Assembly: GCF_004005855.1 (NCBI RefSeq)
Contig: NZ_SACL01000001.1
Location: 1,116,001 to 1,180,000 of the forward strand
Source: Rhodovarius crocodyli
GTDB lineage: Bacteria > Pseudomonadota > Alphaproteobacteria > Acetobacterales > Acetobacteraceae
Direction: 5' to 3'
DNA length: 64,000 nt
In this document: positions 1-64,000 of the stretch, in pieces
Layout: each line of letters opens with the position of its first letter
Numbering within the stretch: position 1 is the first letter of the stretch
The notes under the pieces: generated by a model
The model's database searches: none
What the model saw: only the letters and a program-made list of their open reading frames with translations
Told to the model about the DNA's origin: nothing
Position numbers and translations under genes: made by a program

Positions 1-284
1 CCTGACGCGTATCACTCATATAGATGACGAAATGGCGTCCAGATATGAGTCGACTGACAAGGCGAGTGGCTTCTAAGCCCTGCCATGCCGCTCTCGCATC
101 TTTGACCACCCTGCGAGCGGAACATGGCTGAACGCAACGTCCGTCGCAATAGTTACTGTTGGTCTTTTATGAAAATGCATGCTACTAATCTCTTGATATT
201 GCCTTACAAACAGGACATGCGAGGGATTTTTATTCCCAGGAATGTTCAATTTATTAATCATGACAGGTTTCGGGAGCGACAGCA
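1..284. promoter_or_regulatory. Intergenic region upstream of the nicX-like operon
   Basis: I see no credible gene here. The stretch is clearly less GC-rich than the operon that follows. It holds an 8-bp inverted repeat (positions 14-21 and 43-50, arms ACTCATAT and ATATGAGT, 21-base spacer), which could be an operator. A GGGAG ribosome binding site at about 272-276 precedes the TTG start at 285. An ATG at 260 opens only a 14-codon frame that runs into the first gene. The promoter of the downstream operon is presumably here, but I cannot assign -35 and -10 boxes with confidence. Confidence 0.35.
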
Positions 285-1319
285 TTGTTGACGGAACGCA
301 TTGAATCGGCTTGGATGGATGCCTTCGCATCCGCTATCGCCCTCTGCCACCCTGCCCCCGGCGATGCCGTTTGCCTCCTGGCCGAAAGCCAGTCCCGCCT
401 GCTCAATATCGAGCTCGCGGAGCTCGCTTGCCTGAAGCTCGGGCTGCGCCCGTTCCGCTGCGTGCTGCCCACCCCGGCCCCCACCGCGCCGGTGCCCGTG
501 CGCTCCACCGGTGCCTCCCGCGCCATCCAGCACCACCCCGCCGCCCTGGCCGCCATCAAGGCCAGCCCCCTGGTGCTGGACCTGACGGTCGAGGGCCTGC
601 TCCATGCCCCGGAACTCAAGGAAATCCTTGGTTCCGGCGCCCGCGTGCTGATGATCAGCAACGAACATCCCGAGGCCCTGGCCCGCCTTCTGCCGCAGCC
701 CGGCGACGAGCCGATGGTGAAGGCCGCGGTCAAGCGCGCCCGCGCGGCCAAGCGCATGCGCGTCACCTCCGCCGCCGGCACCGACCTTGATATCTCCATG
801 GAGCGCGCGGTCACCGCGGGCGTCTGGGGCTGGACCGACCGGCCCGGCACCATCGCCCATTGGCCGGGTGGAATCGTGGTCAGTTTCCCTGCCGCCGGCA
901 GCGTGAACGGGCGCCTGGTGCTCGCCGAAGGTGACGTAAACCTCACCTTCAAACGTTACCTGCAATCCAGGGTCGCCCTGACCATCGAGGACGACCATAT
1001 TACGAAAATCGAAGGCAGCGGCACCGACGCCATGTTGATGCGCCGTTACCTGGAGGCCTGGGGCGATCGGGCGGCCTATGCCGTCTCCCATGTCGGCTGG
1101 GGGCTGAACCCCCGCGCCCGCTACGAGGCGCTTTCGATGTACGACCAGCGCGACACCAACGGCACCGAACTGCGCGCGGTCGCCGGTAACTTCCTGTTTT
1201 CGACCGGTGCCAACGAATTCGCGGGCCGCTTCACCGAGGGCCATTTCGACATCCCCGTCTTCAACACCACCATCGAGCTGGACGGCGAAGCCGTGGTCCG
1301 GGACGGGGTGGTGCTGTGA
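285..1319 (+). CDS. NicX-like 2,5-dihydroxypyridine 5,6-dioxygenase family protein (M29-like fold)
   Basis: The 344-residue protein matches the NicX family of Fe(II) extradiol dioxygenases, which open the ring of 2,5-dihydroxypyridine to N-formylmaleamate in nicotinate degradation. The expected metal ligands are visible: His269 in SHVGWGLNP, then His320 and Asp322 in GHFDIP. Spacing and context match His265, His318 and Asp320 as I recall them for Pseudomonas NicX. The motif GNFLFSTGAN is also shared. The start is a TTG (a second TTG follows) with GGGAG upstream; an internal ATG at 315 would shorten the protein by ten residues. Its stop overlaps the next gene's GTG start by four bases. The substrate here is unproven, because the other nic genes are absent. 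Confidence 0.82.
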   Translation: MLTERIESAWMDAFASAIALCHPAPGDAVCLLAESQSRLLNIELAELACLKLGLRPFRCVLPTPAPTAPVPVRSTGASRAIQHHPAALAAIKASPLVLDLTVEGLLHAPELKEILGSGARVLMISNEHPEALARLLPQPGDEPMVKAAVKRARAAKRMRVTSAAGTDLDISMERAVTAGVWGWTDRPGTIAHWPGGIVVSFPAAGSVNGRLVLAEGDVNLTFKRYLQSRVALTIEDDHITKIEGSGTDAMLMRRYLEAWGDRAAYAVSHVGWGLNPRARYEALSMYDQRDTNGTELRAVAGNFLFSTGANEFAGRFTEGHFDIPVFNTTIELDGEAVVRDGVVL

Positions 1320-2071
1320 CGGCCTTCCTGACCTGGGGCAGCGGCGCCCCCCTGATTTGCCTGCACGGCATAGGCGGCGCGGCGGATCTATGGGCCCCCA
1401 CGGCCGCCGCGTTACCCGGCCGACAGGTTCTGGCCTGGAATCAGCCGGGCTATGGCGGAAATCCGCTGCTCGCCGATCTCAGTTTTTCGACCTTGGCCGA
1501 TAATTTGGCCGCCGAGCTCGTTCAAAAAGGCATCACCTCCGCGGATTTCATCGGACATTCCATGGGCGGAATGGTTGCGATCGAGCTGGCGCTGCGTCAT
1601 CCGGGCCTGGTCCGCACCCTGATCCCCTATGCCACCACCCCGGCCTTCGGCGGCAAGGACCCCTCCTTCGCGCGGGACTTCCTGGCCAAGCGCCTGGCGC
1701 CGCTCGATGCAGGGGCCAGCATGGCCGAATGCGCGGCCGGGCTGGTGCGCGGCATGTGCGCCCCCACGGCCGACCCGGCCGCCGAGCCCGCCGCCATCGC
1801 CGCGATGAGCCTGGTGCCGGAGGCGACCTACCGCGCCACCCTTGCCTGCCTCACCACCTTCGACCGCCGTGACGCGCTGGGGGCCATCACCCAGCCCACC
1901 CACTGCATCGCCGGCGCCGAGGACAAGGTGGCCCCCGCCCGCACCATGCAGCGCATGGCCGATGCCATCCCGGGCGCCACCCTCTCCCTCATTCCCGGTG
2001 CCGGGCACCTGCCGCACCTGGAACAGCCCGCCGCCTTCCACGCCACCCTTCGTTCCCTGCTGGACCGCTGA
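1316..2071 (+). CDS. Alpha/beta hydrolase, possibly NicD-like deformylase
   Basis: This 251-residue alpha/beta-hydrolase-fold protein has an oxyanion-type HGIGG near the N terminus. The nucleophile elbow is GHSMGG (Ser82), and the likely acid and base are Asp203 (in AEDKVAP) and His231 (in GAGHLPH). It starts at a GTG overlapping the stop of the NicX-like gene, so the two are translationally coupled. In the nicotinate pathway the enzyme after NicX is NicD, an alpha/beta hydrolase that removes formate from N-formylmaleamate. The neighbour therefore suggests, but does not prove, a deformylase or ring-fission-product hydrolase. No signal peptide is seen, so it should be cytoplasmic. Confidence 0.75.
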   Translation: MTAFLTWGSGAPLICLHGIGGAADLWAPTAAALPGRQVLAWNQPGYGGNPLLADLSFSTLADNLAAELVQKGITSADFIGHSMGGMVAIELALRHPGLVRTLIPYATTPAFGGKDPSFARDFLAKRLAPLDAGASMAECAAGLVRGMCAPTADPAAEPAAIAAMSLVPEATYRATLACLTTFDRRDALGAITQPTHCIAGAEDKVAPARTMQRMADAIPGATLSLIPGAGHLPHLEQPAAFHATLRSLLDR

Positions 2072-2074
2072 CCC

Positions 2075-3313
2075 ATGGACGCCCCGATCTTCGACCCGCG
2101 CGCCTTCCGCCTCTCGCCGCTGGAGGCCGACCTGACCACCCGCGCCCGCGAATTCGGCGCCCGCGTGCTGGCCCCGCGCGCCGCCCGCTGGGACCGCGAG
2201 GCGACCTTCCCCATGGACAATTACCGGGACATGCACCGCGAGGGCTGGCTTGGCGTGTGCATCCCCACCGCCGATGGCGGGCTGGGCGCCGATTTCCGCG
2301 CCTATTGCCTCACGGCGGCGGAGCTCGGCCGGTACTGCGGCGCCACGGCGCTGACCTGGAACATGCATGTGTGCAGCACGCTCTGGACCGGCGTGCTGAC
2401 CGATGACCTGGAGATGCCGGCCGACGTCCGCGCCCAGCATCACGCCCGCCGGCTGGTTCACTACAAGCGCATCCTCGAGGACGGCGCGATCTACTCCCAG
2501 CCCTTCTCCGAAGGGGGCGCCGCCGCCGCCGGCACCATCGCCTTCGGCACCACCGCCACCAAGGTCGAGGGCGGCTGGACCATCAACGGCAAGAAGATCT
2601 TCGCCTCGCTGGCGGGGCATGCCGACTTCTACGGCGTGCTGTGCACCGATGTGACGGACGGAACCTCCTCCCGCCGCAACACTCTTTATATGGCGGTGCC
2701 CGCCACCGCCCCGGGCGTCACGGTCGAAGGCGAGTGGGACCCGCTCGGCATGCGGGGCACCGTCTCCCGCAATCTGCTGTTCAAGGACGTGTTCGTGCCG
2801 GACGACGCGGCGCTGATGCCCGGCGGCCTGTACTTCCAGGCCGCCAGCCGCTGGCCGCACATGTTCATGACCCTCACGCCCACCTACATGGGGCTGGCCC
2901 AGGCGGCCTATGACTTCACCGTGCGCTACCTGCGCGGCGAACAGCCGGGCACGCCCCCCGTGAAGCGCCGCATGTACCCCACCAAGCAGATCGCGGTGGC
3001 GGAGATGCGCGTGATGCTGGAACAGACCAAGGCGCTGTGGTTCCAGGCGATTTCCGAGGCCTGCGCCGACCCGGGGCGCGATTCCATGCTGCGCGCGCTG
3101 GCGGCTCAGCATACAGTCATGGAAAATGCGAATTCATTGGCCGCGAAGGCCGTGCGGACATGCGGGGGCCAGTCGATGCTGAAATCGCTTCCTCTGGAGC
3201 GCATCTACCGCGACAGCCGCTGCGGCTCCCTCATGCTGCCCTGGACCGCCGAGATCTGCATCGACCGACTGGGCCGCGAGACGCTGTACGAGCGCGGCGA
3301 GACGGATGAGTAA
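2075..3313 (+). CDS. Acyl-CoA dehydrogenase family protein
   Basis: The 412-residue length and domain order fit the acyl-CoA dehydrogenase superfamily: an N-terminal helical part, a beta domain with QPFSEGG and the GGWTINGKKIFASLAGHAD region, and a C-terminal four-helix domain. These are FAD enzymes that oxidise acyl-CoA thioesters; some relatives are monooxygenases. It begins three bases after the hydrolase stop and overlaps the downstream ligase by eight bases, so all four genes form one transcript. The QPFSEGG motif departs from the more usual FSEPGAGS form, so substrate and exact chemistry cannot be read from sequence. Confidence 0.82.
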   Translation: MDAPIFDPRAFRLSPLEADLTTRAREFGARVLAPRAARWDREATFPMDNYRDMHREGWLGVCIPTADGGLGADFRAYCLTAAELGRYCGATALTWNMHVCSTLWTGVLTDDLEMPADVRAQHHARRLVHYKRILEDGAIYSQPFSEGGAAAAGTIAFGTTATKVEGGWTINGKKIFASLAGHADFYGVLCTDVTDGTSSRRNTLYMAVPATAPGVTVEGEWDPLGMRGTVSRNLLFKDVFVPDDAALMPGGLYFQAASRWPHMFMTLTPTYMGLAQAAYDFTVRYLRGEQPGTPPVKRRMYPTKQIAVAEMRVMLEQTKALWFQAISEACADPGRDSMLRALAAQHTVMENANSLAAKAVRTCGGQSMLKSLPLERIYRDSRCGSLMLPWTAEICIDRLGRETLYERGETDE

Positions 3314-4835
3314 CGTCATCCCCTTCCCGGGCCGCAAGGCCGCGCCCCCATCGGCGCCGGCACCTGCGGCTGCCCTGGGCGGCTCCCTCTGGGCCGCCTT
3401 CGAGGATGTGGCGCTGCGCCACCCCTCCCGCCGCGCCATCCGCGACGTCGACGGCAGCCTGACCTTTGCCCAGCTGCACGGCGTGGCCACCCAGCTTTCG
3501 GCCGTGCTGGCGCGTGAGGCCGCGCGCGACCCCTCCCGCCCCAATATCGGCATGCTGGGCCAGAACGGCGCGGTGCACCTGGCCACCCTGCTGGCCTGCG
3601 CCCGCGCGGGGCTGGCCATGGTGCCCATCAACTGGCGCCTGGCCGAGGACGAATGGTGCTGGATCGCCGAGGATGCGCGGCTGGCCGCCGTGGTCGAGGG
3701 CTTCGGCCACCGCATGCCCGAACGCTTCATGCAGCAGCAGGGCATCGGCACCATCGGTGCCTCCAGCTGGCGCATGCTGCCGCGAGAGGTCCTGCCCGGC
3801 GGTCAGGACAAGGGCCTGCCCGATGCGCCGGTCGTCATCTGCTACACCTCCGGCACCACCGGCCGGCCGAAGGGCGCGGTGCTGACCCAGGCCGCCATGC
3901 TGGCCAATGCCCGCAACGCGCAGTCCCTGTTCGGCATCACCGCCCCAGACCGCGTGCTGACCGTGCTGCCGCTGTTCCATGTCGGCGGGCTGAACATCCA
4001 GACCCTGCCCGCCCTGCTGGCCGGCGCCGAGATCATCCTGCACCAGAAGTTCGAGCCCGAGGCCTTCTTCGACACGCTGGAGCGCGAGAAGCCCAGCCTG
4101 ACCCTGGTGGTGCCCGCCGTGATGTCCGTGCTGATCCGCCACCCGCGCTGGGCGGGGGCGGATCTGTCCTGCCTGCGCGCCGCCGGGGCCGGGTCCTCCG
4201 ACGTGCCGGTCGAACTCATCGAGGCCTTCCACGCCAAGGGCGTTCCCGTCCAGCAGGTCTACGGCAGCACCGAGACCGCGCCCATCGCCATCGCCCAGAC
4301 CCGCGACCAGGCCCTGGCGGCCCCCGGCTCCATCGGCACCTCCGCCCCCTTCGGTGAGGCGAAGCTGGCCGACAGCGGCGAGATCCTGGTGCGCGGCCCG
4401 CACGTCATGCGCGGCTACTGGAACAACGAAGCGGCCACGCTCGACGCCTTCACCCCCGACGGCTGGTACCGCACCGGCGACATGGGCCGGCTGGACGAAC
4501 AAGGCCGCTACTGGTTCACCGACCGGCTGAAGCACATCATCATCTCGGGGGGCGAAAACATCTCGCCCGCCGAGATCGAGCGCGTGCTGCGCGAGGCACC
4601 CGGCGTGCTGGAATGCGCTGTGGTGGGCCGGCCCGACCCGCGCTGGGGCGAAGTGCCCGTGGCGGTGGTGGTGCCGGGCCCCGGCTTCGACGCCCAGGCC
4701 ACCCTCAACCACTTCGACGGCCGCCTGGCCCGCTTCAAGCACCCCCGCGCCGTCGTCACCCTGAACAGCCTGCCCCGCACGGCACTCGGCAAGGTCAACC
4801 TGCCGGAACTGAAACGGGTGCTGGCGGAGGGATAG
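3306..4835 (+). CDS. Class I adenylate-forming acyl-CoA synthetase
   Basis: The 509-residue protein carries the ANL-superfamily motifs in order: the phosphate-binding loop YTSGTTGRPKG (about residues 180-190), YGSTETAP, YRTGDMGRLDEQGRYWFTDR, the hinge segment IISGGENISPAEIE, and a C-terminal Lys in PRTALGKV. It should activate a carboxylic acid with ATP and transfer it to CoA. As last gene of the operon it plausibly feeds the acyl-CoA dehydrogenase encoded just before it. Together with the ring-cleaving dioxygenase this points to breakdown of an aromatic or heteroaromatic acid, but the substrate is unknown. A 7-bp hairpin at 4844-4862 lies directly after the stop. Confidence 0.88.
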   Translation: MSNVIPFPGRKAAPPSAPAPAAALGGSLWAAFEDVALRHPSRRAIRDVDGSLTFAQLHGVATQLSAVLAREAARDPSRPNIGMLGQNGAVHLATLLACARAGLAMVPINWRLAEDEWCWIAEDARLAAVVEGFGHRMPERFMQQQGIGTIGASSWRMLPREVLPGGQDKGLPDAPVVICYTSGTTGRPKGAVLTQAAMLANARNAQSLFGITAPDRVLTVLPLFHVGGLNIQTLPALLAGAEIILHQKFEPEAFFDTLEREKPSLTLVVPAVMSVLIRHPRWAGADLSCLRAAGAGSSDVPVELIEAFHAKGVPVQQVYGSTETAPIAIAQTRDQALAAPGSIGTSAPFGEAKLADSGEILVRGPHVMRGYWNNEAATLDAFTPDGWYRTGDMGRLDEQGRYWFTDRLKHIIISGGENISPAEIERVLREAPGVLECAVVGRPDPRWGEVPVAVVVPGPGFDAQATLNHFDGRLARFKHPRAVVTLNSLPRTALGKVNLPELKRVLAEG

Positions 4836-5101
4836 GGCGCACTCCGGGGGTTTCACCCCCGGGCCCCGACCAAGGGCTCTGCCCTTGGAACCCGCCAAAG
4901 GCCGAAAGGCCTTTGGAAACCGGGAGCTGGAAAGTTGGGGAGGGGGCACAAAGGGGGCGTCGGGCCGGGAACTCGTTCTGAGCCCCCTCCCCAACTTTCC
5001 AGAAACTCATGGGGGTCCAGGGGCCACAGGCTCCTGGCGGGGGTGCCGGGGGCAGCGCCCCTGGCTGGGGGTCCGGGGGCGAAGCCCCAGGAAAGCGCCC
5101 C
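4836..5101. repeat. GC-rich composite inverted-repeat element, copy 1
   Basis: This gap between two convergent genes is packed with stem-loops. CCGGGGG/CCCCCGG pairs at 4844-4850/4856-4862. CCAAGGG/CCCTTGG pairs at 4870-4876/4882-4888. A 9-bp stem capped by GAAA pairs 4895-4903 with 4908-4916. A perfect 21-bp inverted repeat pairs 4927-4947 with 4982-5002. The outer arms (about 4845-4895 and 5038-5093) are imperfect inverted copies of each other, and related arms occur at 28158-28440 and 30373-30475. It may act as a bidirectional transcription terminator. Confidence 0.75.
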
Positions 5102-5596
5102 CTACCCCACCACCATCACCCCGCTCAGTCCCCGGCTGATCGCCTGTTGCAGGGCCGGCAGTTCCAGGGCGACGCAGCCTTCGGTGGGGGCGAAGGCGGG
5201 CCGGGCGATGTGCAGGAAGATGGCGCTGCCGCGGTGGGGCACCACGGGTTCGATGTTCCAGTCCAGGATGCCGATGATGTCGTACAGGGCATCGTCGCGC
5301 CACAGGCGTTCGTGGCTGACGTCGAAGGGCAGGGTGACGGGTCGGTTGTATTGGCGGTGGGTGGGTGCGTCGCACCAGCCGTCGTCAGGGCCGATGGGTT
5401 CCACGGGCAGGGTGGTCACGGGCTTGGCCACGCGGTCGGCGCGGTAGAGCAGCCGCAGCAGGCGCATTTCGCCGGGCGGCGTGGCGCCGTCGCCTTCGGT
5501 CTTGTCGGCGCGGATGCCGCCCTTGCCCAGGGCGCAGCGCCAGATGTCGCCCTGGAAGTGGAACAGCCCGTCGGGGGTCACGCGTGCGATGGTCAT
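5102..5596 (-). CDS. L,D-transpeptidase catalytic-domain (YkuD-like) protein
   Basis: This 164-residue protein has the YkuD-type signature near its C terminus: His129, then ARPAFAPTEGC with Cys141 as likely nucleophile. Small stand-alone proteins of this type are common in alphaproteobacteria. L,D-transpeptidases cross-link peptidoglycan stem peptides or attach proteins to them. No signal peptide is evident (the protein begins MTIARVTPDG), so export and the exact role are uncertain; such forms may act as cytosolic L,D-carboxypeptidase-like proteins. Its start overlaps the stop of the upstream gene by four bases. Confidence 0.78.
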   Translation of the reverse strand: MTIARVTPDGLFHFQGDIWRCALGKGGIRADKTEGDGATPPGEMRLLRLLYRADRVAKPVTTLPVEPIGPDDGWCDAPTHRQYNRPVTLPFDVSHERLWRDDALYDIIGILDWNIEPVVPHRGSAIFLHIARPAFAPTEGCVALELPALQQAISRGLSGVMVVG

Positions 5597-6051
5597 GCCA
5601 CAGCGGTATTGTCGCCGGGCGGCGCTGTCCAGCGGCGATAGGCGGCGAGGGCCTGGTCGGGCGTGGTGGCATAGGCCAGCGCGCTGCCGCTGACGCTCAG
5701 CAGCGGGTCGGGCCGCCCGGCCAGATAGGCGCGCATGCGCTCCACCGGTTGGAACTGTTCCACGGCGGTGGTGGCGGCCGCCGTCATCATGCCGGTCACG
5801 CCGCCGAACAGCGCGCCGCCCAGCACGCGGAAGGCGGGCTGGATGTCATCCCCGGTCACTGCCCGGTAGATCGTGCCCACCACGGGAATATGCTGCAGCG
5901 GGTTCAGCGCGCGCAGCATCTCGTCGAAGGTTGTGTGGCCCTGGATGGGCATGGCCGCGTCGTCGTTCAACGGCGGGCCGCCATCGGCGGTCGGCGTATC
6001 GCGCCACACATGGGCGGGGGCGATGCTGAGGCGCACGGGGTCTGAGATCAT
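5593..6051 (-). CDS. Hypothetical protein with a glycine/alanine-rich hydrophobic segment
   Basis: I do not recognise this 152-residue protein. Mid-sequence it has a hydrophobic glycine/alanine-rich stretch (about residues 75-95, VLGGALFGGVTGMMTAAA), resembling a glycine-zipper-type membrane-associated segment. A short repeated phrase, PLQHIPVVGTIYRAVTGD, precedes it. The ATG at 6051 was chosen because longer reading would run into the promoter of the divergent ada gene; the remaining length is compact. The stop overlaps the L,D-transpeptidase-like start by four bases, so the two are probably co-expressed, hinting at an envelope-related role. Confidence 0.6.
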   Translation of the reverse strand: MISDPVRLSIAPAHVWRDTPTADGGPPLNDDAAMPIQGHTTFDEMLRALNPLQHIPVVGTIYRAVTGDDIQPAFRVLGGALFGGVTGMMTAAATTAVEQFQPVERMRAYLAGRPDPLLSVSGSALAYATTPDQALAAYRRWTAPPGDNTAVA

Positions 6052-6127
6052 GCGCGGGGCACAGCAAGCCTTGTGCCAGCGCAACGCGCGGATGGCGGCG
6101 GCGGTGCTTCCGCCCCACATTGCCCCC

Positions 6128-7249
6128 ATGGACACGCTCACCATCCCTTCGCTCGACGACAGCCGCTGGCAGGCGGTGGTGGACCGCGACGCGGCCCCCG
6201 CCTGCGGGCCCTTCCTGTATGCGGTGACCACGCAGGGGGTGTTCTGCCTGCCCGGCTGCCCGTCGCGCCCGCCCCTGCGGCGCAACACCCGCTTCTTCGC
6301 TGACATCCCCGCCGCCGAGGCCGCGGGTTTCCGCGCCTGCAAGCGTTGCGACCCCAGGGGCGACCGCGCCGCCCTGCACCGCGCCGCCATCGAGGCCGCG
6401 ATGCGCATGATCGACGAGGCGGAGGAGATCCCCTCCCTGGCCGCGCTGGCCGCCCGCGCCGGCTATGCCCGCCACCACTTCCTGCGCCTGTTCAAGGAAG
6501 TGGCGGGGCTGACCCCGCGTTCCTATGCCGAGAACGCGCGCGGCCGGCGCCTGTCGGCCGCGCTGGCCAAGGGCGAGCGCGTGGCCGATGCCGTGGCGGG
6601 CGCGGGTTTCGGCAGTGAGAGCCGGGTCTATGAGAACACCGCCCGCCACCTGGGCATGACGCCGGGCGCGGCCCGGCGCGGCGGCGCCGGAGAGGCCATC
6701 CGCATCGCCCGCGCGGAATCCGCCATGGGCCCGCTGCTGGTGGGCGCGACTGCCGCCGGCATCTGCTTCCTGGGCTTCGGCGAGGAAATGGAGGCGCTGG
6801 AGGGCGACCTGCGCCACCGCTTCCCCGCCGCCGCCGTCGAGGAAGCGCCCGACGGGCTGGCCGATGCCGTGCGGCAGATCGTGGCCTTCATCGCGGAACC
6901 GCAATCCGCTCTGCGCCTGCCGCTGGACCTGCGGGGCACCGCCTTTCAGCGCCGCGTGTGGGAGGCCCTGCAGAACATCCCCTTCGGCGAGACCACCACC
7001 TATTCGGGCCTGGCCGCGCGGATGGGCACGCCGGCCGCCACGCGCGCCGTGGCGCGGGCCTGCGCGCAGAACCCCGTCTCGCTGGCCGTGCCGTGCCACC
7101 GGGTGGTGGCCACCAGCGGCGACCTCACGGGCTATCGCTGGGGGGTGCCGAACAAGGCGCGTCTTCTGGTGGCGGAGGCCGAAGCGAGCGGATCGCTTCC
7201 TCCAGAATCCGCGGCCCGGGCGCGGAAAGCCACCGGGCAGGCTGCGTGA
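6128..7249 (+). CDS. ada: Bifunctional Ada: DNA-binding regulator and O6-methylguanine-DNA methyltransferase
   Basis: The 373-residue protein has the full Ada layout. The zinc/methylphosphotriester domain carries Cys40, Cys44, Cys71 and Cys74 (GVFCLPGC and ACKRC). An AraC-type helix-turn-helix follows (about residues 95-185, [17 protein letters not shown]). The C-terminal methyltransferase domain carries PCHRVV with acceptor Cys323. Ada takes alkyl groups from DNA and, once methylated on the N-terminal Cys, activates alkylation-response genes. The last 125 bases are also the antisense 3' end of aat, encoding a roughly 30-residue tail past the conserved core. The ATG at 6128 places the usual short lead before the first domain. 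Confidence 0.93.
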
Positions 7250-7829
7250 TCGCGGCGGCCAACTGGGCCTTGTAGTCGGCGCGGGGGATTTCCTCGGTGC
7301 CGAACTGCGCCAGATGCGCGGTCAGGAACTGGGTATCCAGCAGGGTGAAGCCGCCGAGCCTGAGCCGGGCCACCAGATGCACCAGCGCCACCTTCGACGC
7401 ATCGCGCGCGCGGCTGAACATGCTTTCCCCGAAGAACGCCCCGCCGATGGACACGCCATACAGCCCGCCCACCAGCGCGCCGTCCTGCCAGACCTCCACC
7501 GAATGGGCGTGGCCCTGGCGGTGCAGGGCGGTGAACAGGGCCTCGATCTCGGGGTTGATCCAGGTGTCCTCGCGGCCCGGCGCGGGTTCGGCGCAGGCGG
7601 CGATGGCGGCCGGGAAGTCATGGTCCGCCGTGACGGTGAAGGGGCCCGAGAGCACCGTGCGCAGCAGCCGGCGCGGCAGATGGAAGCCATCCAGCGGCAG
7701 CACGCCGCGCAATTCGGGGTCCAGCCAATAGAGGCGGTTGCTCTCCCGCTTCTCGGCCATGGGAAAGAGACCCGCCTGATAGGCGCGGAGCATCAACTCC
7801 GGCGTGATCTCGATGCTGCGACGGCTCAT
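7125..7829 (-). CDS. aat: Leucyl/phenylalanyl-tRNA--protein transferase
   Basis: The 234-residue protein shows typical Aat features: an N-terminal [11 protein letters not shown], then [30 protein letters not shown] and [14 protein letters not shown]. Aat transfers Leu or Phe from tRNA to the N terminus of proteins bearing basic N-terminal residues, marking them for ClpS/ClpAP degradation (N-degron pathway). The ATG at 7829 gives the expected length. The final 41 codons overlap the ada 3' end on the other strand, and the protein ends with a proline-rich, low-complexity tail not expected in the core fold. Confidence 0.94.
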
Positions 7830-7895
7830 TCTTTCTGCATCCAACGCCGGAAGCGGCCCGTTACGCAACCGCGAAGTGACGAAAAAGGGCGGTTC

Positions 7896-8183
7896 ATGCC
7901 AGTTCTGGTATTGGTTGAGTTGCGGCTGAAGCCGACTAAGCGTCAGGAAATCATGGCCAGCGTGCCGGCCTTCGAGGCTGCGACCAGGCAGGAGGCGGGG
8001 TGCCTGGCCTTCGATGTGATGTATTCCTCCACCGATGTGGACCTGATGTGCAGCGTCGGCCGCTGGAAAGACCGGATGTCGGCCCAGGCCCATCAGGAGG
8101 CCGACCACACGGTGGCGATGATCGACGTCGCGCTGGAACACGGCACGGATGCGCCGCGCTTCACGGTGGTGGACGTGGGCTAG
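7896..8183 (+). CDS. Antibiotic biosynthesis monooxygenase (ABM) domain protein
   Basis: This is a 95-residue single-domain protein. The pattern [18 protein letters not shown], then a middle segment around [19 protein letters not shown], fits the dimeric alpha/beta ferredoxin-like ABM fold (YgiN-type quinol monooxygenases and related proteins). The start at 7896 places the first beta strand at the N terminus. It is transcribed divergently from aat and convergently with the phosphatase gene, four bases away. Family members are often orphan enzymes handling quinol-like compounds; no substrate can be assigned. Confidence 0.75.
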
Positions 8184-8187
8184 GGCC

Positions 8188-8817
8188 TCAGGCCGGGGGC
8201 GTCCAGGGTTCCTCGTTGACGGCGGCGACGCGCCAGTCGCCGTCATGCCGTTCCAGCCGCGTCAGGCCCAGGTTCTTGATGCTGAACTGCAGCGCCTGAT
8301 GCGCCGTCATGCCGGTGGCATGCGCCAGTGCCGCGCGGATGGACCCGCCATGGGCCACGATCACCACATCCTGGTCCGGGTGGCTGTCGGCCAGCCCGTC
8401 CAGCACGGGGCCGACACGTTCCACGACATCGGAAAACGCCTCGCCGCCCGGCGGGCGCTCACCGGCGCCATGGGGCCAGAAGGGGTGCGCGGGCTCGGTC
8501 AGGCGCTCCACCAGCTCCTCATGCGTGATGCCCTGCCAGTCGCCCAGATGCTGCTCGACCAGGTCTTCCTCACGCACCAGGGGGGTGCGGGGGTAGCCGG
8601 CGGCGAAGATGCCTTCGGCGGTGGCCTGGGTGCGGGTCAGGGTGCTGGTGACCCAATGCGCGCCCTGCGGCAGCCGATAGGCAAGCCAGCGATACAGCGC
8701 GGCTTCCTCTGCCATCGCGATGTCGCAGAGCGCCACGTCCATGCTGCCATAGAGCACGGCGCGTGCGGCAGGGGTGACGATGGCGTGGCGGATGAGGAAG
8801 AAACGGGTGACCGGCAT
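8188..8817 (-). CDS. Histidine phosphatase family protein
   Basis: The 209-residue protein has the histidine phosphatase arrangement. Arg10-His11 lie in FLIRHA, where the second residue of the RHG motif is Ala. [12 protein letters not shown] carries the phosphate-binding Arg, [12 protein letters not shown] provides an acidic region, and VIVAHGGS holds the second catalytic His. Members are phosphoglycerate mutase-like or CobC-like phosphatases; the substrate is unknown. The ATG at 8817 sits 10 bases after the stop of the upstream transporter on the same strand, so the two may be co-transcribed. Confidence 0.85.
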
Positions 8818-8827
8818 GGGGGGGTGT

Positions 8828-9697
8828 CTATCCCCTCTTCGGCCAGGTCGCCAGCACCACACTCACCCCCATCAACGCAAACCCCACCACATGCACGGCT
8901 GAGAACCGCTCCCCCAGCACCGCCACCGCCGTCACCGCCGCACTGGCCGGCAGCAGCGCGGTGAACACCCCCGCCACCCCCGCCGGCACCCGCCGCAGCC
9001 CGCGGTACCACAGCACCAGGCAGGCCACGCTCGCCGTCAGGCTATGGAACACCAGCAGCCCGCCCAGCCCGGGGTCCGCCAGCTTCGCCACCGCCCCGTA
9101 ATCCGGCGCCGCGAACGGCAGCAGCACCGCCGCCGAGAACAGCTGCATCCAGAAGCTGGCCGTATACACCCCCGCCTGGCCCGCCACGCGCTTGGCCAGC
9201 AGCACATAGACGGCCTCACCCACCACGCCCACGAAGATCAGCGCATTGCCCAGCAGGCTGCCCACGCCCCCGGCATCGCCCAGCCTGGCCAGCGTGATCG
9301 CGGCCATGCCGAGCCCCGCCAGCCCGGCCGCCACCCATTGCCGCGCGCTCAGCTTCTCCCGCAGCCACAGGAAGCTGCCCATCGCGACCACGGCCGGCAG
9401 GGTGGCCAGCACCATGCCCCCCTCCAGCGCGCTGGTCAGCCGCAGCCCGGCCAGCAGCCCGGCATTGTAGATCGCGGTGCCGAACACTGCCTGCCAGAAC
9501 AGGTTGCCCAGCACGGCGCGGGACGGCCGCGGAAATCCCTCGATCGACCGCGCCAGCGGAAACAGCACCACGAAGGCCAGCACGCAGCGCAGATGCGCGA
9601 TCAGCGCGATCGGCAGCGCCTCGCTCAGCAGCTTCGCCACGCCGACATTGGCGCCCACCAGCGCCATGGCCAGCGCCAGTTGCAGATAGGCGGTCAC
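8828..9697 (-). CDS. EamA/DMT-superfamily transporter
   Basis: The 289-residue, strongly hydrophobic protein has about ten membrane segments and the duplicated five-helix EamA layout (first repeat from residue 5, second from about 140). The GTG at 9697 overlaps the stop of the upstream acetyltransferase-like gene by four bases and gives the standard family length. EamA proteins usually export or exchange small metabolites such as amino acids or nucleotides, but the substrate cannot be read from sequence. Confidence 0.85.
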   Translation of the reverse strand: MTAYLQLALAMALVGANVGVAKLLSEALPIALIAHLRCVLAFVVLFPLARSIEGFPRPSRAVLGNLFWQAVFGTAIYNAGLLAGLRLTSALEGGMVLATLPAVVAMGSFLWLREKLSARQWVAAGLAGLGMAAITLARLGDAGGVGSLLGNALIFVGVVGEAVYVLLAKRVAGQAGVYTASFWMQLFSAAVLLPFAAPDYGAVAKLADPGLGGLLVFHSLTASVACLVLWYRGLRRVPAGVAGVFTALLPASAAVTAVAVLGERFSAVHVVGFALMGVSVVLATWPKRG

Positions 9698-10836
9698 TCG
9701 GCCTTGAAGGGGGACAGTTCCGCCAGCTCCCGCATGTGCAGCAGGATGGCGGGGCGTTCCTGGTCCAGGAACTGCGCCACGGCGCGCCGCAGCCCGGTAT
9801 GCGCGATGGCATGCGCGGAATAGGTCGGCACCGGCATGTAGCCGCGCTGGATCTTGTGCTCTCCCTGCGCGCCGGCCTCCACGCGCGGGACGTTCTGCGC
9901 GATGGCGAAGTCCATGGCCTGATAATAGCACAATTCGAAATGCAGGAAGGGCACCTCCTCCGAGGCACCCCAGTTGCGGCCATGCAGCGCATCCGGCCCC
10001 AGCAGGTTCAGCGCGGCGGCGACGGGCTCCGTGCCCCGGAACGCCACCATCAGCACCACCGCATCGCCCAGCCGCTCACCCAGCAGCGGCCAGAAGCCGG
10101 ATTGCAGATAGGCGGTGCCCCAGCGCTTATCGACCGTCGCGCGATAGAAGCCATGGAACGCCTTCCACAAGGCGGGCGTGATCTCGGGCCCGCGCAGCGC
10201 GCGGAACTCGAGGCCCGCCGACTGCGCATCCCGCCGCTCGCGCTTGATCTGCTTGCGCTTGCGGCTGGCCATGGGCGCCAGCGCGTCCTCGAAACTGGCA
10301 TAGCCGGGATTCGCCCAATGGAACTGCGTGCCCAGGCGCGGCAGCCAGCCCTGCGCCGCCAGCGCCTCCTGCTCGGCCTCGGTGCAGAAGGTGACGTGGA
10401 CCGAGGAACAGCCGATCTTCTCCATCGCATCCGTCAGCCCCTGCGCCAGGGCGGGCAGGGCGTGCGGCACGTCGGGTGCGGTCAGCAGGCGCGGCCCGGG
10501 CACGGGGCTGAATGGCGAGGCCACCTGCAGCTTGGGATAATAATCCCCGCCCGCGCGCTCGAAGGCCTGGGCCCAGCCATGGTCGAACACGTATTCGCCG
10601 TAGGAGTGCCCCTTGGCATAGACCGGCGCGGCCGCCACCAGCCGGCCCGCCTCGTCGCGCAGGGCGGCGTGCTGCGGCAGCCAGCCGGTGCGCCGGCCCA
10701 CGCTGCCGCTATCTTCCAGCGCCGCCAGGAACTCATGCCGCACGAAGGGGTTGCCCCCCGCCAGACCGTTCCACTCCTCCGCCGGGATGTCCCCGATATG
10801 CTGATGCAGGCTGAGGGTGAATTCGGGCGCGGCCAT
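9694..10836 (-). CDS. GNAT/FemAB-like N-acyltransferase (DUF482-type)
   Basis: This 380-residue protein resembles the DUF482 (COG3146) group of tandem GNAT-fold proteins. Visible marks include NPFVRHEFLAALEDSGS near residue 30, ASFEDALAPMASRKRKQIKRERRDAQ in the centre (a basic helix), and a C-terminal HGRNWGASEEVPFLHFELCYYQAMDFAI. The family is widespread in proteobacteria and usually called a predicted N-acyltransferase; substrates are unknown. The ATG at 10836 gives the N-terminal strand MAAPEFTLSL. It lies 26 bases downstream of the DUF1501 gene and overlaps the exporter start, so it may share their transcript. Confidence 0.8.
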   Translation of the reverse strand: MAAPEFTLSLHQHIGDIPAEEWNGLAGGNPFVRHEFLAALEDSGSVGRRTGWLPQHAALRDEAGRLVAAAPVYAKGHSYGEYVFDHGWAQAFERAGGDYYPKLQVASPFSPVPGPRLLTAPDVPHALPALAQGLTDAMEKIGCSSVHVTFCTEAEQEALAAQGWLPRLGTQFHWANPGYASFEDALAPMASRKRKQIKRERRDAQSAGLEFRALRGPEITPALWKAFHGFYRATVDKRWGTAYLQSGFWPLLGERLGDAVVLMVAFRGTEPVAAALNLLGPDALHGRNWGASEEVPFLHFELCYYQAMDFAIAQNVPRVEAGAQGEHKIQRGYMPVPTYSAHAIAHTGLRRAVAQFLDQERPAILLHMRELAELSPFKAE

Positions 10837-10862
10837 CCGTCGAAGATGAGCGCGCGACCCCG

Positions 10863-12044
10863 TTACCGCAACAGCCCGCCTTCCGGCCGAATGGCCTCGC
10901 TGCCCGGAAAGGCCTTGGCCACTGCCTCGTCCGGCAGCTTCAGGTGCTGCGCCAGCAGCGCCTTGGCCACGGCGCGCAGGTCGCGGGTGGGGGCCAGGTC
11001 GCGGTTCTCGAACAGATCGGTCAGCCCCGGCCAATTGGCCAGCACCCGCCCGCCCCGCACGGCACCGCCGGCCAGCAGCGCCACGGTGCCGGTGCCATGG
11101 TCGGTGCCGTTGGTGCCGTTCACCCGCACGGTGCGGCCGAACTCCGTCACCACCAGCACGGCGGTATGCGGCCACGCGTCGCCCAGCCCCTGGCGCAGTG
11201 TTTCCAACCCGTTGTCCAGCTCGGCCAGGCGCGGCGGCAGCAGGTTGGGCTGCGCCAGATGGGTATCCCACCCGCCGAGTTCCATCGCGGCCACGCGGGG
11301 GCCGTCGGCGCTGGCCAGCAGGCGCCCGCCCGCCTCGGCCAGTGCCGCGAAGCCGTTGGCGCCGCGAGGCGGTGGCTCCAGCCCGCCCAGCACCTCGGCC
11401 GAGAAGCCGCGCGCGCGCAGACCCTCGTTAAAGGCCGGGCCCAGCACCGGGTCGGCCGCGTTCAGCCGGGCCAGCGTGGCCAGCAGCTCCGATCCGGGCG
11501 GGCGGGCGCCGCGCAGCGCATGGGCGCCCACCGGCACGCTGCCGCGGATCAGCAGCGGCACATCGGTTCCGAGCGCCAGGCCACGCCGCGCGCGCCCCGC
11601 CTCTGGCATCGCCTCCAGCGCGCGGTTCAACCAGCCGGAGGACAGGCGATGGTCCGCCCCGCTCTCCAGACTGTCCTGCGCGTCGAAATGGCTGCGGCTG
11701 CGGGTGGCGCCGGCCACCGCATGCAGCACCATCGCCTGGTTCGCCGCATACATCGCGGCGAATTTCGGCATGGCCGGGTGCAGGCCGAAATGCCCGCCCA
11801 GGTCCAGCAAGCCGCCTTCCTGCCCCGGCTCCGGCAGCACCAGCGGCGCGCGCAGCTCGCGCAATGCCGCGTCGCCATAGGGCTGCACGGCATACAGCCC
11901 GTCCAGCGCCCCGCGCAGGATCACGACCACCAGCCTGGCGTCACCAGGCACTTCCGCCACGGCCAGCCGCGTGCGGCCGAACAGCATGGCGCCCGACAGG
12001 CCGAGCAGCGTCGCCCGGCGGGAGATCGAGGGAAGATGTCTCAT
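10863..12044 (-). CDS. DUF1501 family protein, predicted Tat-exported
   Basis: The 393-residue protein begins with a twin-arginine-type signal (SRRATLLGL), consistent with folded export. The body has sulfatase/alkaline-phosphatase-like features of DUF1501: VVVILRGALDGL, HPAMPKFAAMYAANQ, MELGGWDTH and LVVTEFGRTVRVNGTNGTDHG. Its start overlaps the stop of the DUF1800 gene by four bases. DUF1501 and DUF1800 genes are found as a pair in many bacteria, so they probably act together, but no biochemical function is established that I can cite. Confidence 0.9.
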   Translation of the reverse strand: MRHLPSISRRATLLGLSGAMLFGRTRLAVAEVPGDARLVVVILRGALDGLYAVQPYGDAALRELRAPLVLPEPGQEGGLLDLGGHFGLHPAMPKFAAMYAANQAMVLHAVAGATRSRSHFDAQDSLESGADHRLSSGWLNRALEAMPEAGRARRGLALGTDVPLLIRGSVPVGAHALRGARPPGSELLATLARLNAADPVLGPAFNEGLRARGFSAEVLGGLEPPPRGANGFAALAEAGGRLLASADGPRVAAMELGGWDTHLAQPNLLPPRLAELDNGLETLRQGLGDAWPHTAVLVVTEFGRTVRVNGTNGTDHGTGTVALLAGGAVRGGRVLANWPGLTDLFENRDLAPTRDLRAVAKALLAQHLKLPDEAVAKAFPGSEAIRPEGGLLR

Positions 12045-13333
12045 CGGCGCTGGAACTCCGGGCAGCTCAGCAGCAGCAGCATCGCCTCCCGTGCCGAAGG
12101 CGCGCGGCGGATCGCGGCGGCACTTTCCGCCCCCAGCAGGGGGCCGAGCACGGTTTCCGCCACCGGCACCGGCTGCAGCCCGCGCGTCACCGCCTGGCCG
12201 GCCGGGGCCTGTGCCCAATCCACCCGGCGCATCAGCTGTTCCGGCACGGCCCAGCTGGCGGCATCATCCGGGTAGCCGTTGGGCATGCCGGCTGACCAGA
12301 TCGGCTGGCCCAGCAGCTCCATCGCAAAGACCGCATTGGGCACGGCCGAGATATCGGCCCCCGTCGCGCGCAGCGCCGCCATCACGAAATCCCAGGGCGT
12401 GCGCAGCTTTGACAGGGGTTGTGCCCAGGCCTCCGGCAATTCCACCAGGGCGCGCGACACGGCGGCCAGATCGCCGCCCGTGCGGCCGAATACAGCCCGG
12501 ATACGCGCCACCGCGCGGGGCGGCGGGTCATCCCCCACGAAATGCCGCACCAGCTTTTCCGCCAGGAAGCGATGGCAGGCCGGCTGGTTCGCCAGCATGC
12601 GCAGGGCGGCGATGCCGCCTTCCTCGCCCTCGGGGATGGTCTGGCCCAGCAGGGTCTTGTCGCCCGGCTGATGTGTGAAGGGGCGGAACATGAAGCCCTC
12701 GGGCTCATTGGGATTGCGCCCGATCGACCAGCCCGTCAGCACCTTGGCGAATTCCGTCACGTCGGCCTGCGCATAGCCGCCGCGCGGCGACAGGGTGTGC
12801 AGTTCCAGCACCTCCCGCGCCAGGTTCTCGTTCAGCCCGCCGCCCCGCCGGCGTTGCCCCGCCGGGCTGTCGGGCCCGATGGAGTTCTGGTTGTCCAGGT
12901 AGAGGATCATGGCCGGGTGGCGCACCACCGCCAGCAGCATGTCCTCGAACCGGCCGAAGATATGCGGGCGGATCGCCTCGCGCATGAAATGGCCGATCAG
13001 CGCCGTGGTCTGGCCCCGCCCGCGGCTGACGGTGAAGTGGTTCAGCCAGAACTGCGCCAGCCGCTCGGCGAAGGGCGCGTCGCTGGCGACTGCCTCCGCG
13101 GTGCAGGCCAGGGCCTCCGCGCGCATCAGCTGGCCGGGGTCCAGCCCGCCTTCCAGCCGGGCACGCCCGCCCAGCCGCATGGAATCCATGCAGACGCGCA
13201 ACGGCAGGCCGGGCTGGGCCAGCGGCGGGCGGATCTGGGCGAGCAGCCAGGTTTCCGGGGTGTCGGGCAGGGCTTCGCCCGCGCGGGGCCCGAGACCGAA
13301 CCGGATGGCTGCGATGTGGGAACGCGATGCCAT
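12041..13333 (-). CDS. DUF1800 family protein
   Basis: The 430-residue protein has recognisable DUF1800 segments: RFGLGPRAGE at the N terminus, FWLNHFTVSRG, HPAMILYLDNQNSIG, NENLAREVLELHTLSPRGGY and the C-terminal AQPLSKLRTPWDFVMAALRA. It pairs with the DUF1501 gene downstream through an ATGA overlap. I see no clear signal peptide on this partner, unlike DUF1501. The start at 13333 (MASRSHIAAIRFGLG) matches the usual beginning of the family. The function is unknown; the pair is usually taken to be envelope or secretion related. Confidence 0.9.
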   Translation of the reverse strand: MASRSHIAAIRFGLGPRAGEALPDTPETWLLAQIRPPLAQPGLPLRVCMDSMRLGGRARLEGGLDPGQLMRAEALACTAEAVASDAPFAERLAQFWLNHFTVSRGRGQTTALIGHFMREAIRPHIFGRFEDMLLAVVRHPAMILYLDNQNSIGPDSPAGQRRRGGGLNENLAREVLELHTLSPRGGYAQADVTEFAKVLTGWSIGRNPNEPEGFMFRPFTHQPGDKTLLGQTIPEGEEGGIAALRMLANQPACHRFLAEKLVRHFVGDDPPPRAVARIRAVFGRTGGDLAAVSRALVELPEAWAQPLSKLRTPWDFVMAALRATGADISAVPNAVFAMELLGQPIWSAGMPNGYPDDAASWAVPEQLMRRVDWAQAPAGQAVTRGLQPVPVAETVLGPLLGAESAAAIRRAPSAREAMLLLLSCPEFQRR

Positions 13334-13379
13334 GGGCCGACACTATCACCGCTCGCCGGGGGCGAACGTAAAATAGTGT

Positions 13380-13829
13380 TCAGGCCTTCTTCTCCCAGCC
13401 CTTCGGCCCCTGCTGCCAATAGGCCAGCGTATGCCCCGCCGCCTTGCCCGCCCGCCAGCGGTTGCGGGCGGCCTGCACCGCGCCCTCGTCATTGCCGTCG
13501 AACAGGTCGAACACGCGGTCATATTCAGCCAGATGCGCGCTTTCGGCGCCTTCCATCAGGAACAGGTGGCGCGCCCCGTTGGGCGCCGGCGCATCCTCGG
13601 TCGTGATCCAGATGGGCTGCAGATCGGCATTGCCGGTGGCGGGCGTGCCGTGCGGCAGCCAGTCCGGGTCCTGGCTCAGCCACAAGGTGCTGTCGATGTG
13701 CTGAAGCCGTTCCTCGCTGGCGCACAGCAGCACCGCGCGCCCCGGCAGGGACAGCACCCGGCCCAGCAGCTTCGGCAGCGCCTGCTCGGGGCTGCTGCGC
13801 GTCAGGTGGTAGAAGCCGATCTCCGCCAT
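13380..13829 (-). CDS. holC: DNA polymerase III subunit chi
   Basis: The 149-residue protein fits HolC: an N-terminal GFYHLTRSSPEQALPKLLGRVL, then RAVLLCASEERLQHIDSTLW, LPHGTPATGNADLQPIWIT and the C-terminal LFDGNDEGAVQAARNRW. Chi binds psi in the clamp-loader assembly and contacts SSB. In many alphaproteobacteria holC follows the leucyl aminopeptidase gene; here upstream is a divergent transporter binding-protein gene instead. The ATG at 13829 gives MAEIGFYHL, the typical start. Confidence 0.9.
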   Translation of the reverse strand: MAEIGFYHLTRSSPEQALPKLLGRVLSLPGRAVLLCASEERLQHIDSTLWLSQDPDWLPHGTPATGNADLQPIWITTEDAPAPNGARHLFLMEGAESAHLAEYDRVFDLFDGNDEGAVQAARNRWRAGKAAGHTLAYWQQGPKGWEKKA

Positions 13830-13933
13830 GCGCCCTTCATGCCTGGGAATTGGGCAGCCGCTGCCGCCCACCCCGTTTCCTACATCGATTTTCCCATGGC
13901 GCGCAGCCCCGGCGCCGCGCCACCATCGCACCC

Positions 13934-15508
13934 ATGCAGAGACGCGCCCTGATCGCCACGCCGCTGGCGGCCCCCCTCCTCACCCGCCGGGCGGAGGCCC
14001 AGGGGCGAACGCTCACCATCGGTATCGGGGGCGCCTTCTCCTCGATGGACCCGCACTACCACGACCTCTCGCCCAACCACGCCCTGACGCAGCATATCTT
14101 TGAGCCATTGATCACCACCGATGCGGACGGCATCCCCATCCCGTGCCTGGCGACCAGCTGGCAGGCGCTGGAGCCCACCCTGTGGGAGATCAAGCTGCGC
14201 CCGAACGTGACGTGGCACGATGGTTCCCCCTTCACCGCGGACGACGTGCTGTTCACCTTCCAGCGCGCGCCCAACGTGCCCAACAGCCCGGCCAGCATGG
14301 GCCAGTACATCCGCCCGCTGACCAATGTGACGACGCCGGACCCGCTGACCCTGCACATCCGCACCGCGGCCCCCGTGCCGCTGGTGCCGCGCATGCTGTC
14401 CTCCTTCGTCATCGTCAGCCGCAAGCATGGCGAGGGCATGGACACCCGCGACTACAATTCCGGCCGCGCGGCGGTGGGCACCGGCCCCTATAAATATGTC
14501 AGCTTCACCCCCGGCGACCGTGCGCTGTTCGACGCCAACCCCGCCTATTGGGGCGGCGTGCAGCCCTGGTCGCGCGTGGTGTACCGCATGATCCCGAACG
14601 ACAGCGGCCGCGTGGCGGCCCTGCGCGCCGGCGACCTGGACGCGATCGACAACGTGCCGACCCGCGACGTGGCCGCCATGCGCCAGGTGCCCGGTATCAC
14701 GGTGCAGACCAAGGTCGGCCAGCGGCTGATCTATCTGTATCTGGACGTGGCGCGCGAACGCAGCCCCTTCGTGACGGACCTGCGCGGCAACCCCATCCCG
14801 AACCCGCTGCGCGACGTGCGCGTGCGCCGCGCCATCACCCACGCCATCAACCGCGAGGGCATCGCCCGCCAGCTGATGGAGGGCTTCGCCCGCCCCACCG
14901 GCCAGTTCGTGCCCGAGGGCGGCATGGGCTACGACCCCACCATCCCGGTGCCGGCCTTCGACCCCGCCCTGTCCCGCCGCCTGCTGGCCGAGGCGGGCCT
15001 GCCCGAAGGCTTCGCCATCACCCTGCACGCGCCCAACGACCGCTATGTGAACGATGCCGAGATCGCCCAGGCACTGGCGCAGATGTGGACGCGCGTGGGC
15101 ATCCGCACCGCAGTGAACGCCATGCCCAGCAGCGTGTTCTTCCCGCGCACCCCGCGCGACGAGAACAGCATCGCGCTCACCGGCTGGTCCTCCAACACCG
15201 CTGAACCGAACACCACGCTGATCAACCAGGTGGCGACGCAGATGCCCGAGCGCGGCTGGGGCACCACCCGCCGCGCCAGCCACTATTCCAACCCCGAGAC
15301 CGACGCGATCATCGAACGTGCCCTGGCCACCATCGACCCGACCGAGCGCGCGGAACTGTACAAGGAAGCCATCCGCATCGGCATCATGCGCGATGTCGCG
15401 ACCATTCCGCTGCATCATCAGGTGAACGTCTGGGCCACCCGCAGCCATGTGAGCTATGCGCCCCGCATCTGGGAAACGACGCGGGCGATGGAGTTCAGGC
15501 CGGCGTAG
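13934..15508 (+). CDS. ABC transporter substrate-binding protein, family 5 (oligopeptide/dipeptide type)
   Basis: The 524-residue protein has an export signal with an early RR pair (MQRRALIATPLAAPLL, cleavage likely near AEAQ). The body is of SBP_bac_5 type: LRPNVTWHDGSPFTADDVLFTFQR near residue 90, VGTGPYKYV near 180, and LRDVRVRRAITHAINREGIA near 300. Such proteins capture peptides, nickel chelates, glycosides or opines in the periplasm. No permease or ATPase genes adjoin it, so its membrane partners must be encoded elsewhere. The ligand is unknown. Confidence 0.9.
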   Translation: MQRRALIATPLAAPLLTRRAEAQGRTLTIGIGGAFSSMDPHYHDLSPNHALTQHIFEPLITTDADGIPIPCLATSWQALEPTLWEIKLRPNVTWHDGSPFTADDVLFTFQRAPNVPNSPASMGQYIRPLTNVTTPDPLTLHIRTAAPVPLVPRMLSSFVIVSRKHGEGMDTRDYNSGRAAVGTGPYKYVSFTPGDRALFDANPAYWGGVQPWSRVVYRMIPNDSGRVAALRAGDLDAIDNVPTRDVAAMRQVPGITVQTKVGQRLIYLYLDVARERSPFVTDLRGNPIPNPLRDVRVRRAITHAINREGIARQLMEGFARPTGQFVPEGGMGYDPTIPVPAFDPALSRRLLAEAGLPEGFAITLHAPNDRYVNDAEIAQALAQMWTRVGIRTAVNAMPSSVFFPRTPRDENSIALTGWSSNTAEPNTTLINQVATQMPERGWGTTRRASHYSNPETDAIIERALATIDPTERAELYKEAIRIGIMRDVATIPLHHQVNVWATRSHVSYAPRIWETTRAMEFRPA

Positions 15509-15520
15509 TCCCGGGCGGCC

Positions 15521-15754
15521 TCAGCGCCGCCCGCCCCGCATCGCCCGCTGCCCCATGCTCTGCTGGATGGCCTGCCGGCGGGCGCGTTCCTGGGCGAAGG
15601 TGGTGGTGGTGGCGCCCGTGTTCGGGTCGTTCATCGCCAGGTTCTGGCCCATGATCCAGTTCTGGCCGCTCACCGTCACGTTCCGGGCCTCGGCCGCGCC
15701 GCCCATGCTCACCACCGCGGCCAGGGCCAGGGTCACGATCATCATCTTGCGCAT
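15521..15754 (-). CDS. Small secreted protein of unknown function
   Basis: This 77-residue protein has a clear signal peptide (MRKMMIVTLALAAVVSMGGAAEA, cleavage probably after AEA). The mature part is about 54 residues, Gln/Asn/Thr-rich in its first half (VSGQNWIMGQNLAMNDPNTG) and Arg-rich at the end. I do not recognise a family. It lies tail-to-tail with the binding-protein gene (12 bases apart). A good ribosome binding site (AGGAGAC) sits just before the start. Confidence 0.7.
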   Translation of the reverse strand: MRKMMIVTLALAAVVSMGGAAEARNVTVSGQNWIMGQNLAMNDPNTGATTTTFAQERARRQAIQQSMGQRAMRGGRR

Positions 15755-15864
15755 GTCACTGTCTCCTTTCTCGGTGGAAGCCGGCTTGGCTTCCTCTCTG
15801 AAGACAGTTTTATCCGCGCCTGATCATAGACAAAATGCGATGATATTTATGTTTTCGATAGACG

Positions 15865-16818
15865 TTATCTATTGAAAGCGTTCAGTCTCGCGAGCCCCGC
15901 CTCGGCCTCCTCCATCATGCGCCGCACCACCTCGCCGGCCGGCAGCACCTCATGGATCAGCCCCACGCATTGCCCGGCCCAGACATAGGAATCATCCAGC
16001 TCGCCGCCTTCCACGCCGCGCGCATTGGCGGCGCCGGAGATCAGCGGCAGCAGCTCCTCCTTCGGCGTCCCGGCGGCCTCGCGCTCCAGGATCATCCGCA
16101 CATAGCTGGAGTTCAACGCCCGCCCCGGCTGGCCGATGCTGCGCTTGATCAGCGTGGTGTCATCCGGCAGCGAGGCCGCCAGCGCCTGCTTGTAGGCGTC
16201 ATGCGCGCGTGCCTCATGGGTCGCGACGAAGCGCGTGCCCATTTCCACGCCCTCGGCGCCCAGGGCCAGCGCCGCCAGCATGCCGCGCCCGTCCGCGATG
16301 CCGCCGCTGGCCAGCACCGGGATTTTCACCGCCGCCACCACGCGCGGCACCATCACCAGCGTCGTCTCGTCGCCGCGGCCGATATGGCCGCCGCCCTCGA
16401 AGCCCACGGTCGCCACCATGTCGGCCCCGGCCGCCTCGGCCTTCTTCGCCAGTTCCGGGCCTGCGATCAGAACCAGGGTGCGCACGCCATGGCCTTCGCA
16501 GCGGCGAAGCCAGGGTGCCGGGTTGCCGGCGGTGAAGGCGATGACCGGCACCTTCTCCTCCAGGCAGACATCCAGCATCGCCGTGATGTCCCGCCGGCCG
16601 AGCGGGAAGTTCACCCCGAACGGATGCGGCGTCAGGGCGCGGCAGCGGTGGATCTCGGCGCGCAGCGCCTCCGCGTCCTCGAAGGTCGCGGTGTTGATCT
16701 GCCCGCAGCCCCCGGCGTTGGAGACGGCGGCCGCGAGCTCCGCATAGGCCACCCGGGCCAGGCCGCCCTGGATGATGGGGTGCCGGATGCCCAGCAAATC
16801 AGTGACGCGTGTGCGCAT
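15865..16818 (-). CDS. Nitronate monooxygenase (2-nitropropane dioxygenase family)
   Basis: The 317-residue protein is an FMN-binding TIM-barrel of the NMO family: IRHPIIQGGLARVAYAELAAAVSNAGG at the N terminus, FGVNFPL, GFEGGGHIGRGD (with the usual active-site His) and VLASGGIADGRGMLAALALGAEGV for phosphate binding. The family oxidises alkyl nitronates, and many members act on unknown substrates. The ATG at 16818 (MRTRVTDLLGIRHPI) was preferred over an ATG 39 bases upstream because it matches the family start. A Crp/Fnr regulator gene lies upstream on the same strand, separated by an AT-rich repeat. Confidence 0.9.
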   Translation of the reverse strand: MRTRVTDLLGIRHPIIQGGLARVAYAELAAAVSNAGGCGQINTATFEDAEALRAEIHRCRALTPHPFGVNFPLGRRDITAMLDVCLEEKVPVIAFTAGNPAPWLRRCEGHGVRTLVLIAGPELAKKAEAAGADMVATVGFEGGGHIGRGDETTLVMVPRVVAAVKIPVLASGGIADGRGMLAALALGAEGVEMGTRFVATHEARAHDAYKQALAASLPDDTTLIKRSIGQPGRALNSSYVRMILEREAAGTPKEELLPLISGAANARGVEGGELDDSYVWAGQCVGLIHEVLPAGEVVRRMMEEAEAGLARLNAFNR

Positions 16819-16866
16819 GCGCGGCGCTTCCTCCAAATAGGGGGTGCCGTGTAGCATAGAAACAAT

Positions 16867-16972
16867 GTTCTTTTTTATAAAAAAGAACCAAAAAATTTTT
16901 GATAATAGAACGAACCAGCTGGCTCGTAATAATACAAAAGTCTTTTTGCTTCTTTTTCTACAGAAAAAGAAG
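16867..16972. repeat. AT-rich three-hairpin intergenic element, copy A
   Basis: Three stem-loops are visible. A perfect 10-bp stem pairs 16867-16876 with 16879-16888 (arm GTTCTTTTTT). A central near-palindrome at 16911-16926 has core CCAGCTGG. A perfect 11-bp stem pairs 16949-16959 with 16962-16972 (arm CTTCTTTTTCT). Spacers are poly-A/T (CCAAAAAATTTTTGAT and AAAAGTCTTTTTGC). The same outer hairpins and spacers recur inverted at 44697-44793. It lies just downstream of the Crp-type gene and upstream of the nitronate monooxygenase, so it could terminate the former. Confidence 0.8.
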
Positions 16973-16977
16973 AATCC

Positions 16978-17724
16978 CTACAGGATCGGCCTCGCCGGCG
17001 CCGGCTGTTCCCAATATTCCGCCACCCGCCGCAGCGCCCGCACATCCCCGATCGCCAGCGCGCCTTCCTTCAGCGTGATCAGCCCCTGCTTGCGCAGCAC
17101 CTGCAGCACCCGGTTGGTGTGCACGGCCGACAGGCCCAGCACATCCGCGATGTGCTGCTGCGTCAGAGGAAAGGGCACCGCGCCGTCCGCGCGCTTCAAC
17201 CCGCTGGAAACGGCGCGGCGAAAGATGTGCACCAGCAGCATCGCCATGCGTTCCAGCCCGCTGCGCTGGCCCACGCTCATCAGCACGTCATCGGTCAGGC
17301 GTTCGCCGTGGGCGGCCAGCCAGGTCAGGTCCAGCGCCATGGGCGGGTGGTCGCGGAACAGCTCCCACATCATGTCGCGGCGGAAGCCGCACAGGGATAC
17401 GTCCGTCAGCGCCTCGATCCCGTGCGGAGAGGCGCCCATCAGCTCCGCCTGCAGCCCCACCAGGTCACCGGGCAGCAGGATGTTCAGGATCTGCCGGCGG
17501 CCGTCGGGCAGGCTCTTGTAGCGAAAGGCCCAGCCGCGCAGCAGCGTGTAGAACCGCTCGTCCTTCGAGCCCTCGGGGATGATCGTCTCGCCGGCGGCAT
17601 GGCGCAGTTCCGTGCGCTTCTGCCGCGAGATCCAGGCCAGCTGGTCCGGCGTGAAGTCCCGGATATCGGGCAGGGAGCGAAGCGGACAGGCCTCGCAGGG
17701 GAGCATGGGGGAACCTTGCATCAT
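16978..17724 (-). CDS. Crp/Fnr family transcriptional regulator
   Basis: The 248-residue protein has an N-terminal cyclic-nucleotide-binding-like domain (AGETIIPEGSKDERFYTLLRGWAFRYK, then ILNILLPGDLVGL) and a C-terminal winged helix (LTQQHIADVLGLSAVHTNRVLQVLRKQG). Near the N terminus PCEACPLR holds Cys10 and Cys13, and one more Cys lies in SLCGF; this is not the complete four-Cys set of a classical FNR iron-sulfur cluster. Many alphaproteobacterial paralogues share this CxxCPLR start. The signal sensed is unknown. The ATG at 17724 was taken; a start at 17706 (MLPCEAC) is possible. The AT-rich repeat follows its stop. Confidence 0.85.
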   Translation of the reverse strand: MMQGSPMLPCEACPLRSLPDIRDFTPDQLAWISRQKRTELRHAAGETIIPEGSKDERFYTLLRGWAFRYKSLPDGRRQILNILLPGDLVGLQAELMGASPHGIEALTDVSLCGFRRDMMWELFRDHPPMALDLTWLAAHGERLTDDVLMSVGQRSGLERMAMLLVHIFRRAVSSGLKRADGAVPFPLTQQHIADVLGLSAVHTNRVLQVLRKQGLITLKEGALAIGDVRALRRVAEYWEQPAPARPIL

Positions 17725-17771
17725 GGATCGAGAACGGATCGATCCGGGAAAGGTTTCCCCCAGCCGTGTCG

Positions 17772-19061
<1,290 letters not shown>

Positions 19062-19066
19062 GGGTG

Positions 19067-20209
19067 TTACTCCTGGATGGGCGCGGCTTCTTCACCGCGC
19101 AGGATGTGGGTGCAGGCCAAGGCCTGCGGGGTGTCTGTGGCGGATAGAGCCGCCACGGTGGCGTAACCCTGGCCGCGCAGGCGCGCGGCGGCGGCACGGT
19201 CGCCGCCCAGGGGAATGAAGACCCGCGCGCGCCGGGGCGCGGGAGCGGCCGCGCGGCGCACCGCGTCGGGGTACAGCGTCATGCCCGTCGCCGGCTCATC
19301 GGCCTGCGACAGATACCGCCCGCCGCGCGCCAGCTCTCCGCTGCGGCCGGGGCCATAGACGGTGAAGGCCACGCCCACATGGTACTGGAAGCCCCGGAAC
19401 TCCAGCGGGTCCAGCGTGACGCGCAGGGTGGGGGCGGCGGCCTGGATGGCACGCACCACGGCGGCCGCGTTCTCCGCGATCGCGCGCGGGCCGGGGGGCA
19501 GATCGGCGGCGGCCAGCGCGGCCAGCGCGCGGTCGGCGGGGCCCGCGGCCTCCAGCAACCCCGGCAGCAGGGCGGCCACGGGGCCGCGCCCGGCGGCCAG
19601 CGACGCCACGGCGGCGGCGTCCTTGCGGTCCAGCGCGCGGGCCAGGCGGTTGGCTTCGGTGCCGGAAAGACCCGCCGCATCCAGCAGGGCGGGGGTCATG
19701 GTGGGCAGGGTCACGTCCAGCGAGAAGCCGGAGACGCCCACGGCGGCCAGCGCCTCGGCCGTCACGACCGCGACTTCCGCGTCCGCTTCCGGGGCCATGC
19801 CGCCGATCACCTCGATGCCGGCCTGGGCGGTCTGGCGCTCCGGCGCCAGCTCCGTCCCGCGCACGCGAAGTGCCTGTCCGGCATAGGAAAGCCGCAGCGG
19901 GCGCGGCACCCCGCCCAGCCTGGTGGCGGCAATCCGCGCCACCTGGGGGGTGGTGTCGGCCCGCAGGCCCATCATGCGCTGGCTGACGGGGTCCATCAGG
20001 CGGAATGTCTGTTCGGCCACGGCCGCGCCGCTGCCCGCCAGCAGGGAATCCTCGAATTCCAGCAGGGGCGGCTTCACGCGGTCATAGCCATGCGTGGCAA
20101 AGACGCCCATGAGCGCCTCGACCAATGCGGCCTCGCGTTCCGCATCGGGCGGCAGCAGATCTGCCAGCCCTGCAGGCAGCAGGGCTGGGTTTGGCTGTTC
20201 TTCGGTCAT
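19067..20209 (-). CDS. hisZ: ATP phosphoribosyltransferase regulatory subunit
   Basis: The 380-residue protein resembles a histidyl-tRNA synthetase catalytic core but is short and lacks an anticodon-binding domain, as in HisZ. Visible segments are [66 protein letters not shown] (motif 2-like) and the C-terminal LARGGRYL. HisZ activates the short form of HisG, the first enzyme of histidine synthesis; hisG itself is not in this window. It precedes purA by five bases on the same strand. Confidence 0.92.
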
Positions 20210-20283
20210 CGCATGAGGCGGTTTCGCACAGCATTACAAAGATGGAAACACACCCCGGCGAATTGCCGTGCTACGTTTTGAAC

Positions 20284-20841
20284 ATGCCAAAACGCCGCGC
20301 CCTCCTCGCCGTTGCATTCAGCCTTGCGCTGGGCCCCCTTGCCGCATGCACGAACGACCCATCGGGCGGCGGCTACATGATGGGCGTGGGCGACCCATTG
20401 CGCGGCGCCGCCGTGAATGCGGAGCGCCTTCTGGGCGACACCAGCCGCTGGCATGGTGACCCCGCGGGGGCGGCCCTGGCGGCGGCACAGCTGGAATTCC
20501 TGACGCGCAGCTTCGAGAACGACCCGCGCGTGTCCATCACCGCCGATTTCGGCACGCTGCATGCCCTGCGCATGGCGCGGCTGGAGATGCGGCGCCAGAT
20601 CGGCATGCCCGCCAGTGTGCCGGGTGAGGTCGCGGAGGCCAATCTGCGCGCCGCCGCCACCGCCCTGCGCGAAGGCAGCACCGCCCGTGCCGAGACCTAT
20701 CTCTCCGATTGCCGCTACGGCGTGATCCAGCGCCTGACCGACATGCCCCGCCTGGCCCGCGTGTCCGAGGCCGCCGGCTTCGTCTCCTCCGAGCTTTGGC
20801 GCGGCGGGTCGGGTCGCGGGTTCCGGCTCAGCGGGGGCTAA
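20284..20841 (+). CDS. Predicted lipoprotein, unknown function
   Basis: The 185-residue protein starts with a basic N terminus and a hydrophobic stretch ending in the lipobox LAAC (MPKRRALLAVAFSLALGPLAAC), so it should be lipidated. The mature part is mostly helical and alanine/arginine-rich (LRAAATALREGSTARAETYLSDC), with no domain I recognise. It is transcribed divergently from hisZ, with only about 75 bases between starts, and is followed 47 bases later by a hydrolase-like gene that may be co-transcribed. Confidence 0.75.
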   Translation: MPKRRALLAVAFSLALGPLAACTNDPSGGGYMMGVGDPLRGAAVNAERLLGDTSRWHGDPAGAALAAAQLEFLTRSFENDPRVSITADFGTLHALRMARLEMRRQIGMPASVPGEVAEANLRAAATALREGSTARAETYLSDCRYGVIQRLTDMPRLARVSEAAGFVSSELWRGGSGRGFRLSGG

Positions 20842-20888
20842 GCCGACCAGCACCGGGCGCCCCTTTCATCGAAGAACGGAGGAGCCCG

Positions 20889-21836
20889 ATGCAATCCACC
20901 CTGCTGACGCTTGCGGCCACTCAAGCGAGCCGTGCGTCCACGTTCGCCCCGCATGCCGCGAAGGCGCCGATCCGCGCCGCCGTGCTGGAAGGCTGGCGGC
21001 AACGCAACGCGTTCCTGGACGGCGTCTTTTACGACGTGTCTTGCGTCAGCACCGCGGAGGCCAAGGCCATCGCGCCCTGGCTGGCCGCCGAAGGCGCCAT
21101 CCTCGTGGTGCCGCCGACCGGCGGCGGTGACCTCATCCTGTGCCCCACCATCGCCGACTACACTGCAATCCATGGCCCGCACGTGCGTGCGCTTGCCGTG
21201 GCGGGCGTGGGCAGCTCTGCCCTGGGTGCCGCCGCATTTGCCCGTAACGTCGCCGATGCCACCGGCTGGCATGTGGCGGCCGTCGTATCGGGTTACGGCA
21301 TGGCGGATCTGCTGACCGAGGCCGTGGGCGGATTCTTCTGGTTCGGCGCCCTCAACGGCATCCGCCATGCGTTCGAGCCCATCGACCTGTTGACGGAGGC
21401 CAACCATAAAGCTGAAGCCGCGCTGGCGATGACTGACGCCAGCGTGCCCGCCCCGGTGCGTGAAAGCCGCGACACGCGTACCGTGACCGCGTTGCTGAGC
21501 GACGCTGCCTTTCGGTTTGATCTGTTAACCGGCCATTCCAAGGGCAATCTGGTGTTGTCCGAGGCACTATATGAAATGCAGCATTCAGACCGGGCACGGC
21601 TGCGCGTTCTCGCGGAGCAAAGCCGGATCGTCACCATCAGCGCCCGGGTTGCCATGCCGCATGAGTTCCGCGACGTGATCGACATCATGGGTGCCCTGGA
21701 CTGGTTCGGCGGCCTCAATTCCCGCCCTTCCATCCCGGCCGATATTCTGGTGCCCTTTGCGTGGCATCACACCAACACTCAGCTTCCGGCCTCATTGAAT
21801 GTCACGCAGGCACTGCGGAGCGCGATGACCGGATAA
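20889..21836 (+). CDS. Hydrolase-like protein with a GHSKG nucleophile elbow
   Basis: The 315-residue protein is not one I can name. A single lipase-type motif, LTGHSKGNLVLSEAL, lies near residue 218; this GxSxG context is typical of alpha/beta hydrolases. No signal peptide is clear; the protein begins MQSTLLTLAATQAS. Codon use is noticeably less GC-rich than its neighbours (for example Leu and Val codons around 21510-21560), which may indicate transfer. A strong ribosome binding site (CGGAGGAGC) precedes the ATG. It may be an intracellular lipase or depolymerase. Confidence 0.6.
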   Translation: MQSTLLTLAATQASRASTFAPHAAKAPIRAAVLEGWRQRNAFLDGVFYDVSCVSTAEAKAIAPWLAAEGAILVVPPTGGGDLILCPTIADYTAIHGPHVRALAVAGVGSSALGAAAFARNVADATGWHVAAVVSGYGMADLLTEAVGGFFWFGALNGIRHAFEPIDLLTEANHKAEAALAMTDASVPAPVRESRDTRTVTALLSDAAFRFDLLTGHSKGNLVLSEALYEMQHSDRARLRVLAEQSRIVTISARVAMPHEFRDVIDIMGALDWFGGLNSRPSIPADILVPFAWHHTNTQLPASLNVTQALRSAMTG

Positions 21837-21846
21837 ACCCAGGGCG

Positions 21847-22572
21847 CTACATCACCGGCTCATCATTCAAGGCCGCCGGCACATCGGCGGCCACGCGCGC
21901 CAGCAGCCCCGGGTCGTTCTCACTGAACTTCCCCACCCGGGCGCTGATGGGCCAGAAGGCCAGTTCCTCATCCGGGCAGGGTTCCAGCAGGCCCAGCAGC
22001 TCATCCGGCTCGGCCGGTTCCGCGCCCAGCCAGGCGTCCCACAGCTCCGGCGGCAGGATGGCGGGCATGCGCGGGTGGATCTGCGCCTGCCGCCCGGCTG
22101 ACTCAACGGTAATGATGGTGAAGGTGCGCAGCCACTCGCCATCGGGGCGTTTCCACCCCTCCCACAGCCCGGCGACGGCCATGGGCGAGCCATCGCGCAG
22201 CGCCACGGCGAAGGCCTGGCGGGATTTGCCGCCGCCCTGGCCTTCCGCCTGCCATTCATAGAATCCGTCCATCGGCACCAGGCAGCGGCGCTTGCGGAAG
22301 GCCTCGCGGAAGCTTGGCTTGTCGGCGATGCCGTCGCTGCGGGCGTTCATCAGCCGGGCCGCGCCCTCGGCGTCCTTGGCCCAATGGGGCACCAGGCCCC
22401 AGCGCAGCATGTTCAGCTGCCGCTCGCCCGTCTGCGGGTTCAGGCGCAGCACCGGGGCATCCTGGGTGGGGGCGATGTTCCAGCTGGGCGGAAAATTGGG
22501 CACCAGGGACACGGCCTCGAAATAATCGGCCAGCGCCCCCGGCTCACGCTTCAGCTGGTAACGACCGCACAT
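21847..22572 (-). CDS. SOS response-associated peptidase (HMCES/YedK family)
   Basis: The 241-residue protein begins MCGRYQLK, so removal of Met leaves the catalytic Cys2. Other hallmarks are WNIAPTQDAPVLR, LRWGLVPHWAKD, the NARSDGI segment (active-site Asn), CLVPMDGFYEWQ (Glu) and IHPRMPAIL (His). The family cross-links to abasic sites in single-stranded DNA, shielding them from strand breakage. Spacing to the downstream YbjN-type gene is nine bases on the same strand (that gene lies upstream in transcription), so they may be co-transcribed. Confidence 0.93.
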   Translation of the reverse strand: MCGRYQLKREPGALADYFEAVSLVPNFPPSWNIAPTQDAPVLRLNPQTGERQLNMLRWGLVPHWAKDAEGAARLMNARSDGIADKPSFREAFRKRRCLVPMDGFYEWQAEGQGGGKSRQAFAVALRDGSPMAVAGLWEGWKRPDGEWLRTFTIITVESAGRQAQIHPRMPAILPPELWDAWLGAEPAEPDELLGLLEPCPDEELAFWPISARVGKFSENDPGLLARVAADVPAALNDEPVM

Positions 22573-22581
22573 CGAAAGGGT

Positions 22582-23088
22582 TCAGGCCTCGCCCACGCAA
22601 TCCAGCATCGCGGCTTCCAGCGCCTCCTTCGGCGGCTTGCCGCCCCACAGCACGAACTGGAAGGCGGGGAAGAAGCGCTCGCACTCGTTCAGCGCGATGT
22701 CGACCAGGTCCTCCAGGCTTTCCGCGCTGGCGCCCGGGGCGCCGCGCAGCAGCACGGCATGGCGATAGACCGGCACGCCTTCCTCGCTTTCCAGCCCGAA
22801 ATGACCGATCCACAGCTTCTCATTCGCCAGAGACAGCAGCTCGAACAGCGGGGCGCGGCGGTTCTGCGGCACCTTCATGTCGAAGGCGCAGGAGAAGTGC
22901 ATGGCCGACATTTCCGGCGCCCAGGAGAAGAACATGGCGTAGTCGCACCATTTCCCGGGGGCTTCGGCGACCATCTCACGCTCTGATGGGCGCTCGCAGA
23001 CCCACTCATTGGCGCCCAGGATCTGTTCCAGCACGTCCAACGGGTTGGTCGCGTGGCTTTCGCTTTCCAGTGCCAGCATGCCCGACAT
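22582..23088 (-). CDS. YbjN domain-containing protein
   Basis: This 168-residue acidic protein fits the YbjN-type (bacterial sensory transduction regulator) fold: DVLEQILGANEWVCERPSEREMVAEAPGKWCDYAMFFSWAPEMSAMHFSCAFD, then ELLSLANEKLWIGHFGLESEEGVPVYRHAVLLRG, and a helical C-terminal part with DLVDIALNECERFFPAFQFVLWGG. The family is a chaperone-like or regulatory fold without enzymatic activity; its role is not established here. The ATG at 23088 gives MSGMLALESESHATNPLDVLEQ, consistent with alphaproteobacterial homologues. Confidence 0.75.
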   Translation of the reverse strand: MSGMLALESESHATNPLDVLEQILGANEWVCERPSEREMVAEAPGKWCDYAMFFSWAPEMSAMHFSCAFDMKVPQNRRAPLFELLSLANEKLWIGHFGLESEEGVPVYRHAVLLRGAPGASAESLEDLVDIALNECERFFPAFQFVLWGGKPPKEALEAAMLDCVGEA

Positions 23089-23323
23089 GGTATCGCCCCC
23101 ATTTCGGCGGCGCCGACCCACCTCCCCCAACTCGACCCATGGGCCCCCCTGCCCAGGGATTGGGGTGATTCAGTGCCCGACACCACTAGGGGTAGCCTAC
23201 GCAGCCCGAATCCCGCGCCGCAAGAGGCGGATTAAGATGCTTCTGTGGATGATTCGCCCCGTATTGCCACGCGCGGTTGCGGCGTGGCGGGGGGATGCGC
23301 GCCATGCTGGTGGCGGGCGCCGC

Positions 23324-23626
23324 TCAATCCTTGGCGGGGGGGCCTTCCAGCGCGGTCAGCCGGGCTTCCAGCTTCGCCACCCGCTCCTCCAGCGCCTCGG
23401 CCGCCTCACGCGCGCGGCGGGCCAGTTCCATGGCGGCGTCGAACTCCTCGCGCCGCACCAGCTCCATCTTCTGGGCGAAGGCATCGGCGCGGGACTTGGC
23501 AAGCGCCTCGGCCTCCGCCTTCAGCCCGGCCAGCACGCTGAACGCGCCGCCGGCCACGCCGGCCATGTCATCCAGCCGCGAGCCTTCGCCCTTCAATGCC
23601 TGCAGACGCTCTCGCAACGGACCCAT
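23324..23626 (-). CDS. ubiK: UbiK-family ubiquinone biosynthesis accessory factor
   Basis: The 100-residue protein is almost entirely helical. A central segment (LARRAREAAEALEERVAKLEARLTALE) has heptad spacing typical of the UbiK/YqiC coiled coil that trimerises. The N-terminal part (LDDMAGVAGGAFSVLAGLKAEAEALAKSRAD) matches the membrane-binding amphipathic helix of the family. UbiK supports the aerobic ubiquinone-synthesis complex. It is divergent from lgt, with about 60 bases between starts; this ubiK/lgt neighbourhood is common in alphaproteobacteria. Confidence 0.85.
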   Translation of the reverse strand: MGPLRERLQALKGEGSRLDDMAGVAGGAFSVLAGLKAEAEALAKSRADAFAQKMELVRREEFDAAMELARRAREAAEALEERVAKLEARLTALEGPPAKD

Positions 23627-23684
23627 GCTGCCCTCCTGTGGCTTTCGGCGTTATACGCTTCCTGGCCGGAACCCGCGAGATCGC

Positions 23685-24482
23685 ATGCTGCCCATCATTG
23701 CCTTCCCCATGATCGACCCCGTGGCGGTCCAGATCGGACCCTTCGGGGTGCGCTGGTACGCGCTGGCCTATATCGCCGGCATCATCCTGGCCTGGCGGCT
23801 GGTGCGCCGCGTGGCCCAGGCCACGCCGGCCGTCGCGAAGCCGGAACAGGTGGATGATTTCGTCACCTGGGCCACGCTGGGCATCATCCTGGGCGGGCGG
23901 CTGGGCTATGTGCTGTTCTACCGGCCGGGCCACTACCTGTTCTCCCCGTGGGAGATCCCGATGATCTGGACCGGGGGCATGAGCTTCCACGGCGGCGCGC
24001 TCGGCGTGATCGTCGCGGCCTATCTCTATTGCCGCTCGCAGAAGCTGCACCCGCTGGGCTTCGGGGACCGCGTGGCGGTCGGCGTGCCGATCGGCCTCGG
24101 CCTCGGCCGCATCGCCAACTTCATCAATGCGGAGCTGTATGGCCGCGCGGCCGACGTGCCCTGGGCCATGGTCTTCCCGACCGACCCGCTGCAGATCCCG
24201 CGCCACCCCAGCCAGCTGTACCAGGCGGGCATGGAGGGTCTGGCCCTGTTCACCGTCATGGCCATCCTGGCCAGCCGGCCGTCCATCCGGGCGCGCTTCG
24301 GCTTCCTGACCGGGGCGCTGATCGCGGGCTACGGCACCGCCCGCGTGATCGGTGAGTTCTTCCGCGAGCCCGACGCCAATCTGGGCTTCCTGGTCGCCGG
24401 CGCCACCATGGGCCAGCTGCTGTCCCTGCCCATGATCGCGGTGGGCATCTTCCTGATGGCGCGCTCCAAGCCGGCTGCATGA
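23685..24482 (+). CDS. lgt: Phosphatidylglycerol--prolipoprotein diacylglyceryl transferase
   Basis: The 265-residue membrane protein has seven predicted spans. Its Lgt signatures are GGRLGYVLFY, the catalytic-type GGMSFHGGALG, and IGLGLGRIANFINAELYG, followed by HPSQLYQAGMEG. It transfers a diacylglyceryl group onto the lipobox Cys of prolipoproteins in the inner membrane, the first step of lipoprotein maturation, and so acts on the many lipoproteins encoded in this window. Its stop overlaps the next gene's start (ATGA), beginning a five-gene operon. Confidence 0.96.
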   Translation: MLPIIAFPMIDPVAVQIGPFGVRWYALAYIAGIILAWRLVRRVAQATPAVAKPEQVDDFVTWATLGIILGGRLGYVLFYRPGHYLFSPWEIPMIWTGGMSFHGGALGVIVAAYLYCRSQKLHPLGFGDRVAVGVPIGLGLGRIANFINAELYGRAADVPWAMVFPTDPLQIPRHPSQLYQAGMEGLALFTVMAILASRPSIRARFGFLTGALIAGYGTARVIGEFFREPDANLGFLVAGATMGQLLSLPMIAVGIFLMARSKPAA

Positions 24483-25456
24483 GCGAACGTCTCGACGCCT
24501 TCATGGCGCGCGCCAACGCCGCGTTCTATGCCCAAGGGGGCGGAACCGGCGACGCGCTGGGCCATTTCACCACCGCGCCCGAGATCAGCCAGGCCTTCGG
24601 CGAATGCCTGGGCCTGTGGGCCGCCGTCACCTGGCAGCAGATGGGATCACCGGCGCATTTCGTGCTGGCGGAACTGGGCCCCGGCCGCGGCACGCTGATG
24701 GCCGATGCCTGGCGCGCCGTGCGCGGCGTCATGCCGCAGTTCTGCGCGGCCGCCGAAATCGCGCTGGTCGAGACCTCCCCCAGCCTGATGGCCATGCAGG
24801 CCCGCGCGCTGGCCGGCGCCCCGGTGCGCTGGTTCCCCACGCCGGAGGCCCTGCCGCCCGGCCCCGCCATCATCCTGGCCAACGAGTTCTTCGACGCCCT
24901 GCCGATCCGGCAATTCGTGAAGCGCGAAGCCTGGATGGAGCGTTTCGTGACGGACGGCGCCTTCACCGAACAGCCCACCGACCCCCTGCCAGACGCGCCC
25001 GAGGGCAGCATCGTGGAACGCTGCGAACCGGCGCTGGCCATCGTCGCGGCGCTCGGCGCGCGGCTGGCGGCCCAGGGCGGCGCGGCCCTCATCCTCGACT
25101 ACGGCCCGGGCGAGAGCGGCTATGGCGACACGCTGCAGGCCATCCGCGAGCACGCCCGCGCCGAGCCGCTGGCCGACCCCGGCCGCGCCGACCTGACCGC
25201 CCATGTGGATTTCGCGGCTCTTGCCCGCGCTGCCGGCCCCGCCCGGGCCGAGCCCATCCTGCCCATGGGCCTGTTCCTGCAACGGCTGGGGCTGATGTCG
25301 CGCGCCGCCATGCTGGCGCAATCGGCCCCGAAGCAGGCGGGCATGATCCTGTCCGGCGCACAGAGGCTTGTGATGCCCGAACAGATGGGCAGGCTGTTCA
25401 AGGCGCTGTGCCTGTGCCACCCCGATCTGCCAACGCCCGCGGGATTTGCCGAATGA
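24479..25456 (+). CDS. SAM-dependent methyltransferase, MidA/NDUFAF7 family
   Basis: The 325-residue protein matches the NDUFAF7 (COG1565) family: GDFTTAPEIS-type start (here GHFTTAPEISQAFGECLG), the SAM-binding VLAELGPGRGTLMADAWR near residue 65, LANEFFDALPIRQFV near 140 and ALILDYG. The human relative dimethylates an arginine of complex I subunit NDUFS2; a similar role in bacteria is inferred. It overlaps lgt upstream and pgeF downstream by four bases each. Confidence 0.9.
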   Translation: MSERLDAFMARANAAFYAQGGGTGDALGHFTTAPEISQAFGECLGLWAAVTWQQMGSPAHFVLAELGPGRGTLMADAWRAVRGVMPQFCAAAEIALVETSPSLMAMQARALAGAPVRWFPTPEALPPGPAIILANEFFDALPIRQFVKREAWMERFVTDGAFTEQPTDPLPDAPEGSIVERCEPALAIVAALGARLAAQGGAALILDYGPGESGYGDTLQAIREHARAEPLADPGRADLTAHVDFAALARAAGPARAEPILPMGLFLQRLGLMSRAAMLAQSAPKQAGMILSGAQRLVMPEQMGRLFKALCLCHPDLPTPAGFAE

Positions 25457-26205
25457 TCCAGCACGACCTCCTCTCCGGCTTCCCCCACGCCTTCTTCACG
25501 CGGCAGGGCGGGGTCAGCACGGGCCTGTTCGCCTCGCTGAACTGCTCCGACCGCGGCCAGGACGACCCGGCGGCGGTGGCCGAGAACCGCGCCCGCGCCG
25601 CCCGCGCGCTCGGTTTCGCGCCCGACCGGCTGGTCTCCGTCCATCAGGTGCACGGCCCGGTGGTGGCCGTGGCCGAGGCGGCCCCCTGGGCCCGCGAGGC
25701 CCGCCCCCAGGCCGATGCCGTCATCACCGACCGCCCGGGCCTGATGTTGAGCGTCGTCACCGCCGATTGCGGCCCCGTGCTGTTCGCGGACAGCCAGGCC
25801 GGCGTCGTCGGCGCCGCCCATGCCGGCTGGCGCGGTGCCGTGGGCGGCGTGCTGGAAGCGACGCTGGACGCGATGCGGGCCCTGGGCGCGCGCGACATCC
25901 GCGCCGTCGTCGGCCCCTGCATCGGCCAGGCGAGCTATGAGGTCAGCGACGATCTGCGCAACGAGGTGCTGGCCCGCGACCCCGCCGATGCCCGTTTCTT
26001 CGCCCCCGGCGCGCGGCCCGGCAAATACCAGTTCGACCTGCCCGGCTATTGCGTGGCGCGCCTGACCGCCGCCGGCGCCCGGGCCGAGGCCACCGGCCAC
26101 TGCACCCTGGCCACCCCCGACCTTTTCTTCAGCCACCGCCGCCGCACCCTGGCCGGCGAGGGCCCCATCGGCCACCAACTCTCAGCGATCGGGATCGGAG
26201 CATGA
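25453..26205 (+). CDS. pgeF: Peptidoglycan editing factor PgeF (YfiH/polyphenol oxidase family)
   Basis: The 250-residue protein shows the family motifs HAFFTRQGGVSTG, SVHQVHGPVV, TADCGPVLFADSQAGVVGAAHAGWRGAV and VVGPCIGQASYEV, with the metal/catalytic His and Cys residues present. In Escherichia coli PgeF removes wrongly incorporated L-serine from UDP-MurNAc; other members are multicopper-like oxidases or purine nucleoside phosphorylases. It overlaps the methyltransferase gene by four bases. Reading past the TGA, the same frame stays open as a small hydrophobic frame. Confidence 0.9.
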   Translation: MIQHDLLSGFPHAFFTRQGGVSTGLFASLNCSDRGQDDPAAVAENRARAARALGFAPDRLVSVHQVHGPVVAVAEAAPWAREARPQADAVITDRPGLMLSVVTADCGPVLFADSQAGVVGAAHAGWRGAVGGVLEATLDAMRALGARDIRAVVGPCIGQASYEVSDDLRNEVLARDPADARFFAPGARPGKYQFDLPGYCVARLTAAGARAEATGHCTLATPDLFFSHRRRTLAGEGPIGHQLSAIGIGA

Positions 26206-26208
26206 CCC

Positions 26209-26280
26209 GTGCCCTACCTCTGGATGTTCATGATGTTCACGGTGGTCGCGATGCTGGGCACCTGCGCGCTGATGCTGTGA
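26209..26280 (+). CDS. Candidate small hydrophobic membrane peptide (23 aa)
   Basis: A GTG four bases after the pgeF stop opens a 23-codon frame that is nearly all hydrophobic (VPYLWMFMMFTVVAMLGTCA) and long enough for one membrane helix. Its TGA overlaps the GTG of the following lipoprotein gene in a GTGA junction, the style used by real genes in this operon. An ATG at 26224 is an alternative start. Such a small frame could occur by chance, so support is limited to hydrophobicity and the overlap. Confidence 0.3.
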   Translation: MPYLWMFMMFTVVAMLGTCALML

Positions 26281-27185
26281 AGCGCCGGCGGGCCCTGCTG
26301 GCGCCCCTCGCCCTCGCCCCCCTGTTGCTGGCGGCCTGCAGCAACAACCCGGGCTCGCCGCTCTGGGGCAATCCGGGGCGCAACGCGCGGCGCCTGGCGG
26401 TGCCGCTGGCCATCCGCGTGGCCGTGCCCACCCCCACCGGCGCCCTGTTGGACGCGCGCGGTGCCGAGGCCCTGGCCGAGGCCGTGGCCGCCGGCCTGCA
26501 GGCCGAGGAAATCCCGGCCGTGCGCCTGGACACGCCCCTGCCGCTGGATTGGCGGCTGGAGATCACGGCCGTGAACAACGGCGCGGCCGTGGTGCCGCGC
26601 TTCGCGCTGGTGAATGCCGACGGTGCCTCCCAGGGGCAGGTGGACGGCGCGCCCGTGCCCACCGCCGTCTGGGCCATGGCCCAGCCCCCGGCGCTGGAGG
26701 GCACCGCCCGCCAGGCCGCCCCCGGCGTGGCCCGGCTGCTGCTGTCCATCCAGGCCGCCCGCGCCGCCGGCACGGCCGATGCCATTTCCGGCGGCACGCC
26801 GCGCATCCGCTTCCTGCCCGTGACCGGCGCGCCGGGCGACGGCCCGCAGGCGCTGGCCGGCCGCATGCGAGAGTTCATGGCCAATCTGGGCTATGTCGTG
26901 CAGGACGGCGCCCAGGGCGCGCAATACGGCCTGACGGCGGCCGTGCGCGTCGACCGCCCGGCCAACGGCAAGCAGGTGGTGGACCTGCAATGGATCGTCA
27001 CCCGCCTCGATGGCCAGGAGCTCGGCCGGGTGGTGCAGGTGGAGGAAGTGGACGCGGGCAGGCTCGACCGTTTCTGGGGCGACATCGCCTATGTGGCCGC
27101 CGAACAGGCCTCCGGCGGGGTGATGACCATCATCCGCAATGCAGCCTCCCCCACGACGCCGGTTGCCACGCCCGCATCCCGTTGA
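26277..27185 (+). CDS. Predicted lipoprotein, unknown function
   Basis: The 302-residue protein starts (GTG) with a basic stretch and a hydrophobic segment ending in the lipobox LLAAC, so it should be a lipoprotein. A longer reading from 26202 would bury the signal behind 25 unlikely residues. The mature part has AVPLAIRVAVPTPTGALLDARGAEALAEAVAAGLQAEEIPA near the start, resembling periplasmic lipoproteins of unknown role. It follows pgeF and precedes prs with about 39 bases between, in the same operon direction. Confidence 0.75.
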   Translation: MKRRRALLAPLALAPLLLAACSNNPGSPLWGNPGRNARRLAVPLAIRVAVPTPTGALLDARGAEALAEAVAAGLQAEEIPAVRLDTPLPLDWRLEITAVNNGAAVVPRFALVNADGASQGQVDGAPVPTAVWAMAQPPALEGTARQAAPGVARLLLSIQAARAAGTADAISGGTPRIRFLPVTGAPGDGPQALAGRMREFMANLGYVVQDGAQGAQYGLTAAVRVDRPANGKQVVDLQWIVTRLDGQELGRVVQVEEVDAGRLDRFWGDIAYVAAEQASGGVMTIIRNAASPTTPVATPASR

Positions 27186-27224
27186 TAATCACCCGCGCGC
27201 AGCCGGTGGAGTGCTGGGGTTTCC

Positions 27225-28157
27225 ATGAAAATCGTCGCGTGTAACAGCAACCGGCCTCTCGCCCAGGCCGTGGCCGACATCCTCGACCTTCCGCTGGTCA
27301 ATGCCTCCGTGAGGCGTTTCGCGGATATGGAGATCTTCGTGGAGTTCCACGAGAACATCCGCGGCGAGGACGTTTTCGTCATCCAGTCCACCAGCTTCCC
27401 GGCCAATGACCACCTGATGGAGCTGCTGATCACGATGGATGCGCTGCGCCGGTCCTCCGCGCGCCGCATCACCGCCGTGATCCCGTATTTCGGCTATGCC
27501 CGGCAGGACCGTAAGTCCGGCCCCCGCACGCCGATCAGCGCCAAGCTGGTGGCCAACCTGATCACCGAGGCGGGCGCCAACCGCGTTCTGACCATGGATC
27601 TGCACGCTGGCCAGATCCAGGGCTTCTTCGACATCCCGGTGGACAACCTGTACGCCGCGCCGCTGTTCGTGCGTGACATCCAGGAACGCTACAAGGGCCG
27701 CGACGTCATGGTCGTCAGCCCCGATGTCGGCGGCGTGGCCCGCGCCCGCGTCATCGCCAGCCGCATCCATTCCGACCTGGCCATCATCGACAAGCGCCGC
27801 CCGCAGGCCGGCGTGTCCGAGGTGATGAACGTGATCGGTGACGTGCGCGGCCGCGACTGCGTGCTGATCGACGACATCATCGACAGCGGCGGCACCCACT
27901 GCAACGCGGCCGAGGCGCTGATCAAGCACGGCGCGCGCAGCGTGTCCGCCTATGTCACGCACGGTGTGTTCTCCGGCGGTGCCGTGGCCCGCGTGGGCGC
28001 CGGCCCGATGGAAATGATGACGGTGACCGACAGCATCGCCGCCACCGAGGCCGTGCGCACGGCCCGCAACACCCGCCAGCTGCCCATCGCGCCGCTGCTG
28101 GCCGAAGCCATGCGCCGCATCAGCGTGGAAAGCTCCGTCAGCTCGCTGTTCGACTGA
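27225..28157 (+). CDS. prs: Ribose-phosphate pyrophosphokinase
   Basis: The 310-residue protein is a typical class I PRPP synthetase: [52 protein letters not shown] (ATP binding), [19 protein letters not shown] and the PRPP motif [20 protein letters not shown]. It makes PRPP from ribose 5-phosphate and ATP, feeding purine, pyrimidine, histidine and NAD synthesis; purA, hisZ and pyrE in this window depend on PRPP pathways. A GC-rich repeat element follows its stop. Confidence 0.96.
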
Positions 28158-28588
28158 GGCGGGTGGGGGCGTTGCCCCCGGATCCCCACCAAGGGGCCCT
28201 GCCCCTTGGATCCCCGCCAGGACCGTAGCGGCCCTGGACCCCGGGCACTTGGCACTGAACCCTGCCAAGGTTTTTCTCATTGATATTTATAATGAAAATG
28301 GCGCCTTACCTGCGAAGGTAAGGCGCTAAACTGATTTCAGGCCCAGGAGATTTGACCTCCTGGTGGGGTTCCCAGGGGCAGGGCCCCTTGGTGGGGTCCA
28401 GGAGCAAAGCCCCTGTCTGTCTCGCCCCTGGGTGAGCATTCCCATTCACTTCCCAACAAAGCTATATTGACGCGCAGGTTCCGCCATGCCGAACTGCGTT
28501 CAGGCACGCGGCCCAAGACCGCGGCCCGCCATGAACCCCGGCCATTCCCGCCAGGCGCCCGACACGGTGCCGGACTGTGAAAGGGTAC
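28158..28588. repeat. GC-rich composite inverted-repeat element, copy 2, with flanking non-coding DNA
   Basis: No gene is seen in this 431-base gap. GC-rich arms at about 28162-28215 and 28360-28412 are inverted copies of each other (CCACCAAGGGGCCCTGCCCC against its complement). They flank an AT-rich middle containing a perfect 10-bp stem with a six-base loop (28301-28310/28317-28326, arm GCGCCTTACC). The arm sequence is shared with the elements at 4836-5101 and 30373-30475. From about 28440 the DNA becomes ordinary and should hold the promoter of the Bug-type gene; TATATT near 28462 is a possible -10 box. Confidence 0.7.
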
Positions 28589-29539
28589 ATGATGCTGCGC
28601 CGCCGCTCCTTGATGCTGTCCTCCCTGCTCGCCACGCCTGCCGTGGCGCAGCCTGCCTATCCCAGCCGAGCCGTCACCATCGTGGTGGGTTTTTCCGCCG
28701 GCGGCACCACCGATGCCACCGCCCGCCAGATCGCGGATTACGCGCAGGGCAAGCTGGGCGTGCCGGTGGTGGTCGAGAACCGGCCGGGCGCCGGCGCCAC
28801 CATCGCGGCCGACCGCGTGGCAAAATCCCGCCCCGACGGCTACACGCTGACCATCACCAGCGTCAGCCCCTTCGTCATCGCGCCGCAGATCCAGCGCCAA
28901 CCCTATGACGCCATGAAGGACTTCACCTTCATCGGCCGCTACGCTGCCTCCCCCAGCCCGGCCTATGTGCTGACGGAAAGCCCGCTGGCCACCTGGCAGC
29001 ATGTGCTGGACTACGCGAAGGCCCACCCTGGCGACCTGAAATGGACGGTGGCCGCCCCGCGCGGTGCGGCCCACATCGCCACCCAGGCCGCCTTCACCCA
29101 TCTGGGGCTGGAGACCACCTTCGTGCCCTTCGGCAGCATGGCCGATGGCCTGACCTCCCTGTTGAACGGCACCGTCGACATGGCGGTGTCCACCGACTAC
29201 CCGAACCTGCTGGCCGCCGGCCGGGTGAAGCTGCTGGCCGAGATCGGCACCGAGCGCCTGCCGGGCATGGAGGCGCTGCCGACCTTCGGCGAGCTGGGAT
29301 ACCCGTTGTGCCTGTCCACCGCCTTTGGCTTGGGTGGTCCCGCCGGGCTGTCGCCCGAGATTGTCTCGACCTGGGAGAAGATCCTGGAGGAGGTAGTGCA
29401 GACGCCCGCCTGGAACACGCTGATGCAGCGCTTCTATTCCGTCTCTGCCTATGAAGGGTCCGCCGCCTATACCGCGCGGCTGCATCAGGAATACGCTGCC
29501 GCCGGCCCGCAGATCCGCCGCCTGAACCTGGCCCTGTGA
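28589..29539 (+). CDS. Bug/TTT-family tripartite tricarboxylate transporter substrate-binding protein
   Basis: The 316-residue protein has a signal peptide (MMLRRRSLMLSSLLATPAVAQ) and the Bug fold: YPSRAVTIVVGFSAGGTTDATARQIA, VENRPGAGATIAADRVAKSRPDGYTL, and a late GGPAGLSPEIVSTWEKILEE. Bug proteins bind carboxylates and other small organics in the periplasm. The TctA/TctB membrane subunits are not nearby, so it is an orphan receptor, as is frequent in Acetobacteraceae and Burkholderiales. A GTG at 28577 is an alternative start. The hydro-lyase gene follows 11 bases later with its own ribosome binding site. Confidence 0.9.
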   Translation: MMLRRRSLMLSSLLATPAVAQPAYPSRAVTIVVGFSAGGTTDATARQIADYAQGKLGVPVVVENRPGAGATIAADRVAKSRPDGYTLTITSVSPFVIAPQIQRQPYDAMKDFTFIGRYAASPSPAYVLTESPLATWQHVLDYAKAHPGDLKWTVAAPRGAAHIATQAAFTHLGLETTFVPFGSMADGLTSLLNGTVDMAVSTDYPNLLAAGRVKLLAEIGTERLPGMEALPTFGELGYPLCLSTAFGLGGPAGLSPEIVSTWEKILEEVVQTPAWNTLMQRFYSVSAYEGSAAYTARLHQEYAAAGPQIRRLNLAL

Positions 29540-29550
29540 AGGAGACCGCC

Positions 29551-30372
29551 ATGACCGTCCAGGAAAAGACCATCCAGCGCACGGACCTCGCGACCTGGGC
29601 ACCGCATGAGGTGCGCCAGGCGATCCGCGATCGCCGCTGGACCGGCACGACGCATGGCGCCGCGCGCGGCCGGCTGCAGGCTAATCTGGTGGTGCTGCCG
29701 CAGAAGTACGCCTTCGACTTCCTGCGCTTCTGCCTGCGCAACCCGCGCCCCTGCCCGGTGATCGACGTGACCGACCCCGGCAGTGCCGAGCCCACCGTGG
29801 CGGCGCCCGGCGCCGACCTGCGCACCGACCTCTCCTCCTATCGCGTCTATCGCAACGGGGAGCTGACGGACACGGTGCCCGACCTGCTGGACCTCTGGAC
29901 CGAGGACCATGTGGGCTTCCTGCTGGGCTGCAGCCTGTCCTTCGACGAGGCGCTGGACAGTGCCGGCATCCCGATGCCGCATCTGCGCGACACCACCAGC
30001 CGCGTCTCGACCTTCCGCTCCAACATCCCCTGCGTGCCGGCGGGCCCGTTCTCCGGCCCCATGGTGGTGACGATGCGCCCGGTGCCCACGAACATGGTGG
30101 TGCGCGCGGTGGAGGTGACCGGCCGCTACCCCCTGGCCCATGGCGCGCCGGTGCATATCGGGGATGCGGCCGATATCGGCATCACCGACCTGGAGAACCC
30201 GGAGTTCGTGACCGGCGACAGGCTGGGCGAGGGGCAGACATCGGTGTTCTGGGGCTGTGGGGTCACGCCGCAGGCTGTCGCGATGGCCGCGCGCATTCCG
30301 GAGATGTTCACGCACCATGCCGGGCATATGTTCGTGACGGATCTGGCGCTGGATGGGACGCCGAAGCCTTGA
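29551..30372 (+). CDS. Putative hydro-lyase (DUF1445 family)
   Basis: The 273-residue protein matches the DUF1445 putative hydro-lyase family, related to mammalian D-glutamate cyclase: GAARGRLQANLVVLPQKYAFDFLRFCLRNPRPCPVIDV, LLGCSLSFDEALDSAGIPM, SNIPCVPAGPFSGPMVVTMRP and the C-terminal FWGCGVTPQAVAM. It lies 11 bases after the Bug receptor gene with GGAG at 29541, so the receptor may supply its substrate. Activity on a hydroxy acid or lactam is an inference from the family; no specific substrate is known to me. Confidence 0.87.
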   Translation: MTVQEKTIQRTDLATWAPHEVRQAIRDRRWTGTTHGAARGRLQANLVVLPQKYAFDFLRFCLRNPRPCPVIDVTDPGSAEPTVAAPGADLRTDLSSYRVYRNGELTDTVPDLLDLWTEDHVGFLLGCSLSFDEALDSAGIPMPHLRDTTSRVSTFRSNIPCVPAGPFSGPMVVTMRPVPTNMVVRAVEVTGRYPLAHGAPVHIGDAADIGITDLENPEFVTGDRLGEGQTSVFWGCGVTPQAVAMAARIPEMFTHHAGHMFVTDLALDGTPKP

Positions 30373-30468
30373 GGACGCTTGTCAGGGGCTCTGCCCCCGA
30401 CACCTCCGCCAGTCGATCATATCTCCCAAAAGCCCTCCGGTGGGGGTCTCGGGGGCAAAGCCCCTGCG
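30373..30468. repeat. GC-rich composite inverted-repeat element, copy 3 (short)
   Basis: The gap between the convergent hydro-lyase and ArsC-like genes holds arms of the same GC-rich family. GGGGCTCTGCCCCCGACACC at about 30386-30405 is answered by its near complement at about 30441-30467, separated by a short less GC-rich spacer. The arms contain the GGGGC-TTTGC-GCCCC type of hairpin. It is shorter than copies 1 and 2 but has the same outward-in organisation, and probably ends transcription from both sides. Confidence 0.65.
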
Positions 30469-30813
30469 CTACAGAACCTCCCGCACCGCCTCCACCGGCC
30501 GCCCGATCCGCGCACCCTTCCCGGTGATCACCACCGGCCGTTCGATCAGCACCGGGTGCTGCACCATGGCATCCAGCGCGCGGTCATCCGGCAGGGCCGG
30601 GTCGCCCAGCCCCATCTCCGCATAGGGCGGCGCCTTCTTGCGCAGCAGCCCGCGCGCCGGGATGCCCAGCTGCTTCACCACCGCCGCGATCTCGGCCCGG
30701 CTGGGCGGGGTCTTCAGGTATTCCACGATCCGGGGCTCATGCCCCTCGGCCCGCAGCAGGTCCAGCACCTTGCGGGAGGTGGAGCACTGCGGGTTGTGCC
30801 AGATCGTGATCAT
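30469..30813 (-). CDS. ArsC/Spx-family protein (glutaredoxin-type arsenate reductase)
   Basis: The 114-residue protein starts [20 protein letters not shown], the ArsC active-site loop with Cys10. It continues with [22 protein letters not shown] and the C-terminal [22 protein letters not shown], where the Arg residues fit oxyanion binding. Glutaredoxin-coupled ArsC reduces arsenate to arsenite, but many chromosomal homologues (YffB/ArsC-like) are uncharacterised. No arsenic-resistance genes adjoin it; it overlaps lipB by four bases instead, so a true arsenate role is unproven. Confidence 0.85.
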
Positions 30814-31505
30814 CCGAAAACCTCCTCGAAGCTGGCCATCAGCGCCACGTCCAGCTCCTCCATCGTGACGGGAATGCCCAGGGCGTGCAGGGAGGTCACG
30901 CCGTGCTCCGCGATGCCGCAGGGCACGATGCCGCCGAAATGCGACAGGTCGGGCTCCAGGTTCAGCGCCAGGCCGTGCCAGGCCACCCAGCGCGTCACGC
31001 GCACGCCGATGGCGCCGATCTTCTCCTCCGCGCCGTCAGGCCGCACCACCCAGATGCCCACCCGGCCCTCACGCCGCTCCCCCCGCACGTTGAAGCGCCA
31101 CAGCGCGCGGATCATCCATTCCTCCAGCGCGTGGACATAGGCGCGCACGTCCCGGGCCGCGACATCGCCATGCGGGCGCGTCAGGTCCAGCATGGCATAG
31201 GCCACGCGCTGGCCGGGGCCGTGATAGGTCCATTTGCCGCCGCGCCCGGCAGGCACGGCGGGGAAGCGCGCGTCCTTCAGGTCCTCTGGCCGGGCGCTGG
31301 TGCCGGCGGTGTAGGTGGGCGGGTGTTCCACCAGCCAGACGCATTCGCCGGAGGTTCCGTCCCGGATCTCCTTCGCGCGGTGCTCCATCAGCCGTAGCGC
31401 GTCGGCATAGGGGGTCAGGCCGTCGGAGATGCTCCATTCCACCCCCGCGCGGGCGGTGCCGGGCGGAATGACGGAAGGCACGGCGATCAAGGGCGTATCG
31501 GGCAT
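30810..31505 (-). CDS. lipB: Lipoyl(octanoyl) transferase
   Basis: The 231-residue protein has LipB signatures: [16 protein letters not shown] near residue 50, [20 protein letters not shown] near 85, [21 protein letters not shown] with the catalytic Lys, and [14 protein letters not shown] with the acyl-carrying Cys. It moves octanoyl groups from acyl carrier protein to the lipoyl domains of 2-oxoacid dehydrogenases. The ATG at 31505 gives [16 protein letters not shown]; the ArsC-like gene overlaps its stop by four bases. A tRNA-Leu gene lies upstream on the other strand. Confidence 0.95.
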
Positions 31506-31578
31506 GATTTCCGCAAAATGGTGTGGCTGCCCCCCGGTTGTAAGCCGGCGCGGCTTGCGGTAGAAGCCCGTCACCTTT

Positions 31579-31661
31579 GCGGTCGTGGCGGAATGGTAGA
31601 CGCGCTAGCTTGAGGTGCTAGTGGGGGAAACCCCGTGGAAGTTCGAGTCTTCTCGTCCGCA
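31579..31661 (+). tRNA. tRNA-Leu (anticodon GAG)
   Basis: The sequence folds as a class II tRNA. The acceptor strands are 31579-31585 and 31654-31660, the D arm holds GGAATGGTAGA, and the anticodon stem CTAGC/GCTAG encloses loop TTGAGGT with GAG anticodon. A long variable arm (GGGG/CCCC) and T arm GGAAG-TTCGAGT-CTTCT follow, ending with discriminator A at 31661. CCA is not encoded. The acceptor stem has a T:T opposition at position 5:68 where a pair would be expected, which is unusual. It reads CUC (and CUU) leucine codons. Confidence 0.93.
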
Positions 31662-31802
31662 TTTTGCCCCCATCGCCCGGTAGCCCTCGGCCCGGACAGG
31701 TGCCTTTTCCCTTCACATCGCTGCCGCATTTAAGCCGGATTGCACGCTGCCTATATGCAGCCTTGCAGGGCCGGGCGCGTTCCCGGTCAAAGGGAGCTTA
31801 AC

Positions 31803-32015
31803 ATGCGCAAGATCATGCTGCTGCTGGTCAGCACCGCGGGCCTCGCGGGCTGCGCGGTCTATCCGGACGGAACCTATGGCCCCGCGCCCGTGGCGGTCGC
31901 GCCCGCGCCCGTCGTCGTGGCGCCCAGGCCCTATTATTACGGCGGCTATGGCTATGCCTATCCGCGCTACTACGGTGGCGGCGGCTACTACGGTCGCGGC
32001 TGGCGGCGCTGGTAG
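31803..32015 (+). CDS. Small Gly/Tyr-rich lipoprotein
   Basis: This 70-residue protein has a lipoprotein signal (MRKIMLLLVSTAGLAGC, lipobox LAGC). The short mature part holds an Ala/Pro/Val stretch followed by a tail dense in Gly and Tyr (YYYGGYGYAYPRYYGGGGYY). AGGGAG lies nine bases before the ATG. Similar Gly/Tyr- or Pro/Tyr-rich mini-lipoproteins occur at 60769-60960. I recognise no function; surface or envelope location is inferred from the lipobox. Confidence 0.7.
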   Translation: MRKIMLLLVSTAGLAGCAVYPDGTYGPAPVAVAPAPVVVAPRPYYYGGYGYAYPRYYGGGGYYGRGWRRW

Positions 32016-32019
32016 GCGC

Positions 32020-32592
32020 CTATCGCCGATAGAACGGCACCAGGCCCTGCACCCGCAGGGCGTGGTCCGCCGCGAACAGGTCGGCGTAGTGCAGCACATG
32101 GGCCTCGGCGCTGTCGTTATGGAACGGCGCGTCGGTGGCGTGGGTCGCCACAGTCTCGACCACGCGCTGGTCGAAGCCCAGCTCCCGCAGCAGCATGGCC
32201 CCCACCACGCCATGCGGCATGCGGTTGGCCAGTGAGGACTTCACCACCTTCTCCCCGTCCCTCGTGGCCAGCAGCGGCTTGTCCACGTCATGCAGGATCA
32301 GGATGGGCAGGATGATCTCGGGGTCGAGCGTGACACCCCAATCGGCCTCGGCGCGCGGGATCAGCGCGCGGCCGGCCAGCGTCACCTCATTCACATGCTT
32401 CGCCAGCGGATAGCCCGGCGCCTTGGCCGAGAACGGCACATCGCCGATCTCCGCCCAGTCTGAGCTGGTCCAGCTGGTGACCCAGGCGGTGACGACGCGA
32501 TCGGCCGTTTCGGGCCGCAGCCCGTCCAGGCCCTTCAGCCAGTCATGCACCGCCGCCCGCTGGGCGTTGCTGCCCTGGGTGACGGCATACAT
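32020..32592 (-). CDS. HD-domain hydrolase-like protein
   Basis: The 190-residue protein shows HD-superfamily metal-site features: KHVNEVTLAGRALI, then ILPILILHDVDKPLLA (HD pair), RMPHGVVGAMLLRELG and VATHATDAPFHND. Such proteins are metal-dependent phosphohydrolases acting on nucleotides or similar. It begins two bases after the argF stop on the same strand and so lies at the end of the arginine operon. Its ATG at 32592 gives MYAVTQGSNAQRAAV. The substrate is unknown. Confidence 0.75.
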   Translation of the reverse strand: MYAVTQGSNAQRAAVHDWLKGLDGLRPETADRVVTAWVTSWTSSDWAEIGDVPFSAKAPGYPLAKHVNEVTLAGRALIPRAEADWGVTLDPEIILPILILHDVDKPLLATRDGEKVVKSSLANRMPHGVVGAMLLRELGFDQRVVETVATHATDAPFHNDSAEAHVLHYADLFAADHALRVQGLVPFYRR

Positions 32593-32594
32593 CC

Positions 32595-33548
32595 TCAGGC
32601 CAGCCCCAGCGCCCACAGCAGCACGCCCTTCTGGGCATGCAGGCGGTTCTCGGCCTCGTCGAACACCACGCTCTGCGGGCCGTCGATCACCTCGTCGGTG
32701 ATCTCCTCGCCGCGATGGGCGGGCAGGCAATGCATGACGATGGCATCGGGGGCGGCGTGCTTCAGCAGCCCGGCATTCAGCTGATACGGCTTGAGCAGGT
32801 TGTGCCGGCTGCCCGGCTTGTCCTTCTCGTCGCTCATGGACACCCAGGTGTCCGTCACCAGGCACTTGGCGCCGCGGGCGGCCGCCACCGGGTCGTTCGT
32901 CAGCTCGATGCGCGCACCCTGGCCGCGCGCCCACTCGATCAGCTCGGCGGGGGGCGCCAGCGTGGCCGGGGTGGCGATGCGCAGGATGAAGTTGAAGCGC
33001 GCGGCGGCCTGGATGAAGCTCTGCGCCACGTTGTTGCCGTCACCGGTCCAGGCGATCACCTGGTTCTCGATGGGGCCCAGATGCTCCTCGAAGGTCATCA
33101 CATCGGCCATCAGCTGGCACGGGTGGCTGACATTGGTCAGCCCGTTGATGACCGGCACGGTGGCATGGGCCGCCAGCTCCCGGATCTTATCGACATCCGT
33201 CGTGCGCAGCATGATGGCGTCCACGAAGCGGGACAGCACGCGGGCGGTGTCCGCCGGCGTCTCGCCCCGGCCCAGCTGCATGTCGCGCGTGGTCAGGATG
33301 ATGGGCTCGCCGCCCAGCTGGCGGATGCCCACCTCGAAGCTGACGCGGGTGCGGGTGGAGGGGATCTCGAAGATCAGCGCGACGGTCTTGCCGGCCAGCG
33401 GCTTGTCGGCGAACTCGCCCTTCTTGGTGCGCTTGCCCAGCTCCAGCATGTGGCGCAGCGCGGGGCCGTCGATATCCATCAGTTCCAGGAAGTGCCGGGG
33501 GGCGGCGGGCCCCCCGGCGGTCGTGTCCTGCTTCAACGCAGCACTCAC
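32595..33548 (-). CDS. argF: Ornithine carbamoyltransferase
   Basis: The 317-residue protein has the diagnostic carbamoyl-phosphate motif STRTRVSFE (residues about 60-68) and the ornithine-side motif [11 protein letters not shown], together with [29 protein letters not shown]. It makes citrulline from ornithine and carbamoyl phosphate. Its start overlaps the argD stop by four bases, placing both in an arginine-biosynthesis operon that ends with the HD protein. Confidence 0.97.
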
Positions 33549-34747
33549 TTGGCAGCCACCTTGTTCAGGCTCGGGGTCAGGCGGCGGCAGGTGCGGTCGA
33601 GCAGCTCCAGCGCCTCCTCCACCTCGGCATCACGCACGATCAGCGCGGGCGCCAGGCGCAGCACGTTCATGCCGGCCGCGACCGTCAGCAGGCCCTCGGC
33701 CACGGCGGCAGCCTGGGCGTCGCCGTTGGTCACCTCGGGCTGCAGCTTCAGGCCCAGCAGCAGGCCCGCGCCCTGCACGCCCGACACCACGGTGGGGTGC
33801 TTCGCGGCAAGCGCCACGAGGCCGTCCCACAGCTTGCGGGCGATGCGGTCCACCTCGGCCAGGAAGCCGTCGGCCAGGATCACGTCCAGCACGGCGTTGC
33901 CCGCCGCGCAGGCCAGGGGCCCGCCGCCATAGGTGGTGCCGTGGGTGCCGGCCTTCAGGTGCTTGGCCACGGCTTCCTTGGCGAACACGGCGCCGAGCGG
34001 AAAGCCGCCGCCGATACCCTTGGCGGCCGACATCACGTCCGGCTCGATGCCGGCCCACTGGTGGGCCCACAGCTTGCCGGAACGCCCCATGCCGGTCTGC
34101 ACTTCATCGAGCGCGAGCAGCAGCCCGTACTCGTCGCAGACCTTCCGCAGGTCACGCAGGAAATCCAGGCTGGCGGGGCGCACGCCGCCCTCACCCTGGA
34201 TCGGCTCGATCATGATGCCCGCCGTGCCCGGCCCGATGGCCGCGCGCAGCGCGTTCATGTTGCCGAAGGGCACATGGCTGAAGCCCTGCACCGGCGGGCC
34301 GAAACCCGCCAGGTACTTCTCGTTGCCGGTGGCCGACAGCATGCCGAGGGTACGCCCGTGGAAGGCGCCCTCGAAGCAGATCATCTCATACCGCTCGGGC
34401 TGGCCGTTCTCGGCGTAGTACTTCCGCACGGCCTTCACCATGCCCTCGTTCGCCTCGGCGCCCGAGTTGCAGAAGAACACGGAATCCGCGAAGGACGCGG
34501 CCACGTGCCGCGCCGCCAGCTTCTCCGCCTGCGGCACGCGATACAGGTTCGAGACGTGCATCACCTGCGCCGCCTGTTCCTGAATGGCCTGCACCAGGTG
34601 CGGATGGGCATGCCCGATCGACGTGGTGGCAATGCCCGAGCCGAAGTCCAGGAATCGTCGCCCATCCTCGGTCCACAGCTGTGCACCCTGGCCCCGCACA
34701 AAGGCGAGGTCGGCACGGTTGTAGGTCGGCATCAAGGCGGGGATCAC
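33545..34747 (-). CDS. argD: Acetylornithine aminotransferase
   Basis: The 400-residue class III PLP aminotransferase shows [65 protein letters not shown] and the PLP-lysine segment [13 protein letters not shown]. It converts N-acetylglutamate semialdehyde to N-acetylornithine, two steps before ArgF acts. The GTG at 34747 (read as [16 protein letters not shown]) was chosen because this N terminus matches alphaproteobacterial ArgD; longer reading adds an Arg/Pro-rich lead without homology. Confidence 0.96.
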
Positions 34748-34893
34748 GTCTGGCTTCTCCCGAAGCATCCCGCGCGAAGGGCGGAAATCGCTGCTTCGGG
34801 GCGGGAAGCGGCCGAGAGTGGCGTAAAACGGACACTGAGTAAAGCTGAGGCACCCGCTTGCCGTGTGACGTTTCACGCGCAAGCATCCACACC

Positions 34894-35787
34894 ATGAAGC
34901 TGCCCGCCCATACCCGCTACGCGCACAGCGCGATCATCCACCGCGCGCCCTATTCCTGGCCCAACGGCGCCAACCTGGCCCTGCTGGTGGTCAACAACAT
35001 CGAGCATTTCGCCTTCCGCGCCGGGATGGGCAGCGACAACACCGGCCTCAGCCCCGTGCAGAACCAGCGCCCCTATGCCTGGCGCGACTACGGCAACCGC
35101 GTGGGCCTGTGGAACCTGCTGGACATGCTGGATGAACTGGCGATCCCCGCCGGGCACAACTGCAACTCCGCCGTGCTGGACCATTGCCCGGAGATCGCCC
35201 CCGCCCTGCTCGCGCGCGGCGACGAGATCATCGGCCACGGCCGCACCAACGCCGAACGCCAGGACATCATGTGGGAGGAAGATGAGCGCCGCCTCATCCT
35301 CGAATCCCGCGACGTGCTGGCGCGCCATAACGGGGGCAAACAGCCGCGCGGCTGGCTCGGCCCCTATATCGCGCAATCCGCCGTCACGCTGGACCTGCTG
35401 AAGGAGGCCGGCTTCACCTATGTCATGGACTGGCCGGTGGACGACCAGCCGATCTGGATGAACACACGGGACGGCGGGCGCATTCTGTCCGTGCCCTACT
35501 CCGTCGAGCTGAACGACAGCCCCGCCATGGTCGCCCGCCACCACACGGGCCGCGAATTCGCCCAGATGATCATCGACCAGTTCGACGAGATGCTGGTGCA
35601 GAGCGAAAAACGCCCCCTGGTGATGAGCGTGGTGCTGCACCCCTTCATCCTGGGCCAGCCGCACCGGCTGCGCCCGCTGCGCCAGGCGCTGCGCCACATC
35701 CTGGCCCACCGCGACCGGCTGTGGATCACCCGCCCCGGGGAGCTGACCGACTACATCGCCGGCATGCCCGAGGGAGTGATCCCATGA
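34894..35787 (+). CDS. Polysaccharide deacetylase-family protein (NodB/PuuE-like), first of a pair
   Basis: The 297-residue protein has NodB-fold marks. These are ALLVVNNIEHFAF near residue 30, GNRVGLWNLLDMLDELAIPAGHNCNSAVL, DEIIGHGRTNAERQDIM (metal-site region) and VLHPFILGQPHRL near 250. Such cofactor-poor hydrolases include chitin/peptidoglycan deacetylases and the non-classical allantoinase PuuE. No signal peptide is present, which favours a cytoplasmic amidohydrolase over a wall enzyme. It overlaps the second deacetylase gene by four bases. Substrate unknown. Confidence 0.85.
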   Translation: MKLPAHTRYAHSAIIHRAPYSWPNGANLALLVVNNIEHFAFRAGMGSDNTGLSPVQNQRPYAWRDYGNRVGLWNLLDMLDELAIPAGHNCNSAVLDHCPEIAPALLARGDEIIGHGRTNAERQDIMWEEDERRLILESRDVLARHNGGKQPRGWLGPYIAQSAVTLDLLKEAGFTYVMDWPVDDQPIWMNTRDGGRILSVPYSVELNDSPAMVARHHTGREFAQMIIDQFDEMLVQSEKRPLVMSVVLHPFILGQPHRLRPLRQALRHILAHRDRLWITRPGELTDYIAGMPEGVIP

Positions 35788-36662
35788 TCCGTGACTTCGA
35801 GGGCTATGGCCGCAACCCGCCCGACGCCCGCTGGCCCGGCGGCGCGCGGCTGGCGCTGAACTTCGTCATCAACCACGAGGAAGGCGGCGAGCGCAGCGTG
35901 CCCGACGGCGACCCCGTCTCGGAAACCGCGCTGACCGAGGGCAGCACCATCCCGCCCCAGGGCCGGGATTTGGGCGCGGAATCCATGTTCCAATACGGCA
36001 GCCGCGTGGGCTTCTGGCGGTTGTGGCGGCTGTTCCAGGAAGCCGGGCTGCCCTGCACCGTGTTTGCCGTGGCGCAATGCCTGCAACGCACCCCCCAGGC
36101 GGCCGCCGCCATCCGCGAGGCCGGCTGGGACGTCGCGGGCCACGGCCTGCGCTGGGAAAGCCACGCCGACATGGACGAGGCGACCGAGCGCCATAACCTG
36201 ACCGAAGCCACACGCATCATCGAGGAAACCACCGGCCAGCGCCCGCTCGGCTGGTACTGCCGCTATGCGCCCAGCCTGAACACGCGGCGCATCCTGGATG
36301 AGCTGGGCTACCTGTACGACAGCGACGCCTATGACGATGAGCTGCCCTATTGGGACCATCAGATCGGCAAGCCGCGCCTGGTGGTGCCCTATACGCTGGT
36401 GAACAACGACGTGCGCTTCCAGCGCGCTGCCCTGACGACCGGCGAGGAGTTCGAGCGCTACATCATGGGTGCCATCGAAATGGCGCTGCATGAGCCGGGG
36501 AGCCGCATGCTCTCGGTCGGGCTGCACAACCGCATCATCGGGCACCCGGCGCGCGCGATCGGGCTGAAGCGCATCCTGGCGCGGGTGCGCGCGATGCCTG
36601 ATATCTGGGTCTGCCGGCGCGTGGATATCGCGCGGCATTGGGAAAAGGAACATCCGCCGTGA
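35784..36662 (+). CDS. Polysaccharide deacetylase-family protein, PuuE-type allantoinase-like
   Basis: This 292-residue protein is closer to PuuE-type sequences: GYGRNPPDARWPGGARLALNFVINHEEGGERSVPDGD at the N terminus, FQYGSRVGFWRLWRLF, AGWDVAGHGLRWESHADM (metal-site His) and VGLHNRIIGHPARAIGLKRIL. PuuE hydrolyses allantoin to allantoate without the classical binuclear metal site. Whether that is the substrate here is not certain, because the downstream gene encodes a CitE-type lyase rather than allantoate enzymes. Overlaps of four bases link it to both neighbours. Confidence 0.87.
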   Translation: MIRDFEGYGRNPPDARWPGGARLALNFVINHEEGGERSVPDGDPVSETALTEGSTIPPQGRDLGAESMFQYGSRVGFWRLWRLFQEAGLPCTVFAVAQCLQRTPQAAAAIREAGWDVAGHGLRWESHADMDEATERHNLTEATRIIEETTGQRPLGWYCRYAPSLNTRRILDELGYLYDSDAYDDELPYWDHQIGKPRLVVPYTLVNNDVRFQRAALTTGEEFERYIMGAIEMALHEPGSRMLSVGLHNRIIGHPARAIGLKRILARVRAMPDIWVCRRVDIARHWEKEHPP

Positions 36663-37522
36663 AGAAGCTGCCCCATTGGCGTTCCCTGATGTACGTGCCG
36701 GCCGCGCGGGAGAAATTCATCGCCAAGGCGCATGAGCGCGGCGCGGATGCCATCATCCTGGACCTGGAGGACAGCATCGCGCCGGCGGAAAAGCCCGCGG
36801 CGCGCGCGGCGCTGGCCGGCGCGGTGCCGCGGGTTTCGGCCAACGGCGCGGATGTGGTGGTGCGCATCAACCGCCCGCTGGAGATGACCGTGCAGGATAT
36901 CGAGGCCGCGGTGATGCCCGGTGTGCGGGCGCTGGTCTGCACCAAGATCATGGGCTCGGACCACGTAAAACTGCTGGCTGAGCTGATCGAGGAGGCCGAG
37001 GCACGGCAGCGCATGGAGATCGGGCACACCGGCATGGTGGTGCTGGCAGAGGATGCGGCCGGCGTGCTGCGCGCGGAGGAGATTGCGCGCGCACACCCGC
37101 GCATCGTGGCGCTGGGGATCGGCGGGGAGGATCTGGCGACCGATCTGGGCGCCGAGGCGACGCCGGATGCGCTGGAACTGCCGAAGCGGCTGGGGGTGCT
37201 GGCGGCGCGCTCGGCCGGGGTGCTGCCGCTGGGCTTCATCGGGACGGTGGCGGGGCTGAGCGACCTGGAGGGGTACCGGGCGATGCTGCGGCGGTCTCGG
37301 GCGATCGGGTTTGCCTGCGCGAGCTGCGTGCACCCGTCTCAGGTGGCGATCATCAATGAGGAGTATGGGGCGAGCGAAGAAGAACTGGCCCGGGCGAAAA
37401 GGATGATCGCGGCGTTTGAGGTGGCGTTGGGGCAGGGGCTGGGGGCGGTGAGTTTTGAGGGGCAGATGATTGATTTGCCGGTGGTGGAGAGGGCGAGGAG
37501 GTTGGTGGAAAGGCAGAGGTAG
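36659..37522 (+). CDS. HpcH/HpaI aldolase/citrate lyase (CitE-type) family protein
   Basis: The 287-residue TIM-barrel protein has the CitE-family marks: RSLMYVPAAREKFIAKAHERGADAIILDLEDSIAPAEK at the N terminus, VVRINRP, TKIMGSDHVKLLAEL and FACASCVHPSQVAIINEEY. Members cleave or form C-C bonds in acyl-CoA substrates such as malyl-CoA or beta-methylmalyl-CoA. Its GTG overlaps the upstream deacetylase-type gene by four bases. The 3' end shows gradually falling GC content, and the AT-rich ATPase gene starts 34 bases later. Confidence 0.9.
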   Translation: MKKLPHWRSLMYVPAAREKFIAKAHERGADAIILDLEDSIAPAEKPAARAALAGAVPRVSANGADVVVRINRPLEMTVQDIEAAVMPGVRALVCTKIMGSDHVKLLAELIEEAEARQRMEIGHTGMVVLAEDAAGVLRAEEIARAHPRIVALGIGGEDLATDLGAEATPDALELPKRLGVLAARSAGVLPLGFIGTVAGLSDLEGYRAMLRRSRAIGFACASCVHPSQVAIINEEYGASEEELARAKRMIAAFEVALGQGLGAVSFEGQMIDLPVVERARRLVERQR

Positions 37523-37556
37523 AAACAATAATAATATTTTGAAAAAAAGGATTAAC

Positions 37557-39314
37557 ATGATACATACAGTTCATTTAAAGAATTTTAAAAAGTTTTCTGA
37601 TAGTGTCATAAAATTACATCCAAATAATATAACTTTTGCTGCCGGCGCTAATAATTCTGGAAAATCAACTTTACTCCAAGCGCTGGCTGTGTGGGAATTT
37701 TGCAAAATCGTCCTACAAAATGAAAAAGGAATAGAAAGTCTACTATCGGGATATTCCGGGCAGGGACTAGGAATATCTGATGATGAATTTTCTCCTATTT
37801 CCATTGCAACGCTAAAGCATTTGTGGACGAACCTAAAAAGCCAGCTACCGGGAAAAGATGGGTATTCATTATCCATTCAATGTGATTGGAGTGATGCATC
37901 CGGAAAACTAAAGCATCTGAAAATATCTCTTGCCTTAACTAATGATCGGCTTTTTATTAAATCAGAGAATTCAAATTTATCGAGAGAAGATCAAATTCCT
38001 ACCATTGCTTACCTGCCGACCTTTGCTGGGATAGCATCGCGCGAAAATAAGATGTCAGTTGCAGAGAGGCGCGGCATGATTGGTCGCGGTCTTGCTGGAG
38101 GAATTATCCGAAATCTGCTTTTAGATATGCACAATGATAATATTAATACGAGGAGTATGAAACGAGGCGAGAGATCAAAAATAAAAAGCTCAGACTTAAA
38201 AATAATTAGAAATTCAGATCCATGGGAAATACTACAAGTTACTCTGGGAAATTTATTCTCTATGAATTTAATAGTGGATCATTTTAACGATTTATTTCAT
38301 ACTTATATAAAAATATATAGTGTCAAGGGAAAGCAAGAAGGTTATAGTTTTAAAAAATACTCAGGCTATACACCGCGCGATCTAATGGCAGAAGGTAGTG
38401 GTTTCCTACAGTGGCTTAGCGTTTATGTTCTTGCATTAAGCCAATCAAATAATATCCTCTTGCTCGATGAGCCAGATGCTCATCTACACCCGCTTTTGCA
38501 AGATCAACTTATAAATGCACTCGCTGAAATTGGATCTAAGTCTGAAAAACAAATAATAATGGCAACCCATAGTACAGAAATTCTCAGGTGGGCCGAAAGT
38601 ACGAAAGTCCTTTCTTTTTCAAATAAAACTCCGAAATATTTAGTTGATGATAATGGAAAATTGAGTTTATTTATAGGTCTTGGAAGTGAGTATTCGCCAA
38701 AAATTGATCCATTAAAAAAGAACAAAAGGATGCTAATTGTCGAAAATAACAGCGATTTTAGAATATTGAAAATATTTTCCGAAATACTAGAAGTAAAATG
38801 GCCATCAAATTTGGTCGTTTGGCCGTGGAATGGTGGAAATAAGGAAAGAAAGCAACTATTTATTCAATTAAAAAAAGAAATACCTGATCTAAAGGCGATT
38901 GGAATTAGGGATCGCGATGATCTTGAATTAGCACAGGTTGACCCAATAAGCCTCGAGGATGGTTCATTTTCGGGAAAAGAACCTGATATGTCACTAAAAA
39001 CATGGCGACGTAGGCAAATCGAAGGTTATATTATTTATCCACCGGCTATAGCTAGAGCTGGAGGCTGTGATGAAAGTGAAATAATTAGTGCAATGGCAGC
39101 GCAAGCTCTTGTTATACCTGACGACTTTAAGTCCCGTGACGTCGCTTCAGCCATACTGGACGCGCGAGCAAAAGAAATAATGGAAGAGGTAGACAATAAT
39201 ATAAATAAATTATTTAAGGTAGACAAATTTAAAGTTGTTTCAAATTTTAAAAAAGACGAAGTGCCGGAAGATGTGTCGTATTTGATCAACGAAATTGTGA
39301 ATATGTGCAATTGA
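37557..39314 (+). CDS. OLD-like AAA ATPase with C-terminal TOPRIM-like domain (defence candidate)
   Basis: The 585-residue protein begins with an ABC/SMC-type ATPase: Walker A GANNSGKST (residues 30-38) and Walker B ILLLDEPDAHLHP with Asp304-Glu305. A C-terminal part carries TOPRIM-like acidic marks: Glu396 in LIVENNSD, Asp452-Arg-Asp454 in GIRDRDDLE, and RRRQIEGYII with Glu489, resembling OLD-family nucleases. Base composition and codons (AAA, AAT, ATA, AGA) are far more AT-rich than both flanks, a sign of recent transfer. It has AAGGA before the ATG. OLD-type proteins act in phage defence, alone or with partners; no GajB-like helicase or other partner adjoins it. Confidence 0.8.
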   Translation: MIHTVHLKNFKKFSDSVIKLHPNNITFAAGANNSGKSTLLQALAVWEFCKIVLQNEKGIESLLSGYSGQGLGISDDEFSPISIATLKHLWTNLKSQLPGKDGYSLSIQCDWSDASGKLKHLKISLALTNDRLFIKSENSNLSREDQIPTIAYLPTFAGIASRENKMSVAERRGMIGRGLAGGIIRNLLLDMHNDNINTRSMKRGERSKIKSSDLKIIRNSDPWEILQVTLGNLFSMNLIVDHFNDLFHTYIKIYSVKGKQEGYSFKKYSGYTPRDLMAEGSGFLQWLSVYVLALSQSNNILLLDEPDAHLHPLLQDQLINALAEIGSKSEKQIIMATHSTEILRWAESTKVLSFSNKTPKYLVDDNGKLSLFIGLGSEYSPKIDPLKKNKRMLIVENNSDFRILKIFSEILEVKWPSNLVVWPWNGGNKERKQLFIQLKKEIPDLKAIGIRDRDDLELAQVDPISLEDGSFSGKEPDMSLKTWRRRQIEGYIIYPPAIARAGGCDESEIISAMAAQALVIPDDFKSRDVASAILDARAKEIMEEVDNNINKLFKVDKFKVVSNFKKDEVPEDVSYLINEIVNMCN

Positions 39315-39320
39315 AAGCGT

Positions 39321-39341
39321 GGGCGGGTTGTAAACCCGCCC
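39321..39341 (+). terminator. Hairpin after the OLD-like gene
   Basis: A 9-bp stem with a three-base loop pairs GGGCGGGTT (39321-39329) with AACCCGCCC (39333-39341), seven bases past the stop. There is no strong T-run after it, so it may be a weak or Rho-aided end. It also sits at the point where base composition returns to high GC, so it may mark the boundary of the inserted segment. Confidence 0.55.
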
Positions 39342-39361
39342 GTTCCCAACGTTTGCGGGCC

Positions 39362-40702
39362 TCACCCCTCCATATCCACATCCCTAGTCTCAGGCCCTAA
39401 CACCAACGCCACCAGCGTCAGCACCGCCATCGCGCTCAAATAAACCCCCACCCAGAACGGGCTCCCGCCCCCGGCGCTCCACAGCGCCACCGCCACGAAC
39501 GGCGCCAGCGCGGCCCCCAGGATGGAGGACAGGTTGTAGCTGATCCCCGACCCCGTATACCGCACGCTCGCCGGGAACAGTTCCGGCAGCAGCGCGCCCA
39601 TGGGCCCGAAGGTCAGCCCCATCAGCGAAAAGCCCAGCACCAGCCACGCCATCACGCCCACGAAGCCCCCGGCCAGCATCGGCACCCACAGCAGCCCGAA
39701 CACCGCGATGCCCAGCGTGATGCCGATCATCGTCTTCCGCCGCCCCCACTTCTCCGCCCAGGGGCCAGAGACCAGCGTGAACACGCCAAAAAACACCACG
39801 CCCAAAATCATCATCAGCACGAAGCTGCGATAGTCATACCCCAGCCCCGGCAGCGCCGCGTTCACCGCCGCCCGCCCATAGCTCAGCGAAAACGTGGTCA
39901 TCAGATAGAACAGCACATAGGTCGCCAGCATGTAGAAGGTGCCCAGCACCAGCTGCCGCCCATGGTTCTGGAACACGGCGGCCAGCGGCACCTTGTGCAC
40001 CTGGCCCTGGTCCACGGTCTTCTTGAAGGCCGCGCTCTCCACCAGGTTCAGCCGCACCCACATCCCCACCACGACCATCACGATCGAGAACAGGAACGGC
40101 ACCCGCCACCCCCAGCTCAGAAAGGCCTCCGACGGCCGGGACGGATCGCTGGACGGCAGCACCGCCGCGATGATCAGGAACAGTCCGTTGGCGATGATGA
40201 AGCCCAGCGGCGCGCCCAGCTGCGGAAAGGTGCCATAGATGGCGCGCTTGCCCTTCGGCGCGTTCTCGGTGGCCACCAGCGCCGCACCGGACCACTCGCC
40301 GCCCAGCGCAAAACCCTGCGCCAGCCGCATCACCGTCAGCAGCGCCGGCGCCAGCCACCCAACCATCTCATAGGTCGGCAGCGCGCCGATCAGGAAGGTC
40401 GCGATGCCCATGGTCAGCAGCGACCCCACCAGCGTCACCTTGCGGCCCTTCTTGTCGCCCATATGCCCGAAGGCGATCGCCCCCAGCGGCCGGGCCACCA
40501 TCGCCGCGCCGAACACGCCGAAGCTCGCGAGCAGCGCCACCGTGTCATTGCCCGCCGGGAAGAACAGGTGCGGAAACACCAGCACCGCCGCCGTGGCGTA
40601 GATATAGAAGTCATAGAACTCGATGGTGGTGCCGATCAGGCTGGCCATGATCACGCGGGATCGCGGATTGGCGGGAACGGCCTCGGCAGTGGTGGCGGAC
40701 AT
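39362..40702 (-). CDS. MFS transporter, metabolite:H+ symporter (MHS) family
   Basis: The 446-residue protein has twelve predicted membrane spans. It carries MHS hallmarks: LIGTTIEFYDFYIYATAAVLVFP at the N terminus, RPLGAIAFGHMGDKKGRK (the conserved loop 2-3 motif), MRLAQGFALGGEWSGAALVATENAPKGKRA, and FPASVRYTGSGISYNLSSILGAALAPF. The family takes up organic acids and osmolytes such as alpha-ketoglutarate, citrate, proline or shikimate with protons. It is convergent with the ATPase gene, so it is not part of the deacetylase operon. Substrate unknown. Confidence 0.92.
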   Translation of the reverse strand: MSATTAEAVPANPRSRVIMASLIGTTIEFYDFYIYATAAVLVFPHLFFPAGNDTVALLASFGVFGAAMVARPLGAIAFGHMGDKKGRKVTLVGSLLTMGIATFLIGALPTYEMVGWLAPALLTVMRLAQGFALGGEWSGAALVATENAPKGKRAIYGTFPQLGAPLGFIIANGLFLIIAAVLPSSDPSRPSEAFLSWGWRVPFLFSIVMVVVGMWVRLNLVESAAFKKTVDQGQVHKVPLAAVFQNHGRQLVLGTFYMLATYVLFYLMTTFSLSYGRAAVNAALPGLGYDYRSFVLMMILGVVFFGVFTLVSGPWAEKWGRRKTMIGITLGIAVFGLLWVPMLAGGFVGVMAWLVLGFSLMGLTFGPMGALLPELFPASVRYTGSGISYNLSSILGAALAPFVAVALWSAGGGSPFWVGVYLSAMAVLTLVALVLGPETRDVDMEG

Positions 40703-40978
40703 GGTGGCTCTTTCAGTGCGGGGCGTGCCCTCGCTGGCCTGTCTCGTCGCGTCCTCGTTGCAATGCTGCGGCCGGGCAGGGCCCGCCGACATTTCCGGTC
40801 GCGCCGATGCGCCCCGCAGCAATGTTCCGCCGAGGCTAGTCGCTGAAATGTCATGCGGCCAGCGCGGGGCGCGCTGGGCAGCCCCGCCCCAGGCGCAGGC
40901 CCGAAAATAACTGAATCACGCCTTGTTTCCGCCTTCGATCACTGAAACGTTACCAGTATCCCGAGGTTGGAGAGCCCC

Positions 40979-41761
40979 ATGCGTCTTGCCGTTGCTTTGC
41001 TCGCTGCGGTTGTGTGTCTTGCCGTGCAAAGTCGCACCGCCGGGGCCGCCCCCCGCCCCGCCGATTGCGAGCTGACGGTGAACGGCCGCAGCTACATCCG
41101 CGGCCAGTGCCAGTTCGATGCCGATGCGGATGGCAGCTTCCGCATCAACGGCACGGACTACTTCGCCTATGTGAACGTCACCGCCCCCGGCGTGGCCGAG
41201 GCCAGCTGGAACGCGGACCCCGCCTCCACCCACGCCCACAACCCGCTGGGTGAGCTGCGCCGCCAGGGTGCCTGCTGGGTCGGCGCCAATGTCCGCATCT
41301 GCGCCCGCGCCCTGTCGCCGGAGGCCCTGCGCACCGCCCAGGCCGCCCAGCCCAACGGCTTCGCGCTGTGGCCCATCACCCCGGGCCTGACGGCCTGCAT
41401 CGGCCCCCAGGGGGCGCTCGCCGCCGGCACCCGGATGGTGCTGCGCAACTGCCGCGTTCCGGCGGATCTGCTCGTCCAGCGCGCCCCGGACGGCGCGCTC
41501 ACCCTCTCGGGCAACCTCTGCCTCGGCGTCGAGGCCCCCGGTATGGGCCGCCCGGCAGAGCTGATCGCGGAGCCCTGCGCCCCCAGCTCCCCCCGCTGGA
41601 CCACTCAGGCCACCGCCACCGAGGAAGCGATCGTGCGCTCGTCAGCGGGCATGTGCCTGACCATCCCGGCCATGGCCCGCCCCGAGACGCCCTTCCCGTA
41701 CACGGTCAACGTCGCCCCCTGCGCCGCCACCGCCACCAAGTTCATCCTGTCCCGAGGCTGA
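40979..41761 (+). CDS. Secreted Cys-containing protein of unknown function
   Basis: The 260-residue protein has a signal peptide (MRLAVALLAAVVCLAVQSRTAGAA). The mature part contains about ten cysteines. Its second half (AGTRMVLRNCRVPADLLVQRAPDGALTLSGNLCLGVE, then SSAGMCLTIPAM) resembles ricin-type beta-trefoil repeats (Q-x-W-like LCL pattern), though QxW motifs are incomplete. The first half (ADCELTVNGRSYIRGQCQFDADADGSFRING) is typical of small exported bacterial proteins. The next secreted protein gene follows after five bases. Carbohydrate binding is only a guess. Confidence 0.6.
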   Translation: MRLAVALLAAVVCLAVQSRTAGAAPRPADCELTVNGRSYIRGQCQFDADADGSFRINGTDYFAYVNVTAPGVAEASWNADPASTHAHNPLGELRRQGACWVGANVRICARALSPEALRTAQAAQPNGFALWPITPGLTACIGPQGALAAGTRMVLRNCRVPADLLVQRAPDGALTLSGNLCLGVEAPGMGRPAELIAEPCAPSSPRWTTQATATEEAIVRSSAGMCLTIPAMARPETPFPYTVNVAPCAATATKFILSRG

Positions 41762-41766
41762 GGCCC

Positions 41767-42234
41767 ATGAAGCACATCCTGATCCTCGCCGCCCTGCTGC
41801 TGACGACCGGCACCGCCCGCGCCGCCGAGGAGCCCTTCGGCCAGAACATCGGCCCCTGGCGCTTCACCCAGCAGGACCAGCCCCGGAACGTGGTCCTGTG
41901 CCGCGCCTATCTGGGCGACAACCGCATCCTGCGCTGGACGTCGGGCGCCGTCGCCGTATCGGTTCCGGCCAACGGCATTCCGCCCGCGACCTATCGCGAG
42001 ACCTTCTTCTCGGCGGCCGGTGAATCGGAGCCGGTCAACGCCACCGCGAACGCCCAGCGGCTGACGCTGAACCTGGACGAGGGCTCCCTGGCCCATGTCG
42101 TGCGGGGGCGCGGCTTCCAATGGCGCCTGCTCGTCAACGGCAGCCCGCGCAGCGGCACCATCGGCTTCGACCAGAATGTGGGTGCGGCAGTGGCCCGGCT
42201 GCGGGAATGCAGCCGTGCCAATGGCGGGCGCTAA
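41767..42234 (+). CDS. Small secreted protein, unknown function
   Basis: The 155-residue protein has a signal peptide (MKHILILAALLLTTGTARAA) and a mostly beta-type mature part (FGQNIGPWRFTQQDQPRNVVLCRAYL, RILRWTSGAVAVSVPA, LVNGSPRSGTIGFDQNV). It follows the preceding secreted-protein gene by five bases, so they are co-expressed. The last four bases overlap, tail to tail, the sugar-kinase gene on the other strand. I recognise no family. Confidence 0.65.
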   Translation: MKHILILAALLLTTGTARAAEEPFGQNIGPWRFTQQDQPRNVVLCRAYLGDNRILRWTSGAVAVSVPANGIPPATYRETFFSAAGESEPVNATANAQRLTLNLDEGSLAHVVRGRGFQWRLLVNGSPRSGTIGFDQNVGAAVARLRECSRANGGR

Positions 42235-43082
42235 AGCAGCGCGTCGATCTCCGCGGCCGTCGGCGCCCAGGCGCCCGGCCGCGTGCAGGCCAGTGCCCCC
42301 GCCGCATTCGCCCGTCGCAGCGCGATGCCCATCGGCACCCGCGCGTGCAGCGCCGCCGCCAGCGCCCCGCACCAGGCATCGCCCGCGCCCACGCTGTCCG
42401 TGACGGCGATGGGAAAGGCCGGCACGTGGAAACGCCCCTCCGGCCCCGCATATTCCGCGCCGCGTTCCGCCAGGGTGCGCGCCACCCCGATGCCGAGTGC
42501 GGCCGCCAGCGCCGCCGCATCCGGCGCGCGCCCCAGCTGAGAGGCGAGCCACGCCGCCTCCGGCTCATTCACCACCAGCCAGTTCAGCGCCGACAGTTCC
42601 GGCTGGGTCGCGGCCGGGGCCAGGTTCAGCATGCTGCGCGCCCCCACGGACCGCGCGCGCAGGATCATCGCGGCATTCTCGGCGGGCGGCACTTCCATCT
42701 GCAGCATCACCAGCGTGCCGGCCGGCACCTCCGGCGCCCTGGCCAGCATGTTGGCGGCGGGTGCGACCGCTATCTGGTTGCGCCCCTGCGCATCCACCAC
42801 CACGGCGGCCATGCCGGTGGGCGCCTCCACCTCGGTCAGATGCGCGGCCACGCCCGCATCCTCCAGCGCCTGGCGCAGCAGCGCCGCATTGGCATCCCGC
42901 CCCACGGCACCGAAGAAGGACACCCGCGCCCCCGCGCGCGCCGCCGCCACCGCCTGGTTCAGCCCCTTCCCGCCGGCCGAGGCAGGGCTGGTCTCGGCCA
43001 GCACCGTCTCCCCGGCCAGCGGCAGGGCGGCGGTGCGGAAGATCTGGTCAACGATGGCGGAGCCGAACACCAGCACGGTCAT
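42231..43082 (-). CDS. PfkB-family carbohydrate kinase (ribokinase-like)
   Basis: The 283-residue protein has the two PfkB signatures: GGKGLNQAVAAARAGARVSFFGAVGRDANAALL near residue 40 and the C-terminal DSVGAGDAWCGALAAALHARV with catalytic Asp. It resembles ribokinase in layout but could phosphorylate other sugars or nucleosides. Its start overlaps the HD-phosphohydrolase gene by four bases. With thyX and the HD protein it forms a small nucleotide/sugar cluster, but the natural substrate cannot be read. Confidence 0.88.
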   Translation of the reverse strand: MTVLVFGSAIVDQIFRTAALPLAGETVLAETSPASAGGKGLNQAVAAARAGARVSFFGAVGRDANAALLRQALEDAGVAAHLTEVEAPTGMAAVVVDAQGRNQIAVAPAANMLARAPEVPAGTLVMLQMEVPPAENAAMILRARSVGARSMLNLAPAATQPELSALNWLVVNEPEAAWLASQLGRAPDAAALAAALGIGVARTLAERGAEYAGPEGRFHVPAFPIAVTDSVGAGDAWCGALAAALHARVPMGIALRRANAAGALACTRPGAWAPTAAEIDALL

Positions 43083-43654
43083 GGCCGCATCAGCCCCAGT
43101 TCCAGCGCGCGGTCATACAGCGCGTTGATCATGCCCTCGAACGGCGCACCCAGGTCGATGGCGGGCTGCATGCGCTTCAGGCTGCGGGCGCGCGTCAGCC
43201 CCACCTCGGCCCAGGCCGGCGCCCCGCAATCCACCTGCTGCAGAAAGCCCTGAAGCCGGTCGCAGCCCATGGCGAAGCGCGCCTCGGGGGTCACGCCTTC
43301 CTCGAACTCGCGCCACAGCGCGTGCATGCGGCCGGATTGCGCGGGCGGCAGGCGGGCGAACAGGGCTTCGGCGGCGGCGCGCTCGCGCTCCACCTGCGTC
43401 TCCAGCCCGCGATCGTCGAAGGCGAAGGTATCCCCCGCCTCGATCTCCACCACGTCATGCACCGCGATCATCGCCAGGGTCTGGCCCAGATCGGGCGCCG
43501 GCGTCACTTCCGGATGCAGCAGCACCGCGATGAGCGCCACATGCCACGCATGCTCGGCGCTGTTCTCCGGCCGGCCTTCGGTAAAGGCCGCGCGATGGAC
43601 GTGTTTCAGGCGGCTTGCCAGGCTGAAGAAGCCCAGCAGGCCGTCCTCACTCAC
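43079..43654 (-). CDS. HD-domain phosphohydrolase (YfbR/5'-deoxynucleotidase-like)
   Basis: The 191-residue protein has HD-family residues: [41 protein letters not shown] with the first His-Asp-type metal site, then [20 protein letters not shown] with His-Asp, and the YfbR-like [15 protein letters not shown]. Such proteins dephosphorylate deoxynucleoside 5'-monophosphates. Position next to thyX (eight-base overlap) fits a thymidylate or deoxynucleotide role, though the link is only by neighbourhood. Confidence 0.85.
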
Positions 43655-44582
43655 GACCGAGCGTCTCCATCAGTTCCCGCCACTCGCGCTTGGACAGCCC
43701 GGAGGCCGGCTGCTCCACCACTTCCCCGGCCAGCAGGCGCTTCACGATCGCCAGCATCTGCGCCGAGAGCGTCACGGCCCCCATGCGGTAATCCCGGAAC
43801 GCCTCATAGCAATGCGGCACCCAGGCCTTCACCGTGTCGATCATCGCCTCGGCATAGACGCGGATCTCATACTGCGCATGCGCGTCGGCACGCAGGGACA
43901 GGAAATGCAGCAGATTGTGCAGGTCCGTCTTCCAGTACCACTGCGTGTAGGTATTCAGCGTGAGGTTCATCCGCGCCAGCTCACGCGCCAGGCCGGACTT
44001 CTCGGCGCTCAGCGTGGTGCCGGCCTCATCCTCGTTCAGCATCTCGATATAGTGGTCGTAGTTGCGGCTGGCGTCGTCGCGCAGCAGGCGCAGCACATGG
44101 GCGGCTTCCTCGCCCTCCAGCACATCGCCGCGGCCCTGGCGGTTCACGCTGCTCTGGGCCGCCAGCTGGGCCTGGGCCGGGATGTAGAACTCCTTGTCCA
44201 TCACGGAATACCGCGCGGAATACTCGTTCACATTGGCGGTGCGGTGGCGGATCCACTGCCGCGCGACAAAGATCGGCAGCTTGATGTGGTACTTGATCTC
44301 GCACATCTCGAACGGCGTCGAATGCCGGTGCCGCATCAGATAGCGGATCAGCCCCCGGTCCTCATTCGCGGCCTTGGTGCCGCGCCCGTAGGACACACGC
44401 GCCGCCTGCACCACCGCCGCATCGTCGCCCATATAGTCCACCACCCGCACGAAGCCGTGGTCGAGCACCGGAATGGCGGTGGCCAGCATCGCCTCCAGCC
44501 CGGCCGAGACCGGGCGGGCCGTCGGGGTGCGCTGGGCGGCGGCCTCGGCCATCTCGGCCTTCTGTTCGTCGGTCAGCGCCAT
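43647..44582 (-). CDS. thyX: Flavin-dependent thymidylate synthase
   Basis: The 311-residue protein carries the ThyX motif [19 protein letters not shown] (RHRxxxxxEYS type), [20 protein letters not shown] and [28 protein letters not shown]. It methylates dUMP to dTMP with FAD and methylene-tetrahydrofolate. It replaces ThyA in many Acetobacteraceae. The ATG at 44582 ([17 protein letters not shown]) gives a normal N terminus. An AT-rich repeat lies between it and the ridA-like gene upstream. Confidence 0.96.
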
Positions 44583-44696
44583 GGCGGAACCCCTGTGGTG
44601 TAAAGGCGCCTGTGTAGAGCCTGGCGTGGCGTTGCACCAGCGTCGCACGGCCAAGCAGGGGCTTACATAGTTATCATAGGTGTGGGTAAAATTAAT

Positions 44697-44793
44697 CTTC
44701 TTTTTCTGAAGAAAAAAAAGCAAAAAGACTTTTCGAGTTTTATGTTAGATAAAACTATCAAAAGTTTTTTGGTTCTTTTTTACAAAAAAGAAC
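44697..44793. repeat. AT-rich three-hairpin intergenic element, copy B
   Basis: In opposite orientation to copy A, this has an 11-bp stem with one mismatch (44697-44707/44710-44720, arm CTTCTTTTTCT), a central perfect 8-bp stem (44736-44743/44749-44756, arm AGTTTTAT) and a perfect 10-bp stem (44772-44781/44784-44793, arm GTTCTTTTTT). Outer hairpins and A/T spacers match copy A; the central stems do not match in sequence. An 8-bp inverted repeat, GGTGTGGG/CCCACACC (44679-44686/44800-44807), frames it. It follows the ridA-like gene. Confidence 0.8.
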
Positions 44794-44827
44794 ATTCTTC
44801 CCACACCCGCCAATATTTGGGGCTTGC

Positions 44828-45298
44828 TTACCCCGCGATCTCGAACATCCCCTCGACCTCGCACGCCGCATTCCCCGGCAGGCTGGGCACGCCGATGGTG
44901 CTGCGCGCGTGGCGCCCGGCGTCGCCGAACACTTCCACCGCCAGGTCGGACGCCCCGTTCATCACCACCGGATGCGCGGTGAATTCCGGCGGTGCGGCGA
45001 TGAAGCCGCCCAGGCGCACTACCTTCACCACCTTGTCCAGATCGCCACCGCAGGCGGCCTTCAGCTGGGCCATGACGTTCACGAAGCAAAGCTTCGCCGC
45101 TTCCTTCGCCGTCTCGGGCGTCACGTCCGCGCCGACCTTGCCGGTGTATGCGATGGCGCCGTCCTTCAGCGGGATCTGGCCGGAGACGACCACGATGTTC
45201 CCCGTGCGGGTCCAGCCCACATAGTTGGCGACCGGCGCCGGGGCGGCGGGCAGGGTGATGCCGAGTTCGGCGAGACGGGCGTCGATGCGGCCGGCCAT
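44828..45298 (-). CDS. RidA-family protein
   Basis: The 156-residue protein has RidA/YjgF-type segments: RTGNIVVVSGQIPLKDGAIAYTGKVGADVTPETAKEAAKLCFVNVMAQLKAA, VVKVVRLGGFIAAPPEFTAHPVVMNGAS and GRHARSTIGVPSLPGNAACEVEGMFEI. Its core RidA role is hydrolysis of reactive enamine/imine intermediates, but this longer subfamily lacks a clear match to the Arg of classical RidA in my reading. The ATG at 45298 was chosen over an upstream ATG because MAGRIDARLAELGITLP is the usual start. Confidence 0.85.
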   Translation of the reverse strand: MAGRIDARLAELGITLPAAPAPVANYVGWTRTGNIVVVSGQIPLKDGAIAYTGKVGADVTPETAKEAAKLCFVNVMAQLKAACGGDLDKVVKVVRLGGFIAAPPEFTAHPVVMNGASDLAVEVFGDAGRHARSTIGVPSLPGNAACEVEGMFEIAG

Positions 45299-45342
45299 GG
45301 AGACCTCCAGATTGGGTTCGATGGCCGGCAGCATAACCGCCA

Positions 45343-46260
45343 CTATCCTTTCAGCAACGCCACCACACTGGGCGTATCCGGGTTGCCGTCCATCAGCGCG
45401 CAGGCCTCGTTGAAGTATTCGACGAAGGCATCGGCGTGCCAGTGCCCGGCCCCGCGATTGGTCTGCACCAGCCCCCAGGGGTTGGTCGCCGCCCGCAGGC
45501 TGCCGGCGTTATAGGCGCAGGCGACCAGCGGCGGGTCGAAGCCCGTGGGCACGCGCCCGCCCATCGCCTGCCGGCGCATCAGCGCCGCACCCGCCGCGAT
45601 TGACGTCTCGGGCTTCAGCAGCGCCGCGCGGTCGATCTTCGGGTCAGCCAGAGCTTCCCGCGCCGTGCCGATCAGCGTCTGCATCAGCCCGGGCGAGACG
45701 CGCATGGGCGTGCTCTCATCGTCCAGGTATCCCGGCTCCTCCCGCACGGCATCGGCACGGCCGCCGCTCTCGGTGCAGGCGGTGGCCAGCAGCAGTTCCA
45801 CCGGCACCTGGCGGGCGGCCGCGACCCTGGACATGGCGGGGCCGTGCGTGGTCCAGCAGCGCAGCACGGTGGCGGCATTGCCGCGCGGCAGGGCGCCATC
45901 GACCTCGACGCCCTGGGCGGTCAGCCGCCAGCGGCGCGCGGCATTGCCCACGGGCGCCCCATGCAGCGCGGTCAGCGCCGGCAGATAGGGCGCCAGCATG
46001 GCCTGCCAGCCGGGTTCGCTGGTCGCGGGCGGGGCCTGCTCCATCAGCCTCGCCCAGCTGCGCGGCCCCAGGATGCCGTCGGCCAGCAAGCCGTTGGCGC
46101 GCTGGAAGGCCAGCACGGCATCCCGCGTCGCGGGGCCGAACACGCCGTCGGGTTCCAGCGCCAGCAGCCCTGCGCGGCGCAGCGCCTGCTGGGCCTGGCG
46201 CACATCCGCCCCGCGCAGCATCGGCAGCCGGAAGGACAGGGCACGATCGAGCATCATCAT
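45343..46260 (-). CDS. Peptidoglycan-binding lytic-transglycosylase-like protein
   Basis: The 305-residue protein has an N-terminal PG_binding_1 repeat (about residues 14-72, ADVRQAQQALRRAGLLALEPDGVFGPATRDAVLAFQ). A transglycosylase-like domain follows, with likely catalytic Glu164 in ACTESGG, then SPGLMQTLIGTA and AYNAGS at 249-254, the usual SLT marks. No signal peptide is evident, as in phage-type endolysins. Its ATG overlaps the upstream small protein's stop by one base. Together with a holin-like membrane protein upstream, this looks like a lysis-type module. Confidence 0.82.
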   Translation of the reverse strand: MMMLDRALSFRLPMLRGADVRQAQQALRRAGLLALEPDGVFGPATRDAVLAFQRANGLLADGILGPRSWARLMEQAPPATSEPGWQAMLAPYLPALTALHGAPVGNAARRWRLTAQGVEVDGALPRGNAATVLRCWTTHGPAMSRVAAARQVPVELLLATACTESGGRADAVREEPGYLDDESTPMRVSPGLMQTLIGTAREALADPKIDRAALLKPETSIAAGAALMRRQAMGGRVPTGFDPPLVACAYNAGSLRAATNPWGLVQTNRGAGHWHADAFVEYFNEACALMDGNPDTPSVVALLKG

Positions 46261-46709
46261 CAGCGTGATTCTCCGAGCGCCCGGGCACGGGCGATGAGGA
46301 CGGGGTTGCGGGCCACGGCGAGTGCCGCGCGGGCATGCCGCGCGGCCTCCTCGGGCCCGGAGAGCCAGCCCAGGCAGATCAGCGCCTGGGCCTGGTTGTC
46401 GGGTGGGCCGCCGGCCGCCTCGTATTCACCCGCCGCGCAATCCAGCATCGGCCGCGCGGCCAGGCCCGGGCAGGCCGCGCGCGGGGCGCGGGCGGCCATG
46501 GCCTGGGTCATGCAGGCCTCGGCGCGCCGGGCGTGCAGGCGCGGGCAGGCCGCATTGTCGGCCGGGCAGGGAGAGATCACGGGCTCGGCCGCGATCTCCG
46601 CCAGGGGCGCGCTGTTCCAGCGGTTCAGCTGGGCCAGCGGCGGGTCGATGACGGCGGCCAGCGGCGCGCAGCCCATGCAGCCCAGCAGCAGCCACAGGTG
46701 GCGGTTCAT
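46260..46709 (-). CDS. Small Cys-rich probable lipoprotein
   Basis: The 149-residue protein begins MNRHLWLLLGCMGCAPLAAVIDPP, a short hydrophobic lead with two candidate lipobox Cys residues (LLGC, then CMGC), so lipidation is likely. The remainder has several further Cys residues (PCPADNAACPRLH, AEACMTQ, ACPGL) and a helical C-terminal half (GWLSGPEEAARHARAALAVA) resembling half a TPR-like unit. It lies between the holin-like and transglycosylase-like genes with minimal spacing. The function is unknown; a spanin-like role is conceivable but unsupported. Confidence 0.6.
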   Translation of the reverse strand: MNRHLWLLLGCMGCAPLAAVIDPPLAQLNRWNSAPLAEIAAEPVISPCPADNAACPRLHARRAEACMTQAMAARAPRAACPGLAARPMLDCAAGEYEAAGGPPDNQAQALICLGWLSGPEEAARHARAALAVARNPVLIARARALGESR

Positions 46710-48100
46710 GGCGTGATCTCCTGCAGCAGCTGCACGGGGTCCTGATGCGTGTCGCGCAGGGTGCCAGTCAGCAGGGTCAGGGCCTCCATCGCCGCGCGCG
46801 CGGCCTCGGGCGCGTTGGCGGAGGTGGGGGCCAGCAGGCGGCGCACCGCCTCCGGGTCCGGCGCATCCGGGCGCAGCGCGGGGCTGGCGGTGGCAAGCCG
46901 CGCGGCCACATCGGTCACGGCGGCGTCCGTCACGTCCTGCCGCGCCTCGGTGCCCAGCAGGGCGCGGCGGAAGCGGGTCATCGCGTCCTCCACGGCGGCA
47001 GGCGAGGCGAAACGGCCCGCACCCCAGGCCGACCACAGCCGCGCCGCGCCGTCGTCGCGCAGGGCCATGTCGGTCAGCTCCGCCGCGAAGCCCGCGCTGT
47101 TGCGCTTGTCTGCCAGGGCCTGGGCCATGTCGGGCACGGCGGCCAGGCTCGCCAGCGCATCCGCGGGGGTGATGCTGCCAGGGTCGAACAAAGTGGGGTC
47201 ATGCGGCGCGTCCAGCACCTGCGCCTGCCAGCGCCGCCAGCCGGAGGCCGAGAGGTTCCACCCCAGCCCCAGCACCAGCGCGGCCCCGGCCAGCGGCCCG
47301 CCCGCGACGCCGCCCAGCACGGGCGCCGCCGCCGAGATTAGGCTGGCCAGCGGCCCGGAGGCGCCCGTCAGCGCCGTGGTGGCGGCGGTGATGGCGGAGA
47401 TGTCGCCGCCGCTCAGCGCCTGGCGTGCCTGGCGCAGCAGGTTGGTGGCACCCTGGGGGATGATGCCGCCGGGCAGGGCGCTGCCCAGCCCCTCCACCAC
47501 CAGCTCGGCCACGGCCAGGTGGCGGTTCAGCTTCCCGGTGGCGTCGCTCTCGTGCACCGGGCGCAGGGCGGCGGCCACCGCGTTCTCGGTATTGGCGGCG
47601 GCGGTGGCGCGGGTCTCGGCATGGGCGCGCTGCTCGGTGGTCAGGGCCTCGCTGACGCGGCGCTGGGCCTGGGCATCCGGCGTCTGGGTGCGGGCGCCGA
47701 AGTAATAGCCGAACACGCCGGCGATGATGCCGTTCACATAGCCCGCGATCGCGTCCGAGAGCCCGAGCGTGGCCGCGAACAGCAGCAGCGGCAGGCCCAC
47801 AACGCCCACGATCAGCGCCAGCACCGCGCGCACCGTGCCCTCGGGCAGGGCCATGGGCAGTTCGCGCATGGCCGCGATCTGCTCCGCGGTGGTGGCGGGG
47901 TTGTTCAGCATCGCGAAGCTGCGCGCGGCCAGCCACCACAGGAAGGCGGCAAAGGCCAGCCCTACAAGGAATATCAGCATAGCGGCCAGATGGGTGGCAT
48001 TCATGCCCCCCGGCCAGGCCATGGCGGCTAAAATCGCCACGATGCCTATCGTGCCGGCTATCAGTGCCGGTGAGAGAAGGCGGGGATTGTCGGGGGGCAT
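46706..48100 (-). CDS. Membrane protein with holin-like N-terminal domain
   Basis: The 464-residue protein has two membrane helices near the N terminus (LIAGTIGIVAILAAMAW; HLAAMLIFLVGLAFAAFLWWL) and two more around 80-130. These lie in EGTVRAVLALIVGVVGLPLLLF and NGIIAGVFGYYFGART, patterns I associate with phage-type holin or 3TM proteins. A long Ala-rich soluble part follows. It overlaps the lipoprotein-like gene by four bases. The ATG at 48100 (MPPDNPRLLSPAL) was chosen over an upstream one because the extra ten residues look like leader sequence. Pore or export function is inference. Confidence 0.6.
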   Translation of the reverse strand: MPPDNPRLLSPALIAGTIGIVAILAAMAWPGGMNATHLAAMLIFLVGLAFAAFLWWLAARSFAMLNNPATTAEQIAAMRELPMALPEGTVRAVLALIVGVVGLPLLLFAATLGLSDAIAGYVNGIIAGVFGYYFGARTQTPDAQAQRRVSEALTTEQRAHAETRATAAANTENAVAAALRPVHESDATGKLNRHLAVAELVVEGLGSALPGGIIPQGATNLLRQARQALSGGDISAITAATTALTGASGPLASLISAAAPVLGGVAGGPLAGAALVLGLGWNLSASGWRRWQAQVLDAPHDPTLFDPGSITPADALASLAAVPDMAQALADKRNSAGFAAELTDMALRDDGAARLWSAWGAGRFASPAAVEDAMTRFRRALLGTEARQDVTDAAVTDVAARLATASPALRPDAPDPEAVRRLLAPTSANAPEAARAAMEALTLLTGTLRDTHQDPVQLLQEITP

Positions 48101-48226
48101 GCCTGTCTCCGGGAAAGGGAACAGGCACATAATCCTATATATGCGAACAAAGCAAGAAAATTGTCTGCCCCTTGGGCGGCCCGGCCCGGCGTGCTACCCC
48201 GCAGGCGCGATCAAGGAACCTCTCTC

Positions 48227-48700
48227 ATGTCCGATCAGGCCCAGCAGCCCATGCCGCCCATCGTGGTGAACATGCAGTTCACCAAGGACCTCAGCTTCGA
48301 GGTGCCGAACGCCCCCGCCATCTACACCACCCTGCGCGAGGCCCCGCAGGTGGACCTGCGGCTGGACGTGCAGGCCCGCCCCATCCAGGAAGGCGAGAAC
48401 GTCTTTGAGGTGGCCCTCGAAATCCGCGCCGACGCCAAGGCCGGCGACCAGGTCTGCTTCATCGCCGAGCTGGTCTATTGCGGCATCTTCACCCTGAACG
48501 TGAACGAGCAGGATCTGGAGCCGGTGCTGCTGGTGGAATGCCCGCGCCTGCTGTTCCCCTTCGCCCGCAACGTGCTGGCGGATGCGACGCGCGAAGGCGG
48601 CTTCCCGCCCGTGATGCTGCAGCCGATCGACTTCGTGGCGCTGTGGCAGAACCGCCGCGGCCAGACCAGCCTGGACGGCCCCGCCGTCGGCACGGCCTGA
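48227..48700 (+). CDS. secB: Protein-export chaperone SecB
   Basis: The 157-residue protein matches SecB: VVNMQFTKDLSFEVPNAP at the N terminus, QVDLRLDVQARPIQEGENVFEVALEIRADAK, FIAELVYCGIFTLN, VLLVECPRLLFPFARNVLADATREGGFPPVMLQPIDFVALW. It holds precursor proteins unfolded and delivers them to SecA. A strong intrinsic terminator follows. It is divergent from the holin-like gene. Confidence 0.96.
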   Translation: MSDQAQQPMPPIVVNMQFTKDLSFEVPNAPAIYTTLREAPQVDLRLDVQARPIQEGENVFEVALEIRADAKAGDQVCFIAELVYCGIFTLNVNEQDLEPVLLVECPRLLFPFARNVLADATREGGFPPVMLQPIDFVALWQNRRGQTSLDGPAVGTA

Positions 48701-48705
48701 ACAGC

Positions 48706-48738
48706 AACGGGGGCCGTGCAGGCCCCCGTTTTCGTTTC
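48706..48738. terminator. Intrinsic terminator between secB and the TonB receptor gene
   Basis: A perfect 10-bp stem pairs AACGGGGGCC (48706-48715) with GGCCCCCGTT (48721-48730) around loop GTGCA, followed by a T-rich TTCGTTTC. It lies directly after the secB stop. The symmetrical structure could also end the TonB receptor transcript on the other strand, whose stop is at 48737. Confidence 0.85.
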
Positions 48739-50740
48739 AGAACCTGATCTGCGTCGCCAGGTAGAAGGTGCGCCCCTGGCCGTTGCCGGTGGTGCTCAGG
48801 AAGGGCGTGTAGCTCTCGTTCAGCAGGTTCGTGATGCGGAAGCTCACGTCCCAATTGTCCGTCACGCGATAGTTCGTGAACAGGTTGACGATGTTGTACG
48901 GCTTGCCGCCCTCGGTCGCCGTCGCCCCCGTGAAGCTGCTGTTCAGCGTGGCCACCGGCCCGGCCGAGACGTAGTTGTAGCGCGCGCCCACCGTCAGCCT
49001 TTCCCGCAGGAAGCGCATTCCCGCATCCACCGACAGCACGTGGTCCGGCATGTACTGGCTGGCGCCCAGCCCCGGCACCTGCGTCGGGATGGAGGAGCGC
49101 ATGTTGGTGTAGTTGATGCCGCCGAACACGAAGCCCGCATCGTATCCCAGCTCCACCTCGAAGCCTTGCACCTGGGTGCGGCCCGCGATGTTCGTGTACT
49201 GGAACGCGCGAGAGGCGGTGAGATAGCTCGCCGCGATATAATCCTCGACGCTCTTGATGAAGTAGTTGGCGCGCAGGCGCAGGCTGTCGCGCTCGTTCAG
49301 CAGCGCGTGGCGGCGCAGGTTCACGCCCATCTCCCAGCCCTGGGACGTCTCGGGCCGCAGGTTGGGGTTGGGCAGGTAGCTGCCGCTGGTGGTGCCGGGG
49401 TGGCTGCCGCCCAGCATGGTCTCCTGCAGCGTGGGCGAGCGCATGGACCGCCCCCAGCTGACATAGGGCTGCAGCCAGTTCGTGACGTTCACCCCCAGGG
49501 TGAATTTCGGGTTCAGGGAACCGGTGGAGGTATCGATGTTGAACGCCCCCACCCGGTCATTCGTCACGCCCGACCCGTTCAGCGTGTAATGGTCGTAGCG
49601 AAGCCCCGCCGTGAAATCGACGATGCCGTAGCTGAAGGTGTTGTTGGTGAAGATGCCGAGCTGCGAGCTGGTGCCGCTGCCGGGGTTCACGCCGCCATTG
49701 GTGCTGCGCACGTCGTCGTGGAAATACTCCACGCCGTTGGTGCTGCGCACCGCGATGCGCCCCAGGTTCCAGCGTGAGACGTTGGAGATGTCGAAGCCCA
49801 GCCCGTCATCCGTGATGTCGCGCCCGATGCCGCTGGTGCTGGTCCCGCCCGTGTAGTTCATGCGCAGCTGGTTGTAGTAGGCGTTGACCCGCAGATCGAC
49901 GAGCGGATTGCCCGGGTTGTAGCGGTAGTTGGCCGAGACGGTGCGGTTGTCGACCTGCTGGTTGTAGGAATTGGCCAGGAAGTAGTTGCTGTAGAACAGG
50001 GCCCCCAGCGACAGGCTGTGCGACCCGTGGCTGACATTGGCCCGCACCAGGCCCGAGAGCAGGTCCTGGCTGGTGCCGGCCACGATGTTGCCGTTGCCGT
50101 CATGGTACAGGTTGGAATTGCGCTTGCTGATGGCGCCCACCACCCCCGCATTCTCCAGCCGCACGCCATAGGCCATCATGTTGTTGAACAGCGCGCCGTT
50201 GGTGCCCCAGGACAGGCGCGCCAGCCCGCCATAGGTCTGGCCCGGGCGCACCACGTCATCCACGTTCAGGGTGCGGAAGTTCACGCTGCCCGCCAGCGCG
50301 CCGCCGCCCAGCCCCGTCACCTCTCCGCGCGCGATGTCGATGCCGGCCAGCAGGTTGGGGTCGACATAGGTGAAGCCCGCGGCCTCATGCCCGGTGAAGC
50401 GGAAGTTCTGCCGCACGCCGTCGATCGACATGTTCACCCGGCCCGCGCCCTCGAAGCCGCGGATGTTCACGGCCACGCCCGGCTGCTGGGCGTTCTGCCG
50501 CGTGAACACGCCGGGCGTGCCGCGCAGCACGTCGTCCAGCCTGGCGGCGCCTTCCAGGTTCAGCCGCGCGCTGTCGATGGTGGTGGTGTTCTCGGGCGGC
50601 AGCTCGCCCTCGACCTGAACGGGGCGGAGCTGGACACCGGCCCCGCTCGCGGCCTGCTGCGCCAAGGCCGGCGCGGCGAAGGCCATGGCCAGGACGGAGG
50701 CGCCGAGCATCAGGGATCGGCGGAAAGTCGTGTCGGTCAC
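48737..50740 (-). CDS. TonB-dependent heme/hemoglobin-type outer membrane receptor
   Basis: The 667-residue protein has a signal peptide (MLGASVLAMAFAAPALA), a plug domain (DDVLRGTPGVFTRQNAQQPGVAVNIRGFEGAGRVNMSIDGVRQNFRFTGHEAAGF, residues about 65-140) and a 22-strand barrel ending in the aromatic YLATQIRF. Within the barrel, GRSMRSPTLQETMLGGS followed by LPNPNLRPETSQGWEMGV corresponds to the FRAP/NPNL-type region of heme receptors. It should import heme across the outer membrane with TonB-ExbBD energy. No hemolysin or ABC heme transporter genes adjoin it. A Fur-like site lies upstream. Confidence 0.88.
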   Translation of the reverse strand: MTDTTFRRSLMLGASVLAMAFAAPALAQQAASGAGVQLRPVQVEGELPPENTTTIDSARLNLEGAARLDDVLRGTPGVFTRQNAQQPGVAVNIRGFEGAGRVNMSIDGVRQNFRFTGHEAAGFTYVDPNLLAGIDIARGEVTGLGGGALAGSVNFRTLNVDDVVRPGQTYGGLARLSWGTNGALFNNMMAYGVRLENAGVVGAISKRNSNLYHDGNGNIVAGTSQDLLSGLVRANVSHGSHSLSLGALFYSNYFLANSYNQQVDNRTVSANYRYNPGNPLVDLRVNAYYNQLRMNYTGGTSTSGIGRDITDDGLGFDISNVSRWNLGRIAVRSTNGVEYFHDDVRSTNGGVNPGSGTSSQLGIFTNNTFSYGIVDFTAGLRYDHYTLNGSGVTNDRVGAFNIDTSTGSLNPKFTLGVNVTNWLQPYVSWGRSMRSPTLQETMLGGSHPGTTSGSYLPNPNLRPETSQGWEMGVNLRRHALLNERDSLRLRANYFIKSVEDYIAASYLTASRAFQYTNIAGRTQVQGFEVELGYDAGFVFGGINYTNMRSSIPTQVPGLGASQYMPDHVLSVDAGMRFLRERLTVGARYNYVSAGPVATLNSSFTGATATEGGKPYNIVNLFTNYRVTDNWDVSFRITNLLNESYTPFLSTTGNGQGRTFYLATQIRF

Positions 50741-51064
50741 GGGTTGAACCTCAATGCGTGATTGGTGACATCACACATCAGAAGGGCAAGCATCATCGCG
50801 TTCGGAATCCAGTAAAGGAAACGAACAACCATCAGGTTGAAACTTCTGATCTGTGATCTGCCCCGAGAATTACGTAATTTTATGAATTGATTCGGTCAAC
50901 GACCGAAATTGTAACTGTGTCAGATCATTCGCCGGGTCAGACGAGGCATGGCCCCGTCGCTCCCGGCGCCGGCAATCGTGATCTAACGAGAATGAGAATC
51001 GCTTGCAATAACGCCGCAAGGCGCCGCCCCGCAAAGGCCGCGGCCCGTGGCAGGAAAGGCACAA
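50741..51064 (-). promoter_or_regulatory. Upstream region of the TonB receptor, with a Fur-like operator
   Basis: This 324-base stretch has no gene I can support. It is markedly less GC-rich than its flanks between about 50760 and 50930, as expected of a promoter. On the minus strand it holds TTGCAAGCGATTCTCATTCTCG (reverse of 50988-51010), a good match to Fur boxes of the AATGATTCTCATT type. Iron control of the downstream heme-type receptor is therefore likely. The gap between site and start (about 250 bases) is long and leaves room for a promoter closer to the gene. Confidence 0.6.
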
Positions 51065-51922
51065 TCAGGGGGCGCGCATGCGCTTCAGCACACCCGCCAG
51101 GAAGTCCTGCACCCGGTCCAGCACCTTCATCCGGTCGTGGGAAACCCCGGGCACCAGCTCCAGCCGCACCGTCACCCCGGCCGCCTCGAAGCTGGCGGCC
51201 AGGGTCTTCAGGCGCTCGGGCCGGGTGCGCCCTGCGTCGTTGGCGCCCTCCATCCAATAGGTGCCGCCGGGCTTGTGGGTGATCTCCCAGGTCTCCAGAT
51301 CCGCGTCGCCCACCAGCATCTGCACCGGCACGCGCGCCAGCGCCGCCTGGTCGAAGGGCCGGCCGAAGCGCGCCTCGATGTCGCGGATGCCCACCCACCA
51401 GTCCCGCGCCGGGTCCAGCAGCGTGACGGAGCCGGGGGAGCCGATGCTGGCCGCCCACAGCTTCTCGGGGTGCAGGATGGCGAAGCGGTGGGTGAAATGC
51501 CCGCCGCCCGAAAAGCCGAACATCGCGAAGCGCGACCAGTCCTGGCCATAGGTGGCCGCGACCTCGGCCACCATCTTCAGCACCAGCTCATCGTACCGGA
51601 TGTCGCCTTCGCGCATGTACTTGTAGCCGGACCGCGCGCCGTCCCCCAGCACGCCCACCGGGAAGACGGGGCACAGGATCGCCACCTTGTTCCATTTGCC
51701 GAAGGCGGCGAAGCCGTCCCGGAAATCCAGGAACGACGTGCGGCTGGTGCCATGGATCGCCACCAGCAGCTCCACCTTCTCGCCCTCACCCACCACGGGC
51801 GGCACATACAGGCAGTAGTGGAAGCGCGGGTCCGCCTTGCAGGAGTAGATGGCGGTCGGGCCCAGGTCATACAGGGCGCGGGCGCGGCGGGCGGCTTCGG
51901 GCGTGTCGGGCGCGTCGGTCAT
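51065..51922 (-). CDS. Alpha/beta hydrolase (esterase/PHB-depolymerase-like)
   Basis: The 285-residue protein has an esterase-type arrangement: FHYCLYVPPVVGEGEKVELLVAIHGTSRTS (oxyanion HGT), then FAMFGFSGGGHFTHRFAILHPEKLWAASIGSPGSVTLLDPA with the nucleophile elbow GFSGGG, and a C-terminal VSHDRMK His. It resembles feruloyl-esterase or depolymerase-like hydrolases. No signal peptide is seen. It lies upstream of the TonB receptor gene on the same strand but separated by the regulatory region, so they are probably separate units. Confidence 0.78.
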   Translation of the reverse strand: MTDAPDTPEAARRARALYDLGPTAIYSCKADPRFHYCLYVPPVVGEGEKVELLVAIHGTSRTSFLDFRDGFAAFGKWNKVAILCPVFPVGVLGDGARSGYKYMREGDIRYDELVLKMVAEVAATYGQDWSRFAMFGFSGGGHFTHRFAILHPEKLWAASIGSPGSVTLLDPARDWWVGIRDIEARFGRPFDQAALARVPVQMLVGDADLETWEITHKPGGTYWMEGANDAGRTRPERLKTLAASFEAAGVTVRLELVPGVSHDRMKVLDRVQDFLAGVLKRMRAP

Positions 51923-52000
51923 GGCCGGCAGCCTGTCATGCGGCCCGCCGCGCCGCCATGCCTCTTGCATCCCGCGCGCGAAAGCGGCACCAGACGCCGC

Positions 52001-52243
52001 ATGAGCGACCAGACCATTCCCGACCGCCTTTCGGTGGACCCGTCCAGCCCGCACCACAACGCCGAGCTGCTGCAGCAGGGCGTGGGCATCCGCTTCAACG
52101 GCGTCGAGAAGACCAATGTCGAGGAGTACTGCATCTCCGAAGGCTGGGTCCGCGTCAGCCTGGGCAAGACCGTGGACCGCCGCGGCAAGCCGCTGACCCA
52201 GCTGCTGAAGGGCAAGGTCGAGGCCTATATCAAGGGCGAGTGA
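52001..52243 (+). CDS. DUF3297 family protein
   Basis: This 80-residue protein closely fits the DUF3297 pattern: MSDQTIPDRLSVDPSSPHHNAELL, then GIRFNGVEKTNVEEYCISEGWVRVSLGKTVDRRGKPLTQLLKGKVEAYI. The family is small, conserved across many proteobacteria and of unknown function; it is cytoplasmic by appearance. It is divergent from the hydrolase gene and convergent with the DUF1489 gene (three bases apart). Confidence 0.88.
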   Translation: MSDQTIPDRLSVDPSSPHHNAELLQQGVGIRFNGVEKTNVEEYCISEGWVRVSLGKTVDRRGKPLTQLLKGKVEAYIKGE

Positions 52244-52246
52244 CGC

Positions 52247-52669
52247 TCAGATCAGGCACAGCGCCCTGAGTTCGCGCGCCATCTCCGGCGGCAGGGCGTC
52301 CAGCCCGTCCGCCGGGCCGGTGGCGCCCACATCGGGCGGCGCCGCGTCCGGCGCCAGATAGCGCCAGCCCTGGAAGGGCCGCATGGCCCGCCCCTGCACC
52401 GGCACCAGCACGGGGTCCAGGATCAGCCCGGCGCAGCTCGTGCCGTCGTCCCACTTGTCGTCCGTGATATCCAGCAGGCGCTGGCGCACCAGCACATGCC
52501 CCTGGATCACCCAGTACAGGCTGCCGCCGGCCAGCAATTCCTCGCGCCGCTTGGGCACCATGCGCGTCTGGTGGCGCAGCGGCGGGTCATTGACCATCCG
52601 CGCGGCCTGAAGGGCTGTCAGATGCGCGATATCGCGCACGCCGACGCACAGTTTCACCAGGTTCAGCAT
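52247..52669 (-). CDS. DUF1489 family protein
   Basis: The 140-residue protein matches DUF1489, an alphaproteobacterial family: LNLVKLCVGVRDIAHLTALQ at the N terminus, RHQTRMVPKRREELLAGGSLYWVIQGHVLVRQRLLDI and IDPVLVPVQGRAMRPFQGWRYL (here LILDPVLVPVQ). Its function is not known. It is convergent with the DUF3297 gene and divergent from the metalloprotease gene about 120 bases away. The ATG at 52669 gives MLNLVKLCVGV, the family start. Confidence 0.87.
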   Translation of the reverse strand: MLNLVKLCVGVRDIAHLTALQAARMVNDPPLRHQTRMVPKRREELLAGGSLYWVIQGHVLVRQRLLDITDDKWDDGTSCAGLILDPVLVPVQGRAMRPFQGWRYLAPDAAPPDVGATGPADGLDALPPEMARELRALCLI

Positions 52670-52790
52670 GACACCCCACAGGATGGGGTGCCGGGTGGAG
52701 TCGGGCAAGGGTGAGATCACACCCTCTCGATCATGCCGAGGACTGGGTTCCGGCAACCGGATCGCGCTCCTAAACGTTCGCCATCGGGGC

Positions 52791-54923
52791 GTGTGGAGGA
52801 GACCGGCCATTTCTGAGCCATCCCGGCGGGGCCGCGCCCTGTTCAGCCTCATCTTCGGCACCATCCTGCTGCCCCTGGCCTTCCTGGCGCTGGGCTTCTG
52901 GGAACAGCAGCGCGGCGCGGATGGCACGGCCGAGCTGGCGCAGCAGCGCATGCAGGCCGCCAAGACCGTGGCGGTGCTGGAATCGCGCCCCGATATGAGT
53001 GCCCGCTACCGCCGCAACGGCCAGAACTATGCCGGCCCCCTGGCCGTGACCCAGGCCCGGGCGGCGCTGGCGGAGGTCGAGCAGGCGCAGCGGCTGCACG
53101 GCTATCGCCTGTTCCTGCCGCCGGTCGTGATGGCCTGCGCCGCGCTGGTGGCCGGCCTGTCGGTGCTGGCGCTGCTGGCCTCCGTGCTGCTCGGGCGGCT
53201 GGGGCGGGCATCGCGCGATGCGCTGGTGCGGGGCTTTTCCGTCGTCCGGCGCCTGCTGCCGCCGCTGATGGGCGCGCAGGTGGTGCTGGCCACGGTCGGC
53301 GTCGTCGCGGTCATCGCCTTCGAGGCCTCGGCGATCATCGAGGCCGGCGATGTCTCGGGCGCGGGCGTGAAGGTGCTGGGCTTCGCCGCCGTGGGCATCG
53401 GCGCCGCGCTCTGGACCGCCGCGAAGGCCGTGATGCAGCTGCGCCGCGCGCTGGACCTGTTCACCCCCGACCCGCTGATCATCAACGGCCGCCAGCTTTC
53501 CCGCGCCGAGGCCCCGGGGCTGTGGCGCAAGCTGGACGCGCTGGCGGGGAAGCTGGGCGCCCTGCTGCCGGATAATGTGGTGGTGGGGCTGACGGGCGGC
53601 TTCTTCGTCAGCTCCGGCCCCAAGATCCTGCGGCCCGGCGGCACGGCCCTGGCCGGGCGCACCCTGTATCTGCCGCTGCCCTACCTGCCGCTGCTGGCCG
53701 AGGACGAGGTGGCCGCGATCATCGGTCATGAGCTGGCGCATTTCTCCGGCGGCGACACCGAATACAGCCTGCGCTTCATGCCGATCTATGCCGGCGTCGG
53801 CCGATCGCTGGATGCGGTGGCGGAGGCCGGCACGGCGGGCGACGGCAGCCTGTCGCCGCTGCTGCGCCCGGCCATGCGGCTGGGAATGTTCGTGATGGAC
53901 CAGTTCCACCACGCGGTGCGGCACTGGAGCCGCCGGCGCGAATTCGCGGCCGATGCGGCGGGCGCCTCCGTCACCTCCGCCGGCGCCGCGGCGCGTGCCC
54001 TGCTGCGCCATGCCGCCGCCACGCCGCGCATCGAGGGCGCATTGAACGCCGCCTTCGCGGCACCCGGCGATGCGCCGGCCGATCTGGTCGCGGCCATCCT
54101 GTGGGAATCCCAGGCGGGCGGACTGGCTGACCCGGCCCCGCATCTGGAGGATATCCAGCCCCACCCGACCGATACCCATCCGCCCACGCGCCAGCGCCTG
54201 GTGGCCCTCGGCCGCGAGCCCGGGCCGGCCCTGCTGGCCGAGGCCGCCGCCGCCCCGCCGCCCGAGGCCACCGAGCGCCTCGCTGCCTATTTCGCCGACC
54301 CGGAAGGGCTGAACCGCGCCGCCACCGCGGAGTTCCTGGGCATGGCGCATGACAGCGCCCGGCAACTGCACGAGGCACTGACCGAGGCCGCGGCAGGCGT
54401 GGAGGAGGCCCCGGTCCTGCTGCACGAGAACACGCGCGGCGGCGCCATCTTCCTGTTCTGCTTCGGCGGGCTGCTCATCGCGGCCTCTCTGGCCGTGGTG
54501 GCGCTGAAGCCGCCGGGCATGGAAACGGTGAACGGCTGGATCATCGCGGCGGCGGGCGGCGGGCTCGGCCTGTTCTTCGTTGTCTGCGGCATTCCCTATC
54601 TGCGCCGGGGCCGGCGGCCCTTCCTGGAGCTGCGGCCCGACACGCTGCTGATCGACGGGCTGGACCGGCCGATAGCCTGGGCCCATGTCGCCGACCTGGA
54701 CATGACGGCGCATCAGGGCCGCGTCGTGACCCGCATCCTGCTGCCACCGGAGGCGCCCTTCCCGGAGCGCCGCAAGGGCGGGCGCCGCGTCAGGCTGGAC
54801 GCGAAGCGCCGCATCATCACCTTCGCCGCCGCCCCGCCGCGCCGGATGAAGGTCCAGGGCTATGCCGAGATCATCGCCCGCTACCGCCAGGCGGACGCCG
54901 CACGGCGTTCCCTGGCCCAGTAA
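52791..54923 (+). CDS. Membrane M48-family metalloprotease
   Basis: The 710-residue protein has an HELAH zinc motif (His313-Glu314-His317, in IIGHELAHFSGGDTEYS). Membrane helices flank it at about residues 22-40 and 115-135 and in the 180-250 region, with two more near 560-610. A C-terminal soluble beta segment ends the protein. This is the M48 (HtpX/Ste24-like) layout in a large form. The start is unclear: GTG 52791 gives 710 residues, while an ATT at 52809 sits at normal distance from AGGAG (52796-52800). It should act in membrane protein quality control; the next small membrane protein gene may be a partner. Confidence 0.78.
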   Translation: MWRRPAISEPSRRGRALFSLIFGTILLPLAFLALGFWEQQRGADGTAELAQQRMQAAKTVAVLESRPDMSARYRRNGQNYAGPLAVTQARAALAEVEQAQRLHGYRLFLPPVVMACAALVAGLSVLALLASVLLGRLGRASRDALVRGFSVVRRLLPPLMGAQVVLATVGVVAVIAFEASAIIEAGDVSGAGVKVLGFAAVGIGAALWTAAKAVMQLRRALDLFTPDPLIINGRQLSRAEAPGLWRKLDALAGKLGALLPDNVVVGLTGGFFVSSGPKILRPGGTALAGRTLYLPLPYLPLLAEDEVAAIIGHELAHFSGGDTEYSLRFMPIYAGVGRSLDAVAEAGTAGDGSLSPLLRPAMRLGMFVMDQFHHAVRHWSRRREFAADAAGASVTSAGAAARALLRHAAATPRIEGALNAAFAAPGDAPADLVAAILWESQAGGLADPAPHLEDIQPHPTDTHPPTRQRLVALGREPGPALLAEAAAAPPPEATERLAAYFADPEGLNRAATAEFLGMAHDSARQLHEALTEAAAGVEEAPVLLHENTRGGAIFLFCFGGLLIAASLAVVALKPPGMETVNGWIIAAAGGGLGLFFVVCGIPYLRRGRRPFLELRPDTLLIDGLDRPIAWAHVADLDMTAHQGRVVTRILLPPEAPFPERRKGGRRVRLDAKRRIITFAAAPPRRMKVQGYAEIIARYRQADAARRSLAQ

Positions 54924-54943
54924 CCAGAGAGGAGAATGCCACC

Positions 54944-55444
54944 ATGCAAACCCAGGCCGAACCGTCCCGCCCGCTAGCCCTGCCGCCGCAGGAAACCAGC
55001 TGGCGGCAGACGCTGCTGGGGCTGCTGGGCACGGTGATGTTCGGCGCCATGCTGGGCGCCATGGGCTATTTCACCCTGCCCAACCTGATCGACGACTGGC
55101 GCGTGCGCGACACGGCGGTGCCGGTGAACGGCCGCGTGACGGAGGGCTCCTGCAGCTCCCGCCTGTTCCTGCACACCTGCGACGCGACGCTGATGGTGCA
55201 GGGCAAGCCGCGCCAGGTGACGCGCAGCGTGAACTACGTGTTCGTGGATGTGCACAGCGGCAGCTACTCGGTGCAGGTCATGGCGGACCCGGCGCGGCCG
55301 GAACTGGCCACCACCAGCCTCGCGATCGAGAAGCTGTGGAACCGCACCATCACGATGGCGGTGGCCGCGGCCATCCTGCTGGTGCTGACCGTGGCGCCGG
55401 TCATCGCGGTGATCCGGCGCCTGCGGAAGCGCGACGAGGCCTGA
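54944..55444 (+). CDS. Two-helix membrane protein of unknown function
   Basis: This 166-residue protein has a membrane helix at about residues 23-45 and a second at about 140-160. Between them is a roughly 90-residue, presumably periplasmic, domain with paired Cys residues (GSCSSRLFLHTCDATLM) that could form a disulfide. It follows the M48-type gene by 20 bases with its own ribosome binding site (AGAGAGGAG), so the two likely form an operon. I recognise no family. Confidence 0.7.
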   Translation: MQTQAEPSRPLALPPQETSWRQTLLGLLGTVMFGAMLGAMGYFTLPNLIDDWRVRDTAVPVNGRVTEGSCSSRLFLHTCDATLMVQGKPRQVTRSVNYVFVDVHSGSYSVQVMADPARPELATTSLAIEKLWNRTITMAVAAAILLVLTVAPVIAVIRRLRKRDEA

Positions 55445-55462
55445 CGCCCCGTCGCATCCGCC

Positions 55463-56890
55463 TCACACCGCCAGGCTCATCCCCAGGGCGGGCTTGGCAC
55501 CTTCGGGCAGCGGGCAGACATAGGGCTGCACCGCCATGCGGGCCGCGTGCTCGTCCTTCGCGGCCTGCAGGGTCGCGGGGTCCTTGAAGGCATCAACGGC
55601 CACGCCCGCCATCGCCTTGGCCACATGCACCATGCCCTTGTGGGCGGCCGGCAGCTTGCCCTGGCCGGTCAGCTGCCAGGAATGGCCCGGCGTGCCGATG
55701 GCATAGGTCGCGCCGCGCGCCTGCACGGTCGGCACCTTCCAGGACACGTCGCCCACATCGGTGCTGCCGATCATCTTCTCGGGCTTCGCGTCGCGCGGCA
55801 CCACGATGTCGCACAGGGTCACGCCCTTGCGTTCCTGCACGCCGGCGCGGCGCCAGGCGCTGCTGATGTCCTCGGCCGAGAGCGTCGCCTGGAACTCGGC
55901 GGCGCGCGCGCGGTCCAGGTCGTCGAAGGGCACGGGGCCCAGACGCTCCAGGTTCCGCTGCATCACCTCCTCCAGCACCTTGTTGCCGAGCAGGTTGGAC
56001 ACGGCGGAAATCACCCGCGTCTCCACCTTGGTCTCGGTCATCAGGGCCGCGCCGTCCGAGATCTTGCGCACGCGCGCGACCAGCTGGTTCAGCTCGGTCA
56101 CGTCACGCGCGCGGATCAGGTAGCGCACGGTGGCCTTGGGCTGCACCACGTTGGGCGCCACGCCGCCGGCATCCAGATAGGCGTAGTGGATGCGCGCGTC
56201 AGACGGCATGTGCTCGCGCATGTAGTTCACGCCGACGCTCATCAGCTCCACGGCATCCAGCGCCGAACGGCCCAGATGCGGGGCGGCGGCGGCATGGCTG
56301 GCGCGGCCGGTGAAGGTGAAGTCGATGCGGGTGTTGGCCAGCGACAGCGGCTCATTCAGGCCATGGAAGGCGCTGGGGTGCCAGCAGATCGCCATGTCCA
56401 CGTCGTCGAAGGCGCCGTCGCGCACCAGGAAGCCCTTGGCGGCGCCGCCCTCTTCGGCCGGGCAGCCATAGTAGCGCACACGGCCGGCGATGCCGTTGGC
56501 CTTCAGCCAGTCCTTCACCGCGATGGCGGCGAGCATGGAGGCGGAGCCCAGCAGGTTATGGCCGCAGCCATGGCCGGTGCCGTCGCCCGGCAGGGGCTTC
56601 GGCTCGGCCACCCCCGCTTCCTGGGACAGGCCCGGCAGCGCATCGTATTCGCCCAGGATGGCGATGACGGGCCCGCCCTCGCCGGCCTCGCCCATCACGG
56701 CGGTCGGGATGCCGGTCAGGTTCTCCGTCACGCGGAAACCGGCGGCATGCAGGGCCTGGGTGTGCTCGGCGCAGCTGCGGTGCTCGTTGTAGCACAGCTC
56801 GGGCATGCCCCAGATGCGGTCAGAAAGCTCAATCATCGGGCCCTTGGCGGCATCCGCCAGGCGCCAGATCTCTTCGGTGTTCATCGACAT
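55463..56890 (-). CDS. M20-family amidohydrolase, AbgB-like
   Basis: The 475-residue protein shows M20 metal-site and dimer-domain marks: GEYDALPGLSQEAGV (Asp), GHGCGHNLLGSASMLAAIAVK (His), YGCPAEEGGAAKGFLV (Glu-Glu) and TFTGRASHAAAAPHLGRSALDAVELM. This is the AbgB-type p-aminobenzoyl-glutamate hydrolase or indole-acetyl-conjugate amidohydrolase group. The N terminus is uncertain; the ATG at 56890 was chosen. It is convergent with the small membrane protein gene and divergent from the isochorismatase-type gene. Substrate not known. Confidence 0.88.
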   Translation of the reverse strand: MSMNTEEIWRLADAAKGPMIELSDRIWGMPELCYNEHRSCAEHTQALHAAGFRVTENLTGIPTAVMGEAGEGGPVIAILGEYDALPGLSQEAGVAEPKPLPGDGTGHGCGHNLLGSASMLAAIAVKDWLKANGIAGRVRYYGCPAEEGGAAKGFLVRDGAFDDVDMAICWHPSAFHGLNEPLSLANTRIDFTFTGRASHAAAAPHLGRSALDAVELMSVGVNYMREHMPSDARIHYAYLDAGGVAPNVVQPKATVRYLIRARDVTELNQLVARVRKISDGAALMTETKVETRVISAVSNLLGNKVLEEVMQRNLERLGPVPFDDLDRARAAEFQATLSAEDISSAWRRAGVQERKGVTLCDIVVPRDAKPEKMIGSTDVGDVSWKVPTVQARGATYAIGTPGHSWQLTGQGKLPAAHKGMVHVAKAMAGVAVDAFKDPATLQAAKDEHAARMAVQPYVCPLPEGAKPALGMSLAV

Positions 56891-56929
56891 GGTCTTCACC
56901 CACACAGCTTGTCAGACAATGCTTCCGCC

Positions 56930-57550
56930 ATGAGCGACATCTATGCAAGCCGGGGCTACGGCTCCCAGGCCGTTGGGTTTGGGGATAAGCCCGCCCTTCT
57001 GGTCGTCGATTTCCAGCGGGGCTTCACCGACCCGTCCATGCCGATGGGGGGTGCCCCCATGGTGGACGCGGCGGTGGAGAACACCGTGCGGCTGATGCGG
57101 GCGGCCCGCGCGGCGGGCGCGCTGACCATCGCCTGCGTCAACGGCTACCACTCCCGCGCCGCCGTGCCGCGCTGGAAGGCCGCCCCCGTCTATGACCTGC
57201 TGGAGGGCACGGAGGCCGTGGCGCTGGACCCGCGCATCGCGGCCGAGGAGCCCGACGTGGTGCTGATGAAGGGCGCGCCGTCGATCTTCTTCGCAACCCC
57301 CTGCGCCTCCATCCTGGCGCGGCACGGCATCGACACCACCATCGTGACCGGCTGCATCACCTCCGGCTGCATCCGCGCCAGCGTGATCGACGCCTTCAGC
57401 CACGGCTACCGCGTCATCGTCCCGCATGATGCCGTGGGGGACCACACCCAGGCCGCGCATGACCAGAACCTGGCCGATGTCGGCCGGCGCTATGCCGACA
57501 TCATGGACACCGACGGCGTCATCGCGGCGCTGACCCAGCGTAATCACTGA
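56930..57550 (+). CDS. Isochorismatase-family amidohydrolase (N-carbamoylsarcosine amidase-like)
   Basis: The 206-residue protein has the catalytic set of the family: Asp27 in LLVVDFQRGFTD, Lys114 in VVLMKGAPS, and Cys147 in TGCITSGCIRASVIDAF. Similar members include N-carbamoylsarcosine amidase and maleamate amidase (NicF). A NicX-like gene 55 kb away makes a NicF-type role tempting, but distance and lack of operon linkage leave that open. It is divergent from one M20 gene, and its 3' end overlaps the other M20 gene by 32 bases. Confidence 0.88.
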   Translation: MSDIYASRGYGSQAVGFGDKPALLVVDFQRGFTDPSMPMGGAPMVDAAVENTVRLMRAARAAGALTIACVNGYHSRAAVPRWKAAPVYDLLEGTEAVALDPRIAAEEPDVVLMKGAPSIFFATPCASILARHGIDTTIVTGCITSGCIRASVIDAFSHGYRVIVPHDAVGDHTQAAHDQNLADVGRRYADIMDTDGVIAALTQRNH

Positions 57551-58781
57551 GCGCGCGCTCCAGCAGATCCACCCCCGCGAGGAAATCCGCGATCTCCATC
57601 GCTTCCTCCGGGTTGTGGGAGCCATGGGCGTTGCGCACGAACACCATGGCCGAGGGCACGCCGCTGCCGGCGAACACCGCCGCGTCATGCCCGGCACCGC
57701 TCGGGATGCGCTCCACCGGCGTGCCCAGCGCGGCACCCGCTGCCTCCAGCCGCGCGATCCAGCCCGCATCCATGGTGGCGGGTGCGGAGGCCAGGCGCTC
57801 ATCGAAGCTGAAGCGCACCTTGCGGGCACCGCCGATCGCGTCGCATTCCTGGCGGAACAGATCGAAGAAGCGGTCGAGCGTCGCCTGGTCCTGGCTGCGC
57901 ACCTCGAAGCTGAACTGCACCTCTCCCGGAATGACCGAGACGGCGTGAGAGGCGGCGTTGGTGGTGCAGATACCCGCCGTCATCACCAGGTCCATGCCCA
58001 TCTGCAGCAGCACGCGCCAATGCTCGTCCATGCGCGACAGCAGCTCCGCCACCGCCAGCACCGCGTCGTGGCGCAGCCAGCGCGGCACGGCGCCGGAATG
58101 GCCGGCCTCTCCGTGGCAGACCACGCGGTTGTGCCGCAGGTTGCCGCGGATGCCGGTGACGACCGCCGCCGGCCAGCCGCGCGCGATCATCACCGGCCCC
58201 TGCTCGATGTGCAGTTCCAGCCAGGCGGCGATGTCGTGGGCGCCGACCAGCGCCTCGCCGCGCGCCACCGCGTCCACATCCACCCCGCTGCGGGCCATCG
58301 CCTCACCCAGCGTGCCGGTGCCGGAACGATGCCGCAGCGCCAGCGCGCCGGCCGGCAGCCGCCCCGTCAGCGCCAGGGAGCCGGTATAGGCCTTGCCGTA
58401 CCAGGCGCTTTCCTCGGCGCGCAGGGCCAGCACGCGCAGCGGCGGCGCGGCGGCGGCGCGGCCCCGGAAGCGGTCCAGCACCAGCATGCCCGCCAGCACC
58501 CCGGCCAGCCCGTCGTAATTGCCGCCCTGCGGCACGGAATCGAGATGCGAGCCCAGCACCACCGGGGGCTCGGTGCGGGCATCCTCGGGCAGGCGCAGCC
58601 ACAGGTTCTGATAGCGGTCGCGCTCCGCCGCGAAGCCCATCGCGGCAGCCCGGCGCTCGATGGCCTGCATTGCGCGTTCCTCGCCCTCGCCATAGGCCTC
58701 ACGCGTCACACCCGCCACGTCGCGGGACAGGGCGGCGATCTCCTCCAGGATACCGAGCGCCAGGGCTTCCTGGCTGCTCAC
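57519..58781 (-). CDS. M20-family allantoate/N-carbamoyl amidohydrolase (HyuC/AllC-like)
   Basis: The 420-residue protein has the Zn-dependent hydrolase pattern: GSHLDSVPQGGNYDGLAGVLAGMLVLDR (His, Asp), RAEESAWYGKAYTGSLAL (Glu pair), ELHIEQGPVMIARGW, and the C-terminal PSGAGHDAAVFAGSGVPSAM (His). This is the group containing allantoate amidohydrolase, L-carbamoylases and beta-ureidopropionase. It overlaps the isochorismatase-type gene by 32 bases tail-to-tail and the pyrE start by four bases. A role in ureido-compound breakdown is likely but the substrate is unproven. Confidence 0.9.
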   Translation of the reverse strand: MSSQEALALGILEEIAALSRDVAGVTREAYGEGEERAMQAIERRAAAMGFAAERDRYQNLWLRLPEDARTEPPVVLGSHLDSVPQGGNYDGLAGVLAGMLVLDRFRGRAAAAPPLRVLALRAEESAWYGKAYTGSLALTGRLPAGALALRHRSGTGTLGEAMARSGVDVDAVARGEALVGAHDIAAWLELHIEQGPVMIARGWPAAVVTGIRGNLRHNRVVCHGEAGHSGAVPRWLRHDAVLAVAELLSRMDEHWRVLLQMGMDLVMTAGICTTNAASHAVSVIPGEVQFSFEVRSQDQATLDRFFDLFRQECDAIGGARKVRFSFDERLASAPATMDAGWIARLEAAGAALGTPVERIPSGAGHDAAVFAGSGVPSAMVFVRNAHGSHNPEEAMEIADFLAGVDLLERALSDYAGSAPR

Positions 58782-59443
58782 GCGCCCACCCCGCCATGTT
58801 CGACCGACCAGGCCACGGGGTCGGCGGTATAGGCCTGCAGCACGGCCTGGGCCTCGGGCGGCAGGCCTTCCAGCGCGGCGAACACCTCGCGCCAGGTGGT
58901 CAGCGCATGCACGGTCAGCGCGCCCTGGGCCTGCATCGCGGGGATGCGCGGATAGATCGCGTAGTCCATCAGCACGAGCACATCCTCGGCGCTGGCGCCG
59001 GTTTCCCGCAGCGCCTGGACGGCGGCCAGCTTGGAGCGCGCGTCGGTCGTCACGTCATCCACGAACAGCAGGCGGGGCGCGTCGGGCAGGCGGCCTTCCA
59101 GCCGGGCGGCGCTGCCCCAGCCCAGCGCCTTCTTGCGCAGATACAGCATCGGCAGCGACAGCCGCGCCGCGATCCAGGCGGCGAAGGCGATGCCGGTGCT
59201 CTCGGCGCCCACGATGGCGTTGATGCCGCGCGCGGCGATGATGGGGCGCAGATGCTCCGCCGCCAGCTCCATCAGCTCCTCCCGCAGCGCCACTTCGGAC
59301 ATCAGCAGCCGGGTATCGACATAGACGGGGCTGGCCCAGCCGGAGGTGTAGACGAAGGGCTGGCCGGTGGTGACGCGCACGGCGCCGATGCGGGCCAGCA
59401 CCTGGGCGACGCGCGCGGCGGACCCCGAGACGGAAGGAGACAT
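58778..59443 (-). CDS. pyrE: Orotate phosphoribosyltransferase
   Basis: The 221-residue protein has the PRPP-binding motif LLFVDDVTTDARSKL (Val-Asp-Asp core) and the orotate-side segments FVYTSGWASPVYVDTRLLMSEVALREELMELAAEHLRP and GAESTGIAFAAWIAARLSLPMLYLRKKALGWG. It makes orotidine 5'-phosphate from orotate and PRPP. Its gene overlaps the M20 gene by four bases downstream, so pyrimidine synthesis and the ureido hydrolase are transcriptionally linked. Confidence 0.94.
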   Translation of the reverse strand: MSPSVSGSAARVAQVLARIGAVRVTTGQPFVYTSGWASPVYVDTRLLMSEVALREELMELAAEHLRPIIAARGINAIVGAESTGIAFAAWIAARLSLPMLYLRKKALGWGSAARLEGRLPDAPRLLFVDDVTTDARSKLAAVQALRETGASAEDVLVLMDYAIYPRIPAMQAQGALTVHALTTWREVFAALEGLPPEAQAVLQAYTADPVAWSVEHGGVGA

Positions 59444-59543
59444 GGCTCTGTTCCCGGAACGTAAGCCATCGCTCTGGCATCATCGCGCGGGTGAGGGAAG
59501 CCCCGCGCTTGGCCATCCGCCCGCGCCGGCGCAATCTGGCGGC

Positions 59544-59999
59544 ATGACGCTGACCATCCGCCCGATCGCCCCCGCCGACCACGACCAGTGGCTGCCCCTG
59601 TGGCTCGGCTACAACGCCTTCTATGGCCGATCCGGCGACACCGCGCTGGACCCGGAGATCACCCGCGTGACCTGGCAGCGCTTCTTTGATGCGTATGAGC
59701 CCGTGCACGCGCTGGTGGCCGAGCAGGACGGACAATTGCTGGGGCTGACGCATTACCTGTTCCACCGCAGCACCACGGCCATCGCGCCCAACTGCTACCT
59801 GCAGGACCTGTTCACCAGCGAGGCCGCGCGCGGCAAGGGCGTGGGCCGTGCGCTGATCGAGGGTGTCTATGACCGCGCCCGTGCCGCCGGCTGCCCGCGC
59901 GTCTATTGGCAGACGCAGGAAGGCAACGCGACGGCCCGTCTGCTCTATGACCGGGTGGCGGAGAATTCGGGCTTCATCGTCTATCGCAAGCTGCTGTGA
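59544..59999 (+). CDS. GNAT-family N-acetyltransferase
   Basis: The 151-residue protein has a GNAT fold: LTIRPIAPADHDQWLPLWLGYNAFYG at the N terminus, then CYLQDLFTSEAARGKGVGRALIEGVYDRARAAG with the acetyl-CoA-binding RGKGVG loop, and a C-terminal NATARLLYDRVAENSGFIVY. It should acetylate a small molecule or protein; the target is unknown. Its stop overlaps the next gene's GTG start by four bases, so it is coupled to the C39-like peptidase. Confidence 0.87.
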   Translation: MTLTIRPIAPADHDQWLPLWLGYNAFYGRSGDTALDPEITRVTWQRFFDAYEPVHALVAEQDGQLLGLTHYLFHRSTTAIAPNCYLQDLFTSEAARGKGVGRALIEGVYDRARAAGCPRVYWQTQEGNATARLLYDRVAENSGFIVYRKLL

Positions 60000-60589
60000 A
60001 GCCGCCCTATTTCGCCCAGTGGGAAACCCCCCGGCTGGTCGGCGCCTTCCTGGCCGGCCGTCCCGCCGCCACCGATCCCGGCTGGGCCGGTTCCGGCGCC
60101 GAATCCCTGGCGGAATACGCCCGCTGGGCCGAACACCTGTGCGGCATGGCCTGCCTGCGCATGGTGCTGGCCGCGCGCGGCCGGGCCGAGACCATCCACA
60201 GCCTGCGCCGCGGCGTGCAGGCCCATGGCGGCTACGTCGAAACCCCGGACGGCGACATCAAGGGCCTGATCTATGCCGGGGCGGTGGAATGGCTCGCGAC
60301 GCAATCCATCCCGGCGCGCGTGCTGGTGGATGTGCCGGTCGAGGATATTCCGGCCCTGCTGGGCGGGGGCGGGATGTTCATCGCCTCCGTCCATCCCTGG
60401 CTGCGCTGGCCGGAACGGGAGCCGCCCCGGCGCGGCGGCCATCTGGTGCTGGTCTTCGGGCAGGACCGGCAGGGGCGGCTGCGCTTCCACAATCCCTCCG
60501 GCCATACGGCCGCCACGCGGCGCGATGCACGGCTGACCCTGGCCGATTTCAACCGCTTCTACGCCGGGCGGGGGATTGCCTTGCCCTGA
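59996..60589 (+). CDS. C39-like papain-fold cysteine peptidase
   Basis: The 197-residue protein carries the papain-type triad of C39-like peptidases: likely Cys49 in EHLCGMACLRMVL, His149 in RRGGHLVLVFG and Asn166 in FHNPSG. No export signal or ABC-transporter domains are attached, so it is a free-standing C39-like (bacteriocin-processing-type) domain whose role is unknown. Its GTG start overlaps the GNAT gene. Possible roles are peptide maturation or isopeptide cleavage. Confidence 0.75.
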   Translation: MKPPYFAQWETPRLVGAFLAGRPAATDPGWAGSGAESLAEYARWAEHLCGMACLRMVLAARGRAETIHSLRRGVQAHGGYVETPDGDIKGLIYAGAVEWLATQSIPARVLVDVPVEDIPALLGGGGMFIASVHPWLRWPEREPPRRGGHLVLVFGQDRQGRLRFHNPSGHTAATRRDARLTLADFNRFYAGRGIALP

Positions 60590-60616
60590 CCGGGGGGCGG
60601 GCGCATATCATGGGCC

Positions 60617-60769
60617 ATGCGATATCTGCTGCTGCCCTTGCTGCTGACCCTCGCTGCCTGCGCCGCGCCCCCGCCATCGGAGGACGGGCGCGTGGCCCGC
60701 ACCGGTGCCTATGGCCCGACAGTCAGCATCGGCGGCGGAATCAGCAGCTTCTATGGGGTCAGCCGCTGA
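60617..60769 (+). CDS. Tiny lipoprotein (50 aa)
   Basis: This 50-residue protein has a lipoprotein signal (MRYLLLPLLLTLAAC, lipobox LAAC) and a short mature part with PPPSEDGRVARTGAYGPTVSIGG and GGGISSFYGVSR. Its ATG at 60617 is preferred over one seven bases upstream in another frame because the signal is intact. Its stop is followed immediately by the next small lipoprotein gene (TGATG overlap). I cannot name a function. Confidence 0.65.
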   Translation: MRYLLLPLLLTLAACAAPPPSEDGRVARTGAYGPTVSIGGGISSFYGVSR

Positions 60770-60960
60770 TGCGCGCCTTCCTGCTTCTCGCCGCCACCGC
60801 CCTGCTCGCGGGCTGCGTTCCCCCGCCGGGCCCGGGCTATTACGGGCGCGGGGGCGGCTATCGCGATGCCCCGCGCCACTATCAGCCGCCGCCGCCGCGC
60901 CAGCCCTACTACGCGCCGCGCTGGGGCCGCGCGCCCGCCTGGGATCCCGGCGGCAACTGA
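60769..60960 (+). CDS. Tiny Pro/Tyr-rich lipoprotein (63 aa)
   Basis: The 63-residue protein has a signal with lipobox LLAGC (MRAFLLLAATALLAGC). The mature part is rich in Pro, Tyr, Gly and Arg (PPPGPGYYGRGGGYRDAPRHYQPPPPRQPYY). It starts on the last base of the preceding stop codon (TGATG) and lies just before the FAD-patatin fusion gene. Composition is close to the Gly/Tyr lipoprotein at 31803. Function unknown. Confidence 0.65.
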   Translation: MRAFLLLAATALLAGCVPPPGPGYYGRGGGYRDAPRHYQPPPPRQPYYAPRWGRAPAWDPGGN

Positions 60961-60967
60961 GGCCGCC

Positions 60968-63199
60968 ATGCCCCCGCGCCATGTGGATTTCCTGCTGCTG
61001 GGCGGCGGCGCGGCCGCGGCCAGCGCGGCAGAGACGCTGAGCCTCGAAAGCACCGGGAAATCCATCCTGATGCTCTCGGCGGAGGACATTCCGCCCTATC
61101 GCCGCCCCATGCTGTCCAAGCAGGGGCTGCTGGGCGACGCCCCGGCCCTGCTGCACGACGATGCCTGGTACCGCGCCCAGCAGATCGAGCTCGCGCTCAA
61201 CACCCGCGCCGTGTCGGTGGACACGGACCAGCACCTGGTCACCACCGATGCCGGTGAAACCCTTCACTACGACAAGCTGCTGATCGCGACCGGCGCCCAG
61301 CCCCGCGCCCTGGGCTGCCCGGGGGAACGGCTGCCCGGCGTGCACCACCTGCGGCGCTGGGCGGACCGTGAGGCCGTGCGCGACGACATCCGCGCCGGCG
61401 CGAAACACGCCGTGGTGCTGGGCGGCAGCTTCCTGGGCATGGAAATCGCCATGACCCTGAACGCGCTGGGCCTGTCCGTCACGGTGGTGGAGCTGGGGCT
61501 GCTGCTGCTGCGCCACACGGAATCGCCCGAGGTCTCGGCCGAGGCGCGCCGTGGCGCCGAGGAAGCCGGCGTGACCATCCTGCTGGGCGACCAGGTCAGC
61601 GAGATCCGCGGCGAGGACCGCGTGACGCAGGTCGTGACCGCCGCCGGCCGCACCCTGCCCTGCGACATCCTGATGGTCAGCGTGGGCGTGGCACCCGCCA
61701 CCGTCTTCCTGGCCGGCAGCGGGATCACGCTGGAAAAGGGGCTGGTGGTGGTGGACGACCAGCTGCGCAGCAGCGCGGCGGATGTCTTCGCCGCCGGCGA
61801 CGTGACCCTGTTCGACGACCCCGTCTTCGCCCGCCGCCGCCACATCGAACACTGGGACAATGCGGTGAAGCAGGGGCGGCTGGCCGCCCGCAACATGCTG
61901 GGCCAGGGCCGGCGCTATGACGAGGTCTCCTATTTCTACTGCGACTTCGGCCGTTTCAGCTTCAGCATGCTCGGCATGCCCGAGGGGGCGGCAGGCCAGG
62001 TCCGGCGCGGGTCATGGGCCGATGCCTCGGTCGCGCTGTTCTACCTGGAGGAAGGGGTGCCGCGCGCCCTGTTCTCCATGGGCCGCCCGCCCGAGGAAAC
62101 CCGCGCGGCCGAGGGGCTGATCCGTTATCGCGTGCGGCTGGAGGACGCGGCGGCGAAGCTGGCCGACCCCGCCTTCGTGCTGAACCGCGTGCCCACCCAG
62201 ACCGTGCTGGTGCTGCAGGGCGGCGGCGCGCTCGGCGCCTTTGAGGCCGGGGTGGTGAAGGCGCTGGAGGAGCGCGAGATCTTCCCCGATATCGTGGCCG
62301 GCATTTCCATCGGCGCGTTGAACGGCGCCATCGTGGCCGGCAACCCGCGCGACGCCACCCGCGCGCTGGAGTGCTTCTGGGAGGAACTGTCGGTGCAGGT
62401 GCCGGGCTGGATGCCGGCCGACGCCGCCGGCAGCTGGGCGGCGGGGCAGATCCTGTCCTGCGGGGTGCCGGCCTTCTTCCGCCCGCGCTGGATGGTGGAC
62501 CCGCTGAGCCCGCCTGCCGGCTGGACCAGCTTCTACGACACCGCCCCGATGCGCGAGACGCTGGCGCGCTACGTCGATTTCTCCAAGCTCCGGCAGAGCC
62601 CGGTGCGCCTGCTGGTGGGCGCGGTGAACGTGACCAACGCGCGGTTCGAGGTCTTCGACAGCTATGCCCAGGCGCTGACGCCCGACCATATCCTGGCCAG
62701 CGGCAGCCTGCCGCCCGGCTTCTCCTGGACCGAGGTGAACGGCCAGCCCTATTGGGATGGCGGCATCGTCAGCAATTCGCCGCTGGACATGGTGATCGAC
62801 CGCTGCGGGCCTGACGGCAAGCGCGTGTTCACCGTGCACCTGTTCGCGGGCGAACGCCCCCTGCCGCGCAACATGATGGAGGTGCAGGCCCGGCGGGACG
62901 AGATCCTCTATGCCGAGCGCATCCGCAGCGATGTGCGGCTGAAGGAAAGCACCGGCGCCTATCGGGAGCTGGTGCGGTCGCTGCTGGAACTGGCGCCGCC
63001 CGAGATGAAAAGCCGGGTGCGGCAGTGGCCGCTCTATATCCAGTTGATGGGTGACGGCGCGCCGATGGAAATCACCCATTTCCTGCGCGAGGGGCGGGAG
63101 GGCGAGGCATCCTCGCGCGACTATGACTTCTCCGCGCCCTCGGTGCGGTTCCACCTGGCGCAGGGCTATGCGGAGGTGGGGCGGGCGCTGGGGCGCTAA
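60968..63199 (+). CDS. Fusion of FAD/NAD(P)-dependent oxidoreductase and patatin-like phospholipase
   Basis: The 743-residue protein joins two enzymes. Residues about 5-400 are a pyridine-nucleotide-disulfide-type reductase: FAD motif LLLGGGAAAASAAET (12-22), a second dinucleotide motif VVLGGSFLGMEIAMTL (about 155-170) and AAGDVTLFDD (about 275). Residues about 413-743 are patatin-like: oxyanion loop QGGGALGAFEAG (from 418), nucleophile Ser447 in GISIGALNG, and Asp597 in WDGGIVSNSP. No signal peptide is seen. The ATG at 60968 (MPPRHVDFLLLGGG) starts directly at the first strand. Linked redox and lipid acyl-hydrolase activities are inferred. Confidence 0.88.
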   Translation: MPPRHVDFLLLGGGAAAASAAETLSLESTGKSILMLSAEDIPPYRRPMLSKQGLLGDAPALLHDDAWYRAQQIELALNTRAVSVDTDQHLVTTDAGETLHYDKLLIATGAQPRALGCPGERLPGVHHLRRWADREAVRDDIRAGAKHAVVLGGSFLGMEIAMTLNALGLSVTVVELGLLLLRHTESPEVSAEARRGAEEAGVTILLGDQVSEIRGEDRVTQVVTAAGRTLPCDILMVSVGVAPATVFLAGSGITLEKGLVVVDDQLRSSAADVFAAGDVTLFDDPVFARRRHIEHWDNAVKQGRLAARNMLGQGRRYDEVSYFYCDFGRFSFSMLGMPEGAAGQVRRGSWADASVALFYLEEGVPRALFSMGRPPEETRAAEGLIRYRVRLEDAAAKLADPAFVLNRVPTQTVLVLQGGGALGAFEAGVVKALEEREIFPDIVAGISIGALNGAIVAGNPRDATRALECFWEELSVQVPGWMPADAAGSWAAGQILSCGVPAFFRPRWMVDPLSPPAGWTSFYDTAPMRETLARYVDFSKLRQSPVRLLVGAVNVTNARFEVFDSYAQALTPDHILASGSLPPGFSWTEVNGQPYWDGGIVSNSPLDMVIDRCGPDGKRVFTVHLFAGERPLPRNMMEVQARRDEILYAERIRSDVRLKESTGAYRELVRSLLELAPPEMKSRVRQWPLYIQLMGDGAPMEITHFLREGREGEASSRDYDFSAPSVRFHLAQGYAEVGRALGR

Positions 63200-63341
63200 C
63201 GGAGCCCGCCGGAGCTTAATCACGCCTTTAGGGAACTCAAATTTCTACCGAATTCCCCCACTAGCTGAATCATCACACATGTTGTCATTATGACTCACGA
63301 ATGCGTGATATTTAGTTGCTGGTGCCGGGGAGGGATTTTTG

Positions 63342-63887
63342 ATGAGGATTGGCAGGGCCGCCCTAGCGGTAGCTATTGCTGTGTCACTGGCCGGTTGCCA
63401 GAACTACAATCAAGCCGCACTGCTGCTGGGCGAACCTCGTAGCGACGCTGCAGTCCTGCGGCAGGCTCAGACGATGCCGATAGATCGCATCTCTGACGAA
63501 GTACTGCTGCGTGAGGCGACGCAGGTGCTCCTCGATCTCGGTTTTGCGCTGGACGAAAGTTCTGTCCCACTGGGTGTGCTGGCCGGCAGCAAATCACGCG
63601 ATGCACGGGAAGCCGGCCAAGTGGCAGCCGCAGTCGCGGTGACGATTGTTGCTGCCATGTTCCTGGTTGCCGTTGTGCCGACCTGGGACGAGCGGCAGAC
63701 CATCTATGTGACCCTTACGACTCAGCCTATCCCGGGCTCAAACCAAATGAATCTTCGCGTCTCCTTCGAGCGCCGCGTGGAGACGAACCAAGGTGGCAGC
63801 CGATACGAACAGCTGAATGATCCTCAACTCTACCAGGAGTTCTTCAACCAGTTGCGCCAGGGCCTGGCGCGGGGAGTGGGGGCATGA
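63342..63887 (+). CDS. Predicted lipoprotein with a membrane-like segment
   Basis: The 181-residue protein has a lipoprotein signal (MRIGRAALAVAIAVSLAGC, lipobox LAGC). A hydrophobic stretch near residue 95 (AAAVAVTIVAAMFLVAVVP) could cross a membrane or pack a fold, and the C-terminal part (LRVSFERRVETNQGGSRYEQLNDPQLYQEFFNQLRQGL) is charged. Composition is lower in GC than most of the window. A TTG three bases upstream is an alternative start; GGAGGG lies eight bases before. It overlaps the next gene by four bases. Confidence 0.72.
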   Translation: MRIGRAALAVAIAVSLAGCQNYNQAALLLGEPRSDAAVLRQAQTMPIDRISDEVLLREATQVLLDLGFALDESSVPLGVLAGSKSRDAREAGQVAAAVAVTIVAAMFLVAVVPTWDERQTIYVTLTTQPIPGSNQMNLRVSFERRVETNQGGSRYEQLNDPQLYQEFFNQLRQGLARGVGA

Positions 63888-64000
63888 GGAACTCCCTCCT
63901 TGCTGCGTTCGCAGCATGCGGTCTGATGGTTGCCTGCGCGCCGAATCCCGCGGACAATTTCGTTTCTTCAAACCGCTCTGCGGTCGAAATGCGGGCGATG
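63884..64000 (+). CDS. Predicted lipoprotein, partial (runs off the window)
   Basis: An ATG overlapping the previous stop (ATGA) opens a frame that runs to the end of the window. The 39 visible residues begin with a hydrophobic signal (MRNSLLAAFAACGLMVAC) and a likely lipobox VAC, then APNPADNFVSSN. It is most probably a second lipoprotein of a small operon; the rest lies outside the window. Confidence 0.6.
   Translation, partial: MRNSLLAAFAACGLMVACAPNPADNFVSSNRSAVEMRAM

What the first reader, a model, noticed from the sequence alone, without database searches (positions are those of the whole stretch)
37523..39341. AT-rich single-gene insert encoding an OLD-like ATPase with TOPRIM-like tail
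Base composition changes abruptly: flanks are about 70% GC by eye, this gene is AT-rich with AGA, ATA and AAA codons. It encodes Walker A and B motifs plus C-terminal acidic residues (Glu396, Asp452, Asp454, Glu489) resembling OLD-family nucleases. It sits alone after a catabolic operon and ends at a GC hairpin. I know OLD-like proteins from P2 Old and Gabija GajA, but no GajB helicase is adjacent, so this may be a stand-alone or divergent defence protein.
Basis: partly seen in the sequence, partly recalled or inferred. Interest (0 to 1): 0.72.

Follow-up and report, generated by a model that had tools for sequence, protein, structure and literature searches.

The report
Solitary horizontally acquired ATPase-TOPRIM defence gene
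A foreign, AT-rich gene dropped between two ordinary metabolic genes encodes a one-piece sensor-plus-nuclease protein of the kind bacteria use against viruses; a sister species has a different anti-virus system in the same spot, and close relatives sit in prophages and inside restriction operons.

Summary
Gene 37557-39314 (585 aa) has 36% GC and GC3 0.29, against 66-75% GC and GC3 0.86-0.94 in ten neighbouring genes. It stands alone between a CitE-like lyase gene and a convergent MFS gene. The N-terminal half is an SMC/Rad50-type ABC ATPase. The C-terminal half is modelled as a TOPRIM domain of AriB/OLD type and keeps the two-metal residues (E396, D400, D452, D454, E489, K539). Three findings point to defence. 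(1) The closest congener has a BglII-type restriction-modification cassette at exactly this site. (2) Relatives (37-59% identity) in four phyla include three inside type I RM operons, others beside SIR2 or GmrSD genes or alone at housekeeping sites. (3) Others are accessory genes in viral contigs and at one junction of P2-like prophages in 5 of 5,426 E. coli genomes. Best explanation: a single-chain, PARIS-like sensor-nuclease acting by abortive infection; trigger and substrate unknown. It fails the published DUF4435 criterion for PARIS. New variant of a known kind.

The parts
37508..39361 (.). Inserted stretch: from the last codons of the CitE-like gene to the stop codon of the MFS gene; replaced by an unrelated insert in the closest congener
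   Evidence: Nucleotide match to congener G005 stops at query base 870 (37507) and resumes at 2725 (39362); alignment of both borders
37557..39314 (+). Single-chain ATPase-TOPRIM protein, 585 aa (P0001)
   Evidence: Open frame with ATG; Pfam AAA_15 6.5e-22 and AAA_21 1.7e-19; model pLDDT 88.3, pTM 0.77
37644..37667 (+). Walker A motif GANNSGKS, residues 30-37
   Evidence: G30, G35, K36 in all 25 rows of 26 that cover the position
38454..38477 (+). Walker B ILLLDEPD, residues 300-307
   Evidence: D304, E305 invariant in 26 of 26 and 88 of 88
38568..38570 (+). Switch histidine H338
   Evidence: Invariant in 26 of 26 and 88 of 88
38724..39191 (+). TOPRIM core and helical part, residues 390-545
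   Evidence: Isolated model pLDDT 91.4; best matches AriB Z 10.3, OLD C-terminal region Z 9.1
38742..38756 (+). E396-x3-D400, first TOPRIM acidic motif
   Evidence: Each invariant in 26 of 26; each kept in 87 of 88 wider-family members; matched by order and spacing to E400/E404 of Bp OLD (PMC6755086, passages)
38910..38918 (+). D452-x-D454, TOPRIM DxD
   Evidence: 26 of 26; D452 88 of 88 and D454 81 of 88
39015..39029 (+). Q-I-E489-G-Y (family consensus xIENY), helix acid
   Evidence: E489: 25 E + 1 D of 26, 83 E + 5 D of 88; matched by order to E508 of Bp OLD
39171..39173 (+). K539, matched by order to catalytic K562 of Bp OLD
   Evidence: 26 of 26; 67 of 88 in the wider family
39321..39341 (+). 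Perfect 9-bp hairpin between the convergent genes, part of the insert
   Evidence: One place in the genome; not in the congener's border; no T run
36638..37522 (+). Left flank: HpcH/HpaI (CitE-like) lyase
   Evidence: Pfam PF03328 2.3e-33
39362..40822 (-). Right flank: MFS transporter
   Evidence: Pfam MFS_1 9.8e-29

Best explanation
It is a horizontally acquired, one-gene anti-phage system. [quoted passage not shown] the site is exchangeable (a restriction-modification cassette in the sister genome); relatives lie in prophages and in restriction operons. Inferred: the ATPase half assembles into a sensor that holds the nuclease silent; a phage product (most likely one that blocks the host's first-line restriction or repair, as in PARIS, P2 Old and Gabija) triggers it; the activated TOPRIM half cuts nucleic acid by two-metal catalysis and stops growth of the infected cell. 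By kinship of the TOPRIM half with AriB, the substrate is guessed to be tRNA rather than phage DNA; that last step is the least certain. This is a statement of function; the first two rivals are about family membership and overlap with it.
For: ATPase: Pfam AAA_15/AAA_21; full model over residues 1-378 matches PtuA (best Z 21.7), SMC heads (18.8), AriA (18.5) and Rad50 (17.7); TsOLD is in the Foldseek list at E 2.2e-11. TOPRIM: isolated-domain model, AriB Z 10.3 (171 residues, 3.8 A), OLD C-terminal regions 8.4-9.1, PH0156 9.0, TsOLD 7.8, GajA 6.8-7.7, Eco8 6.1, Eco2 6.0, next row 4.6. Two-metal residue set conserved (compared with Bp OLD). Profile of the wider family's C-terminal half against a PARIS-type TOPRIM set: 97.5%, E 7e-12. 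Exchange: closest congener (flanks 88-91% identical) has MT-A70 methylase and BglII-family endonuclease at the same site. Context of relatives: inside type I RM operons in Novosphingobium, an uncultured Bacteroidia and a Lachnospiraceae bacterium, beside SIR2 in Paenibacillus, near GmrSD in Pseudomonas. Prophages: close relatives in 9 viral contigs, one of them (L128) with a broken frame; at one junction of P2-like prophages in E. coli. Gene GC below flank GC in 27 of 28 close loci, equal in one.
Against: I found no phage assay for any member. The tool warns that a best Z of 7-8 is typical of models without clear relatives; AriB's 10.3 is only modestly above, and AriB and OLD differ by about 1, a tie. 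Foldseek alone gave no C-terminal match at E<=0.001; the PDB profile search gave none of AriB or OLD. A profile of the 26 close members alone gave only 13.6% against one AriAB fusion. No member scanned matches Pfam DUF4435. No relative of the window protein or of the E. coli prophage protein was found in the collection of phage records. Not every relative is next to defence genes: L040 is beside gatB, L041 lies between nusG and the ribosomal protein L1 gene, the one L049 neighbour scanned had no Pfam hit. An E. coli class 1 OLD (YbjD) kept its phenotype without its TOPRIM domain (PMC13261556, part 1 of 2 read), and an archaeal OLD protein works in the cell cycle (PMC12796447, start of abstract in a listing), so architecture alone does not prove this mechanism.
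Confidence: 0.66

Rival explanations
1. A class 1 OLD nuclease in the strict sense (P2 Old, TsOLD): single gene, acting on DNA and linked to RecBCD. (Membership claim; overlaps with the functional explanation.)
For: Solitary gene, ATPase plus TOPRIM, about the same length, prophage accessory position; TsOLD Z 7.8 and OLD C-terminal regions up to Z 9.1; the ATPase half matches OLD-type and AriA/AriAB proteins alike (96.9-97.4% against 97.4-98.3%); PADLOC's Old model matches 18 of 19 members of a wider set; Pfam OLD-like_TOPRIM weakly in 6 of 26 members, best 0.018.
Against: The family's C-terminal profile gives 3.8% and 2.0% against two OLD-type proteins but 89-95% against four of nine AriAB/AriB/DUF4435-type proteins; the Old model is not among the best 25 of 153 for this protein. 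The OLD side had only two sequences, so the test is uneven.
Confidence: 0.2
2. A true member of PARIS in its fused AriAB form, triggered by DNA-mimic anti-restriction proteins such as Ocr. (Membership claim; overlaps with the functional explanation.)
For: PADLOC AriAB model 1.7e-19, 68 bits, best stretch residues 295-521; AriB is the top structural match; relatives sit inside type I RM operons, and an ATPase-DUF4435 pair sits inside a BREX locus.
Against: A fusion found with that model scores 364 bits against 68 here; the published rule uses DUF4435 at 27 bits, or fusion models at 80 or 20 bits (PMC9122126, passage), and DUF4435 is not matched at all. Which fusion threshold belongs to the PADLOC model is not known to me.
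Confidence: 0.3
3. A housekeeping or DNA-repair ATPase that merely has unusual composition.
For: ABC ATPase half resembles Rad50/SMC; an archaeal OLD protein has a cell-cycle role (listing).
Against: No full-length copy found in the 8 congeners searched, drafts of 69-98% completeness; exchanged for a restriction system in the nearest one; scattered across phyla and in viral contigs; foreign composition.
Confidence: 0.04
4. A decaying foreign gene with no present function.
For: Codon use has not adapted to the host.
Against: Full-length open frame and every catalytic residue kept.
Confidence: 0.06

Closest known systems
PARIS, fused AriAB form (and AriA + AriB)
   Same: ABC ATPase plus TOPRIM; VE..D, DxD, ENYL and GK motifs in the nuclease (sequences printed); one ATPase-DUF4435 pair seen inside a BREX locus
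   Different: Shorter (585 vs 692 aa for L198), 68 vs 364 bits with the AriAB model, no DUF4435 match, trigger unknown
Class 1 OLD nucleases (P2 Old, TsOLD, E. coli YbjD)
   Same: One solitary gene, N-terminal ABC ATPase and C-terminal TOPRIM with E, E/D, DxD, E and K residues; P2 Old is also a prophage accessory gene
   Different: TOPRIM sequence profile does not match the two OLD-type proteins tested (2-4%)
Gabija GajA
   Same: ATPase-TOPRIM chain; TOPRIM fold match Z up to 7.7
   Different: No GajB helicase beside it; the GajA models among the best 25 have their best stretch on the ATPase
Retron Eco8 / type I-B effector
   Same: ATPase-TOPRIM effector; TOPRIM Z 6.1
   Different: No reverse transcriptase in the insert, which holds this one gene

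Membership tests
OLD superfamily (ABC ATPase + TOPRIM) | N-terminal ABC ATPase with Walker A, Walker B, switch His | tested here: met
   Pfam AAA_15 6.5e-22; invariant residues; best Z 17.7-21.7 to PtuA, SMC, AriA, Rad50
OLD superfamily (ABC ATPase + TOPRIM) | C-terminal TOPRIM fold with E-x3-E/D, DxD, distal E and K | tested here: met
   Fold match (not by Foldseek alone); residues in 26 of 26 (E489: 25 E, 1 D), compared with Bp OLD; no counterpart of its T506
Class 1 OLD | Single gene without GajB, RT or other partner | tested here: met
   Neighbours are CitE-like and MFS; insert holds this gene only
Class 1 OLD | TOPRIM sequence kinship to P2 Old type | tested here: inconclusive
   3.8% and 2.0% profile probability against two sequences only
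PARIS | DUF4435 (PF14491) at or above 27 bits beside or fused to AAA_15/AAA_21 | tested here: not met
   No DUF4435 hit for the protein, 0 of 19 and 0 of 26 members
PARIS | Published fusion models (80 or 20 bits) | tested here: inconclusive
   68 bits with PADLOC's AriAB model; which threshold applies is unknown
PARIS | AriB-type TOPRIM by profile comparison | tested here: met
   97.5% for the 88-member profile against a six-sequence set; singly, 4 of 9 above 88%, 1 at 49%, 4 below 10%; the 26-member profile alone only 13.6% against one fusion
PARIS | Toxicity triggered by anti-restriction protein (Ocr) | not testable with these tools
   Needs an experiment
Gabija | GajB UvrD-like helicase immediately downstream | tested here: not met
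   Downstream gene is an MFS transporter on the other strand
Retron type I-B | Reverse transcriptase and ncRNA adjacent | tested here: not met
   Insert 37508-39361 contains only this gene; adjacent genes are CitE-like and MFS. The ncRNA itself was not searched for in the window
Horizontally mobile defence gene | Site occupied by a different defence system in a sister genome | tested here: met
   MT-A70 methylase 2.1e-30 and BglII endonuclease 6.3e-42 in G005; only G005 of 8 congeners has the same two flanks adjacent

The most novel reading that the evidence does not exclude
A distinct, widely transferred clade of one-chain ATPase-TOPRIM proteins, missed by present PARIS (DUF4435) detection, that serves as a portable second line behind restriction: it sits inside type I RM operons, swaps places with type II RM cassettes and rides P2-like and Mu-like prophages, killing the cell by cutting tRNA when a phage disables restriction.
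Probability: 0.25. Interest if true: 0.72.

Novelty: new variant of a known kind. Interest (0 to 1): 0.52.

Why it matters
Whether a lone OLD-like protein can give broad phage defence is named as an open question in a 2023 review (PMC10568477, sections 4 and 7 read). This family offers ready test material: the same kind of single gene occurs in P2-like prophages of E. coli (5 of 5,426 complete genomes, two of the five bearing one strain name), where phage panels and knock-outs exist, and inside type I RM operons, which makes the 'second line behind restriction' idea directly testable. It also suggests that PARIS counts based on DUF4435 leave out AriB-like fusions.

Tried and rejected
P0001 alone found no relative in viral contigs and none in the phage records; its C-terminal 225 aa found nothing in plasmids even at E 10. 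The alignment query then found 60 viral loci, so the first result reflects low sensitivity; the phage-record search with the E. coli prophage protein, however, was also empty. The full-length label 'AriA' (best PADLOC hit) was set aside: those two models have almost exactly the lengths of Pfam AAA_15 and AAA_21, which the PARIS paper used as AriA detectors, so I take them as not specific. The PDB profile search with the C-terminal alignment gave only chance-like hits, and the search of viral structures gave loose matches to ATPases and endonucleases, best TM-scores about 0.3 by query length. Rfam found nothing in the congener's locus. Foldseek with the C-terminal model gave nothing at E<=0.001; the TOPRIM call rests on the second aligner, the residue set and the profile comparison. 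In the 7 other congeners the region downstream of the CitE-like gene showed no AT-rich stretch in what was held (736 to 3,530 bases, 250-base bins 0.57 or higher); in none is the MFS gene adjacent, so they cannot serve as empty sites. No terminal direct repeat convincing as a target duplication was seen, so the mode of insertion is unknown. Plasmid relatives were 22-34% identical with less than 80% cover and were not followed.

Dropped rows: L128 (frame split in two) and L050, L055 were left out of the 26-row alignment A3, which is the query plus 25 of 28 close loci; L043 lacks its N-terminus there because of start choice. The wider family count of 88 is the query plus 87 of the 89 loci L040-L128 that gave an ORF of at least 430 aa matching the A3 profile. 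Only two OLD-type and nine AriB/DUF4435-type comparison sequences were available. Selected neighbours were Pfam-scanned for 9 of 19 close genome loci, a choice made after reading ORF starts, so the share with defence neighbours is not an unbiased estimate.
Full report
WHAT IS THERE. The window lies in a 5.27-Mb genome (48 contigs) on contig 11. Between 37.5 and 39.35 kb the GC content falls from about 0.70 to 0.35. The stretch holds one gene, 37557-39314 on the plus strand, 585 aa. Its GC is 0.363 and its GC3 0.285; ten neighbouring genes have GC 0.66-0.75 and GC3 0.86-0.94, and its codon index against those neighbours is 0.126, theirs (against themselves) 0.64-0.85. It starts 34 bases after the stop of an HpcH/HpaI (CitE-like) lyase gene, same strand, and faces an MFS gene on the other strand. 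Between the two lies a perfect 9-bp hairpin, found once in the genome, without a T run and not unusually stable as a 60-nt region.

PROTEIN, FIRST HALF. Pfam AAA_15 (6.5e-22) and AAA_21 (1.7e-19) match. The AlphaFold2 model made from 26 rows has pLDDT 88 and pTM 0.77. Over residues 1-378 it matches PtuA (best Z 21.7), SMC heads (18.8), AriA (18.5) and Rad50 (17.7). Walker A, DE(PD) and the switch histidine are invariant in the rows that cover them.

PROTEIN, SECOND HALF. Alone it hits no Pfam or PADLOC model with confidence. Modelled alone (pLDDT 91) it aligns best to AriB of PARIS (8ux9_A, Z 10.3, 171 residues, 3.8 A; 8v46_D, 9.6), then OLD C-terminal regions (6nk8 9.1, 6njv 8.8), PH0156 (9.0), TsOLD 7.8, GajA 7.7, retron Eco8 6.1 and Eco2 6.0; the next row is 4.6. 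The tool's own note says best Z of 7-8 is common for models without clear relatives, so the weight lies in the agreement of 13 rows, not in one Z. Foldseek by itself gave no match at E<=0.001. Pfam DUF3226 matches 11 of 26 relatives (best 6.4e-6) and OLD-like_TOPRIM 6 of 26 (best 0.018), at E<=1; DUF4435 matches none. That PH0156 is TOPRIM-like and belongs to DUF3226 is recalled. In Bp OLD the active site uses E400, E404, D455, D457, T506, E508 and K562 (PMC6755086, passages read). The counterparts here, matched by me by order and spacing, are E396, D400, D452, D454, E489 and K539: invariant in 26 of 26 close rows except E489 (25 E, 1 D), and kept in 87, 87, 88, 81, 83 (+5 D) and 67 of 88 wider-family members. 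I have no counterpart of T506.

WHICH KIND OF TOPRIM. A profile of the wider family's C-terminal half (88 members) scored 97.5% (E 7e-12) against six AriAB/AriB/DUF4435-type sequences and 9.3% against two OLD-type ones. Singly: AriAB fusions 91 and 95%, an AriB-like protein inside a BREX locus (L210) 94%, one DUF4435 protein 89%, an ATPase-DUF4435 fusion 49%, four others under 10%, OLD-type 3.8 and 2.0%; reversed controls at most 6.7%. The profile of the 26 close members alone gave much less: 13.6% against one AriAB fusion, 3.1% against the OLD-type one. The ATPase half does not discriminate (96.9-98.3% to the OLD-type, AriAB and AriA proteins tested). The sets are unequal, and by structure AriB and OLD are tied, so 'AriB-like' is probable, not settled. 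The PADLOC AriAB model gives this protein 68 bits and a fusion from another genome 364 bits. The published PARIS rule needs DUF4435 at 27 bits or fusion models at 80 or 20 bits (PMC9122126, passages). The protein fails the first; I do not know which fusion threshold applies to the PADLOC model. The two PADLOC 'AriA' models that score best here are not specific: their lengths (373, 304) are practically those of Pfam AAA_15 and AAA_21.

THE SITE. Of 9 genomes in the genus (own included), only the closest congener, G005, also has the CitE-like and MFS genes adjacent; flanks are 91% and 88% identical. Between them, from the last codons of the lyase gene to the MFS stop codon, it has a different insert: an RHH-like small protein (weak, 0.0015, under Pfam's cut-off), an MT-A70 methyltransferase (2.1e-30) and a BglII-family restriction endonuclease (6.3e-42). 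The two sites lie inside contigs of 1.24 Mb and 61 kb. No convincing repeats mark the ends. No full-length homologue was found at E<=0.001 in the 8 congeners, which are drafts of 69-98% completeness; one (G003) has a weak 66-residue ATPase match.

RELATIVES. The 19 include Asticcacaulis, Sphingomonas, Novosphingobium, Rhodobacteraceae, Streptomyces, Microbacteriaceae, Paenibacillus, Lachnospiraceae, Bacteroidia and Pseudomonas. The viral scan gave 60 loci, 9 of them close (36-47%). In a tree of 26 close rows and 4 distant ones, drawn with a midpoint root, the window protein falls with three alphaproteobacterial proteins (100/98); seven of the eight viral rows form one clade, L126 does not. The gene is poorer in GC than its flanks in 27 of 28 close loci and equal in one.

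NEIGHBOURS. Selected neighbours (20 proteins) of 9 of the 19 close genome loci were Pfam-scanned. Three loci lie inside type I restriction-modification operons: hsdR-hsdM-hsdS-gene in Novosphingobium L042, hsdM ... hsdS-gene ... hsdR in Bacteroidia L053, hsdM-hsdS-gene-hsdR in Lachnospiraceae L054. L047 follows a SIR2-domain gene, L058 has GmrSD about 1 kb downstream and an integrase upstream, L051 a TrwC relaxase upstream. L040 stands beside gatB and L041 between nusG and the ribosomal protein L1 gene; the one L049 neighbour scanned had no hit.

PROPHAGES. In viral contigs L121-L123 the gene sits, on the opposite strand, in what reads as a P2-like late operon. A DNA search with the L122 gene found it in 5 of 5,426 E. 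coli genomes at 99.5-99.9% identity, two of them under one strain name; in the 3 regions opened it lies between 'phage baseplate assembly protein V' and a 'phage virion morphogenesis protein' (P2 gene S, a name I recall) and is annotated only 'AAA family ATPase'. A query spanning this junction hit 1,033 records, 5 of them over at least 80% of the query; 60 spread rows were listed, 53 of which reach both flanks: 26 have no insert (span 1,092-1,094 bases), 1 has this gene, and 26 have other inserts by their labels: 12 'hypothetical', 1 hypothetical plus IS1, 5 DUF6216, 2 AIPR, 2 SIR2, 2 FRG-domain, 1 PcfJ-domain, 1 Sll1717-type ATPase (counted by reading rows). P2-like prophages are known to carry defence hotspots (PMC9122126 and PMC9519451, passages); whether this junction is already described I did not establish (one search was seen as a listing only). 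That it is where P2 carries orf30 is recalled. L124 and L126 look Mu-like and L127 P2-like from ORF starts read by eye, not tested.

MECHANISM. Shown: architecture, active-site residues, foreign composition, exchange with a restriction system, company of restriction systems and prophages. Inferred: sensing by the ATPase, activation of the nuclease, growth arrest. AriB cuts tRNA and is described as a two-metal nuclease (PMC12409363, passages); P2 Old is stated to cut a host tRNA (PMC13261556, part 1 of 2 read, citing another work); PARIS responds to an anti-restriction protein (PMC9122126, passages). Placement inside RM operons and in the place of an RM cassette fits a second line behind restriction, but the same work says PARIS does not need an RM system present and rules out that it guards EcoKI, so this is only one possibility.

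NOVELTY. The literature searches listed no paper that I recognised as describing this clade; only open-licence PMC papers are held and most were seen as listings. I rate it a new variant of a known kind (ATPase-TOPRIM defence proteins).

Noticed in passing
L190 4825-6440 (genome G005): A compact BglII-type restriction-modification cassette (RHH-like, MT-A70 methylase, BglII-family endonuclease) replaces the window's gene at the same site, as if the site were a small exchange place for defence cassettes.
   Followed up: yes
L212 5266-8247 and rows: The junction between V and the virion morphogenesis gene of P2-like prophages in E. coli is variable: of 53 listed two-flank rows 26 are empty, 1 has this gene, 26 have other inserts (AIPR, SIR2, FRG, DUF6216, PcfJ, hypothetical and others). 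May be a further P2 defence hotspot.
   Followed up: partly
L123 1-11758: A viral contig carries two copies of the gene (one cut by the locus end) and of the V-W-J-I-like genes in inverted orientation around the tail-fibre region; either an inverted duplication or an assembly effect.
   Followed up: no
L042, L053, L054: The ATPase-TOPRIM gene sits inside type I RM operons of three distant bacteria, a possible restriction-linked habit.
   Followed up: partly
PADLOC models PDLC02979, PDLC02980: Models named AriA have practically the lengths of Pfam AAA_15 and AAA_21 and hit all 19 ATPase-TOPRIM-type rows scanned; a bare 'AriA' label from them is not specific.
   Followed up: partly
window 40967-41761: Protein beyond the MFS gene whose sequence, by eye, suggests lectin-like (beta-trefoil-like) repeats; not tested.
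   Followed up: no
L211 26603-27754: The same E. coli P2-like prophage also carries a TIGR02391 family gene between portal and replication genes, the published P2 hotspot, so one prophage holds accessory genes at two places.
   Followed up: no
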